This document shows positions 1-64,000 of a stretch of DNA of 64,000 bases, piece after piece. Position 1 is the first letter of the stretch. Every line of letters begins with the position of its first letter. A program made the position numbers and the translations under genes. Source of the stretch: Allacma fusca (Eukaryota; Arthropoda; Collembola; Symphypleona; Sminthuridae); NCBI GenBank assembly GCA_947179485.1, contig OX359249.1, forward strand, positions 46,823,415 to 46,887,414. The letters run 5' to 3'. A model generated the notes under the pieces. It saw nothing but the letters and a program-made list of their open reading frames with translations, had not been told where the DNA came from and did not search any database.

Positions 1-1607
1 AATGTACCCTGCCTTTACCACACCCATTCAAAGATGCAAGATGATGGCAAAGATGAGTACTTGTTTCCTCTGATGCTCCCTGCATATGTAAGTAATTATA
101 GTTCCATACATGAGCTCATCTTATCGCGATGGTTGATGTTAACACATCCTCCAGTTACCCCGTAAGTTACAACTTGAGAGGGCTATAAATATATCCAAGC
201 AGACATTCTTAAGCAACTCCTATTCATCTCCTCCTGAAGTAGTTACTAGTACACCTTGGATTACAATTTTGCCATGCATTATCGTACACCTCACACCTGT
301 ATCATCTATATATGTGTATTTAAGCAATAAGCCTATGCAGTAGGAGCAGAATAAAAATTTAATTTAGTTTCACTGACTGAGAGACACTATGCTATTCATG
401 CTATTGTACGCCACGTATCCGCATTAATTTGTATGAACATCAGCACTTTAAATAATTGGAAAAGCGCATATAAGCATAGTCTTCGGTTTATGCTTTGCAT
501 TTAATAAACTCTTTGACCGACAGCTTCTCTTGATAATAATTATTGTTATTGGCTATGTTGACTGTTGATGCTTGGGATTCTGATTGTCTCAAGTGTATCG
601 TTCTCCTCTCAAGTTTCAGTGGTGCTGTATTTAAACAAAGTAGCAACTCCGCCAGCCTAAAGACACTGATTGTGAGTACGCCGGAAGACCTGATCTAAAT
701 ATTCAACATTGAAAGGCAGACGTAAATCTGATAATTCAGACCTCGATTGTTTTATTTTGATCCCGCGACATTGATTTTTGACCCAGATCAAGTCGATACA
801 GTGAACTCTTGTAATGAGCAATGCCCTTAAAAGGGATTTTGAATATTAGAGATCAGGATTTGCAGCCCCAATTCCCATTTGCTCAATACTTAAGACTATG
901 CAGAAAAGTGACACAATATTCCGGTACTTGAGCATCCCTTATAGCTAAAGTTAACTGTATATTTTTCTCGAAAATCTGCAAACATGCCAACTATGTGAGA
1001 TCTCGAATAAATTATTCTTGTTGTACGTAAAGAAGAAAAATGAACTAGATGCATTTTTGATTAAACATAAAATAGTCTACAGGGAGATTCACTAAAAGCC
1101 GACTTCTTGCATCATGTTTTACAAGTACTTACATGTATGTACAGACAGTTAATTTTGCTTTTGGTGAAAACAGATGTTTCCTTTCAGGAAGGCGACGTCA
1201 TTAGTTCATTTTACCTTGAGCAAAAAGTCATGGAGACCAATTTGCTTTAAATCAAAAATGCATCTAGTTCATTTTGCCGCCTCACCGACGTCAAAATTAT
1301 TGACAATAATCTTGATACAACAAGTAAAATACCAGTATGCCATTGTGCTTAGCTATTATACTTACAAAATGCAATGTTCAGTTCTGAATTCTTACACGTG
1401 TACAAACTCATCTTACTCATCTTCAACTCCAGCCCACGCTTGTCGTTAGGCCAGATCCAACGTCAATCAGGAATAATACTTTCACTCATTTCTTTTCAAA
1501 TGCAAAATTTACTAGGTATATTGAGTGACCTCCAGCGACTGCTAAGTTCATAAAAACATGTGAAGTAAATGTGTAAATATGTGTCATAAATAAATCCCGG
1601 CACTTAC
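1..1607. other. Downstream of SLC7 exon 7: no exon found
   Basis: The last SLC7 exons should lie in this direction, but no frame here encodes the expected TM9-12 sequence. The only recognised content is foldback MITE copy 1. Most or all of it is probably intron. Confidence 0.6.
1037..1275. mobile_element. Foldback MITE, family F, copy 1 (degenerate)
   Basis: Inverted arms at 1037-1062 and 1250-1275 match over 26 bp without a mismatch (core CTAGATGCATTTTTGATT). The arm at the right continues into GCCGCCTCACCGACG, as in the copy at 30535-30761. The left outer end is eroded. There is no coding capacity. It lies in the region downstream of SLC7 exon 7. Confidence 0.65.
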
Positions 1608-4600
1608 CACAAAAAGCACAGCAGGAGCTGGTGTAGATTTCTCAGTTTGAATCATCGTTAAAATCTGCGGCATCTGTCCTTCGATTGCACCAGCATAGAA
1701 CAATCTGAAATCAAATATGGCCATACAGATAGATGAGCCCTGGTGCTGGCATCAAGACAATTACGTTATGCTCAAAAAACTCCACCTTTTTAGGCAATAT
1801 TTCTGTACATATGTAGCTTTCAAATGGCCAAGATGAAATCCCTGCTTAAATCAATTATTTGATAGCGAATACAGAATAGAATTGTTAAAATAATTTCATG
1901 GAATTGAAAGAAAAAGTTTTCAACGACTTTAAATGCATTACTGCCATACGTAATGACTTAAAGTTTGTGCTTAACAAAATTTGGCTTTCTTTTGTCAGAA
2001 AGATATTAAAGACAAGGTTACGAAGTTACGACACATGTATAAATACATTAAATACTGCTGTAAGACGAACTCGTACCTTTGTTGATTTGATAACTTCACA
2101 GTTCTCTTTTTCACCAAAGTTGAATATACATATCAGCGGGTATGATACAAAGGAGTTACATGAACCTTTACCCACACAATTGAATTTTAGTGAATAACTA
2201 CGTACAATTAGTGTGTACATAATTACTATTTCAGAGATAATTTATATAATTGGTGCTAAGAAAACTTTTAACCCTCTAGCCCATATAAGGAGAGATGACA
2301 AAAAATCTCACAGCCCCCCCCCCATGTTTAGTAAACTTTATGTCAGATTTTCCCAAAATTTGTTTCATCCGGCTAGCTCAAAAGTTCTCGATACAGCAGA
2401 CACGAAGACGGAGTAAAGTCAGGGTGTTTTTTTGGGAAAATGTGAATAAACATTCGCTTTGTTTACTAAAAATCAAAAATATCGAAAAACATTTGATGCT
2501 CTTTTGAAAGAAATTTATAAGATTTTCCAGCATAGCATACCACCCCTGCGTTGAATGTTTTAGGGACATGAGGCCAAATACAGTATACCAGTAAACCTAA
2601 TACGTTTATTACTTGTAGCGAACTCTGAATACAGGAAGTCAGAAATAGTGCACGTTTGACTACTGACACGAAGGTGATAGAGGCAGCATCTACATACATA
2701 TGTACGTAGTATATTTTAAGGTCTACTGTTCTTTGCCCCTTCATCTACAAATACTATCTAAGTTTACACACTATTTTTGTCATCTCAAAGGATACGTTTA
2801 GATTACGAATACGGGACCTTTTAAGGTTGCGGATAGGGGGGGGGGATTTTGAAGTTTGGTACAGGGGGTACTTTATGCGTTAGGGATAGGGAGCACATTA
2901 TGCGTTAGGGATAGGGAGCACATTATGCGTTACGGATAGGGAGCACCTATGCGGTAGGGATGGGTGAAGCTTTACGCATTACTGCTTGGGGGTTATTTAA
3001 ATTATACGCGGGGATGTCGTTTAGGTTACGGATAGTGAGTACTTTTTACGTAATGGATCGGGAGAGCTATTTAGGTTAGAGATACGGGTAATTTTATACT
3101 TTAGGAACAGTAGACCACTCAAGTTAGGGATACAGGATTTATCAAGCTGAGGGAAGAGTGGTTGTTTTAGTTTACGGATAGGGTAAGCTACTATAAGGTT
3201 AAGCATAGAGGGAATCTTATGCTTTAGACACAGTGGGTCTATTTCCGTAAATAAACGACAATAAATATACGTAAATATGGGAGGGGCTTGTAGGTTACGG
3301 AGAAGGACATGTCTTTAACAGCCTGATATGGACATCTGTTTTAGCTTGACGTCTGATGTCTCTATTTGATTTTGTACCAGTAAAGCTCACCCCATTCTAT
3401 GAACGGGCCGGAACAATAGATTAAAATAATCATAATTTGATTTTTTTAATCTTCCTACCGTGGACAGAATTCATTAACTAGGTGGTGACCTTGAAATGTT
3501 TGAATGCAAGACAACATTTTTAAACAGTGCAAGGTCATCACCAAGTCAATGAACTCTGTAGCGAGATCAAAGAAAATCAAGATTATAATAATTATTTTAG
3601 CATACTGTTACGGTCGTTCGTAAAACGGGTGGGCTTCACCTGGTTACCCACTAAGTTTTATTACTTAGTTACACTTCATCAAGTATTGCAAACAATTAGC
3701 AAAGTATCTTTTAAAGAACTACAACATAGTAGAGTATATTAAATCAGACAAACCTTGATGATGTCAACAAGATTCCATTTACGGCTCCGAAAGTCGACAT
3801 GGCCACAAAAACGGGGATGATCCAAGCCATGTAGCCGTAGAGTCGATTGGCAAAAGTCTGTAATTATCAAGTTGACAAGTAAAATTACATCTTATATATG
3901 TATGTATATAATTATATCAAAATTGCTATTACAAGCCGGGCAAAATTTGCCTTGTCTATTTAAATAGTAATTTGATGCTCCATCAATATTCTTCCCTATT
4001 AGATGACAATCATAAAAACTACCGCTAATAATTTCCTAGTATTTCAACATTTCAAGAATAACTTTGAGCTCATCCTAATAATACCCCGTGGCAATACTAG
4101 AAGGACTTCGGATTGCGTACCAAATTGGTATCAAATTGCATGTTAATTTTAGTTGAAATAATAAATTGCACATATGCAGTAATAATATATGATAGATATT
4201 AAACGGCTGAAGTTCATTTAATTCCTATCCTACCAACATACACTGTTGGACAATGGATACAGCTCAGTCTGGAACCATAAATGGAGAGTCATTGCTTCAA
4301 AATCAATGACAATGAACTTACACAGATCTACGGTAGCATTTGAAGCTATTTCAAGTCGTTAAATCTGAATCAAATGCTAATATGTCTTAGTTAATACTAA
4401 ATGATATATCTGATAGAAACCACTACTACTACTGGGCGAAACATGACCCTTAAGTGCAGTCGTAGTCTATAAAAAGTCTGGCCTAAATACAGAAACTCCA
4501 TATATGTAGAACAGTAGCAGAATATTATAATGATATTTACATGCCATTCTTAATCTGTGAGTAGATGTACATGATTCTTCTAAATAAAGATACTTGACAT

Positions 4601-7600
4601 TTGCACCCATACATAGTGATTTTTTAGCTTTGGCCTTGTGGCCTTGATGGACGGTTTCACACGTAAACGCGCACAGTGAGAGCGGATGCAGAGGCTACGA
4701 TGCCTGATCCTCCTCTACTGTGTGTCTGTCTGCATTTGAGCCCTTTCCTAAAGATTAGGATTTCCTCTACCTCTTTCTCTGTGTGTCTGCCACTGTCTGC
4801 CAGCAATCACGAGACTGGGCGTGCAAATTACGTAAATAAAAAGTAAACCTACGAAAATGTGAACTCGTTGTGTCCGTTGTATGTAAAAAAATGTATTCCC
4901 TGAATAACCTAGCAAACATATCTTTTGAGGTTTTTCGAAAACTTTTTAATACTTTCTCGACAAAATAAGATCTCGGTTTTCACCATGTATCCAAACATAC
5001 GTTTACGAGAACCCTTCATAATGACATCCTCTGAAGAGAGAATAATTGTCAAACCCAAGACTCAAAGTTTTAATAATGACAGATGTATCAATATCATGGT
5101 CCATACATGACATACCTATGTAATTTATGTACATTACTATAAAAGTCCTGCAGGTATAGGTTATTTTTAAGATAGGGCTTCGTAGTGGCAAAAATAAGTT
5201 GCAGTACCCCTGGAAAACCATTCTAGACTTCTGTGAGTACACTAAAAAATTGACACATAGGGGCTACACACATTTGATTATTATATATTAACGCAGTGGG
5301 TTCGTCGTTCGTCCTAGAGATTCATGTTGTGTACATGGCATTATTTTTATTTAATGTTATCAGGAGATAAAAACGAGTTAACCCTTCTGGGCTGGGTCGC
5401 CGACAAAATATGTAATTAATATGAATATATGGAAACTTCCCTACAAAGCGAAATTATTGATACGCTTATAGAAAACATCTGTCTTAAAATTGACAGGGTA
5501 GCTCATCATTTGTACATCCTGTTTTTATAAGAATCTGCAAGTTACAGCCGTTATTAGCAAAGTTAATGCCACCAGCTTCTTCCAGCTTTCATGTCACTAA
5601 TTCAGACTATCGTTCAGAGTTAACACGTTTGAAATGCTAATTACTGCACAATTCAACATTCATGGATTCATGCCTCAAATAGTAGCATGACTACTAATTT
5701 TAATATTTACGTACATGATAAAACTTTGCGTAAATATACTTACCACAGCAACAGCTTCTGATGCAAGGATCTCTGCAGGACTCAGGGTTGTAAAAAATGC
5801 AATGTTTGTCAAAACGTAGACAACCATCACAAGAATGCAAGAGATTGCAATGGCTCGTGGTAAGTTCCTACGAGAGATTGTTTTACACTTAAACATTGCA
5901 GTTACAGTTTCGATTTAAAAATCTAACGATGAATTAAAAAACCAAATTATTACTCAGCTAACATAGAGCATTCAAAAATACAGTATCCACTAAACTATAC
6001 AAGCTTTAAAAACTCAAAATAATGTATTTTAGAATACAAATTTTCAAACGAAATGCACTTACTTCACTGGATCTTTCAATTCTTCAATGATGAAGTTGAG
6101 ATAGTTCCTGCAATACAAACATTGTTTCTGAAATATAATGTAACCACAAGTAAACAAACCTGAGGACGTAATTTCATGTGACTCAGGCGTTTACAAGTGC
6201 AGATATCATAATAATAAAATTGGAGCGAGACTGACTGCAGGTATTGTGAGCTCGTATCCTCGACAATGACAATGGATTTTCGAATCCTAATTCTAATGAA
6301 GTAATAATAGTGATTTATGAAGCCCTCTGAAGCAGGCATGTCTTAACTCGATAAATGTTTAGTTTGGATCCAATGACTATGATATTTTCCAGAGCAAAAG
6401 ATTTAATGCGGGTAACGAATGTAAATAATAACAATCGTTATACAGTACATATTATTTCGATTACACTCTATTACTACCATTCGATTTCCGCCGGTCATCC
6501 GGGTATTACATTACTTACAGTTTCCTGTCTTCACCGGACGCTTACCATACCAAGAAGAACAACACAATATCACCTGCTCTTAACTTGCCAGTTGTCTCAC
6601 ACATTTACATACTCTGAATGGGAGGAAAACGCATCGTTCCCAGATGGGAATTGCAGAAAATACATTCAAAAAATTAATGGCAGCTAAGCCCTTCTCGTAC
6701 AATTAGTCCTCATAAATATGCATAATGTGTAGCATTATTACACGGACCATGTTTTTGAAAATAAAACGTGGAGGAGTAAGTATGCAAAATCTGATGGTGG
6801 ATTTACTTCCACGTGTCAGTTTTGATGCTGTAATGGACAAAGTTCATTTTATAGTCTGATGTGCTTCTACTTCCACAAGCACTCTCGCTCAGCCCTTAAA
6901 CATCTGCAGAAATGCAGACTAGAATACAGCCAGATATAAACTCATTCTAAAGCATACAATTGCCACCTTCACACTAGTAGTAGTGGCACTACGGAAGTAA
7001 AAGGGATTAGAGAAAATATATATGTACATACACACATAAGTGCGGGCTTTTCTGTTTGGGCAAAATTACTAACCGTGAAACGTTAGCTTATAATCGCATT
7101 CAGGTTTAGACCTACAAGTAAAAACAATGGACATCATTGCAGTGGTACCCTAGCGTGGCATGATTTTTTTCTTGCCCTGTACTACACAAAAAAACGCAAG
7201 CAATGTTTCCAGCAAATGTGCAACAATGTTGCCCTTGTTGTCAATTCTTAACTTAACTCTATTCCTGATTCTCTGACTCGAGTGATTTTGCTTTCAGAAG
7301 AGAACACTTTGAAGATGGGTACACGTGTACTGGCTGCACTTGGACGTGCACACGGACTGACGGAACCGGAAAAATTCATCATGGTTCATATCACTACGTA
7401 CTACGTGTTAATTCATAGTAAAAACCAGTCCTGGATTGAAACGTTAAGTAAAGTTGATTATGGCATAAAGCTTACATAAGCTCCTACGTAATAAAGATGA
7501 TGCGGAGTCTATTAAAGAAAGTAATGTCTTTATATGAACAAGTAAGGAAGACTCGCTGTAATTGATAAAGTCTTGAAAAGTAATTAATTCTGTTAGCATG

Positions 7601-10600
7601 TACGGATTATACACACGATGTGATGCGTGATTGTACTGCAATGGATTTTCTCATGCAACCATTTCACTTTCCCTGAATTATTGGCTTGCTAGTAAATTTA
7701 CTCTGTATAAAGCTATAAATAAGTAGATATGCTACAAATATGTACAAACTGCTTAAAACCTAGTGTGTTTACAATATAAGCCAGAAAACTACGAAACGAA
7801 TTAGGAAATATCATGCCCTTATTTTGGATTTCGTAACACATTTGATATCACTAACTCGATAATAGTTGCACTAACAATTAGTTCAAACAGGTGCAAGTAC
7901 AAGCCTAAATTATGCTAGGTCGAAAAAATCAACCAAGATAAGCAAATAATATGAAGGAAATTCAGATCCCTAGTCAGGTATTTCTGCAGTTATCCAGCGT
8001 CTTTTATCACGACACATCAACTTTCAAGATACCGAGCAACAATAATACGTTAATCTGGGCAATCTTATATGTGCCTCACATAATCTCCAATCTTTTTCAA
8101 AATGACTTGATTTCGAAAGAACTCCCTTAAATTCTTAAACGTGTTTACGAGGCTCAATTGGTGCTTCAAAAGAGAATCATTTGCGGCGAACAGAGGTAAC
8201 CATTGTCCATAGTCACTATAATCAGTTCACTCAAGCTCATTATAGAGAATAAGAGAAAATACCGGTTCCAGGCAAAAAGCTTACCATCCATTGTATGCAA
8301 AGAGTCCTGAGTAAAATGACAAAGCTACTTTCGTAGCACTCGGTTCGTATCCCTCTGGATAATCCCAAGTGAAGTACTCCGTCTTTCCTATTAATCAAAT
8401 TAAAATAAAACAAAAGTTGAGCAGGGTAAAAATCTTCGACGGAAAGTAAGGAGTATCTTTAAGCTTGAAAGAAAATTCACCGGCCTTTGAGTTAAGGCCA
8501 GTGACGTAAATATTGCATACGAATGAGCTCCTCCATAATTCAAAGAGATGTATACAGCTAATTACTTACCATAAGAAAGCTGGACGACGCCAGTGATGAT
8601 AATGATGATCAACGCAAGTAGCTTGGCATACGTGAAGAAGTCCTGCACGAATGTTGCCCATTTCACATTCCAGCAGTTGACGAATGTTAGAAAGCCTGCA
8701 AAATAAATCATCACACAGAGTTGAAGTAGAGGTACTATTGTACTACATGAAACAAATAATGTAATTCCGCACGAGTATCCAAAAACAACACAAGTTAAGA
8801 GTTCCGACAAAAAATTGTAAGGAATCATCACTTATGACACGTCATTTCATAAGGTTCCGGGGAATTCTGAGGAGAAACGACGTTAAAACACAGTGTGAAA
8901 TTGTGACGACCTCAGGCATATCGTAGAACAACTATATAAATACATACTACGTTTGGATGACCCCGCCCAAAAAACAACTGTTACATGGATCCTAAGTAGG
9001 TAACATCACTTAATGATATTAAAAGTCAATGAGGACGTTTTCTCAGGGATCTCTATCGAGCATTAACTTAAGAGGAGAAAGAGGGGAAGGAAGTTGTAAT
9101 AACGAGTAACTACAAAAGATAAGCTTAGATATATGATCTGACTGTCTGGAGAGTCCCACCTCACACAGTCTGCTATTTTATTTGGCAACATACTCTGTTA
9201 CTAAAATCGTATTCCAGTCAAGTTTCGGGAGAAATTTTAATTTTATTTATTTACTATTTAGATCCCATAAAATTTGAGTAGATATTCTAGAAATCATTTC
9301 ATGTTCGTTCACATGTTCGAAAAAGACTTCCGCTGGAGCCTTTCCACATGTTTATTACAAAGTGAAAATTTTCAGGAAATTTCCAAATAGTCTACGAAGT
9401 ACATCGCTCCTTTCATGAATACATATGCCAAGAAAATGGAATTCGGAGACACATGGAAGCTCAGCCTTTGCATTCATAGTTGTTCTACCAGGAAAGTTTA
9501 CTCCGATCATTGTTCATGTGCCTATCCCCTAGCCTACAGTATGCATGTACATGTATTCATCCTTCTGTAGGAGCGACTTTATTTCCCCATGTAATTTCAA
9601 CCTGATTATTATGCATATGTACATACTTGACGACGTAGGCTCATAAGGAAACGGAATTTTCCTTTCTCCTCGATATATATGCCGACAAGTCTAGACGTGT
9701 GTTTCACTTACAAGTGAGTACAGAGACAACACAGAGAGGAAACTCGAGTTGGCCAAGTTCCAAGTAAGCGGGCATTACTGAATGACGAAAACTTGGGGCG
9801 AGCGTATACATACGCATAGGAAAAAAATCAATAGTAAAAAAGTACAAGTTCAACGACCGCTAGACTTTCGGTTATGCTCACAAATGCGACTGAAAACGCA
9901 TGCAGATTGAGGACTGGAGGACAAGTTCAGTCAATGGTACTGCTGGACTTTCATATTTGTATTTTAGCAATTATTGCCTGCTGTACAAAAATAACAACTT
10001 ATTTAATCCATTTGGCCTATTGAATAAGATTAACAACTTTCCTCCAGGAATTTCCTTCTAAAATTGCACTTTTCCTCGTACTTTCATAGCTACAATATTA
10101 CCTATTATATAAAGCATAGTAAGACAGAAAAGTTCTGGAAAAATAAACAAGCTCAATGGAAGGAATTTTTTTTGACGAGTGCCTTCATTTGTCATAGGGA
10201 TTCCACACTACTTACTAGTTACTACTACGCTCTAATCTAGCCAAGGGAGACCACACATGACCACAATACTAAAAAAAATGATATATGCTGGACTGCAGGC
10301 GAAATAAAAACATAATTTTATAGTACACATATTAGGGATCTACCATCCCAGACATTATGCAATGTAATATCAATGAGAATATAACTACAAACCGGGGCAA
10401 TAATTTATACGAAAACTAATTTGTTCCACATTATCATTACTCCTCCACGATTGATGCTAAGTGCCCCTTGACTTATTACTTTTAATTTAACTTTAATTAC
10501 ATACATTTTACAAACCCATCTCCGGTCACTCACAAGATCTAAGTCTCGACTTACATGCAGACGCTGCGCTGCCACATCATATTACAGTATAAGTGCATTG

Positions 10601-13600
10601 AATATCATTACTAGTGTGTCGTTTCGCATCTTAGGTTCACGTATCGGAATAACCTAATTTATATGTACATATATATTAGTGTAAAATATATTCATGGAAA
10701 ATAATGATAAATCTTTTAAATTGCTTTCTGGGTTCCCTAACATATGTATCGAGTTCAAACATGAGGCTTCCATGGAAACTTTATATAGGATATTCAAATT
10801 ATTTTTTATATAGTATAAATTGGACTGAGCATTATCTAACTCGATTAAATGAGCAAGTCATTGAAGTTTGCTTTGAATTTTCACGATTTTTAACCCTTTT
10901 AATTACTACTCTATGGTGAGAAAAAAAAGTGTAATTATTGTGAAAAGACTTCAAGCAATTAAAACTTGACGGATCCTAAAGGAGTGGAAAAAGATAGGAG
11001 AAATTCCCATTTACAATCATCCTCACAACTGTAAACAAGATGTTTTTTGTAATTTAATCTGTTAGTTGACAGCATATGTCCAGTAACAGAAAAAGAAGAT
11101 CCAACCAGTTAGAAAACTTGATTTTCTTACTGAACGTAATTACATAAAGGTTTACAGTACACACACAAACATATGTAAACTCCTCAGGAAACAAACCACA
11201 CGTTCTCTGTGGGCCTAATAGGACAAGCACTTTAAACACAGATATAGATTGCGGTCTCATTTCATGCCATTCGTTAAAGCAATTACGCAAAGTGAACATG
11301 ACGCTGGAAACACGTGTCTGTTCAAATCAAGTGTACATTTAATTGGCATTCTAACGCTAATGAACTAGCAGGCGAAATTTATAAATGTGAAGTAACCTTC
11401 TTACTTCAACGGGGGAATTAAAACACTGTAACTCTAGAGCGTTAAATGTTCTAACAACTCCTCGAATTATACTAGTAAAATATAATCTATAATGAACACG
11501 ACTGATTTAATGCATTTTATTTTAAATACCATTCATTTACACGAAGATTTTTGAAAAATTCTGATAAGCAGGAGAACTCTGCTTTTCGAAATTGAATTTA
11601 AATTTGAGAGTAATTTAATTTCTAAAACTAAACAAGGAAAGTTTCTGGCTGAATTCATCCAGCATATTTCATGAATATTTGATATGTCATATTTTCCCTA
11701 GTAAGCATTACTTTGAGGTTGAAAACATTAAGCAAAAACATTTTCATGAATTCCTATTCGGAGCAAGGTTGGTCCATTCAAAGTTCCTGTTCCAGGAGCT
11801 CCAACTAGATAAAATAAACCCTCCAGAGAATGCTTACATATAGCATTCTAATTTAAAAGGATTACCTTTTATAAGTTATAAAGTGAAATCAGGAACCCCC
11901 CAGAAGTTCTGACTTTCGACTAAATGAACTCACATGTTACGGTTTAAATAACAAGACGTTTTCCTGTAATCCAGTTATTAAAACTGCCTAGTGTAGACCC
12001 CACGAAAGAACTTGGACTGGTTAAAAGCAATACTGACTTCAAAAGAAAATACATCATGAAATTCCAATCAGAGTTAAAAGCGGTGATGGATAGCAGACAT
12101 AAGAAGATTCATCGCTCGGAGCTATTCGGATCAGTACAAGGTGTAACTCTATTACTCTATATGACTCCAGGGATTGCACGTACTCTTATAAAATGACTAA
12201 AAATCTTCGTACAGATATCCTGCTCTCGGTGCAGTGATTCTAGTACAAACCATTAAAATGAATTATCACTGACTCCCACATTTTGTCTGAAACCATTATT
12301 GAAATTATTTCATTCTGCAGTTTCTAATACCAACCTCACACGAATTCTTCGGAATTCTTCTGAAGCATTGTAAAATATCAGCATTGGGTACTAACCAGCA
12401 GGTGTAGGCAAGAACTAAGTGTGAGCCGGTAAAACCATTATGTACTATACATGTACATATGTGTGAATAGAAGAACGATATCCTGAACATAAAAATTTTT
12501 CCATGAATATAGGCACGTCTATTAGCGTGCCTCATGGTATTTCGCGCAAAAAAAAAGTTGAGGGCAATTTAGCACTTCAAATAATGCACATGTTCCAAGT
12601 TTCCTGTCTCACTTGCCAACAATGCAAACTGTGCATTCTCGAATGAAAATACGTTGTTTATTTTTGAATTCATGTAATCACGGATGGGTGTATGACACAG
12701 TTGCAAAAATTCTAATCATGCATTTGCTGGCATACATATTGTATTAAAGATGATCCAGAACTACTAGTTAAATCGTACAAAAGGGGAACTACAGGCAACC
12801 ATCGAAGTGAATCGTTTGAACTGACATTATGAAAGGCTGAACAAACTGAGAATATCCAAAAGCTCGCTTACCTCTCCTTGCTAAATTTAGATAGCTTTGC
12901 TATTACCAATATTTTACCTACTGGTATCCATTGTCTATTATTACCATTGTAACATTGTACGGGAAGAAGGAAACGAAACATTAAATGCAGCCTTTTCAAC
13001 CCCCCAACTAACATGCGTCTACATACACATACACAAGCAGCCATGAACTGTACAAAAACCTAGCCGGTAAATTTTTTTGAATAAATACTACCTTATCTTC
13101 CTCATCATATAGGCAGAACAATGCTAATGCTTCTAAAATTGGTATACAAGAACGAGAACATGAACCTGTACACAATCCCGCAAACATATGGGCATAAATC
13201 AATAGAAAAATACAAGAGGATATATAAAAGAGTGCATGATGCGTTTTCGAATTGTGAGCATTAGGGGTGAGTATTACGAGACAACGAGACGAGAATCTCG
13301 TTTATCTCGTTCTTTATACATCAACGAGACAGTACGAGACATCTCGCTTTATTTAACGAGAATATCGTTTACAATTAAATCTTGTTTAAACCCATATCAA
13401 ACTGAAAAATGAGGTGTTTTGCTATGCCATTTTTCCAATTAAGACATTTTGCAGTTCTTGGTGCTAGCATTTATTGCGGTAGTTCTTCATTAATTTTTCT
13501 CACGTTCGTATTTTCAAATTTTATGGCCCAAACCTAAAAATAAATATTTCGCGCCTTGGGATTTTTCTATTTAGTGAAATTAAATAAATTTGTATGTTCT

Positions 13601-16600
13601 CTCACCAGAATTTGTGCAGGCTACAATTAAATAAATTGCATATATTTCAAAACAAATGCCATGTTTTTGCCCTGTCTCGTTTGTCTCGTGCGTTGCCTAC
13701 TCTCGCTACTCTCGTTATCAAAATATCTCGTTCTCGTATTTTTTTCAGAAACGAGAACGAGACAAACGAGAATTTTAAAACCAACGAGATACTCACCCCT
13801 AGTGAGCATGCAAAGTTGCTAAAAGTATGATGAAGGTACTCGTAACGTGGGTCCAAAATGAGCTAATTCAGTAGTGTGTGTGTACCTTTGTAACTACAAA
13901 CGAGTACATACGTGACTTTATAGCTACCGAAAATAAATTGATTGTTTGCACATGGATTTTTACAGGCGTATGAATCAGAACAGACAAAATTCTTTAAAAT
14001 TTCTTATGCACTAAATATTAAAATAAATTTCATAATAACTACTAATCTAGTAATAATCAACTCTTCGCTCATCACTGCTATTGTTTACTGTTCTGTTAAT
14101 TAATAGTTTTGCGTAACTTCAATTTTCTTTTCCGCGAATTAAAAGTTGAACAACCGACCATCTTTTCGCTGCTCAAAGGATAAGTTATGGATTTATAAAG
14201 GGAATTCCACGGATTGATTCTGGGAATAATTCTCATACACTAAGGAAGTGCGAAGCAAGTCTATGTATATTCTAGATTTTTGTACTTCAAATAAAAGTTA
14301 AAAAAACCTCAGATATTCATGAAGGTCTTAGGTTTATATGTTTTCAATGGATTGAAGAGGGTGATTATCAATATCGTGAATTTGGTTCATTGAAACAGTA
14401 TGATGTAAGTATTATACACCCATGACAGCCAAGAAGGCGAGTGGATATTCCGTTAACGTGTCGCAGTCAAACCAATAATACGCCTCAACGCGTTATCCTG
14501 ACAGAGGTCGTTTGGATCACTACTATCACTAGGGATATCTTAGTTCTTTACTTTCCTGTGTTAACCGCAATGCTAATGACGTCTGGGTGTTTATCAATCT
14601 GATTTTAGGGAGGAATTATGAAAATAATTTTTAAATCCGTCGTCATTGCTGCAAGGTAGGACACAATTTATCCGAGGATTCCGAATGTCTCCACGTCGGA
14701 TCTAACCATTACCGATTATATCGGTTGACCCTCGGTCTCCTTCAATGAGAACTAACAAGTAAAGTGCTTGACACATGACTCAGCTTCGATCTTCTTCGGA
14801 TAATTTCTAGGCCTAGAAATTCGGCCATGTTATTAATCCCAGAAGTCAGAGATTCTCGAAACTCCATTTCTATTAATTTAATAATAACTACAGTAGACTT
14901 AATAACCCTTTGTCATTTTCAGGCCTGGTTTGATTAGCATTATGGGAACTCACCCTAGCCCTTCACTATCATGACCTAATATTGCAGGATGCTTTATTTT
15001 TTTGGGTCTTATATTGAACTTAATTGTTGGTTTATACTTCTTTACATTTGGAAAAGATTGTAATGTGTTCCGGAGCCTTACAGTAACTACATATGTATGT
15101 GTATACGGGAATTGCGACATGCAGCCATTGAAATGTAAATATTCGCTATAAGAATAGCCATCCGTAGGAATAGGAAGATTTCAGTGCATTCACAGTGCCA
15201 AGTGCCATAGACCTTTATATCTAGTAATGCAATGTTATAAGACATTAATACACATGCACGTTCGTATATAGAGCAAGATGATTTTACATTCCCAGCTTAT
15301 TTTTCTACCATTCCAATAAAGCAAGGATGTCAGTGGTCTCGTGGTCGGGTCCGGTCCAGTCCTAGATTTTAATTGCCTGGTCCAGCACTTGGGCCAGACC
15401 AGAAACAATTGGTCCAATATCAGGATCAGACCAAACCACAAGGACCACGTCATGATTGTTTACAAACTAAAAAAATATAATTTAACAGAATCTCGTGGAA
15501 AACAAACTGCACCCTCTTTTGGAAGTTGCTTCTTGCTTCCACTTATACGTACATACTCGATAATTATTGCGTTCAAAGATTCTAATCTCTAACCACTTCG
15601 AAAGTAAAACAATATAAGACATTCGCGGAACGTCTTGTCTTAAAGAGTGAAAAAACTGAGTTAACAATTAACAAATCAGTGGTATTACAGTGAAATAGTT
15701 CCTCACTATTTCGCAAACACTATATATTCTACAAGCCCATACACCACACACTTGGATTAGCTTCCTCTCAAAATAAAAATACATTAGAGAGTGATGGACT
15801 TCTAACTCCAAGTGCAAATCCAAGCAAAGGAAGTGACAAAACTGGAAACTGGAACATCAGTCGATGTCAACAGCCCCACATCAGGTATTTTAACTCGTGA
15901 GTGTTAGTGAGATATTTGCATAGCTGCTGAGGTATCTAAATCGCAAACGCACACCAATTCTTCCTTTCATCGTGCAGATTTCATGGAAAAACACCACAGG
16001 AGTTCGTAGCATCTCAAATTATTATATAGTCTTGCTCGTATCTATTTCTATTGATTTGTCAGTTCTCTGCCTTCCTTTTTCGTTTCCCAGTAATCTGTAA
16101 TAGCTGTTATGGGTGTAACTACTCGTAGGAATGTAATGCATTACAAATGTGATTAAATTCATAAAAGGAGAACGAGTTGATGTTCAGACATTGGCCGGGC
16201 CTAACAAAGATGGAATTCTGTAGAGTGGAAAACGAGTACACGGACAGAATGACACTGGTTTACGTTTACATATATGTACATGTCATCCTTATCGCTCTTA
16301 CTCTCCCACTAAATTATTTCAATACATTTTCAGAAAAAATAAATTGATGCTGTTATACGAAATCAAATTAAATTGCATTGTACGGTACTGTAGTCCACAA
16401 CATAATCACGATTTTACGCATATTCTGTACAATGCAGCTAAGGAAGTTACAAAATTCACTGACTGTCAGTATTACCAGCAAAATGTTTGGCGTGGGCAGA
16501 TGACATAAAATAATTCTAATACAGATACTTGTATTTATGCCTTGAACCATAGAGGTATGTATGTATCATATTCTGAGCGGTGTCGACAACAGCAATATTT

Positions 16601-18036
16601 TGGCATTTTTAAAGATGTTCTATAAATCAGCTATCTCATCAGAGAATCGACAAGGGAAATGAGCAAATGGTAATACAACAACGGAACAACGGCATGGGCC
16701 AGTTTATTTTCCGTCTGACTGAACAAGTGGGTCTAATAGCATTTGAGCATAAGTTTGTCATTCCACGACAGACTGAAGAGTAACAACAGCAAATAGAGAC
16801 ACATTGTTTTTTTTTGTAACTCATTATTATGCTAAGTTGATCCAAGGGGATAGAAGCTTTCCATGACACATGTACTTATTGACAATTCAGCATGAAAATT
16901 GTACATACTGGAAGTACTGAGTTGAACAAAGCTGAACCACACATTGTAAGCAATGGCAGTACTCCCTACTACAAAAAAGTAAATGAGTTTTCACGATGTA
17001 AATATTATGGCATACTACTGGTGCACATGGACATGATCCACCAGGGTAAAAAGAGAATATGAGATTCTTTCGTCGCACTTTAGATTCACCACGAGGAGCT
17101 ATAATGGATTCGGTAGGAAGAAATGAGAAAATAAGAATGTGCTGCTCGAAGAGGTGTGCGTTTGTGCACGTATAAAGTCCGTAATGTAGTATGTATAGAA
17201 ATAAGTACATGAACATGGTGTTTTGTGCGTACTGGTACCACCACATGCCTTCAGCCTCTTCAGCTGACTTTGTATGAGTTGCGTAGGTCGCTCGCTCCGA
17301 ATCCGGCCACTCGTTGTAAAACTACTAGGGCAAAGAAAGGACCACGGAATGGGCACAGCATGTTTTACGGAGAGAATTCGAATGATGCAATACCTTTGAG
17401 GAATTTGTCAGATCGTCGTAATCTTACACATCTCCACTTTTATCTCCCCCCTTATTCCTTACAAGTCAGCATGAATGTACGTATTTTTTTTTTACTGCAG
17501 ATCTTATGATCTTAATATAGACACAGATAAGATCAAAAGTATAAAAATACTCTTCACTTACATATAACGACTGCAGCGAGAAGACGAATGGACTCATCCG
17601 GCGGTTCACAAGTGGGGAAGAATGGTTTCAAAATATAAGTTGAGAAGGTAAGAGCGACGATAGCCTGTGAGCAAGGCCGTACAATCATGCACTCAACCCA
17701 GAGACGAATGAATGCCAGGAAAGGACCAAATGTGACCATGATGTAAGCATAGTCCGCTCCAGTTTTTGTAATCATGCATCCCAGTTCCGCGTAGCAGTAG
17801 GCTCCAATCATAGAAAATATACCGGAGACGGTCCAAACCACTAGAGCTAAATTTGGACTACCCGTGGAAGCCAATACACCCGAAGGAGAGACGAAAATAC
17901 CGGATCCAATAATACTTCCCACTATAACAGTAATTCCGTTCAAAAGGGTCATCTGAGCTTTCATTCCTACATTCTCCTCCTTACTGGCTTCCACAGAGGG
18001 AACCTCCGCGTACTTGGTATCCTTCTTGTCCGGCAT
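1608..18036 (-). CDS. SLC7 (LAT / y+LAT type) amino acid transporter light chain, 5' seven coding exons, 3' end outside window
   Basis: Coding exons in gene order: 18036-17562, 8695-8570, 8387-8285, 6107-6063, 5867-5744, 3857-3754, 1704-1608. All junctions are GT-AG and phases match, giving 358 residues of an expected roughly 500. The protein is an APC-superfamily permease of the plasma membrane that exchanges large neutral or cationic amino acids, normally disulfide-linked to a 4F2hc/CD98 heavy chain. Visible hallmarks are the GSGIF substrate motif in TM1 (residues 44-48), the conserved linker cysteine Cys143 in FPTCEPPDE between TM3 and TM4, [19 protein letters not shown], and [16 protein letters not shown] in the TM6 region, which reads closer to LAT1/LAT2 than to y+LAT. 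Exon 7 ends after the TM8-9 region, so TM10-12 must be encoded left of base 1608, probably outside the window. The start MPDKKD was chosen over the in-frame Met seven codons upstream because family members begin near there; both are possible. Drosophila relatives are JhI-21 and minidiscs. Substrate specificity cannot be read from the sequence. Confidence 0.93.
2269..2421 (+). repeat. Diverged interspersed repeat, family G, copy 1
   Basis: CCCTCTAGCCCATATAAGGA and, further on, CAGATTTTCCCAAAATTTG share order and spacing with the copy at about 28425-28570 (CCCTCTAGCCCACATAGGGA, CAGATTTTCTAAAATTTG). The class of the repeat is unknown and no ends could be defined. Confidence 0.45.
2815..3310. repeat. 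25-bp minisatellite with TTAGGGATAGGG core, decaying outward
   Basis: Three near-perfect 25-bp units start at 2873, 2898 and 2923 (TTATGCGTTAGGGATAGGGA plus five bases). Around them, to about 3310, lie diverged lines of the same theme (GGTTACGGATAGG, GTTAGGGATACAGG, TTACGGATAGGG). It lies in the intron between SLC7 exons 6 and 7, beside a poly-G run at 2836-2845. Confidence 0.75.
13262..13801. mobile_element. Non-autonomous hAT transposon (MITE) in SLC7 intron 1
   Basis: A 540-bp element with 13-bp perfect terminal inverted repeats, TAGGGGTGAGTAT, at 13262-13274 and 13789-13801. It is flanked on both sides by the same 8-bp target duplication, GTGAGCAT (13254-13261 and 13802-13809). The (C/T)AGGGGTG end and 8-bp duplication are the hAT signature. 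About 17 copies of ACGAG/CTCGT crowd the first 120 and last 140 bp, like subterminal transposase-binding sites. There is no transposase-like coding inside. An exact duplication suggests a fairly recent insertion. Confidence 0.88.
15329..15455. repeat. GGTCC-rich imperfect palindrome
   Basis: The sequence opens GTGGTCTCGTGGTCGGGTCC and closes with an imperfect inverted copy ending AACCACAAGGACCACG. The middle keeps repeating GGTCC/GGCCAGACC. It is about 125 bp long and clearly more GC-rich than the surrounding intron. It is probably a small foldback transposon, but no target duplication was found. Confidence 0.5.
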
Positions 18037-18087
18037 TTTGGTACAACTTATCAACACACTTTGTTTTCCCGTCTTCTTCTTGTCGAT
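18037..18087 (-). other. 5'UTR part of SLC7 coding exon 1, with upstream splice acceptor
   Basis: On the minus strand, TTAATTTACACAG at 18100-18088 is a good acceptor just before 18087. It implies that at least one non-coding first exon lies further right, somewhere in the gene-poor 18-31 kb stretch. I could not place that exon or the promoter. If transcription instead starts nearby, this acceptor-like string is unused. Confidence 0.5.
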
Positions 18088-21057
18088 CTGTGTAAATTAA
18101 AATATATTATCAACATTTCATCATCCCATACAAACATCTATTTCTCACTTTTACTATTTCCCTGCCTCCAAGCAGACAAGTGAAAGAGAGAGTGTTTCAA
18201 AATAGATACATACTACTTTTACCCACGAAATTAGGGATTTCGGCGTGGGCACAAGCAAGTAGCATTCAAATTACAATAACCACATGTAAATGCACTCTAG
18301 TTTCCCCCAACATTTCCATGAAAGTTACTCATTACGTTTCCACCACTGCACTACAAACAAACAAATCCCATACATGTGGGTCCGAAAAATTGTCCTTCAG
18401 TACAAGATAATGTGTCTCAAACATAAAAACCAGTAAGCGGGAACAAACTTCCTTCCAACAACCGATTAATTTGTAATTTAAATCCGAATTCAACTCCTAA
18501 AATGACTTCCCTAATTTGAGAGTCACCAAATTACAGCGGGCTAAAAATCAATACTAAACTATTTGCGCCTTGTAATTTTAAGATCAATACCTCAATTTAT
18601 TCCGGCTCTCCTGATCTGATTCTCCTTCTCTTTCGTTGTCGTGTGAAACTGATGTAATATTTCTGTTATTAAATTTCTTCTAAAAATACTCTTTAGTAAT
18701 TATTACATCTGCATTCCAGAATTAAAATAACAGCACTCTCAAGTCAAATGTCACAGAACAGAGCAGTTGTTCGGAATTCTTTTGTCACAGGTCTCTAATA
18801 TTGTAAATTGTGTACGGTGACAAATAACAATTTAACCTATTTTTCAAACGCTGGAATAGAAGCACCACTTAAATTCGTCCGTCCACAATCCACGCGTTCT
18901 CAAGTATGTTCAGATTCCCTCCAAACAATTCACAAGCTATACACGGGTCTGATCCAGAACGGTTTAACTTCTCCAGTGACTCACAATCCGAGGGATCGAT
19001 CCGGTGTCCATGAATTAAGAACGGGATTTATTCCTGACCTGAAATTATATCTTCCCGTTCACATGTATGTAACTTCTGGTCATTCTCATCACACCGTGAT
19101 TTTTTTAGGACGGTTTATTAAATTGGCATTCAAAGGTATGTAATCAACAAGAAATATATTCCTCTTACTACTTACTACGAATTATCTGGTGAGATATCTG
19201 AACACAATTGAAATCCCTCTGTCCTAGAATTGACGGGAATAAATCTGAGGGGGAAAAAATGAAATGGCAAAATTTGGGATTTATAGGAAGCCTCTACCAC
19301 GCACTGGTACCGGCGTACAGCAAACAGGAACAACCTCCACTCACCGACCAGAGGAATGATCAGCAACCGTCTGAGTGAGAAACTATACTAAGACACTTTC
19401 AGCTCAACCTCTGTGATGACTTGTTGCAAAATGCTCCATGCAAAGACTCAAAGCCCCACTCCACTTCATGCATCAGGAGCTCTCTCATGCCATGTGAATT
19501 TTTGCCATATACCACAACAGAGATCTCTATACTACGTAAATTAATCTGAACGACACACCGTACTGGTTTCAGCTATTTTTAGGAAGTATCTACATACTCC
19601 ATGTGCGCAATGGATTCGAGCTAAGAAGAAGGACGGTGGATCCAAAACGTCTTCATAAGGTTAGCATTGAACCTCACTCCACAACTGTGGTTTTTAAGGC
19701 TCGAGACGGTCCGATCCCCATGCGCGTCATGGCTCATGATATGTACAAAAGTCCAAATGGTATACTCCCGGAACATCATGACTCTGGAACTCGGGAAGTG
19801 TGGAGTAAACTGACAATGAGGAAACTTTGCGAAATACTCATCCTCCAATATCCAGCCTCAGTTCATGGGCAGATGGCAAAACGGAGGGGCAGAATGGAGC
19901 TGCGGAAAAGTGTCGATGAAAGGAGAGCTGACTTATTTACGTGGAAATCATTTCAGGAGGTTCATGAGAATTTGACTCCACCCGGCCTTAAAAACCAATA
20001 AAAACCAGGTGATATTTCTCCGGACTCTTATGCCTGGGCGAAAAACAGTTGTGGTGTTGTGGAGCTTTGGCGTATCCCCCCCCCTTACAAAAGGATAATG
20101 AAAAGCTTTGGGACAAGAAGTATGGAGTAATGGAGTTGCATGTGCAAGCCCCTCCACAAAATTAAAAACGAATGTAAATGTTGACTAGCGTCATTGTACG
20201 GGTATGATTATCGGGCTTACACAGCAGGACTCGTTGACTATATATACTCTCTGACAATGAGTATTACTAGACATTATGGTAATTAAGTAACTCTCGCGAA
20301 TGCTGATTTACAGCAATTATTGCTGTTGTCAAGTCCGAGTTGAATGTGACCATTACACCCATGTAATTTGAGACATACACCGTGGGGAGGAAATAGTACA
20401 TGTAGTACTTTACCATCCCAATTCAAAATGTATATACTAATTGTTGTCAAAAGGATGCTTTATGTGAAGAGTGGAGAGTGTGCCCTCGGAATACCAAATG
20501 AGACACTATGATGTGTACATAGTTAACTTTAAAAAGTTTTGGGAGTTGAAAAGATATATGGAAAAAGGAAGAGGATATACTTATATGGAGCAGTCTCAGA
20601 ATTTTTGCAAATTGCTGACCTAGAATTCCACTAGAAGAATGACTCCTTCGAAGGAAATAGGCAATTTCTTTACGGGTCATGTCATGTCGGGGGTAGAATG
20701 CATGATTTGATGCGTGCATGGAGGAGATCTGTGTGGGAAGGGGATTGGGTTAAGATGACGATGGAAGTGAAAGCTATACAAATACACCAGGAGATTGTAT
20801 TAAGGTTGCTAAAATATTAGCGTGCGATTTTTGTCCGTCATATATAGTCTCGCGACTGCGTCCCAAGTCACACAACTGGGTTTCTATGGTGTGGGTGTGG
20901 GTGGATGAAGACCCAAAGATCGATCTTCCGCTTTCAACGTCAACTCAAACCCAACTACAACTAGTCCAGTCCTTCTATACACTCCACGAGTCTATTTCTT
21001 TTGTATGGGGCTGTTAGTAGCATGACGTGATGTTTTCAATAAGATTTCTACGACAGG

Positions 21058-21093
21058 TATATATATATATATAATTATATATATGTATATGTG
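21058..21093. repeat. (TA)n microsatellite
   Basis: Alternating TA with minor interruptions, running into a short TATGTATATGTGTG tail. It is simple sequence with no associated feature. Confidence 0.8.
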
Positions 21094-21511
21094 TGTCTAC
21101 TCCTACAGATAAAGGTCGACTTAAAGAAGTACAGGCAATCGTATCATTTTGGTTGAAATCCATATCGTTATAAGGCTTGTTGACGGTGGACGTGGTTTGA
21201 TGATACTACAATATCAATACCAGCGTATATAGGACAGATAGAGAACCTGTATGTTGGGGAGGTATTCATTATTACATTAGAGGACCATTTCTATTTATTA
21301 CTGTTGAAAGGTAAAAGCGCACGCGGTGCAAAAAGACGTAAAGCTTCTGTTCCATTTCCTGACACTTCAGATCCTAGATCGAATGGGGCCGGTAATTCAA
21401 ACTGAAAATGTATAAAAGGTCAACACTTACATCAGCCTTACGCTCTGAGGCCACATGTAGCGCTGAAAGGAAGGAAGGATTGAGAGGAAATACGAATCAC
21501 TAAAATCAGAA

Positions 21512-21697
21512 TTGACAGTAATAATAGTAGTACTTCCAATACAAGATTCTTGTGTGAATTGCGTAGCTGATATCACCTGGTTTGAACAGTTCCTTACTAG
21601 TGAGAATATAATATTTTTGGGGGACTTTGCAATTAAAATTGTTAAAAATATAGTCGACGGTGATACTCTGGGCTCATCACTGATTGTGAGCCTTTGA
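21512..21697 (+). pseudogene. Possible non-LTR endonuclease remnant
   Basis: A 61-codon open stretch contains FLTSENIIFLGDFAIKI. This resembles the (I/V)IxGDFN block of AP-endonucleases in jockey/R1-type retrotransposons, with the expected Asn replaced by Ala. Nothing upstream or downstream clearly continues the domain. It could be chance, or part of the same decayed element as the reverse-transcriptase relic 2 kb away, although that one lies on the opposite strand. Confidence 0.3.
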
Positions 21698-23439
21698 AAT
21701 AATACTGCTGACTGGGAGGAATAAATAATTAATACAAAAAAAAGTTTATAATTTACAGCCGCCTGCCTAAAATACAATCCGTATACTGTACTTCAAAATG
21801 GAGTGACACTTAGGTACCTCCTACACTCATATAGATACTATGGACACATTGCATTTTCTACACGAAGAATGCACTGATTCCAGTGTAATACATTAATTTA
21901 GATCGTAATTTTATCTAAAGTCCTATATACACAGTACTAAACTAGACAGTTTACCTGAGCTGAAAAATTGTCACAATGCGATTAGGAACATACATACATA
22001 CATGCCTATCTGGTACAGTCGGCCTTTATTGCAAGATTATATGTTACGTACGTCGACAAGATAGTCTGCTATTTGTTCATCCGAACCGTGAAAGCATTAA
22101 TGCATACACAATAAAAATTAGTGTCGGCCCGTCTCGTCACAGATTTTGCACAATCCCTGTGAGTCTGTTCAGAAATAGATATTCACCTACAAAGGTATAG
22201 CACTAATAGTTAAAAAAACGAGTTAATACATACACTGAAAAAATCAAGCATATCTGTGGATACAGCATCAGAGATAAGTCTCCAGTCCCCACCAGAAGCA
22301 TTTCAATCTGCTGAACAGAAAACAGCATCCGGTACTGACGGATGACAATAAAACCGTGAATAAAACCGTATCTGTATCTGATAGTAGCATGACTCCAAGA
22401 CAGGATTTTTGTATAGAGAAAATATAAGTATCCAAATGTTCACCTCAGTCAATTTACCACAGTGTATACCAGCAGGCTACACTACCTCTGGGCAGTGACA
22501 GGGTGTATATTTGATTGTACTATCTGTATATTGACTTGGGGTAAAACAGTCTCATTGTAATTCTAGCTAACAACACGACTATTTCATTATTTCAAGAAGC
22601 GATGTAATAAATAATCTAAACGGAATATCTCTATTAGATGAGATTAATAATAATAATAAAACTTAAGTTTCATACAGCTTTCGGAATTCCGAGTTACACG
22701 TAGTTTGTTGGAGCTTTTTATTAGTTTTTGTTTGACTTTCCTCGTTATTGAAATAGCCGGTCGTCTAGATGTAACTCATTATCCATAAATTAATTTTCAC
22801 TGCTTGCAGTTATAAATTATCGCCAAATAATTTATTAGAAGGTATAGAAAAAGTGAGCCCAAATGTCACCGGGAAAAGTTTTACAACTTGTGAAGGTTTG
22901 AGATCTATATATAAGGGGATTATATATCTACAGTTATTACCTTCGTACATATGATACAATTAAACTTATTTCGAAACTCTGCCAGAGAGTGGTTTCGATC
23001 AATTCAATAATTTTGTTGTTATCAATAGAGTTTTTGTAATACTCTTTTCTTTAAGGCATCAGGATTCGTGTACCAGTATTCCTTTATGATGGAAAAAAAT
23101 ATTATATTCTGCAAAATGTCATACAATATAAGTACTGCGACTGCTATTTAATTCAATTTAAATTGTCGAAGGGATATAAGTGCAATCTCCAGAACTATAG
23201 TTCAGGTTGGCCATTGGTTTTAAGGCTGTGCAAACAGTTTTTGCTAACAAATTTTTAATTTTGCTTGCGGAACTGTCTATGGAATCAAGTTCTTAAAAGT
23301 GTTGTCAAATACGTTAACAAAATTTATTTTGAGTAGATTCCGAAGCAGAGTTAAGTGCTCTTGAGACATGGAAGATACTTGGGAAGATACATTCCCAGTG
23401 CGGGATATTAATTTTAATAGTAATTGCTTAATAATTTTG

Positions 23440-24010
23440 AGAATTCTGTTATTAAATATTTGCTTAAAGTATGAAATCGGATAGCTAGGGACCTTATATC
23501 TAGTAAATACAGTTTAATTATAATAAGCTTTTAATATTTTGTACTATCAAAAGCCTTACATAAGTCATAATAACACCTTACTAATATACATATTTTTTCT
23601 AGGCCTGATATTTTATGGGGAGGGTCAATAAAAGCGTGTTTGGTACATTTTTATTTTCGAAAACTAAATAGGAACTTTCTTAAAATCTTTACTTTTGTCC
23701 CCTGCACCTTTAATGATTCCAATATACTTTGTGGATAAGAGAAGATAAGAATAGATTCAGGGCGATACGACTTTGGTAAGTATTTGCTTGTGTTAGTAAC
23801 TGTTATTTTTCCATTGGTTGGGAAAATATCCAGATTTTAAGGCATGATCGAATATTTTACTTAAATTTGGAACAAATATTTGAGGAACAGTTTCAGGATT
23901 TTCCTAGACAAGTTTTTGAAATTAATGTGATAATACGTTATTGACCGCTGGATTGTAAGACTTGTGTTTTTTTTTAAGTATGTAGATACTTCGGATCATC
24001 TTACATTTGT
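23440..24010 (-). mobile_element. Decayed non-LTR retrotransposon (jockey/CR1-like reverse transcriptase)
   Basis: Minus-strand translation, interrupted by stops and frameshifts, gives LKSGYFPNQWKN (23841-23805), the block before RT motif 1. Lower down come GDKSKDFKKV and YYDLCKAFDS (about 23566-23543), equivalent to the RT motif DLSKAFD that carries the first catalytic Asp. After that comes KLIIIKLYLLDIRSLAIRF, collinear with the usual LLxKLxxYGIRGLALxWF. The FADD and endonuclease blocks were not found. The element is long dead. Confidence 0.72.
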
Positions 24011-27000
24011 AGGACAGAAGATTGGAAAAAAAAATCAAACAGATACCGAGTCTCCTGTAGGGTATGTATTATCGTGAATAAAAATTCATGGGTTTCATCC
24101 TTCTTCTCACAATCAGTGGATTCAGTGGATTGCAGAATAATCCCAATAAGGGTCGACTAATTGGAATCCAACTAATAAAATAACCTCTTCATGAAGTATT
24201 TACGTCATTGGAGAAGGTAATCTTGCTGACATTTCTACTGATGAAATGAAGTTACGTACAAGAACCTGACACTTGATTCATCCTGAAATAATATGCACTG
24301 ACAACTGACAAGTGCTATAGATCCGCGAATCCACGTGTATAAAAACACAATAAGCTGGAGTTGGTCCGAAAGGATTAATTACGAAAGTTGGCTTGAATGA
24401 TCATTGAGGTGTTATTTACGTAAGTCAGCAAATGTCAATAGCGTACTTTTTAGTGTATGTGCAAATGTAGGGCATTATATTGTTTCGTGGGCTGTACGCT
24501 GTACTCCTATTTCGTTTTACCTTTATGAAAACGCTGTCATTAATTCAGAGAGACCGGGAAAGTTACAACTGCTACTGCAATATCGGTCTTATATTATGTA
24601 GAAACATCAACTGCAAAACAACAAAAGGCTAATCTCTTAAAAATGACAAAACTAGTGTCATTTTTGCCCAAAACTGGCAGAAGGATGACAGTTGGCTAAA
24701 CACACTTCAGTGGCTTGCAGTGTAGCTCTTACAGCCCTAAAAATCAATGCATTTATAATAAAAATTTCCCATTGCCAGTATTTTGTTATGCAATAACGAA
24801 TAGCCTATTTTCTATTTACGAAATACATACCACTTTTACAATGCTTTGATTTGCCTAATCCATGAAATATATATAACATAATACTGTATGTGCACGTGCA
24901 CATATCCCCAGTTGTTTGTTGACACGGGGATTTCTCGACCATAAAAAGAAGTAAAGTGTAAATATGAACATTATGAAATCCGCGCGTGTAGTTCGTTACC
25001 TTTTTATAATCTATTTACTTCTGTTTAAACGTATCTATCTAATTCATGCAAAAATTATTTTGTAGTACATATCAATTTAGAGAGCGAACACATTTATATA
25101 ATTATGTGTATCTACTTATTTTAAACAAGTCGAATGCTACAATAATTAATAATCATGACAAGTCAGTTTGAAATTTTGCTCGAAAATAAAAATTCGGACT
25201 TTCTACTGGGATAAAAGATTGAATGTTTCCCCCCTTGGAACTTTTTAGGGGTAAATATTCTCTTCCGCAATAGCTCTTGCGCAACTCTAACTAAAACATA
25301 TGTCCCATGAATGAAAAATATACCACCGAAGTTACTAACAGAGGTACAACTTAAGTTATTCCAGAAAAATGTCTTCGGGGTGGTTGCGAAACCATCCTTG
25401 TAAGATACTATAGAATACATTTGGGATGAATGAGGTAATTACGATTAGATCCAAGTAATACTACATACAAAAGTAATTTACACAATCACAAATACTCCCA
25501 GTCGAATTTATTTGAAATTATATTATTATTTGTCGAGTTAATTATTATTAATTTTTGGTGAAAGAAACCGAAATTTTTATCAGGGCAGATTTTAAGTGTC
25601 TCTTTAATCTAGTATATAGGACTTGAACTAAGCAGCCGACACGTGTGGAAATTCAAAATTAATCTTGTCCTGTTGGCTAATATATTAGTGCTAATAGTAA
25701 ATTATTTCTACGAATTAGCAAGCCACGTGGAATTAGCTAATACCCCAAATTTATTCCTGTGCTGAATTCTAAATAATCTACGGCAAGAGAGCGTATAAAT
25801 GATATTCGTCCTTTGTCGAGCACACTTTGAAAATTCAACGGGTTTATTCGTGAATACAACGTATAAATCAAGAAAATAACCCTTTTGATAATGTCAAGCA
25901 GATTATATCAAATTTCAATATGTGGATATGAACCATTAAAATAAATATCTACTCCACCGTTGACATTGTACAAAAAGGATTTGATATAAAACAAGCTCAT
26001 CAAATATAAATGGTTTAAAGAACGCAGATTAAAACTTAACTGTGCTATTATTAATATTTTGTGCGTTGTTTACTCAGCAGTTGATAGTAGACTTCATATG
26101 TACATACGCACACACAACTGACTTATTTTCCTGGCGCACAAACAACAAAGTTGCAATTTGAGACAGTGTGAAGTGCTAATCAGCATTGGAGTAGATTACG
26201 TTAATGAAATAAAAGGATTTTCTCCTGTCGTAATTACGTATTCGTATCTAATTGAACATTTTTGTTGTTCAAAAAGTAGAACAATAATGGTGAGAGGGGC
26301 AAAGTGGAAAACGGTAAGCTCTTTTTGCTTGCGATACCAACTTTACAATTTCTTCCTCTTTGCTGTTAATAGAACTCAAAACTATTTTTAGATGCTCACC
26401 AATTTTATGAGCCTACCAGTCTCAAAGGTAGCATTGTAAATGAAGTACAATACTCATTAGTTTTCATAACAGAAGTGTTCACTCACGAAGGAAGCACTGA
26501 ACTCTCAAACGGAAATAAAATATCAAAGGAAACTTTATTTTCTGAGAGAAAAAATTATTACTCAACTTCATGCATCACTGTTTCGTCTGTTTAAAATAAG
26601 TGCATAAATTAGCTTTCTCCTTTAAAAAAAGTCTCATCTGCGTTACAAGTTACAATAGCGTCTAGGAAAATTATAATCTCTACGAGCTGGGTTCTCCAAA
26701 CAAGACAATGAAAATTCTTTCCAAATTGTACGTATTCGTATGAGACCAACAAATGAAGCTTGTTTGCAAGCGGGGTTTGGAGAAATGTTTGAAGGTAAGA
26801 ACGCCTTGATTTCTAAAAAAAATAATGAATTTAATCCTGCACAAAGTTGTAATTATTCTTGCTCTACTTTCCAAAGAATCTCGCCATGTCACCAAGTAAA
26901 TTTGGTCACCCAAATATGTAAACACACAAATAATTACATGTGAACATGCACTCTTTTGTGGGTAGCAAATCAGAATCATTGACTATAAGTGTAGCTCAAA

Positions 27001-28106
27001 TTTTCTCATCCTGACTTTGGATTATGGGAAGAACGAAGAACAGAAGGGTATTCCGAAGCACTACGTAATCAAAAAATGATAACAAAAGGAATAGACGCAG
27101 AAGCAATGAGAATATGAGATGTGCTTATATAATCTTCAATTTTTTAGTGCATGAAAAGGGGTATATGAGATGGAAGTTATTTATAATAACTAATTATGTT
27201 TCTCATTCAAAGTCATTACGATGGAAATATAAATACATAGCAGTTACAGTTCAAAGTTTTCAGCGGAAGTGCATCATCATTTTTGTCCATAAGAAATCAA
27301 GTAGTGAATTACGTACATAATTGCTCGGGCCCTACACAGAGTATCAAATGTCTCTAACATTTTGAAATCAGATCAGGCTCCTGATGAAAATAATAACACT
27401 CGTGTATCAAGACAAGATGATGTAATTCTTAACACTCATTGCCTCTCTTCGTCCGGCGTCTGCATAGTTCTCTTGAACATCCCACATTGCTTGAAATTAC
27501 TCCGTCAAACCGTGAAGGAGTATTTGAGAGAAATGTAATATCTGAATATATGCGAATAGTTTACATTACGAACGGCTTGCACACAAAGGCAATGCAACCA
27601 GCTTGATTATTTCATCATCATTTCCTTTTCCTTCTCCGATCCGGAAAAGTATGTCTAGAAGTTTATTTATAAATAATGCTATCTTCATACATTCGCAGTT
27701 TGTTAGCCTAATTGTAACAATTTTTTTTAGAGGCGAAGCGAAAGTCCCAGTTGTGGATGTCGGGATGTCTGGCTGTCTGGTTATTCGTAAACAAGAAAGC
27801 TGCTTAACCCACGTTACTAATTACAAGCAACTTAACATTTTTACCGTGGCGGATTAGATTCAAAGCAAGAAACCTTTTGTTTTTGGAGATCAGGTCAGTG
27901 CAGATTTGACCTCAGAAAATTAAAAGAGGATACATACAACAGCTTTTCCCACCTTGACGGATTGTTAGTTAAACTGTATTTTTTTAAAACTAATTCTATT
28001 GGATTAATTCTTAGCAGCGGAAATCGCAAGGTGTCGAAAAAACCAAAAACGTGCGTCATTTAAAAAGCGCACAATTATTATCGCTTTTTCTTTAAATAGT
28101 GCGTCA

Positions 28107-28225
28107 GTGCGTGTGTTTCCTTGAATTTTAGTACGTGTCTGTTTCTTTGAATTTTAGTGCGTGTCTGTTTCTTTGAATTTTTGTGCGTGTCTGTTTCTTT
28201 GAATTTTATTGCTTGTCTTTTTCTT
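28107..28225. repeat. 26-bp minisatellite, about 4.5 units
   Basis: Units GTGCGTGTCTGTTTCTTTGA plus ATTTTA begin at 28107 (24-bp variant), 28131, 28157 and 28183, with a partial unit at 28209. The units differ at only a few positions. No function is apparent. Confidence 0.85.
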
Positions 28226-28424
28226 GAAAATTCCGTACTTACACACGCAATTCATTACATTATCCTATTTAGTTTGTTCAGTATAATTAGTCACTTCTGT
28301 CCGTAGTAAATTAGAAGCATACAATTATTTAATCATCGAGGTTTTTAATGCATCAGCCATTCAAAGAAATGCTTCGTTTCTACGTTACTATACGTACATG
28401 GTGCCCATAATCATTTGTCCTCCC

Positions 28425-28570
28425 CTCTAGCCCACATAGGGAGCGACTCATAAAATATTTGATTCTCCCAGTCTGTAGCAAATTCAGTTCCAGATTTTCT
28501 AAAATTTGCTTCATTGATCTGGGTCAATATTTGAGTTCACAGGGTCAACAAACGTCAAGCAAAGTTGGGT
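28425..28570 (+). repeat. Diverged interspersed repeat, family G, copy 2
   Basis: Collinear with the stretch at 2269-2421 over about 150 bp, same orientation, with small indels. The shared blocks are listed at copy 1. No open reading frame or terminal repeat was recognised. Confidence 0.45.
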
Positions 28571-30534
28571 TCCAAGGAGGCCACTCCATTGAGAATTGTG
28601 TAATTAGTTGATACTAAATCAACAGAACATTAATAATTTACACATAATTAAATACACCAATCTGATCCAAAAGCAACGCGATATGATATCTGTCTAGTTG
28701 AATACTTGGAGCAATAATTGTTGCAATTTCACCGTCATCAGGTAAAGTTAGTCAAAGTTAATGATTAAATGACTGAAAACAGAATAATCTTTTGTGGGAT
28801 ACCAAACTCAATGTTACATTTTAGCCTATTTGAACATCGACAGATAATCGCTTCGTTGTTGGTTTTAATGTGCATATTATTATTCTTCTTTGATATAAAA
28901 GCTGACAACATACGAACAAATATATTTTTCTCTACTTTTAAGATCACTGATTTTTCTAAACTTTTTTGGCTTTTTTTATTTTGATTTTAGTGTGTGCCTG
29001 TATCTATCTAAATGGATACTGCAATAATCCTTATAATGTTTGAGCTTACAATCCGGGGAAGTAAATAAAATATATCGTATTTTGGTGAACAGCAAGCAAT
29101 GCAAATATCGCTGTAAATGGAATCCTTGCACGGTACGTTTGGAGTCCCCCTTAAGTTTTCGGCTTACCGGAAGCTCATGTGAAGAGGCATACTTACAATT
29201 AGATAATTGATTTTCTTTGAGAAAAGGACATCTCATCCAAACAAGAAATTGTCCGAGACTGTCTCAAAGGGGATAAATTCGAGTAATGCGATTGAGTTTC
29301 CGTCCTGCTATTTCAGTGGTAATATAGCCTCGACTCCAATCTATCGTCTCCCCTCATCACTGAAAGCAAGTTGTTGTCAAACGTTGTTCAACAAATCAAT
29401 TGAAATCTTGTGACTTGGATTTATTTCATTATACTTAAGCGTGTTTACTTCTAAATGCCTCCTTCAAGTTGACGACGGAAAGTTTGGATTTATTGTTCTG
29501 ACTCACTCTCTGAAAAGATAGAGCATAAAGCTGTAAGCTCTACAGATAGCTGTCTTACAAGAAAAACTAAATCTCATCTCTGATTCCTACGTCTTTCTTT
29601 ATTCGTACCAATTCGATTAAGCTTCTTTCTATGTACTGTATTTAGTATGAATTGTACCGTACCAAGTACCCACTATGTGCATACCGCGTTAAATGTGTAT
29701 GTATGTTAACCTGAAAAAGTTGATTAAGGATACCACACTCTCTCCATAAGAGAACCTTGAAACATAGCAGAAATGTACAGTAATTGTAAACTGTACAAAA
29801 GTACGAATACAAAATAAAATTAAGGCAAAGGAGATTGTCTTCACGTTTTTTACCTGTAGGTATAAAAAATTCCCTTAAAATAGAGTACACTATACATAAT
29901 TACATACTTAGACTTGATTGATACGACTTTAACATACTCTGGAATCTAGTATTGATTCCTGTCCTAAATATCTGCAAACAAAACAGAGAGCCTATTTTCA
30001 GATCTTATGTTCAATCATACGGTAAAGGCAGGTTCTGTTTACCCTTTCATTGATGAATGAAAAAAAAGTTAATACTACGGCTAGGAGGGAAGTATGGACA
30101 AAAAACCATACACACTAAAAATTGTGAGGTTATTACATAAATTCTGTATTACCAAATAGTAAATACACGGAATTTATTTACATTATTAACAATAATTTAC
30201 AAAGTAATAATTAGTATTGTGTTACGATTATTTGAATTTCTCTGCAGCACAACTTAGTGCCGTGCTATTCCTCGTCTTTGACAACGTTCTGTAATTTGCC
30301 ACCGCTCTTTTGTAACGTCAAAATATATGTCTTGAGTCCTGATAGCATTGTGACTTGTGACAAAGAGCTTATCATTCCTCAATTTATTAGAACTTGACAA
30401 GCTATCATAATGGGTGACAAATTGAAATTGTGACCAATTCTGAAAGCTGATTGTGATTGTCACTGACAACGACAATAGTGACTTGGAATCTTGACTTTGT
30501 ATAATTATAAATATTACGTCCCCCGAGTATAGCT

Positions 30535-30761
30535 TCGGTGAGGAGGTAAAATGGTCTAGATATATTGTCGATTAAAAGTATGTATAAGGGTCATAATACA
30601 GATTCTCTAAAAGACGAAATGGAATACTTGTATCTTGCATGTATGTACTACTTCCGTGTTTGTTTGTCGGGAAGTTCATTTTGCTTTGAGAAACTACTTG
30701 TAATGTTAACCAGTTTGCTTTTAATCGAAAATGCATCTAGACCTTTTCGCCTTCTCACCGA
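30535..30761. mobile_element. Foldback MITE, family F, copy 2 (best preserved)
   Basis: A 227-bp element bounded by 44-bp inverted arms, 30535-30578 and 30718-30761, that agree at 37 of 44 positions (outer end TCGGTGAG; inner part GATTAAAAG). The arms share the core CTAGATGCATTTT-like sequence with copies near 1.0-1.3 kb and 50.4 kb. No convincing target duplication was found, so the superfamily is unassigned. Confidence 0.7.
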
Positions 30762-31067
30762 CGATATGTGCTGGATGCACATTAGAATTTGAAAAATCTG
30801 TAAAAAAAAAAGAAGAAAAATACTGCGAGTTGTCTTTATGAAATTGTTTCAAAAATGATTTATATGTATACAAAAAATGTGTGCAATTATTCACATAAAT
30901 GTGTTTATTTCATAAATGATTTATGAAAGATCAAATAATTTTATAAAAGACTCCTTCCTGCATTGCGAGATTGTACAGAATATATAGGGACTTTCTTTAG
31001 TTTGTAAAAAAACAATCTTTTGTTAAAATCAAGTTCATTTTAATTAATTTAAGATTACCGGAGAACC

Positions 31068-31073
31068 TTTATT
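31068..31073 (-). terminator. Poly(A) signal AATAAA of the GST gene
   Basis: Canonical AATAAA on the minus strand, 80 nt downstream of the GST stop codon. It is the first such hexamer after the stop. The cleavage site itself is not visible. Confidence 0.55.
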
Positions 31074-31152
31074 TCTTGCTGCTGCGCTGAAGTCAGTTTG
31101 AAGAGGATTTTTAAAAAAACTTGAAGTACACGAATACTTCAGCAAAGAATTA

Positions 31153-32085
31153 TCACCAAGGGGTCACAGGTCTTGTTTCTATCCAAGATTTAATCTGAGG
31201 TAGGTTGTATATATTTTGTTTAAAAAACTGCAATTTTGGGTAGTTCTTCAAAAATTTTTCATCAATTTTCGTTTCAAGAAATTCCAAGTAGTGGGCCACG
31301 AAAAAATCAATCCAAGCAGGAGTAGTGCCTACCAGATACTTCGATTCGGAGTTGACTAAATCTCTATCAAATTTTCCACAATATTTGGGTATCTGTTTAC
31401 TGAGGATTTCTTCCCGAAGTTCAGTTTTCTTGGTTTCATCAGTCTCAAAAAATAAATTCCGACATTCTGTCGTACAAATTTTAAAAATATTGAAACATTG
31501 TCATTTAGGTTATTTCTCATTATATTTAAAATTGGCTGTTATACAGTCCCACGATTCGCTGACTACCGTAGACGAATATATAAAGAATCTCTATCCATTT
31601 TTTTCAAAATGGAGTTAGTAAAAACGTAAACTTGCCGTTCAGTAAGTCCTTGAGAGCGTCCCCGTACTCATCACACTTTGCCGATTCATAGTCATCTGCC
31701 CCATTTAGTTTGAACTTCTTCCCAAGATATCGTCCGATAGTAAACGACTGACTTAATTGCCTTCCATCTTCTTCAAGCAACGGTAGCACACCCCATGGAT
31801 AGTCTATGCATAATTAATATAATTGTAATTAAATATAGAGTGCAACTTAACGTTTGATTGTCAATACATTCCTCTGAAACAGACAGATCTGCAGTACTAA
31901 AAAAGTAATAAAACTATAACTTATCCATTAAATAAAATCCTTCAAAACTTACTATCCTTTTGTGATGGCCAATCTGTATGATCCAAACGATTATCTTCAA
32001 AATCAACGTTGACGTAATGAAAAATGAATCTAATAGGCTCCGCGATACCCATTAGGTTATGATACGTGAGCTTATAACTGGGCAT
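31153..32085 (-). CDS. Glutathione S-transferase, sigma class (haematopoietic prostaglandin D synthase-like)
   Basis: Three exons: 32085-31953, 31803-31636, 31466-31153, totalling 615 nt and 204 residues, the normal size for a cytosolic GST. The enzyme conjugates glutathione to electrophiles; insect sigma GSTs handle lipid-peroxidation products. The N-terminal thioredoxin-fold domain starts [16 protein letters not shown] with the catalytic Tyr8. A cis-proline lies in VLPLL (Pro52) and the glutathione-binding Gln63-Ser64 pair in [10 protein letters not shown]. These match the positions used in human HPGDS. The all-helical C-terminal domain runs from about residue 85 to the stop and ends RPVTPW. 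The usual GRAE is GIAE here, so that arginine is lost. Intron 2 must use a GC donor (ACG|GCAAGT at 31636/31635). The nearby GT donor at 31631 would put exon 3 out of frame, with a stop after seven codons. An AATAAA lies about 80 nt past the stop. Confidence 0.93.
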
Positions 32086-32921
32086 GGTTGAAATGTACTA
32101 GGTTCACGAAAAATGAGATTTTTATTGCTGTCACAATAATTTAACTGACTGGATTCTATTTGGCTCGAAAATCCTTTTTCTTTCAAAATGCAAGAGGGAG
32201 AAACGACACTCAACTCAAAAATTACAAATGTACCTGGCGTGTTTTCAACAACAACATTGGGCTACACTTTATCACATGACAAGATATAAAATAATCTAAA
32301 AAAAGTGTCATTGCATTACACAGATAAAACAAATGGAGAGGTTACTCATTTTTCCATTACGCCAAGTTCATAAGTAGTGTGAAATATTGATTGCAAATGC
32401 TACCCTTATTACATTGAATTTTTTACCTACATAAGTTTTGAAGTTATTTGCTTACATTGCTATGATAATTATGTGATAAATAAGTATATGCTGATAATAG
32501 CAAACCTTATAGTAAATCACCGAGCCGTGTCTGTGTCAGTAATGTCATTTGTCTGTCACTGTTAATTTTCGTTGTCGTTATATTATTCATCCCATATTTC
32601 ATATTTTACAGTCACTACCTGCGATGGATTGGGGCTATTTTGATGTGTGTAAACGATCACGTCAGAACACATGAATAAATATTACCAAGAAGATAATTAA
32701 CAGCATACACATTTGTAATTCCGCCCACATGAATCACTTTTCCCCTGGTTCGCATCACAGGGAAAAAGTACCACCTAAAACCAGTTCATTTTGGTTGATG
32801 ATACAGCCTCGTTTTGAATACAGTCATCCAACCATATCTTCTCTCTCACATAGTACTCATTGTATTTTCACAAATTACACTCATACACTTTCTGCAATTC
32901 ACACTAATGACAATGAAGCAA

Positions 32922-33000
32922 ATATACTTAAGGTCATAAGTCTTAGCAGGATAGTCGGGAAAATATATCCGAGCATATTTTTTCGACAGCATATGACATA
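32922..33000 (-). repeat. 75-bp coding-like dispersed repeat, copy A
   Basis: Read on the minus strand from an ATG, this gives MLSKKYARIYFPDYPAKTYD and then LKYIC. It aligns without gaps over 75 nt with the plus-strand copy at 36128-36202 (about 58 of 75 bases equal), and the shared sequence starts a little before the ATG. It lies upstream of the GST gene and belongs to no recognised gene. Confidence 0.5.
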
Positions 33001-33615
33001 ATTGAAATATAGTAATTATGTCACTGAAATGAGTACTTGTAACCAGTAAAATTTCCCCTGCAAATACATGATATATCCCAGTAAGATCAAAGTTGAAGTT
33101 GGACTGTAAAATCATTGTATTCATTAGGAAACTTTTAATTCTGGAGTCACCTGAGCAAATCCCTACTAATAGTTTGAGAGACTGCTCGGAGCACTGAAGC
33201 TGTAGGGAGTAAACTTTTTGTAGAATGAATTGATGTGAGCCAAATACAATGTTTTTGGAACAAGTGTATGTATCTCAAGCTTTTTGATCAAAAGCATGCA
33301 TAAGTTGTCCCTTCAGAACTTAGTTGGAGCCAGTTTTCAACCCGGAAGGTAAATTTCCTCGAAATTGGAATAGGGTGTAAAAATTTATGCAGCCACCCTT
33401 TATCCAATAATTGAACTTAATTGATGAAAAACACTGAAAAAATTGTTTAAATAACATACCTGGCTACTTCCACCCCAAAACTGGAGATAAATTGTTAAAT
33501 TATTATTAGTCTTTATTAAAGTGTCTCAAGTAGTCAATATAAGATATTGGATTTCACCCTTGACACTGCCAATATAACCACATACAGAAGCATACAATCA
33601 AACCAAATGGTACAT

Positions 33616-33621
33616 TTTAAT
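33616..33621 (-). terminator. Likely poly(A) signal ATTAAA of the ATP synthase gamma gene
   Basis: ATTAAA, the commonest variant of the poly(A) hexamer, lies about 107 nt past the gamma-subunit stop on the minus strand. No canonical AATAAA was seen before it. Confidence 0.35.
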
Positions 33622-33727
33622 GAATGCTGCAAACTGATCTTTTGTACTAGGAGAGACACTTGCAGATATTCCCGTGAAGTAATTATTATATGTGATGATC
33701 TTCACCAAATGAAATTGCTGAAAGAAA

Positions 33728-35122
33728 TTATTTCCCAGTTTCTGCGATTGCAGCCGCACCTGACACAATTTCGGTCAATTCCCTTGTAATTGAAGCTTGA
33801 CGAGTTCGGTTGTAAATCAGAGACAGCTTCTGAGACATTTCAGCCGCATTTTTACTAGCATTGTCCATTGCGGACATTCTAGAGGACTGCTCTGAACATG
33901 CATTTTCCTTCATGGCATAGAACAGTAAGGAAGCAAGAGAATACTCCAAATAATTTTGAATCACATCGGGATCGATTGAGTCGTAGGTACTCAACTTAGG
34001 CGCTGCTTGGACTAAGTCAGTACTGAAGAGCGAAATGGAGCTGGTTTTGTATGCGACTGCTGAAACAAATTTATTGTAGAATATCTTCCCTCCATCGAAC
34101 TTATACCCCGCATTCATAGCTTCTTGAGCAAGCTTCGAAGCATCCTATTAAACCATAAAAATCATTGTTTACTCATCTTCGAAAAGCAAACTTAATTTTA
34201 CATTTTTAAACAGGAAGAATTGTAAATATCCAATATCCAATAATCTGGTCATCACTACTTTAATCAACTAACTCTACCGTAAAAGTGGGAGCAATTCGGC
34301 CAATTTCCTTACACACGAAGAGAATGTGATCTCCGTGTTTCCTCTGTAGCGCCGCTCTCATCTTATCTCCCACACAAATAACTTTCGAGACGGCAGTTTG
34401 CTTATCGTTGAGCTCCAGCTAAAAATCATGTTACAATAATGAGCAGAGAGACAGACTTACATCACATTCAATTGTTCAACGCATATGATACAATGATTCG
34501 GAAATTAGTGAAGACTTAGCGCCTGTTAATTAAAACTAAAGGAAAGCATTACTCTAACTGCTTTTGCAACAGATGAATGAATGGCACCACACAGGCCCTT
34601 GTCAGAAGATATTGCGAAGAAGATTCTCGGTGCTTTTTCATCCTCTGGTTCCTGAACTTCAGCTTTTTCGTAGAATGCCTGGGCTCCCAGTCCAAAATGC
34701 TTCGCCAACTGAAGTTCACGCTCAGCTCGAGTATATTTGGAAGCCGAAACCATTTTCATGGACTTGGTGATCTTACCCATGTTCTTCACGGACTTCAGTC
34801 GCTGTGCAATTTGCTTTACGCTAGCCATTTCTGTCACCTTGCAAGGGATAGACCGATATCAGTGATCCTTGCAGACCCGGATCAGCAAAGTTTGAGCAAC
34901 CACGTCAACTAAGGAGACATAATAATACACATATGTTAACAGAACCTTGAAAAAAAGTCATTAATGGATTTTTTTAATGCTATTTTAGATTCTAAATTAA
35001 CTCACGTGATAGAAACGCAAATATTCTGTCAGACAGAGACAGGCGGTATTAACCAGTCGCTATTTGTAACCTCGGAGTTAACTACTGCAACCTAAAACGC
35101 AAACAGCTCCAAACTTAAGCAT
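33728..35122 (-). CDS. ATPsyngamma: ATP synthase F1 gamma subunit, mitochondrial
   Basis: Proposed exons: 35122-35086, 35025-35006 (20 nt), 34837-34553, 34418-34278, 34144-33728. Together they give 900 nt and 299 residues; the human protein has 298. Gamma is the central rotor shaft of F1, coupling proton-driven rotation to ATP synthesis in the matrix. The core is unmistakable: RLKSVKNMGKITKSMKMVSA and ARAER-type N-terminal helix, SSDKGLCGAIHSS, VCVGDK-type segment (VICVGDK), and the C-terminal helix SEQSSRMSAMDNASKNA ... YNRTRQASITRELTEIVSGAAA. Exons 3-5 are near certain. Exon 3 starts with GTG ACA GAA ATG (VTEM) just where the human protein has VRNM, and an in-frame stop lies upstream in the genome, so the transit peptide must be spliced in. 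MLKFGAVCVLGCKYLRFYH from exons 1-2 is basic, has no acidic residue and joins in phase, but is inferred. Confidence 0.93.
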
Positions 35123-35505
35123 GGGTATTGGGATCGTAATTTTGTGTATTAGTTATTTTATGCTCATGGGCCGATTCCTCCAATTAATTCAATTAATCAA
35201 GAAACGATTACACTACAAATTGTATCTCAAAAATGCTCACAATTTAACAAGAAGGCAAGGAACTTGGAACTCCCTCCATGAAATGCAAGCATCAAGAAAC
35301 AACCTCGCTCTCGCAGCAATATGTAGTAACAATCGTAAAATTTCTTGAAGAAGAAGATGTGACTCTACAGACGCTAAGAATTTGCAGCGTGCGACAACAA
35401 TGAGATTATAGATTCGATTTCTATTTTATAGATGGCAATAGGTTACCGACACCGGTGAAATAACCGGAAAATCCCTCTGTCAACATTATGTTTTGTCAGA
35501 GAGGG

Positions 35506-36112
35506 TGGTTTCTTCGTTTCTTTTAAAAAAAAAACCAAACAATCATGTTTATTTGGTTTAAACCAGGTTTTTTTGGTTTAAACAGATTTTTAATCAAAAA
35601 ATTCATTAATGTGCAAAGCCATGTAAATTTGAACAAACTTATTTATTTCCCAAACTCAGTAAGTTTTATAAAGCATTAAATATTCAACGTGTTATAATTT
35701 TAACTTTTCAGTATAAACACAAATTTTGCAGCTTTTTCATTTCCCACACGATTCCGAATTTCTGAAAATTCTGAATGTACAAGACCAAAAAATGCTACTA
35801 GTATTTACTCCACTAAACTTTAACCACAATATCCCGTTTTCTTCCTGACATTCTGTGAATTAAATAATGTGCTTAAATAAGTTCACGACAAGGATGAAAT
35901 AAAAACAAAGTAATAAAGGAGATGAGTGCAATTGGCATGAGTGGAATGCAAAATGCACTTTTTTGCACGACGAAATATAAGCGTTTATGTTTGGAAATTA
36001 ACATTATTAATATTTCAGGTGATTTGTACGCTGGTTTAAACTATTGGTTTTTATAAAAAACCGTGTGGTTTCATCCATGGTTTAAATCATTTGGTTTAAA
36101 CCAAACCAACCC
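35506..36112. mobile_element. Putative hAT-like element with GGTTTAAACC subterminal repeats
   Basis: The right end reads ... GGTTTAAACCAAACCAACCCTG, whose reverse complement CAGGGTTGGTTTGGTTTAAA is a typical hAT terminus. The left end CAGAGAGGGTGGTTT is a poorer match. Copies of GGTTTAAAC(C) occur near 35557, 35574, 36033, 36077 and 36091, i.e. only near the two ends. No clear 8-bp duplication was found, so the left boundary is a guess. The interior is AT-rich and non-coding. Confidence 0.5.
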
Positions 36113-36114
36113 TG

Positions 36115-36202
36115 ATTATGACATAATATGCTGACCAGAGAATGTGCTTGGAAACACTTTCCCGACTATCGTGCCAAGTCTTACGAACTTAAGTGTAAAT
36201 GC
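36115..36202 (+). repeat. 75-bp coding-like dispersed repeat, copy B
   Basis: Translates as MLTRECAWKHFPDYRAKSYE and then LKCKC, matching copy A residue by residue in the core FPDYxAK(T/S)Y(D/E)LK. It begins directly at the right end of the GGTTTAAACC element. The source of the repeat is unknown; it may be a transposon piece or a gene fragment. Confidence 0.5.
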
Positions 36203-38486
36203 GGGTTACATACATATTTCCAAAGAGTTTGGAGAAAAAATGCTTTGCCTCAGACCTCATTGCTTCTATTATTTTTTATTTGTCCTTTTCAGGAAATAAA
36301 ATACAGCTTTAATTTCTCCTAAAAAAATTTGATCACAACTAAATTGGCTGCTCGTGCAATCATTTAAATTTCAACTGTAAATACATAAAGTCAAGTGTAA
36401 ATATGCAAAATAACAAAAGAGTATCTATTTATGTCAATCAGCAGCTGAAGCCTCAAAATAAATAAATTCACGGCATTCCAGATAAAAGTCATGTGCCATT
36501 CATTTCTTCCAAACACACAAATAGTACTTTAACAAATGAGCGCAGCATGATTACCACCATTAAAATTTGCCTCGTGTCTATGAATATTTTCTGAGGTAAA
36601 TAATACTTTTCGAGATAGCATTTAAATGTAGTAATTACACAATTCTACGTATAGATTAACCATATGGGTACTTATGTACATAGATGTTATCTTCATAGGC
36701 AATCAGTCTTATCTCATTGCCCACATTTTCAAGCCTCGCATATTAATTGTAAGTACAACATCATTTCAACCCTTCTCCACTAAATTGTGAGTTAATGCTG
36801 ATAATCGAGAGTCCTTTAAAATACCAGAAACATTTGAGCGAGATGAAAACAACAAGGGAATAATTCACAATTATAATTAATAAGTCTTGCCAGAAAAGTT
36901 CCAAATTATTTATGCTACTTTTAAGGAAAGCTAACAATAATAAGGCCTCTTTACCCCTTCAAGTCTTCTTTGAAATCACAGTGGCAAGCTATTCATCGTT
37001 TCTCTTCCATATGATTCAGTAACCCGTATGCGGGAAGTTACGAAAGAAATCTTTCCCTTACATAAAAGAAAAGTACCTTAAAAGGCTGGAAATGTATAAC
37101 ATACACACAGAGCCTGTACACTACTACATACATACATAGTGTGCATAAAAATGTAAACGCAAAATTTAAGCTTTCAGCTTCAGCTTGAGCATGCTTGAAT
37201 ACAAAAGTACATGCATCTCCAGTTTATCCATGAGATGAGATCAGTCAGTCAACTCACGTACGAGTCCAAACGCCAATAACAACATAAACAAAGCATTATT
37301 TACATTTACAGCAGAAGCATGAATTATTAAGCTGGGTGAAACCCGACTATACACAACACCACAGACACAGACACACTCCCCTATCCTATACGCTTACATA
37401 CACAGAACAGTGTACGTACTCACACAGTAGCAGTGCACAGTGCAGTGCACACTAGTCTCCCTTCAGAGTTGTCGCTGTCACTGGCAGCGACTGTCTCATT
37501 ATTATCTTTTGGTCTCAAAATATCCCCAGTCTATGTACAAGTGTCATCTTAGTATATAGTTACTCTTAAAAAACCTTTATTGGCTGTCATGTCAATTGTA
37601 GTGTGCAATTTGTAAAAAGACTGTTCTGGTAATCGTATTATAAAAAATATCATGAGAGGATTTTAGTGTCAACATTGTCGAAATAGTTTGTTTTAGTAGT
37701 CCTGACGGTTCAGCATGGATTTCTTCAGTATAATTTCTAGGGGTTAAGTTCCGGTTCCAGAAAGGCAGCTAGCAGCTAGTCGAAAAGATAACATAATCCG
37801 GAGAGGTTCAAGCCAACTGTCGTATTTTAATTAAGTAGGGATGATTGCAATCTACACAGTATTATTATTATCTTTGCAAGAGAGGAGCTCACTTTAATGC
37901 TTACTCTGTTCGTTATCGGGTTTTATTAATTTATGAAGATTAGATATCAAGCTGAGATTTATTTGAACCACTGTTGTGTTTTATTTTAGAGGCGGGATTG
38001 ACATAAGCCTTTTGTAGTACATATGTGTATCATACTGGGACAAGAATAGAGCTGTCGAAGGACCTGGGGGATGTGCTGATAGTCAGTTAGTCTGTAGTGA
38101 CTTGGGTATCCACCCGTGTAATTATTACAAAGTTTGAGCCTGTTTCTGAGGAATAGTAATTAGTATGGAATTTCTGAGAAATATACGGGCTGACTGAGGT
38201 GATAAGTGAGAGAATACATAGTTGAGTAGAATTCAAAGTTTCGGAACGAATTGTTGGGGAAGCACAAATTAGTTGAAGGGATTTTTAGTTCTAGTTTGTA
38301 CTGTACGGTTTGAACTTGTATTTATGACAAAATGAAGTCTGAATTGAGATTATGAAAGTGACCATTTTTATTTTAAAGTACAGTGTATATGCACAAGGTT
38401 AAAATAGGTTAATTATGTATTGAAGAGTTCACTTCAGGTAGTTTTAGTTTATTACTGGGAGCTGCGACCTGCGGCTCCTCGTAGCA

Positions 38487-41400
38487 ATGACGGGGTTAAC
38501 GGTTCTCATATTTTGGTGGGCAACATTTGAAGGTATTTTGACTGTTGGATTTTCTTGAGTACTTACATGTGTATGAAATCTTTTTGGAAAGAAATGAACC
38601 TGGTTGTTTCATCTAGTGCGTGAATTTTCTTGACAGGTTGCTTGCTCCATGTGGCAGGATTGCTCCCGCAAGTCAGTCAAGAAGGATTTCTGCGTCCATA
38701 TAGAAATTATGCAGATGTTACATTGTTTCACTATTATGTCCCAACGGAAGTAACGAGGGCTACATTCGAATTTGCTGCATTTATGGACAGTCCAAATTGT
38801 GCGACTAAAGATGTTTACATGTAAATCATTTCCAAATTTCTTGAACCCTAATTTGTTTCTAAAAGGCAATGGAAATTTGAAATGAAAATATTTGTATGTA
38901 AATATGGTTGCCTTGTGTGCAAAGGAATAGTACGTACATTTTATAAAATATGTATGCTACCAATAGATATCTCCAGCACGGGAGTTACCCAGTGATGTCA
39001 GCGGACAACTCGACGTTTCCTCTTGGAATGTGTACTAAAAGATCATCTATGTTTCAAATTGTATTGAAGGCGACTTATCAACCACAAGACACAACTGTGT
39101 TTCCTGTATATGACCCTTTACCTGGGAGCTGGTTTGCTGCTGCTTATTTGCCTGACTGGGATCAGCATGTCCAGCAAGAGGTGATTACATAAATATTTGA
39201 GAAATCATAACTACAATATTTGCTACTTCTTATTTCGTTATTGAAACGTTGACATCGTTTCACCCTGGATTAATTTAGGAATTTTCGGGAGTAGGTATCC
39301 AAAAAAAATGATGAATTCAAAATGTGAATTTAATTGTTCTTATCACACTCCGTTTTAGGGTATTGGCCACAAATGTCAGTATAGTTTAGGATCTATTGCT
39401 TTATGGACCCAGATTTCAAACGTTGAGACAATTCCTTTGGCCACAACGACGAGACTACGAAGCGAAGAACGGTTTACCTACTTCAAGTAAGTATATTAAC
39501 CACTGAATCAGATATCAAATGCAACATACTCTGCATGAAACTATTTAATGAATTGTTTGTGTTGAATTCTAATTATTGCAGATTTTATATTCCTTCTGGT
39601 GTATGGGAATTCGAACTCAAAGTCAATGAGTGTAGGTTCAAATCCCGAAGTCATTTTACTGGCAGTCAGTTAGCTGCAAATAACAGTGATAAGACTCAAA
39701 AAATTAATGTTGCGTATAAAACTGGCGCTAGTGGCTCGGATGTTTGCGTGCAAAGTATATTTTTGCGGTCAAAAGCACTTCCGACATTTAAAGGAAGTAA
39801 TCAAAGTGGTATTCTTTATGAAAATCCTAATTCTTCTTACGTCCACATTGAAAATTTGCCAGAAACAGATTCTTACTATTACCTGTTGATAACAGCCAAT
39901 ACTAAAGTTTCTTACAATGTCAGTGTTATTGTTAGAGGTAATTATGTCACTAATAGTCATCCATGCAACAGTATAAACTATAGATATTAACACACTATTT
40001 CATTGTCTTAACTATGATTTCTTTTATAGAGTGTCCTATGCGTATACTCGGAAAGAATTTTGTGCAACATTTTGCTGGAGTTACTGTCGCTGCTAATATG
40101 AAGGATCAAGCTCTTAGACTCAATAATACATCTTTGGAAAAACAGGCAGAAGAGCCGAGTAGTTTTGATTGTCCTTGCGTCCCCATTTTTCGGCTGACAA
40201 GAATAAAGCACGCACAAGATTTTTCGGACACGTTTTTATTGGAGGTAGTTTGGATATCATTTCTTCAGCAACGTATTGAACCTGTTTTACCTTTTTCTAA
40301 GATAATAAATTAAATTTCAAATAAATTTTAATGAAGGGCAAAGAGTGGTTTACAACGTGGTTAGCATTAAACGATACAAGACCAGTTGGGGCCTCTTTCG
40401 AAATTCTTCCCTTTGTGGATATAGGTGGAACATTATCCATTAGTTTACATCTGGACGACCTTCTATTTGTAAGCACTAAGAACGTTCCTGGAAGGTATTT
40501 ACTGGAACGATGATTTTTCGGCTTGCTGATTAAAAATGATTTCTTGTAGAATGCTGCAGCTGAAGAAATACATGTGTTCGCATGTGTGCGAAAATCCAGA
40601 CCACCTGAAGCTATTTGCTGCACGTTTGACTCTGCTAACATATCTTCATGTTGTCAGGATGACTTAACTTTACACATATCATCCAAAAATGTCACCAGCA
40701 AGGACGACACACTTCTGATTCCTTTTCCAGAACCTGACGCGTGGTTCATTTCCTTCACGACTATGTGTTTTTTGGAAGGGTAATGCAACTCATTTGTATC
40801 AGCCTTTCACTCCCTGCATGCTTATATTATATTTTAACTCTTGTATTGTAAGTAGAGACTGTAAGAAGTAGTATAACCCCAAAAGTATGATTAAAGTTCT
40901 ATTTTTTGTGTTAAACAGAAAAAAAGTTCCTTGCTATGTGGAGGAAGTGCTCGTATCATTGGATGTAAGGACGCAGCCGTGTGTGTTGACAAAGCAAAGC
41001 AGTCCGGGTTCTCCGATTTATCCTTGCGGGCAGTATGGATTGTGTCAGGAGGTGCACAAAGGACAGTTTTTCTATACTGCATGTCACTGCATTGGAGGTA
41101 AAACATACCTACATTGAAAATATTTTACGGTTTATTATAAGTCGGATGCCCCTGCACATTTACAGATATGTTACAAGTTCTCTCATACGTGTACCTGTAT
41201 GTATAACCTTTGCAGGGTACAGAGGTTGGGCTTGCAGTGATGATTCCGAGGCTACTCCGAAGTCTTTACTCATTGCAACCACCCTCCTGCTGACACTGAG
41301 CAACTTGTTCTTTATACCAGCAATTGTGCTAGCTGTACGCAGAAAAATGTTCACCCATGTGCTAGTTTATTTTGCAACTATGATCTCATCCACTTTGTAC

Positions 41401-42235
41401 CATGCATGCGACCAAGATCTCTATGGTTACTGTCTCACTAGGTATCAAGTAAGTACCGCGACCTTCACTCGTAATTGGGTTAACTACTACATTTCTAATA
41501 ATTTGGGTAGTCGTCAAATCAAAAGATTCAGTATAACCTATGTAATACCAATGGTTTCAGGTGTTGCAATTCTGTGACTTTTTCTGCTCAATACTTGCAT
41601 TTTGGATCACACTAATTTCCCTCGCGAAAAGTCATCCCAAGTATGATTCAGTTTTATATATGCTGGGAGCCGTAGTCATTGCTATAGGAGTTGAGTACAA
41701 CCGAACAGGCTTAATGGTGTTTATAGTGCCGTTTTGTCTTGGAATTGGAATACCTATAAGTGTGTGGACTTACAGGAGTATTCAAAGCAAAACATTTCTT
41801 ACCCCCACGTTGTCAGCGCTTCTGCTTTTCATACCTGGCGTACTGTTAGGAGGCGCAGGATTAATACTCTTTGCTTTTGTTGAAACTGAAGATAATTATC
41901 GAGTAAGCTGTTATACATACTATACTAGTTATGTATTTATAATTATATCGATTCTTTAATTAATCCTAATTGCTTCCCGTTTTTAATAACAATTATTTTC
42001 CCTTGGTATTCAGTACACTCACAGCGCTTGGCACGTTATCATTGCTCTCTCCTTGGTTTACCTGCTTCCAAAGCAACGCCTAAAAAAAGAAACGTTCTCC
42101 TCTATTGGTACATCCGATAGGAATAATACAGCCGAACTTGCTGCAGTAAGCGACTATCAAGCAGAACCCTCTTCGAGTCCAGTCTTTTTCATCACTTCAG
42201 ATTTGGACCATTTGGTTGAAGATTCGGTCCGTTAG
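38487..42235 (+). CDS. PGAP6: PGAP6 / TMEM8-family protein (predicted GPI-specific phospholipase A2, CREST hydrolase)
   Basis: Twelve exons: 38487-38532, 38637-38820, 38967-39180, 39359-39486, 39582-39937, 40030-40244, 40337-40468, 40550-40779, 40919-41097, 41216-41448, 41561-41902, 42014-42235. Total 2481 nt, 826 residues (human TMEM8A 771). It begins with a hydrophobic signal peptide (TVLIFWWATFEGCLLHVAGLL). A long extracellular beta-rich region follows, with YRNYADVTLFHYYVP and PGSWFAAAYLPDW, both typical of TMEM8. An EGF-like module (PCGQYGLC ... ACHCIGGYRGWAC, about residues 541-568) precedes a seven-helix CREST domain. The metal-hydrolase signature is intact: Ser619/620, His624 and Asp627 in ISSTLYHACDQ, and His756/His760 in THSAWH. 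Vertebrate PGAP6 sheds GPI-anchored proteins such as CRIPTO by cutting the lipid; which protein this one acts on is unknown. The cytoplasmic tail is short and Ser-rich. The gene is convergent with fizzy-related. Confidence 0.95.
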
Positions 42236-44156
42236 GTATAGTACTACTTTATATAATAGCGAATTTACTTTTGATTTGTGTAAGCAACCAGTTTTTTTAA
42301 AATATTACGTCGAATACTAGCCGGATGATTATTTTCTAAAAACGTGTTCAGCACTACGTTTGTAGAATTTGCGACCCCTTTATTTTATACGATTTACTAT
42401 TTATTCGTTTAACGAAAATGCAATCTCGCATTTAACTGGTATTAGTATTCCAGTGCTTTCAGTACATGAAGTTATGTATGTTATTCGTAATTTAGTTGTG
42501 CAATAGTAATGACGTAGATAAATTTTTCAGTATTATGTTACTATTATTAGTGCAATAACCATAGAACTGTCTGAATTTTGCATTGTTAGTGCTAGAATTG
42601 AGTTATCACTTCATTTGTACCTGAATTAATCGTTAGGTTATTTCTGTATCTACCACTGATTGTGTACTTGTTAGCTCGGTATGTGTCATTTAATTGGTAA
42701 GTGAATTTTGCAATGAAAGCGTAAGCCTTTTCTGAGTGTCATTATGCACGCATGCTCCTGAAAAGTTTTTGTGACGTTAACGTCGTTAACCCCGTGAGAA
42801 TTCAGTTTCAAGAGATTTTGGTCTACTTTTATACCGTGGTTTTTAAATTGTTCTGCCATTACCTTAAATCTATAATATTTAGTTATCATTGAATTAGTTA
42901 CATTATTATATAAGATCATATTAGTATCATTTTCACCAGATTTTGGTAGACTATGTTGGATTAAACCCATAAAAATTATATTGGACTGATTTTTAGTTAT
43001 TTTCATGTATTTATATTTGTTCTACGGGCTTTGGTGCAAAATATTTTGCTGTAATAATTATTTCGTTCAGTCTTGTGTCCTCGCGTTATTCTAATATCAT
43101 CTCTGAGTCACAAACTTTGATAACTGAAATTTTCGTGAGATCGTTGTGTTAAATTATAACGAATATTACAAAAGAGGATTGGGAACTAAAGAAATTATTA
43201 TTCTTTAGTATTCATTGTTTTGATTTTATGAAGCTCCTAAAGTACATCCTATATTTTTACACTTTATGAACACGTGGTTTCCAACTTGATGATGTCACGA
43301 AACAAAGAATAATCTATACTTAACATGACATGAGTGTGTTAGGGGAAACTTTTAAATGTATAAAAATTACTGTTTCTTACTGAAAGTATTGGTCGAAATG
43401 CTGCAGTGGTATATTGACCCATTTATCTGTTTAAGTACTTGATAAAATATAGTATCTAAGCGACGGTAGCTTTGGATGAATTGATGGAAATTTTCCTGAC
43501 CAATAAAAGAAAGGTATCATTATTGAAAGAGGCGACCGGCAAGAGTAAACACAAGTTGATGTTAACAGACCGACGGGAATAGTATTTCTACTAAAAATGT
43601 ATAAGGTCTCACCATTAGCTTATTAGCTCCTCATCTTATATTACATAAAACTAAAGAGTGAAACTGGAATTAATCCGTTCTTTCAAAATGTTTTTGAGAC
43701 TAATAACATACAGTTAGCAAAGTTTGAAAATTGACTACCAATCACTTGCCAACTGATGATTAGTTTTATGAGTTGAACTAACTAGTTTGACTCAATGTGT
43801 AAAAGCAAGAATATTATTAAATGCACTGGTTTATCATCGACGGTGTCAAAATTTCTGCTCTGTCCAGATTTTGAAATTCCTATTTAATGTAGCGATTGAA
43901 TTGTCGGGTTTCAAGATACTTAACTTTATTCTGAAATTTATTTGAATATCTAATATCATGTTTAAATAAACTACGCACAAGATGCAATCCAAAGAATTAG
44001 ATTTTAACCTGAAACTGCCAAACTTACGGCTGCTGTCGAAATAAAAATATATTTTTAGCTTTACAAAGCTAAACTTGTAACTGTACAATATTAATTTCGT
44101 TGTAAATAAATATAACTTAAACATGAGTAATAATAATTATTAGATTCTCACAATAT
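42236..44156. other. Convergent 3' region of PGAP6 and fzr
   Basis: PGAP6 3'UTR followed by a short intergenic gap. No gene is recognised. A 106-codon minus-strand open frame at 42686-43006 has no domain and lies opposite the probable PGAP6 3'UTR. Confidence 0.5.
43502..43507 (+). terminator. Possible poly(A) signal AATAAA of PGAP6
   Basis: AATAAA on the plus strand, 1.27 kb after the PGAP6 stop. It is the first canonical hexamer I noticed downstream. An earlier ATTAAA variant (about 42959) could be used instead, so the 3'UTR length is uncertain. Confidence 0.3.
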
Positions 44157-44162
44157 TTTATT
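44157..44162 (-). terminator. fzr: Poly(A) signal AATAAA of fzr
   Basis: AATAAA on the minus strand, 44 nt past the fzr stop, within TTAATAAAATATTG. It implies a short 3'UTR and would leave roughly 650 bp or more between the fzr and PGAP6 transcript ends. Confidence 0.6.
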
Positions 44163-44205
44163 AACAGTGTGGTAGTAGTAAAAGAATGATTGACTTAAAA
44201 TCGTA

Positions 44206-47200
44206 TCATCTTATACTAGTGTGCAAATTTAAACTTGACATGATGCTTTTCGTCTGACTTTTACTGAAGATATTCCAGAATCGCAATGTTTCGTCTCCAG
44301 CTCCTGTTACAATTGCAGCACCATCGGGCGACATAGCGAGGTAAAGAACTCTGTAGGAATGTCCGGTTAACTTGGCCACTTGCTGCAACGACGGATACTT
44401 CCAAACTAAGATCTGATTTTGGGAGTAGCCATGTGTGCTTACCTATAGAAAATAATAATGTCTTTTAACCTCAGAAAAGCGAAGCTATTCAAATTTCAAC
44501 CACCCACAGAACCCATCTTTCCGGAGGGGATTGGAGTTGAGAAAGTCTCATAATTTTACTGATACTCATTTACTTATTATTAATACGATTTTTTTCAGAC
44601 GCAGGCACACGCAGGAGAATTTTCATTAGCCTATTATAATAACCATTAATGGCTAAAATAAAAGTATGCTTACAATTACACATCTCACGTCATGGGAGAC
44701 AAAATACACTAACACTCACGACTACCAATCCTCCAAAAAACGAATAAACATTCGGTTGCAAAAAACAACAACGAAATAAATTAAAATCCTCTCTTGCCTG
44801 CAGCAATTCTATTTCATCAACTCTATCGATACACTTGAAAAATACAGGTCTGGTGGCAAGAAAGTAAGGTAGTTTGTTAATGTGTATTTCCATCAGAGAG
44901 ATAAACGGCCAATATACAATTTACGTAATAATTACAAACGGTATGCATCTCCCTATCTACCATATAAACTAACTACTTTCAACTTTAACATTCAATTCTG
45001 TCTAGCTTTCAGTTTCAACTTGCGTAGTGTCTAAATCCTCATATGCTCTTTTAGGTTCCACGTACATAATTTTGCTACTCAAATCCTGAAGCACGTTTGA
45101 CGATGGACATATGTCTAGGCTCTAAGTTAGAGCTGGAGTATTCAATTCCTTGAAAACAAAATGTAGATTATCCACCACTGACTATCCTTTCTTAGGGAGT
45201 GACTGCAGACTTTACTCTATTGGGGTCCGACTACTGTAAATTGTCTCTCGATCGAAATTTTTGTATAGCCCTATTTCAGGGATGAAACCCCTGAATAGTC
45301 CTCTCAAACCCCTGAATATTTTCCACTACAATTCCTGAGTTTTGCCTGGTTATGATAAATCCCTGCGTGGACTAGGACAAAATTTTCGAATAGATATCGG
45401 AACCTCTCTATTAGAAATTCTCATAAGATTATGCCGTTATTATTTCGGTGTTCCTCCTGGCATAAGCTCGTTTATTTTTGAGTTTTTAAATTATCGGATT
45501 TGAATTAAAAATGCAAATCGAGGCAAATAGATCTAGTTAACTAGAATTCATAAGACTCCGAAAATACTAAAATTATACAAAAATAATCTGGAAGAAATAA
45601 TAGACTACTATTGCCACTTACAAGTTCTGAAGAATGCTTGGACCAAGCTAGGTTACAAACTTGCGAACCCGTATCAATACACTGCATCGGCTGATTCGTT
45701 AGAGTATTCCAGAAGCGTATACACCGATCCGCGGTTCCTCCTCCACTAGCTAGTAACCCATGGTGATGAGGCGACCATGCAATAGCTAAGGAAAACAAAA
45801 ACATAGGAATAATACCCTTAAATAGATATTACACATGCTTGTATAATTAGCGTGCTTCATTCCCATGCCACAAAACTGGTGGAAAATACCTATATTTGTA
45901 AAATAATTTTACTATCCTACTAGATTAGGATATATAAAAATAAATCATTTGTACCTTTTACAGCAGCTAAATGCTCGGTGTAAGACTGTATTGGTGAAGT
46001 CGAATGAAGGTTCCAAACATAAAGGCGATTGTCATTACCACCTGATGCAAGATACTGGTTATCAGGAGACCATTTGAGACCACATACCTGTAGATATAGC
46101 GAGAGATCAAATATATACACGATATGAAACGACATATGACTCCTTCAGGCATTATTCTGCTCAACTGAGACCCAGGTAATGTACACTGAAGTACCCGAAA
46201 ATTAACTAAATTATGACTACTGTCAATTTACCTCCTGTCGATGTCCCACCAACTGACGTTCTTGGATCGCGGGGGATGTTCGAATATCTTTCTGATTTAT
46301 AAACCTATCTCGCGAACCGCTGGAAAGGAGATCACCATTCCATGCAATGGCACCAACACGAGCTGTGTGACCATGCAATGTAGAGACCTGTTTGCCAGCT
46401 GCTGCGTCCCACACCTGTACCAATCCAGCCTGAGTTCCAACGGCTACCAAGCTTCCCTGAATACCAAAATAATTCCAGAATTCAAATTCAGTTAAGTCTT
46501 ATCAAAAATAACCCAAATACAATAAATAATAGCGTTGGCGACACAAATTACTGAAGTGTATCGAGCAAGATTAAATTAAAAGTACAAGGTCGGAGCTTAA
46601 TCGATTCTACGTGTGTTCTAACAAAATAGGTTCATTTATGGACCCCAAACTGTAAATTCCGGACTATTTACACACGCTGCATAAATAATCAATTTCAGCT
46701 CCCCTACTATCCAAAAGTGAATTGCATTCACTTTCACCGTGTCTCAGCATTACACGAAACAGCTCAGAAAAATTTAATCAATTTCAAGAGAACTTACCCT
46801 CTCATTCCAAGCTACTGACGTCACTGTGTCGTCTGTCTGTGCTAAATCACATAGTCTAGTGACTTGAGATGTACAAGCTGACCATAAATATACACATGTA
46901 CCCAGGCCTACACTAAGCACATTTTGTGACGACCAGTCCACTAAATTAAGATAGAAGTCATCTTGTAGCTCAGGCGCATCAAGTACCTGCAAAAGATAGA
47001 ATTTTGTATAATAACAGCAAAAAAGTAAATTAGACTTGTGATAATGAGAAATATTGCATGCACTACATACAAGAAATGACATTTAACGAAATTCAATAAA
47101 AACTTGACCAACCTTAAATGGTACTTTTGAGATCCGCCTCGTCGGTTTCTTTGGAGATCGTAATAATTTCTCGGATTTGCTACTAATTGGAGACAAGGAG

Positions 47201-48182
47201 TAAGGAGACCAAGGTTCGTTCATAACCACCGATCTCTCAGAGGCGTCAAACTACAACAAATAAACAATTAAAATATACTTTATTACATCAATGCAACCAA
47301 CAAAATTGACAGCAACACTCAACCACAACATTCAAAATTCCCATGTCCACAAACTACACTTCTAGAAACTACACTGTTGGAAACAACCAGTAACCTTGTT
47401 ACTCAGAACATGTAAACCACGTCTTATATATTCTCTTACATGAAACAGTTTACGATTTGGTGATAGTTTCCGCTCAATAGGATTAATTTCTTTATTATCT
47501 TCATACTGATAGCCAAGAACTTCATTTTTCAGAAGCGACGAATACACAATCGAGCCATCTTTGTTATTTTCTGCATTATCTCTTGCTTTTTTATGATTAT
47601 ACGGGGTGATAGGACGGCTTGACTCCTGAAATCATTCAAACATCCAACATTAGAAACTTTCCGGACACATAACAAAGCTTAAATTCATCCTAACTATCTA
47701 CATCGAAGCACATCTGAATACATCAAGGAGTAGAACCCCTCACAACTTAAACCTAACACCACTCAATACACCCAAATCTGAAGCCTGGTAACATCGATTT
47801 CAAACTGATCCACAAAATCATCACACTTCCCATCCGAAATCCTGGCTTCTCCCCTGTCTCGACCTCTCATCACCATCTCATCGGCAAACTTTTGCTCCAA
47901 CAAAAGGAATCACATCCCTACTGTTGTGTAGAAACTGGACTGACAAAGCAACACAAAAACAATACAGAACCCCAAGACACAATGCAATAAAAAACGACCA
48001 CTTACTGCAGTTTGATTAGTGGGTGAAGTAGGATAAGTTAAATGCCAGGTATTCCCTGCTCTTGCGGGAATAAATCTGTCCCCATATCGAGGTTTTAATG
48101 GTGAACTAGCAGGACTGCTTGATGGGTTTCCATTTGTGGTTCTAACAGGGCTCAACGGTTGCATATTCACTAAATTTTCCAT
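44206..48182 (-). CDS. fzr: Fizzy-related / Cdh1, APC/C co-activator
   Basis: Eight exons: 48182-48006, 47625-47440, 47250-47113, 46986-46798, 46456-46232, 46087-45955, 45785-45622, 44442-44206. Total 1449 nt, 482 residues (human FZR1 about 493-496). Fzr recruits D-box and KEN-box substrates to the anaphase-promoting complex in late mitosis, G1 and endocycles. Motifs seen: C-box DRFIPAR (residues 35-41), SPYSLSPISSKSEKLLRSP, the entry to the WD40 propeller VLDAPELQDDFYLNLVDWSS (exons 3/4 junction), LASGGGTADRCIRFWNTLT, GYSQNQILVWKYPSL, and the C-terminal Ile-Arg tail that docks on the APC/C. Several Ser-Pro sites around the C-box are likely CDK targets, as in orthologues. The N-terminal YE(R/K)R-type motif of fly and human Fzr is not in exon 1. 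Either it is absent, or an upstream exon joins at the acceptor-like site before 48209. Intron 7 (1.2 kb) is the longest. Confidence 0.97.
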
Positions 48183-48289
48183 GTTGAACTGATCTTGGAA
48201 GTACCACTTCTACCAAGTAATTTACTACTCCGTTCTGTCCCTTCGAAACACAATTCACAGTGATGGTTATTTTGTACAGATTCGTATTA

Positions 48290-48320
48290 TTTATAGAGTA
48301 TATGTATATATATATATGGC
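48290..48320. repeat. AT-rich simple repeat upstream of fzr
   Basis: TATATGTATATATATATATGG about 125 bp upstream of the fzr ATG. It could act as a TATA-like region on the minus strand, but simple sequence makes that unreliable. Confidence 0.4.
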
Positions 48321-49100
48321 TGAACAACAATAATTATTATTATTATGTTCCGAAAGCTGCACACTGAGTTAATATTATTCTAAAAAAGATTCGTCACTTT
48401 AAGATGTACGAGGTACGAGCGTCGTCGTCACGATTGCTGGCGTAGTAATTGAAACCCCTCTTTCCATTTCTGGCAAAAAATTTCGGGATTACGAGAGAGA
48501 CTCAAAATTTGACTGTGATTTGCCAACCCTTTTAAAATTAGTATTTGTGTTCAGAGAAAGTCAACAAAAACAATGGGGACGAAAGGGCAGAGCGCGAGCT
48601 ACGGGCACCTGAACTCAACTGCACTCAAACTGTCTGACAAATCCAATCATTTCTGGTTCTCCCTCTCTTCCATATCCGTTCAAATACTCCACAACCTATA
48701 CGTACATATACCCACGGAGTGTATAATCACTTTAACACGAACATATTTTAGTCTTTTTAAACGGTGAGTAAGCAAGCCCGAGATGCTATGTAATGGTGCT
48801 CGTATGTTGTAGTAAAGACGACCGAACAGGGAACAACTGACAAAACACGGCACGCATCTCCTCTCATATGTAGTAACACTAATCATACACTTTGAAACAT
48901 TTTACCAACTGATCCGAAAGGAATGTATGGATATCAAAACATTCTGCAGAGACGAGTCCTTTCTGCTCCTCCAACTCCAACTTGGCTTTTTAACGGAAAC
49001 CACGGAAGCCTTTCAGTCGTTGTTCAACTTTACTCAGTCACTGCTCAAAAAAGTAGGATGCAGCTTGGCCTTATATCATTCAACATGTATAGGTACGTAT

Positions 49101-49117
49101 ACACACACACACACACG
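49101..49117. repeat. (CA)n microsatellite
   Basis: About eight CA units within non-coding sequence right of fzr. No associated feature. Confidence 0.7.
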
Positions 49118-49414
49118 GTCCCGTATACATAATACAAGGCAATGGAAGGACGCGTCCAAGAAACGAAAGTCCGTATATTATATGAGGAGGGCTCCGAGGG
49201 GTGGCACTAGTTGGTGAGGCCGGAGGATAATATCATTGGCCTAAATACATTTTTAAGGTTTCTCCAAGTCTTTCCCTTCCCCCTTCGTAGTAATGTGTGG
49301 CATAAAGCGAGTTCTGAAAGAGTCCCAGACCTTTAAGGAACTACACTACAGCACTATGTGCCCTCTGTAGTATGTACAGCATGTATATTGTATGTGTGGA
49401 GCAGGATAGACCAG

Positions 49415-49960
49415 TCTTAGACTGATGCTGAAGTACTGACTGCAACATTGAGTGACTGACTGATGACTGACTGAGACTTGGACTGATAAATCTAACTACA
49501 TATGAAGACTTTGACTGACTTAGACTTATTTCTGGTTCAGCGGGACTGACTGAGACTGACAATGAGACGAACGCTTAAACCAATGTACGAATCAACAAAA
49601 TCGTAAAGCATGCGTACCAAAATTTACATTTCGTTTCTTTGATTAGCTTATAAGTTTCGAAAAAATTATTGCTGAGCGAGATATTTCGAAGCATCAAAGA
49701 CAAAATATTGAAGATTTTCGCAGTATTGTACAAAAGGAGATTCCAGGTGATCAATCGTATTAAAATGCAGCATAGTAAAATCACAAAACATAGACATTTT
49801 TGAAACTTTCACGCTGCCCTTTGAGACTGTGACTGATTCCAGTGACTCTGATAATGACTGGGACTGACTGGGACTCATAGGAAAAGGCAAACAGACTTAT
49901 GGACTGACTGACTGATCATAAACTTAAGACTGATTTTGACTTGGACTGAAAAAGGTAGGG
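49415..49960. repeat. Degenerate (GACTGA)n simple-sequence region
   Basis: GACTGA and GACTGG hexamers recur many times in three clusters (49415-49570, 49825-49880, 49900-49965) separated by unique sequence. The result is long artificial open frames rich in Ser and Gln on the minus strand (for example VSVSPAEPEISLSQSKS), which I do not regard as genes. Confidence 0.7.
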
Positions 49961-50416
49961 ACTGGTGGATCCTGGTGTGGAGTAATAGTAGGTATATGTA
50001 CGAAAATGTGTACTTGCATTGTATTTAATGGAAAACATTCTAAGATATTCCGGATTCAGGACGACATTATAGTCAAATGTACATATAGTCAAGGCGTGCA
50101 AAATTGCATGTAGGTACATACGACTGGTTCACTGGTTGTCGTTGTCATATTTACATCTGTTTAAGTTTAATCAAACCCTTGCTTGCAGTTGCAGTGTTTA
50201 TTGGTATTTAACTTCTCCAGTCGCTGTGTGGGTGTCGGAGTTGCTGTAATAATTGGGCATATTGTTTGTATAAACCTGTGTTGTTACATGGCATGGTTAC
50301 GTGTCACACAACCTGTGCTTTTAACAGGGTTTATTTTTGTAGTGGACCCAGAGGACACCCGTAACCCATGCAGTCATATCTGCAGTTTGTAAAGAGCGCT
50401 GGAATATACCGTCGAT

Positions 50417-50456
50417 GAGTAGGGAAACTGAAATAGATGCATTTTAGATTAAAAAT
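50417..50456. repeat. Single arm of foldback MITE family F
   Basis: The stretch CGTCGATGAG ... ATAGATGCATTTTAGATTAAA aligns along its length with the terminal arm of family F (CGTCGGTGAG ... CTAGATGCATTTTTGATT). I did not find an opposing arm within a few hundred bases, so this is probably a truncated copy. Confidence 0.5.
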
Positions 50457-51274
50457 CAATTTATTTATATGTAGGTTTCACATTTAAATTCCGCTTGTAC
50501 GGGTTTCTGCATCGGGATGTGGCTGTGAAGTTTATATTGACAAGACAAAATGTAATGAAAATAAATTGTAGAATAAGAAATTTTGTAGGCAGCGGCAGTA
50601 GTTTGTACAGGCTTCATAGCATTATATAGACAAAATAGCATTTCAAATTAAAAGTAATATTTATAACTAGTATCTTTATTGTCATAATTATGAGATAACA
50701 ATTTTCATCTTGAGGGAAAAGCACAGCACCTAAGCAATTACCCAAACCGTCCGTACTTCATGATAATGATTAGAAAACGAGCAAGCGAAGCTGGATCATT
50801 ACAAAAGTTGTTTGGCATATGTTTATATGCCGCTTCTATGAATTTTCTGAGGACGAACGGATAAACCGATCTACTTCTTATGAAAAAAATGATTTGTTTG
50901 GTTTTATTGGTTCCACAGTTATCGCGTTTACGGGCAAGCACCATGCATTAGGATATCTAAAATAGGCCTTCTCTTCACTAGGCTTGCGTATACTCAAATG
51001 TTTATTGATTTTGGGGGTTTAATTTGTATTGAACGACATTATGAATGTCATTCTTTTTGCTGACGATTTTTCCATTACATATTTATTTTATTCATTCAGG
51101 AAACATTGTAATTACATAAAGCCTTACCAGTGTTGCACATACAAGTGTAACAATGAAATTTAGATAAGACAATTCAGGCTGTTGTTAAAGCACTTACCGT
51201 GTCATTCTCTGATAATGTAATGTACATCTATAACCAACAACTTCTCTTTCGGATTGTTATCACGATGATTCGTA

Positions 51275-51362
51275 TATCGCCGCTATAGAGGCAAAATGGT
51301 CTAAGTGCTGTACAAGAGCATGCGCACGTAGTTCAATTGGTCTCTTCAGCGACGATATATTC
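51275..51362. repeat. Short palindromic relic resembling family F ends
   Basis: Left arm ATATCGCCGCTATAGAGGCA and the reverse complement of the right arm, ATATCGTCGCTGAAGAGACC, match imperfectly. The inner part AAAATGGTCTA is the same as in the 30535-30578 arm. It may be an internally deleted copy with little spacer. Confidence 0.4.
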
Positions 51363-54300
51363 TATTACTATTTAGGATTCAGCAATAATTGTGTAAAGAA
51401 CTCATGCAATGGATAATGGGTATTGGGTGGCACAATGCTATTTCAGGTGCGGGCAGATCATTGACAGCTATGTCTGGCATTTGCAAAGTGCAATTCTCAA
51501 GAGAGGCGGGCATTGAGAACCATCAAAAAGTTGTGGGTTGAGCGGACCCCTTGTGGTAACTGAAGTTTGACCATTGAGTCCTCCATGTGCAGGACTGGGA
51601 AACACTGTTCCATGTTTGGGACTTGTATGCACATGTACGCGTATCTATATAATACTGAAACGCAACACAGAAAGGCATTTACAATTTACAAACAAAAGCG
51701 TGTTTCTTTCATTTAAATATACATTTATACAAAGCACGCGTGTAGGTGTAGGTGCCTGTATACATAGAGCTCGCATATATAAGCAATAGTATGCATGCAG
51801 GCCAGAGGACACACATTTATATTGTGAATCACTTGCACTCACAAACTCACAATCAGCACTGTGAGACTGTGAGCACTGCTCTCTGCTCTACTCACTCTGC
51901 TGCCTGCGTGTAATGTGTTTGTGCTTAAAGTGCTCGTACCCGTACTAATTGTGTTGTAGTATGCTTATACCTATACAAAATGATCATCTCTTATTCTCAT
52001 TTCTCATTCCACCAAAACTTTTATGTTTTATGGTCTACGTCTACTCTGCATCTGCACTGCACTGCACTGCAATTACTGCGATACCCTGTTCTATACTCAG
52101 TAGTACTCTCCTACTCTCCTCTGCAGTTATGTACATACTATATACTAACGACGTCGAGTGATATAATGTAGACTGCCACTGCCGACGTGCCGACTGCTGT
52201 ACCGTTGCCGTTAAATATCACAGAAGTTTATATGTCCTTTTACTACTTTGTTATTACAGCCTTCCCATATATCCATTGACGATCTTGCCATGACGGAATC
52301 TTTAGGAGTTTCATGACTTCCAGGATAGATGTCAATACGGAGTTACACCTGGAACGTGAGCATAAGGTATTAAATGCTAATCATTGAAAGATCTGAAGAT
52401 AGATACTTTCCTCCTAAATATACAATTTCACCATATTTTTTAATGAACGGGGTAAGGATGCCAAATCATACAAACAAAATCATAATAATTTCTTACAGTT
52501 CTTCCTTAGCGTTCAGGTGTATCAACTTAGATTGTGAGCATGCCTTTACGGAAACATTTTATCAGACCCTGTTATCTTTTTATAATGACTATTATTTCCA
52601 AATGTACTGTTACTATACTGACACTGACCACTGCACTGGCATTCAAAATTTTAACCATTCATTAATTTTATTTCCTACTTTAACGCTATTGTGTTACATT
52701 TAAGAAATATGCTTGTACGATGACACCTGCTATTACTTACACTTAACCATAAATTGTACTCACATCGAATAGCGAAAAATACTGGTAAATAAATACGGTA
52801 TAATTACCTTTCCATGAAATACTGTATCGCAAAAGTTTATGCTTGCAGAGCGGTATTTGTTATACAGAATACAAATCTAATTTATGATTTATAGTTCTTT
52901 CTGGAAAAAAAATAATGGCATGCTATCTCCAGCGTTCCTTAAGCATGAGTCTGGGTTTATTACAGAGTCGTACTGTTTCCATTTTTTTGGGGTGCATTTT
53001 TAAATATTAGACTTGAATACCTCGTAGAATTTAGTATTGCTAAATTTTCGCTTCAGCATCCTATTTATACTGCGTTTGTGACAAAATTGCACTAGTTTTG
53101 GTTGCAAATTGCAGTGTACAGGTAATAACAATAATTTACTGATTGTGGAAACATACATAGTTAAGTCTTTGATTTTGATATGAATCCAAAAGAAATTCTC
53201 GCGACGTGCGGTTTTCAGTTTTCCCAACTTGTAAGAAAGCAAGTACCAAAATAATAATAGACCATTACAAAACATTTGCACAGATGGTAGCACAAATCAC
53301 CAAGCAAATATGAATTAAAGCAAAAAATATTTACTTCAACTTTTTAAAAGAATAACTAATGAACCTTGATCCTTTTTAGATCCTGTGGCCTGAGACCACA
53401 ATTTTCAACTGGAAGTTAATTGACATAATTCCCTCATGAAATTTGCTACAAAAACTGCAGAATTACTTTAATAGATCCTTCATAATGAAATAACAACGTG
53501 GGACCTGACGATTTCCTCCAAACTTGCTGTCGATTTTTACTTGTCACGCCCACAATTCTCGATGTGAAAGATATGTTGGATAGCTCTCTGAATAGCTCAT
53601 GAAAGCTACAAATGAGCGTCAAAATTCGATGATTATTTTGTCAAAATGTTTTAATTTTAGCAAACAATTTTAAACTTTTTGTTGGTTTTTCCAAAAAACT
53701 CCTTTTTGCTCCTATTTACCTAACCGCTGCACTGTCAGATTTTGTGCTAGTGCAGGGGATGTACGAAATTTTGGAAAAATCTAGAGAAAAATAACAAAAA
53801 CATGGAGTGTGGATCGAGTGATGCAAGTTTTTACCATCCCACCCTACACATACATACAGGTTAGGGGCAGGGGGTCAGGAAGGTTTCTTCCTCCCTCTCT
53901 GTATTTGAAAAACTTCTTTTGTGGCCAAACTTACGGATTTTGTTGCATATTTCAGAAAATATATTTCGAATAGCTTCATAGTCAACCGTATAATAATAAT
54001 GTTCAAGGGCTGGTGCCGGATTATTTGAACTGGTGAAAAAGTATAAACAAATCCCCACAAAATTCCTTACAATCCAAATGTATTGAATAAGTAGTATAAC
54101 GGCCAGATCTATCCGCTTCTTCCAGGTCTTCCCTTTTTTATCACAGGATGCTTATCTTTGAGGCTGAATTTCTCGAAATCTTGCTTCCTGTTTTTACCGG
54201 TCCTACCGATAATTTTTAATTTAATGACCCGTCGTCGGACAAATAGCGTTTTAAAAAGTCTAAAAAGTGTCACAGCGACGTCAAAATAATTGTAAAAAAA

Positions 54301-55419
54301 AATTGGTGTAGTAAGTTGTCAATTTCTGAAGTCTTCAAAATTTTCTGAATTTGTTTTACGGTTTGGACCATTCAGACCCCAAAAATTGACTTTTATGCCG
54401 ATGATATCAATTTTAGAAAATCTGGAATAGAATCACCTTTAAATGGGCTGTACAAGATGGAGAAACGTTTCGTCACATCCTATTAAAAGCGAACGTTGAG
54501 TTTCGTTTATAGCTTCCAATTAGCCAAATTCATAATCAAGAATCTAATATTGAAAAAACGTTGTGTGAAACCCGGAAAAGCTGTGAGCAAATACATTTAT
54601 GAATCTAGATATACACTACGAGGACTAACGTCATTACAACCGGAGTTTGACGTTTATAAAACTGACCGAGTACCTAATTGTAAGTCTAAACGTTGTCTCT
54701 GCATCGTTGTAGATACTGAGTTTAATATCACTCTAACCATAGAAGAAACATTTAGCCACTAAATTAATGTCCGAAGTTAGTTGAGGAGAGTTTAATTAGC
54801 GACATGTAAAAAAATCCTCCATAATTCTACTACCAAACATTACAAAACAGATACATCAGTTAGAACCTTAGATGTTTGTACATGAGAAAATAATTACGTA
54901 CAAATTCTGTCATCTTTCAATAACTCGAATAAACGTTTAGTATGAAAGTTGCTCCTTTCACGCCAAAATCCACACTCACATCCAATTTGTTGAGTAACAA
55001 ACACATAAGATAGTCGTAATTACGTATGATCAAGTCGATTCGGAACACAATAAAAATAATTAATTAATAATATTAAAATGCCGTGTACGTATTTCTGTTT
55101 GGTTAAATGGGAATGCTATAAGAATGATTTTTAAGGACAGCTATGTATTTTAAACAATAAAATTGTAGAATTTTCCTTACCTCTGTAGGTAGAGCATTTT
55201 CAATTGATCTGCAAAAAAATGCCCCTTAATATTTTTATTTTAAATTCTCATACATACAAATGCGCATACACCTTCGTAGTGAGTCTATTTTTCATTATTT
55301 CCACTTGGAAAGTAACTGTCGATGACACCATGCACGAATCACAATTGACATTCATGAATTTGGTTTACAGAAAACATTATTATTTAACTGAGATGCTGGT
55401 ATTGGTGCTAACGCTGGTA

Positions 55420-56781
55420 CAAGGCTATAGATAGTAACAGGTTCGGCCAAAGCGTATGCTGAAACAAACCCCTCGCTGTGACGTCATCAAAAGTGATTGC
55501 ATACTACACATAATATACAAGTATGTAAGCAATTCGCATAATAGTTTGAATAACATTTTTAATTCTTTTCAAGTATTACTATTAAATTCAAAATTAAACA
55601 ACGACAACAACAGAGCTTTTAACAAATTGTTTCCTTTTCACAAAATCAACCCGTGACTTCTGCTTTTTAGCAGGGAATTAGTTAAGATTAAAAACCCCAG
55701 CTGACATGGAAGCGTTTCTTGTCGTTTCTGTAAGTTTTGAATCTTGCTGTTTCCAGCAATGCCTTTAAATTTAATAACGACAGTGTGAACACTAAATCCC
55801 GGCTTATTATTATATTTTTAATCAAATTAAAAACGGGAAGGTCAGTAAAAATCTCTTCGTCAAAAGTCAAGTTGATTGTTCGTCTTCATAAATTTCTGTA
55901 TTTATGTATTGTATTTTATGTATATCTGTATTTTAAATTTCTGTTATTTTATTGGAGTGGAATTTGCAAAGATTCCTTGGTCACATCATAGGGTTTAGTA
56001 CTTACGCTCTTGATTGTCAATGTCTTTGAAATATCTTCTGTGCTCCAGTTGACTATTTTGTGACCACTAATTAGTTTTGATTGTACCGGGGCAAAGAGAT
56101 ATCTTAAGTGGTTTGTGTTTACTTAATGCCTCTTTTAGACTTAGACTTTAGAATCACACAATTAATCTTCACGATTTCACTCCTGTTTTGAAATAATTGA
56201 CTGAAGTTTCTTCATAAGCTCATTTTGATCGGCCTTGAATTTCTTGTGCATTTCTTGCAATAAGTTGTTAATTTCATCTCCAAATTATTTTTTGTGTAGA
56301 CAGTTACTTAATTTCAGAATTAATTTAATGGAAACTGGTTGAGTTCTGAATGGAAACACATTAAGAACCTTCGTACTTTTTAACATTTTTTTTAAGTGTC
56401 AAGTTCAAAAGTTTATTTTTCAAATCGAAGACATAAACACTTTCACTGAAATGGTCTGCACAAATCCTAGTTGCTACACAATTTCCATTTTCTTTCCTCT
56501 TGTTATACTTAAACCAAATCTTAGCCATTCGAGAATTTTTAGGGAACTTGTGAAATATTAAATCTGATACTCTGTTTAATTTGTTTTAGTGTTTTTACAT
56601 TCCGCTATTGCACAAATAAAGATCACATTAAATAGTTTTATTCAGATTGTCAATTAAAGACAAGTAGAGCGCGCGCTGAGATCACTTTTACTGACGTCAC
56701 AGTCCCCTGAATTTGTCCACCTCTCCGCCCTATTCATTCCTACGTGCGAATTGGCCGAACCTGTTACTATCTATAGCCTTG
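55420..56781 (-). mobile_element. P-element superfamily transposon, internally decayed, with THAP remnant
   Basis: A 1362-bp element. The terminal inverted repeats at 55420-55450 and 56751-56781 are identical over 31 bp (outer end CAAGGCTATAGATAGTAACA). Both flanks carry the 8-bp target duplication CGCTGGTA (55412-55419 and 56782-56789). A second inner block, GTGACGTCA followed two bases later by AAAAGTGAT, is also inverted at both ends. On the minus strand a THAP zinc-finger is readable: CAIAECKNT (56614-56588), then after a frameshift FHKFPKNSRMAKIWFKY and ICADHFSES (56555-56361 open). This supplies the C-x4-C and C-x2-H ligands of THAP. 31-bp repeats, 8-bp duplications and THAP together identify the P superfamily. 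The catalytic domain was not found, so it cannot be autonomous. Confidence 0.9.
56361..56614 (-). pseudogene. THAP DNA-binding domain of P-element transposase, frameshifted
   Basis: The N-terminal zinc-ligand part (CAIAECKNT) and the body (FHKFPKNSR...W...ICADHF) lie in different frames, with in-frame stops between them; the body ends at a stop at 56361. In working P elements THAP is the N-terminal DNA-binding domain of the transposase and recognises sites near the ends. The break could also hide an intron, but no good splice pair was seen in the short gap. Confidence 0.8.
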
Positions 56782-57327
56782 CGCTGGTAACGAAAAATTA
56801 TGTATGCAATTTTTTGTGGGACCACTTCAGCTGATTTTTTAAAATTACACGTTTTCCGGTGATCTTACAAGTTTCTATGATTTCTCCTCATCAGGAATAA
56901 AGAATATATATCTTCCCTTTTCATAAGAAAAAATAAAAAAGTAATACAATGTTTCATTAAATGAAATGTAAAATGCAATTATCTGGATCCTTTTGCTTAT
57001 ACTTGCACGTGCGCTTTTATTTGTAGGTACAGCTATTTACTTAAAATGCACATGATAACACAAATACAAAGCTCCGCGTTTTTCCACCTCAAAGTGAGCT
57101 ACAAAATAATCAGTAAATACGCATGCTTCTAGTTATGAAAGTGCTTGGCAAATAAAACCATTTCACGTGTTGAGATCAACATATGCAGCTGGGACGAAAA
57201 TTAATACATGATACAAAGTTTTGATAACCAGATTAAATACATTTAACTACAGAATATGTCTATGTAGCTGTAGTGTCTATGAGCCAGCAAATTCTAATGT
57301 TTTCCATAAAGCTAACCTACAGACAGG

Positions 57328-57756
57328 TAATGTTAGGGAAATCCCGAGTAGCTCACAGGACGGACTGACAAAAACATCAGTCCGGACGGATTGGGAGTGG
57401 GATTGGGATTGACTATTTGAATGTACAGAGGGATTGAGACGGAGTGGGATTGACGCAAATATGTAGAAAACTGAGTGGGATTGATGATCAGAAATTATAC
57501 CACATTAACTTAGTTAATTTAGTTAATTTAATTGAATTTAATTAATTAGAGGCGCTTTTTAAAATTGGCGCGGTATGTACGCATGCGCGCGCAGCGCGTG
57601 AGATTGAGTGGGATTGACTATCAGGAGTGTGTGTGTGCATCAGAGGGATTGGGAGTTTTCTCTATGGTACATAGAGTGATTGGGACGGAGTGTGAAATGA
57701 GGTATCGAGATTGGATAGGGATTGGGATTGTAAGAAGAGGGATTTCCCTAACATTA
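57328..57756. mobile_element. 429-bp MITE with 8-bp target duplication (hAT-like)
   Basis: Perfect 18-bp terminal inverted repeats TAATGTTAGGGAAATCCC (57328-57345, 57739-57756). Identical flanking 8-mers CAGACAGG occur at 57320-57327 and 57757-57764. The interior is unusual: repeated GAGTGGGATTGA/GGGATTGGGA units on one strand, and a GC-rich alternating tract, TACGCATGCGCGCGCAGCGC, near the middle. There is no coding capacity. The 8-bp duplication fits hAT or P; TIR sequence alone does not settle which. Confidence 0.85.
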
Positions 57757-58763
57757 CAGACAGGTCGTTTGATTGATTATGAGTGTGTACAGACAAAGAT
57801 TTCCCTGAAAATTCCCTTCAAAATGGGTATGTATCTATAACGACAGCCTGCGGTGTTTGCGCTTTCTTTCTTCATATGAATTCAAGTGTACATATCAGTT
57901 CCTCGGAACAAAACTATGAAATCCCACATTTTCAAGCAAAATCCCTCGTTAATATTTTACAAAAACATAATGTTACTTAATGCTTCCGCTTGTATTAGCC
58001 CTTTAACCCCAAAAAAGGAAATTAGTCCGCAATTTCTCAAGGAGAATAATTACTGGAGTTCACTCAAGTCAACTGACTACACACCTTTACATACGGGCGT
58101 ATACGCCAAAGTGAAAATGAGTTGCCCTTGGGCCCAGGCCGTATAATCAAGGAACTGGAGAACTGACAACTGACAATGAGTGATCTATTTTTACAATCCT
58201 ATGAAATTATACTCCCGATCAATATTGTTGTTTTTTTTACCTGCCTCAGAGCAAGAGCAGGATTGAAAACTTGGTGATCTGTTTTTGAACGATTGAAATT
58301 CATAAATTCCACAGAATTGAAACACAAGTATCATTCCCACCAGCTACCGCATGCAATTACTTACAATCGATGTAATTTACACACATATCGACGAAAATAA
58401 AATAAAATTTTAAAGAGATCCCACCTACTAAATTACCATTTACTAATCCGAAGGCCCACAAAGATTACTTACTATCGTCAGTTAACTTCAGGCATCGCAC
58501 TCACGACAGAATTTTTCCCAACCTTATTAATCCCAGACAGCAGATTAATCAAGATGCTATTTCTTTTTTCGGGGGAGGGGGTCCCTGTAACCCGAACCAA
58601 CTCTTCTGAGTACCGTTATCAACTCAGTCGAGTGTTGTCTTGGGTGTAGATGATTTCCGCGCATAGTGCGGTCGAAATCTCCAAATCTCAGTATTTTGAA
58701 AGACATATTCCCATGACGGAGTTATGTTAAAAATGGAACTTCGCCCAACTTATTTCAGTAATA

Positions 58764-59581
58764 CAGTCAACTCTCTCTATAACGGATATTCTGGGGACTG
58801 TCATATTTTGTCCTCTATAAAGATTGTCCCTTATAAGCTTATAACGTGATTATATCCACTATAAAGAAAGCACACTAACTTATCCAAAAAATAACTACAC
58901 ATGCTTATAAAAATTGAAAAGTCACTAAAAATACATGTAATTGGTAGATTTGTTAATTTTTGGTATGTAACCACTTCAATTCTTGAAATCCAACTCCAAA
59001 AATCTGTTGAAAGGTTGTTACGACTTCAATTCTTGAAATCCAACTCCAAAAATCTTGAAAAAGAACTTGACAAATTCTTTTCTCAATACACTTTACTCTC
59101 CTATTTGCCGGATTGTATTTCAAAAATTATTCAAGGTTTTGCGTTTAGTGCTTCACATTTTAAAGTCACGTATTCCTTGATTTTAATTAGTGGTCAGTAA
59201 ATATTAATAAATTTATACAATATTATCGGTTATGGTTCACATTCAATCTCCCGAGACATCGTGGTTACTCAAGCATGAAGGAAACTGAAGTTCAAAAATA
59301 AGCTTATTGTTAGTATGCAGTTTGCACGTTTTATTTCCAAATTCTGGTGGAAGCGGCTGCACACACCAATTATTTTTTGAAAATCCGTTATAGAATGTGT
59401 GTACCACTCCACCGTACCTTAAAATATGTTCCCTTATAGGGAGTTTTCCCTTATAAACATATCCCTTATAAGCCGAGTCTTATACATGTAGTTGTATGGA
59501 CATTTTGCCGGGACCAACCAATTATGTCCCTTATAGTGAGTTTCTCCCTATAGAGTACTCCCTTATAGAGAGATTTGACTG
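58764..59581. mobile_element. Tc1/mariner-superfamily element, pogo/Tigger-like, non-autonomous
   Basis: An 818-bp element flanked by TA on both sides (58762-58763, 59582-59583). Ends: CAGTCAACTCTCTCTATAAC at left; the inverted right end differs at 2 of 22 positions. The CAGTCAA(A)CTCTCTATAA terminus is characteristic of pogo/Tigger. Extra inverted CCCTTATA(A/G) motifs sit inside both ends. No DDE transposase block was recognised inside; the open frame at 58901-59200 shows no family motif. Confidence 0.8.
58973..59055. repeat. 33-bp exact direct repeat, 50-bp period
   Basis: Positions 58973-59005 and 59023-59055 are identical (starting ACTTCAATTCTTGAAATCCA). The repeat lies inside the pogo-like element and is probably a local tandem duplication after insertion. 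Confidence 0.85.
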
Positions 59582-59593
59582 TATCATATCGGG

Positions 59594-59766
59594 CAGGGAT
59601 GGATTAATAATTTACTCTTTACCCTGGCCCTCATCTGCAAAATAGACGGCTGAGCCTTTCCGGTTTCAATGTAAGGACCTCCGTTAATTTTTTTACTCTA
59701 GTCCTAAACATTTTTCCCCTGGCCCTAAACATTTTTCCCCTAGCCATTAATTAATGGCCATCCCTG
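59594..59766. mobile_element. Small hAT-like relic
   Basis: The ends CAGGGATGG (59594-59602) and its inverse CCATCCCTG (59758-59766) are of hAT type. Inside, CTAAACATTTTTCCCCT is tandemly duplicated. The flanking 8-mers do not match, so the insertion is old or rearranged. It begins 11 bp after the pogo-like element ends. Confidence 0.5.
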
Positions 59767-60131
59767 GACTCTTTCATAGTAGTAAAGAATGCTCAGAAAA
59801 AAAAACAAAAATACCCCAAAATAAAAAAAATAATATAAGTATAATTACTGGAAGTGTTCGTGGCCATTTCCTATATTTTTGGATATGCCGAATCATCAAT
59901 CAGACTAAAATAGTTTTTTTAGTGTGGGTGAAGGAACTTGAGTAGCATATCAGTAAGTATATAGTTACGTTACCACGGACAGTTGCCCACTCCCGGACAA
60001 AATTGCTGACTGGAAGGAGGAATGGACTAAAAAGATGGAGGGGATGCCCTCTAGTGGGGAAATGAGTTTTTGAACGACGTTCTTTCTTGGGAATGGGAAT
60101 AAAAGTTTGGAACGGAAGGATTCCTGTGTGA

Positions 60132-60154
60132 GTGAGAGAGAGAGAGAGAGAGAG
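60132..60154 (+). repeat. Raf: (GA)n microsatellite upstream of Raf
   Basis: About eleven GA units, roughly 410 bp upstream of the Raf ATG. GA runs in insect promoters can bind GAGA-type factors, so a promoter role is possible, but no TATA or initiator was assigned here and the repeat may be neutral. Confidence 0.5.
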
Positions 60155-60560
60155 CTGCGTTGCGGAGAAAACACAAGATAAGGGGGTTAAAAGGATCTCG
60201 AGCTTCACTTCGTCAGAAGAGCTCAGACTGTGTGCACTGAATGAGCAGTCCCCGTTGTCTATATGTATTTGTTTTGTCTGAGCGAAAAAAAGTTTGCCAG
60301 TTACTACTACTTTTTTGTACTCTATACGCGGATATGATGGGAAGTTTAGAGTTTTCTACTGCTGCACAGGAAAATGAAAGTTTACACTCTTCCACAGTTG
60401 CATAGGAAAAATGAAAGTTGACAATTAAAGTTGTAACTGATTTGCAATGTGAGACCTCATTTAAGACGATCAATAAAAAAAAAATCACCTGTGTAATTTT
60501 AAGAAATCACTGGTATAATCTCGGCTGGTGCAGACAGCGGGGTGACTTATACGGGAAGTG

Positions 60561-62306
60561 ATGGAAAATTCGCAAGGTAGTCAGCCGTTGCAACCTTCGG
60601 TGGCCCCAAATACACCGAGTCCATCCAATTCTCCGTTGGATCCCAGGTAGTCACTGATTGGAGTTAAAATGTTTGAGGGGGGGATTGAGTGGCTTGTAAA
60701 ATGTTATAGAATTATGATGTAATACTGTGGAGGTATTTTTTGGAATGAGTAAGTTGGAGTGTAATAATAATTATTATGTATTGGGAATTAATGGAATGGT
60801 CTTATTTTTGAAAACCTTAGCATGCAAGTCAGCTTGAAGAATATTCAAAATGTGATACGACTCACGAAGGAGAACATTGATGCCCTGAATGATCGGTTCG
60901 CGGGGTTCCAAGATCCTCCGGCAATGTATCTCCAGGAGTATTCGGAACTGACGAGTAAATTACATGATTTAGAAGCTAAGGAACAAGAATTAAAGGAACG
61001 AATTGTGAATGATAATGAAAATATACGCGACACGTCTCCTCAACTTCGTTCTATTACCGCACAATCCAACTATTTCGAAGAGTACTCGGCTTCACAGTCA
61101 GTTGCGTCAGGTGATGAAGGTTTGTCTCCTCGATCCCCTCTAAAAGCAGTCATTAGAGCTCACTTACCCAATCAACAACGAACTTCGGTTCAAGTCAAGC
61201 CTGGCCAAACGGTTCGGGAAGCTTTAGCCAAAGCAATGAAACATAGAAAGTTAACTCCAGAAATGTGTGCTGTGTTCAAATTTAAACCCTCATCGTCTAA
61301 AGTACAAGTACGTTGGGAGGATGACATTTCAAAGTTAGAAGGGGATGAGATAACTGTTGAAATTTTAGACAAGTTTCCTATTACCACAAGTATTTCGCAT
61401 AATTTCGTTCGGAAAACATTTTTCTCCTTGGCCTACTGTGAATGTTGTCGAAGACTACTTTTTCAAGGGTTTCAGTGTCGAACATGTAATTACCGTTTTC
61501 ATCAGAGGTGTGCTGCTGGCGTGCCTGCACTCTGTCAACAAGTTCGAATGCAGAATACATACTATCAAATGTAAGAACTAAATTATTATATAATGATCAT
61601 TGTTGTAATAGTTAAATGTAGCCATTTTATGCGTTTCGACAAACTGCAAGCCCTTTTCGCATTGTGTGTTTGTTAGCATTTCCGATAATACTATTTGCTA
61701 GTTTAAACTCATTCCATACATTGTTGCGATGAGGTGCTTCATGTAGCAGCATATCGTTGATATTGATGATTGTTTGGTCTACTGATTACTTATCTAGACC
61801 ATGAGTCATTGTGTGGTCTTAGCTACACTAAAAAATGTATGTGCTTAAAAATCCAGTATTTTGATTCCCGTAAACTGGGTGATTATTTAGTGAGTAAATG
61901 TTTTCTATACGTTGCCTCTCCTGTCTTTATTGAATTCGTTAAACTGTCATAAGTGTATTACATCTTGGAGTTTTCTTTAAGTTGTAATCATGTTCATAGA
62001 GTGAATAATATATAACAAAATATTGTGACTTTTAATTATTCCATTATATTTTCAGGCTATTGGCACAAAAATCTGAGAACACAACTGAGCCATGTCCACC
62101 CTCATCACCTGAAACCGAGTCACAGTCGTTTAGCAGGAAAAATAGCCATCCTCCATTAGGTCAGCGGGAAAGGTCCACATCAGCTCCAAATGTATGTTAT
62201 AACGTTGTCGGTCATCCAACCGAACTAACTGATGATTTTATTCAACGAATGGCCAAAGGAACTTACACAACCCTCCATGGTAACCATCCATTCATGCCTC
62301 TTTCTC
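60561..62306 (+). CDS. Raf: Raf serine/threonine kinase (B-Raf-like), 5' half; kinase domain beyond right edge
   Basis: Exons 60561-60646, 60821-61570 and 62056-62306 encode the regulatory half of Raf, the MAP3K that carries Ras-GTP signals to MEK. Exon 1 is a Ser/Pro-rich leader (MENSQGSQPLQP). Exon 2 (750 nt) holds three domains. The BRS domain (about residues 35-90; NIQNVIRLTKENIDALNDRF) is found in B-Raf and invertebrate Raf and binds KSR. The Ras-binding domain spans about 139-215, with the Ras-contact arginines of IRAHLPNQQRT and HRKL. The cysteine-rich C1 zinc finger (about 222-267) runs from HNFVRKTFF to CQQ. Exon 3 contains the inhibitory 14-3-3 site RSTSAPNV (Ser321, equivalent to human CRAF Ser259). 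I end exon 3 at the strong donor C|GTGAGT (62306); the weaker CATG|GTAACC at 62279 is an alternative. No kinase exon is visible before base 64000. The start is the first ATG and the frame stays open into a good donor. Confidence 0.96.
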
Positions 62307-64000
62307 GTGAGTGTTGCCTTGTTCATTAGTTTTTTTTAGTTGATTGCTTGATAGTCTTTCCGTGTTATTTCGTCCTTGTTACTATTTGCTGTACAATTCT
62401 TAACGCCATATTACCACCTCCTCTAGCTCTTTCGTCCTTTCTCTCATCGTATTCGTTCGATTGTATTTACATTACTAGGTTACTAGGGTACAGAATATCC
62501 GTCAAGGCGGAAAGAAAGCTCTTAACCAATGGTGTCGGGACTTCGTCTTCAAATAATGTTAGAAATATTCCAGTGGTGCTATTATAATCGTCGTAATTTT
62601 ATAGTGTCTGGGCTGTTTTATCTGTCTTGCAAATGTCTGGGTTCGCGCTTTCATGTAAATACATATCGTCGCCGAGTAATTCACCTGGAATTCCCCTCGG
62701 TTTCAAATACTCCAGAATTTCCTGTGAACTCACTCTTGAAAATAACGTATATGCATAACAAGAACTTCTTCACAACAACCAAAGTACGAAAAAGTATTTT
62801 CTCCACAGAATAACTTTGGTCCTCACAAGTGCATGTACATACTATTCGTACTTGAAAAACTCGAGTTCAGAAATACAAGAAAATCTCATTCTACCGGACG
62901 TCTTTATAACGGAATTTATTTGTATAAAGAGAACGTTTGTTTATCTCTGCGAAATGTTAACACTTCAACAACAGTTTAATATTCGAATATAGTTACACCC
63001 GACAAAAATCCACAATCTCGTGCGATTCCGTTATAAACAGATTTTCCTGCAATTAGCAAAACATATGCCTTATTTAAACATTGTTTTCCATGCTTTATCA
63101 TTGTAGATTTCTTCCATGGAAGTGTATAACGTTACTTTTAGTAGGCATAGTTTGTATTTACCTTGACACCTATGTTCCGTGAGTTAACGAGTTTTCTGTG
63201 GGACAATAACGCAACAATATTATGGTATAAACAGTACAATATTTTGAAGTAGTTACTCTTATGAGTAACTAATGGTAGTGCCCGGGTATCTGAGTGCAGA
63301 TATTTAGGCACAGGTATAATCCCCGTTAATGAACTACTCTATAACCTTGTGATGGTAATTTTTAACATGGCTATTGCCGGATTAAATGATGGGTCGTGTT
63401 AGAATATTAAGGAGTAAACGATAAGTTGCACAGTTGTGGTGATGTTTTCCATCGCCAAACCTGAATCGCATGAGCATCTCAAACATCATATCGAGAGTGG
63501 AAACCCGTATAGGTGACTTACCGGGCAAGGGAAGTTTTATTAATAAATAGTGCCCTTATTAGTTTTATGAATTAATGTATCTTATGGCTGTACCATATGA
63601 GTAATTAGCTAATGTGTCTTGTTCCTTTTTAATTAGTACTGTATTACACTTGTTTCAAGATGAGTTCTAGAATGACAAAACTTCTTTGTAGTAGGGATTT
63701 ATGCTACAGTGAGAACGTAGTTTGTCAGTATCTTTATTTCATTCATTACAAATTGTTAGGTCAAGAGATCAGTGGTTACTAATTTTCAGATTTCTAATTC
63801 CACATTATTGTTTAGAAATTGAGTTTTCAAAGACACTGTCAGATCATTTTCGCCTAGTGTAGTGAACCATGTTTGATACTTAGTTTATATTCATACCTAT
63901 ATCTGTTTTGATATCAGAAAGCAAAATGTTAGAATTTGTTTGCTTGCTGCTACCTGCTACCTTAACCAATATGAGAATTTGTTCTATTTACGATGGAATA
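62307..64000. other. Raf: Raf intron 3 (5' part)
   Basis: No exon was recognised between the donor after 62306 and the window edge. The Raf linker and kinase exons must lie further right. Open frames at 62348-62813 show no kinase motif. Confidence 0.55.

Follow-up and report, generated by a model that had tools for sequence, protein, structure and literature searches.

How does a transposon come to have perfect ends when the gene between them is broken? The question is raised by an element of 1362 bp at positions 55420-56781 of the window, by which we mean the whole 64-kb stretch of Allacma fusca DNA that was analysed and within which all element positions are counted. The initial annotation assigned this element to the P superfamily and offered two histories for it, namely trans-mobilisation of a dead copy by an active relative or recent loss of coding. 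As argued below, the element is very probably a non-autonomous, internally deleted member of the P superfamily that was mobilised in trans by a P transposase. Its family, a clean example of non-autonomous P elements, is ordinary and of a kind already known, and two possible leads come from it, a shared palindrome and cross-mobilisation.

The ends of the element, its terminal inverted repeats (TIRs) and its sub-terminal features are arranged as follows.

55412-55419, no strand: left copy of the 8-bp target-site duplication, CGCTGGTA
55420-55450, plus strand: left 31-bp TIR, at the 3' end of the relic gene
55476-55497, plus strand: sub-terminal inverted repeat of 22 nt, 91% complementary to 56681-56702
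55479-55486, no strand: TGACGTCA palindrome, starting 60 nt from the left end
56681-56702, minus strand: sub-terminal inverted repeat, partner of 55476-55497
56692-56699, no strand: TGACGTCA palindrome, starting 83 nt from the right (THAP) end
56751-56781, minus strand: right 31-bp TIR, at the 5' end of the relic gene
56782-56789, no strand: right copy of the 8-bp target-site duplication, CGCTGGTA

The two arms are complementary at 31/31 positions and their match ends at base 31, a length within the 27-32 bp given for the short TIRs of flies and mosquito (PMC1562414 and PMC7776569). The exact ends and the exact flanking copies given by the initial annotation are thus both borne out. When the joined flanks were searched against the genome (G000; 392.7 Mb in 91 contigs), the sole match was the window locus itself, in two pieces (query 1-100 and 93-190) that overlap by exactly 8 bases. 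There is no empty allele of the insertion in the assembly, where the flanks are present once, with the insertion. Some 4 kb from the element, at 60792-61574 of the window (plus strand), lies an open frame for the N-terminal part of a Raf kinase, whose relatives carry RBD and C1 domains and whose best named match is from Ephemera danica (62%).

The interior of the element holds pieces of a decayed gene on the minus strand. They are listed here with reference to L068 and L080, two P transposase copies of the same genome that are described further below.

55665-55775, minus strand: relic of a later transposase part, 49% identical to residues 426-455 of the L068 open reading frame (ORF)
55691-55885, minus strand: 65-aa open piece, weak, seemingly across the internal-deletion junction
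55955-56095, minus strand: relic of the helix-turn-helix region, 40% identical to residues 89-135 of the L068 ORF and 69% identical to L080 at the amino acid level
56180-56284, minus strand: possible relic of a coiled-coil or dimerisation region, weak alone
56364-56585, minus strand: main open piece of the THAP domain relic, with a Pfam THAP match
56579-56641, minus strand: N-terminal THAP cysteines in another frame, separated by a frameshift from the main THAP piece

The frameshifted minus-strand THAP domain had been recognised in the initial annotation, which named a failed profile search as evidence against its reading. Instead, the stretch 56585-56364 matches PF05485 (THAP) with E=3e-8 and 34.8 bits (cut-off 23.9). 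A copy from a sister sub-family has an open THAP piece (E=4.5e-12), and the window THAP is 42% identical to that of L068 (E=2.5e-16). The helix-turn-helix region matches L080 with E=1.4e-17 at its 69% identity, and the DNA of 55956-56233 is 80% identical to L080. The THAP piece, the helix-turn-helix region and one later piece are collinear with P transposases of the same genome. Within the 65-aa piece, the first part (read via the sister copy L092, 93%) aligns before the missing core and the later part (E=0.003 to L067) aligns after it. Unrelated Pfam families match the coiled-coil and later pieces below threshold, and an RNA polymerase in the PDB likewise matches the helix-turn-helix piece of a sister copy; these matches are noise. 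In the public protein set, no candidate had three words in common with the THAP piece of a sister copy, a result that has no bearing on the assignment.

In L068 numbering, the matches of the window element cover residues 89-135 and 426-455. The first match extends to residue 164 in sister copy L092, and the weak L067 match puts the start of the later part somewhat earlier. Residues ~165-410 and everything past ~455 were not detected in the relic, and the catalytic positions 181, 253 and 480 of the L068 ORF all lie outside its matched parts. Similarly, the window locus is not among the 36 matches to PF21787, and the catalytic core of an autonomous P member was not found there. There is no intact short THAP protein of the KP kind either, as the window THAP is split by the frameshift. 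The element also differs from a P-MITE with a centre unrelated to P, since its interior holds P pieces.

Fuller relatives show what these ends belong to. The core of L080, on C9, was used as a query and gave at least 41 matches (40 of 71 candidates scored). Among the matches listed, only C9:25373719-25374639 and C1:48637634-48639197 reach beyond core position 342. The latter lies in a copy of 3820 bp (C1:48636778-48640597) that has the ends of the window family, and the longer copy between the same ends for which the initial annotation had proposed a search is therefore present, in broken form. Its TIR arms agree with each other at 29/31 positions, its ends are identical to those of the window element at 112/128 and 91/98 positions, TGACGTCA stands at 83 and 60 exactly as in the window element, and its duplication agrees at 7/8 positions. 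Its transposase core is 92-93% identical to that of the C9 copy, which matches PF21787 with E=1.4e-7. Because this one copy joins the same ends to a P core, the window-type ends are those of a P transposase element. The 8-bp duplication, the short TIRs, the N-terminal THAP domain, the collinear relic pieces and the P core of the fuller relative all place the window element in the P superfamily. However, the core of the C1 copy is broken by ~670 bp of unmatched sequence and the C9 copy has a stop within the RNase H stretch. There is no intact transposase with exactly the window-family ends among the matches listed, and these matches thus do not identify the source of the recent burst of copies.

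The window element has many short relatives. There are at least 111 matches to the 1362-bp query in the genome (40 of 122 candidates scored). Allowing up to 3 mismatches, a 29-nt TIR pattern matches 82+82 times genome-wide and its reversed control 0+0 times, which excludes chance; 100 of the 164 TIR matches were read out. We examined 47 loci (40 plus 7, with L092 and L093 of the 40 re-read with longer limits), and exact 8-bp duplications are present at 33 of them, all 33 different. The other 14, which are kept in the count, comprise truncated loci, loci with one or more mismatched bases and loci where the duplication is offset by one. Ends or duplications unlike those described, which would have spoken against the initial annotation, were looked for in the other copies and did not occur. 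One locus, L092 (C10:51374776-51379133), carries a foreign insert of ~2.8 kb at which the matches overlap by 8 bases (query 1089-1096), and this insert is probably another nested element with its own 8-bp duplication.

A weak palindrome lies outside the duplication at the 33 exact sites, where ATTCA at -6 to -2 has its mirror image, TGAAT, at +9 to +13. Single positions reach p=4e-5 and 1.6e-4 at best, uncorrected, and 3 of the 10 tested are above p 0.05. Paired positions exceed shuffles by only ~1.4-2.1 standard deviations. The GC content is 45% in the duplications and 35% in the flanks.

Five other copies share 99.5-99.9% identity with the window copy, and each of the resulting six near-identical copies has 0-3 substitutions from the group majority. 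One more copy is 97% identical, gaps left out. Other sub-families are 88-90% identical to the window copy without gaps, or ~80-85% by BLAST with gaps counted, and some of them reach 99-100% identity within themselves, which indicates several bursts. The full-length copies that were aligned (n=28, the six near-identical ones among them) measure 1313-1368 bp. Further internal deletions occur in L098, L099 and L100; in L098 and L100 the sequence on either side of the gap matches a full copy at 98.8-99.8% identity, and these two deletions are recent as well.

These copies also bear on when coding was lost. At 1313-1368 bp they are too short for the core, the six near-identical ones included, and the loss of coding thus preceded the recent burst. 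Substitutions were counted between one copy of the window sub-family and four other copies. Across these four comparisons, the outermost 100 columns show 5% at the THAP end and 2-7% at the opposite end, the THAP relic 14-23% and the remainder 9-11%. Single 100-column blocks are less even, with 3% in the THAP-start block of one comparison and 3% in one interior block of another. Conservation of the ends while the THAP relic drifts fits the trans-mobilisation of already dead copies and does not fit recent loss of coding. We infer that an ancestor of ~3 kb would have encoded a THAP-bearing P transposase, and that deletion and decay would have removed the catalytic parts, sparing both ends, the sub-terminal sites and some decayed remnants of the coding sequence. 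Acting in trans, a P transposase would then have recognised the ends, excised the element and reinserted it elsewhere, each time with an 8-bp duplication, and the six near-identical copies would represent the latest burst. The history preferred here is one that the initial annotation had offered, and its dead copy stands, given the deletion shared by 28 short copies. The active relative is unproved, the matches listed holding no intact transposase with the same ends.

Could the recent burst have been driven by a different P family? This variant of trans-mobilisation is quite possible, although we do not favour it, and its best candidate is L068 (C1:52416185-52419988). This copy measures 3804 bp and has an exact 8-bp duplication, ATCCGAAC. 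The outer 12 bases of its TIRs, CAAGGCTATAGA, are identical to those of the window family, and its palindromes stand at 81 and 59, compared with 83 and 60 in the window family. Its THAP piece is open (E=2.7e-18), and an open frame of 566 aa carries RNase H_N, GBD and RNase H_C domains; another, of 158 aa, has no Pfam match. It matches the Drosophila P transposase structure 6p5a with E=6.2e-69, and by eye it has the same residues at D230, D303 and E531; a catalytic role is given for these positions in Drosophila in the available excerpts of PMC7776569. Judged from its sequence, L068 is apparently an intact P element. Zebrafish Pdre2 is excised by the Drosophila transposase, although the excerpted text of PMC10983969 reports no similar binding site in Pdre2. 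However, the TIRs of L068 and of the window family diverge inside base 12. In addition, the L068 TIR has 15 matches with up to 3 mismatches, of which two form the only pair and 13 are unpaired, so that L068 is the only two-ended copy of this donor in the assembly and an active spell of the donor is not documented. A lost or unassembled master of the window's own family fits the evidence equally well.

Other P-like sequences were met in the same searches. Among named organisms, the best transposase relatives are from the springtail Orchesella dallaii (42-43%), although mobile genes say little about species. TIR-like repeats of the L068 family lie in the same direction, ~133-135 bp apart, at C1:12810159-12810320 and C1:12864400-12864829, each of which resembles a tandem repeat derived from a P end. 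Four copies of a distant THAP transposase group (L073, L074, L077 and L078, at C10:3056710, C12:388493, C1:24166590 and C1:24514476) are 99.4-99.97% identical across three chromosomes, which suggests a second recently active P-like family. L070, L071, L072 and L076 belong to a P family with CATGGTGTATTGAAGAG ends; they are 99.1-99.97% identical and their 5' ends are cleanly bounded.

The KP protein of Drosophila, which bears a THAP domain, suggests a role in which a truncated THAP protein regulates transposition and the copies persist for that reason. A THAP frame of 84-89 aa is open in 12 of the 21 copies outside the window's own group, and small Drosophila P elements can encode repressors such as the 207-aa KP (excerpts of PMC7776569). 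However, the window copy has a frameshift, no other part differs as much between sub-families as the THAP relic, and by eye no methionine precedes the open THAP frames, though a spliced start is possible. A repressor of this kind is very unlikely here.

The second history of the initial annotation, in which the window copy was autonomous and decayed after insertion, would account for perfect ends next to a broken gene. It is nevertheless highly improbable and we have rejected it, as the deleted structure is common to the 28 full-length copies aligned, covering all six near-identical copies and sub-families only ~88-90% identical to the window copy.

Scarcely credible is an element of another superfamily, such as hAT, with a captured host THAP gene, since the 8-bp duplications (also the length in hAT elements) are compatible with it but the THAP domain is accompanied by the helix-turn-helix piece and the later P piece, no hAT profile appears in the matches of the six pieces scanned (three from the window), and the coding-size copy with the same ends on C1 has a P core.

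The window element resembles several known systems and differs from them in detail. The TIR sequence of the Drosophila P element differs from that of the window element. Deleted P elements of Drosophila melanogaster (0.5-2.8 kb, KP included) share with it a 31-bp TIR, an 8-bp duplication and an internal deletion (PMC7776569, in excerpt), and the unequal distances of their internal sites from the two ends (PMC7776569 and PMC3688188, in excerpt) have a counterpart in the placing of TGACGTCA here. The start offset between the ends is 23 bp in the window element and 12 in Drosophila P, and, as a further difference, the window copy lacks an intact short protein. Excerpts of PMC1562414 describe P masters of Anopheles gambiae with TIRs of 27-32 bp and 8-bp duplications, and, alongside a small number of masters, amplified non-autonomous families of 205-2450 bp, which the situation here resembles; the centres of the Anopheles P-MITEs are unrelated to P, whereas the window interior is still recognisable as P transposase. 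Zebrafish Pdre/THAP9 likewise has multiple internally deleted copies, 8-bp duplications and sub-terminal inverted repeats, but the TIR of Pdre2 is 13 bp and its 12-bp sub-terminal repeats lie further in (PMC10983969, in excerpt). Galileo, also of the P superfamily, has a THAP footprint ~70 bp from the end, near the 60 and 83 found here, and unusually long TIRs with repeated sites, which the window element lacks (PMC3688188, in excerpt). Internally deleted P elements have already been reported from Drosophila, from Anopheles as P-MITEs and from zebrafish (excerpts of PMC7776569, PMC1562414 and PMC10983969).

Of 35 copies, 31 have the TGACGTCA palindrome starting 60 nt from the left end; one, truncated, has it at 64, in another it is one base off, and two lack it. 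At the THAP end it is found at 83 nt in 33 of the 35 and at 80 in one, and is missing from one copy in which a nested insert stands before the true end. Two families with CATGGT termini have it at 71-74 (5' ends only), and L067 has a version with one mismatch at 85 (5' end only). The genome thus has four P families with the exact palindrome and a fifth in which one base differs. An extension by 306 bases did not reach a 3' end of the CATGGTG family. In the 64-kb window the octamer occurs 3 times, compared with 0.7 expected from base composition, and two of the three lie in the element. There are none in 61 kb of chromosome-end and other stretches. Two of the 12 chromosome-end stretches carry TTAGG telomere arrays, of 775 bases at the end of C1 (L053) and ~3200 at the end of C9 (L057). 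Flies are not known to have such arrays, and the arthropod is thus probably not a fly.

In the two families with both ends read, the THAP-end palindrome is 22-23 bp further in, which is about two helical turns. The sequence of TGACGTCA is also that of the CRE/ATF site. Its place and asymmetry suggest a transposase site, and it is accordingly presented as a candidate site for transposase binding or for a CRE-like host function. Shared descent of the ends may also explain its presence. Tentatively, P transposases of this arthropod lineage might recognise the asymmetric TGACGTCA, or their ends and promoters might depend on it; it is kept in four families that have diverged around it. The shared site and outer TIR bases might then let an intact P family mobilise the dead copies of another. 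The 10-bp site of Drosophila P differs in sequence from TGACGTCA. The Drosophila sites lie at 53-63 and 41-51 and that of Galileo ~70 bp in, according to excerpts of PMC3688188; those of PMC7776569 assign the two Drosophila spacings to the ends in the opposite order. A literature search for the octamer in connection with transposon ends listed a single paper, on the piggyBac-derived CSB-PGBD3.

Several P families are documented here from one arthropod, along with numerous deleted copies and at least one element that is apparently intact. The observations also make TGACGTCA a concrete candidate for an internal P transposase binding site outside flies, with an asymmetry of the same kind as that of the Drosophila P sites but with a different sequence and spacing.
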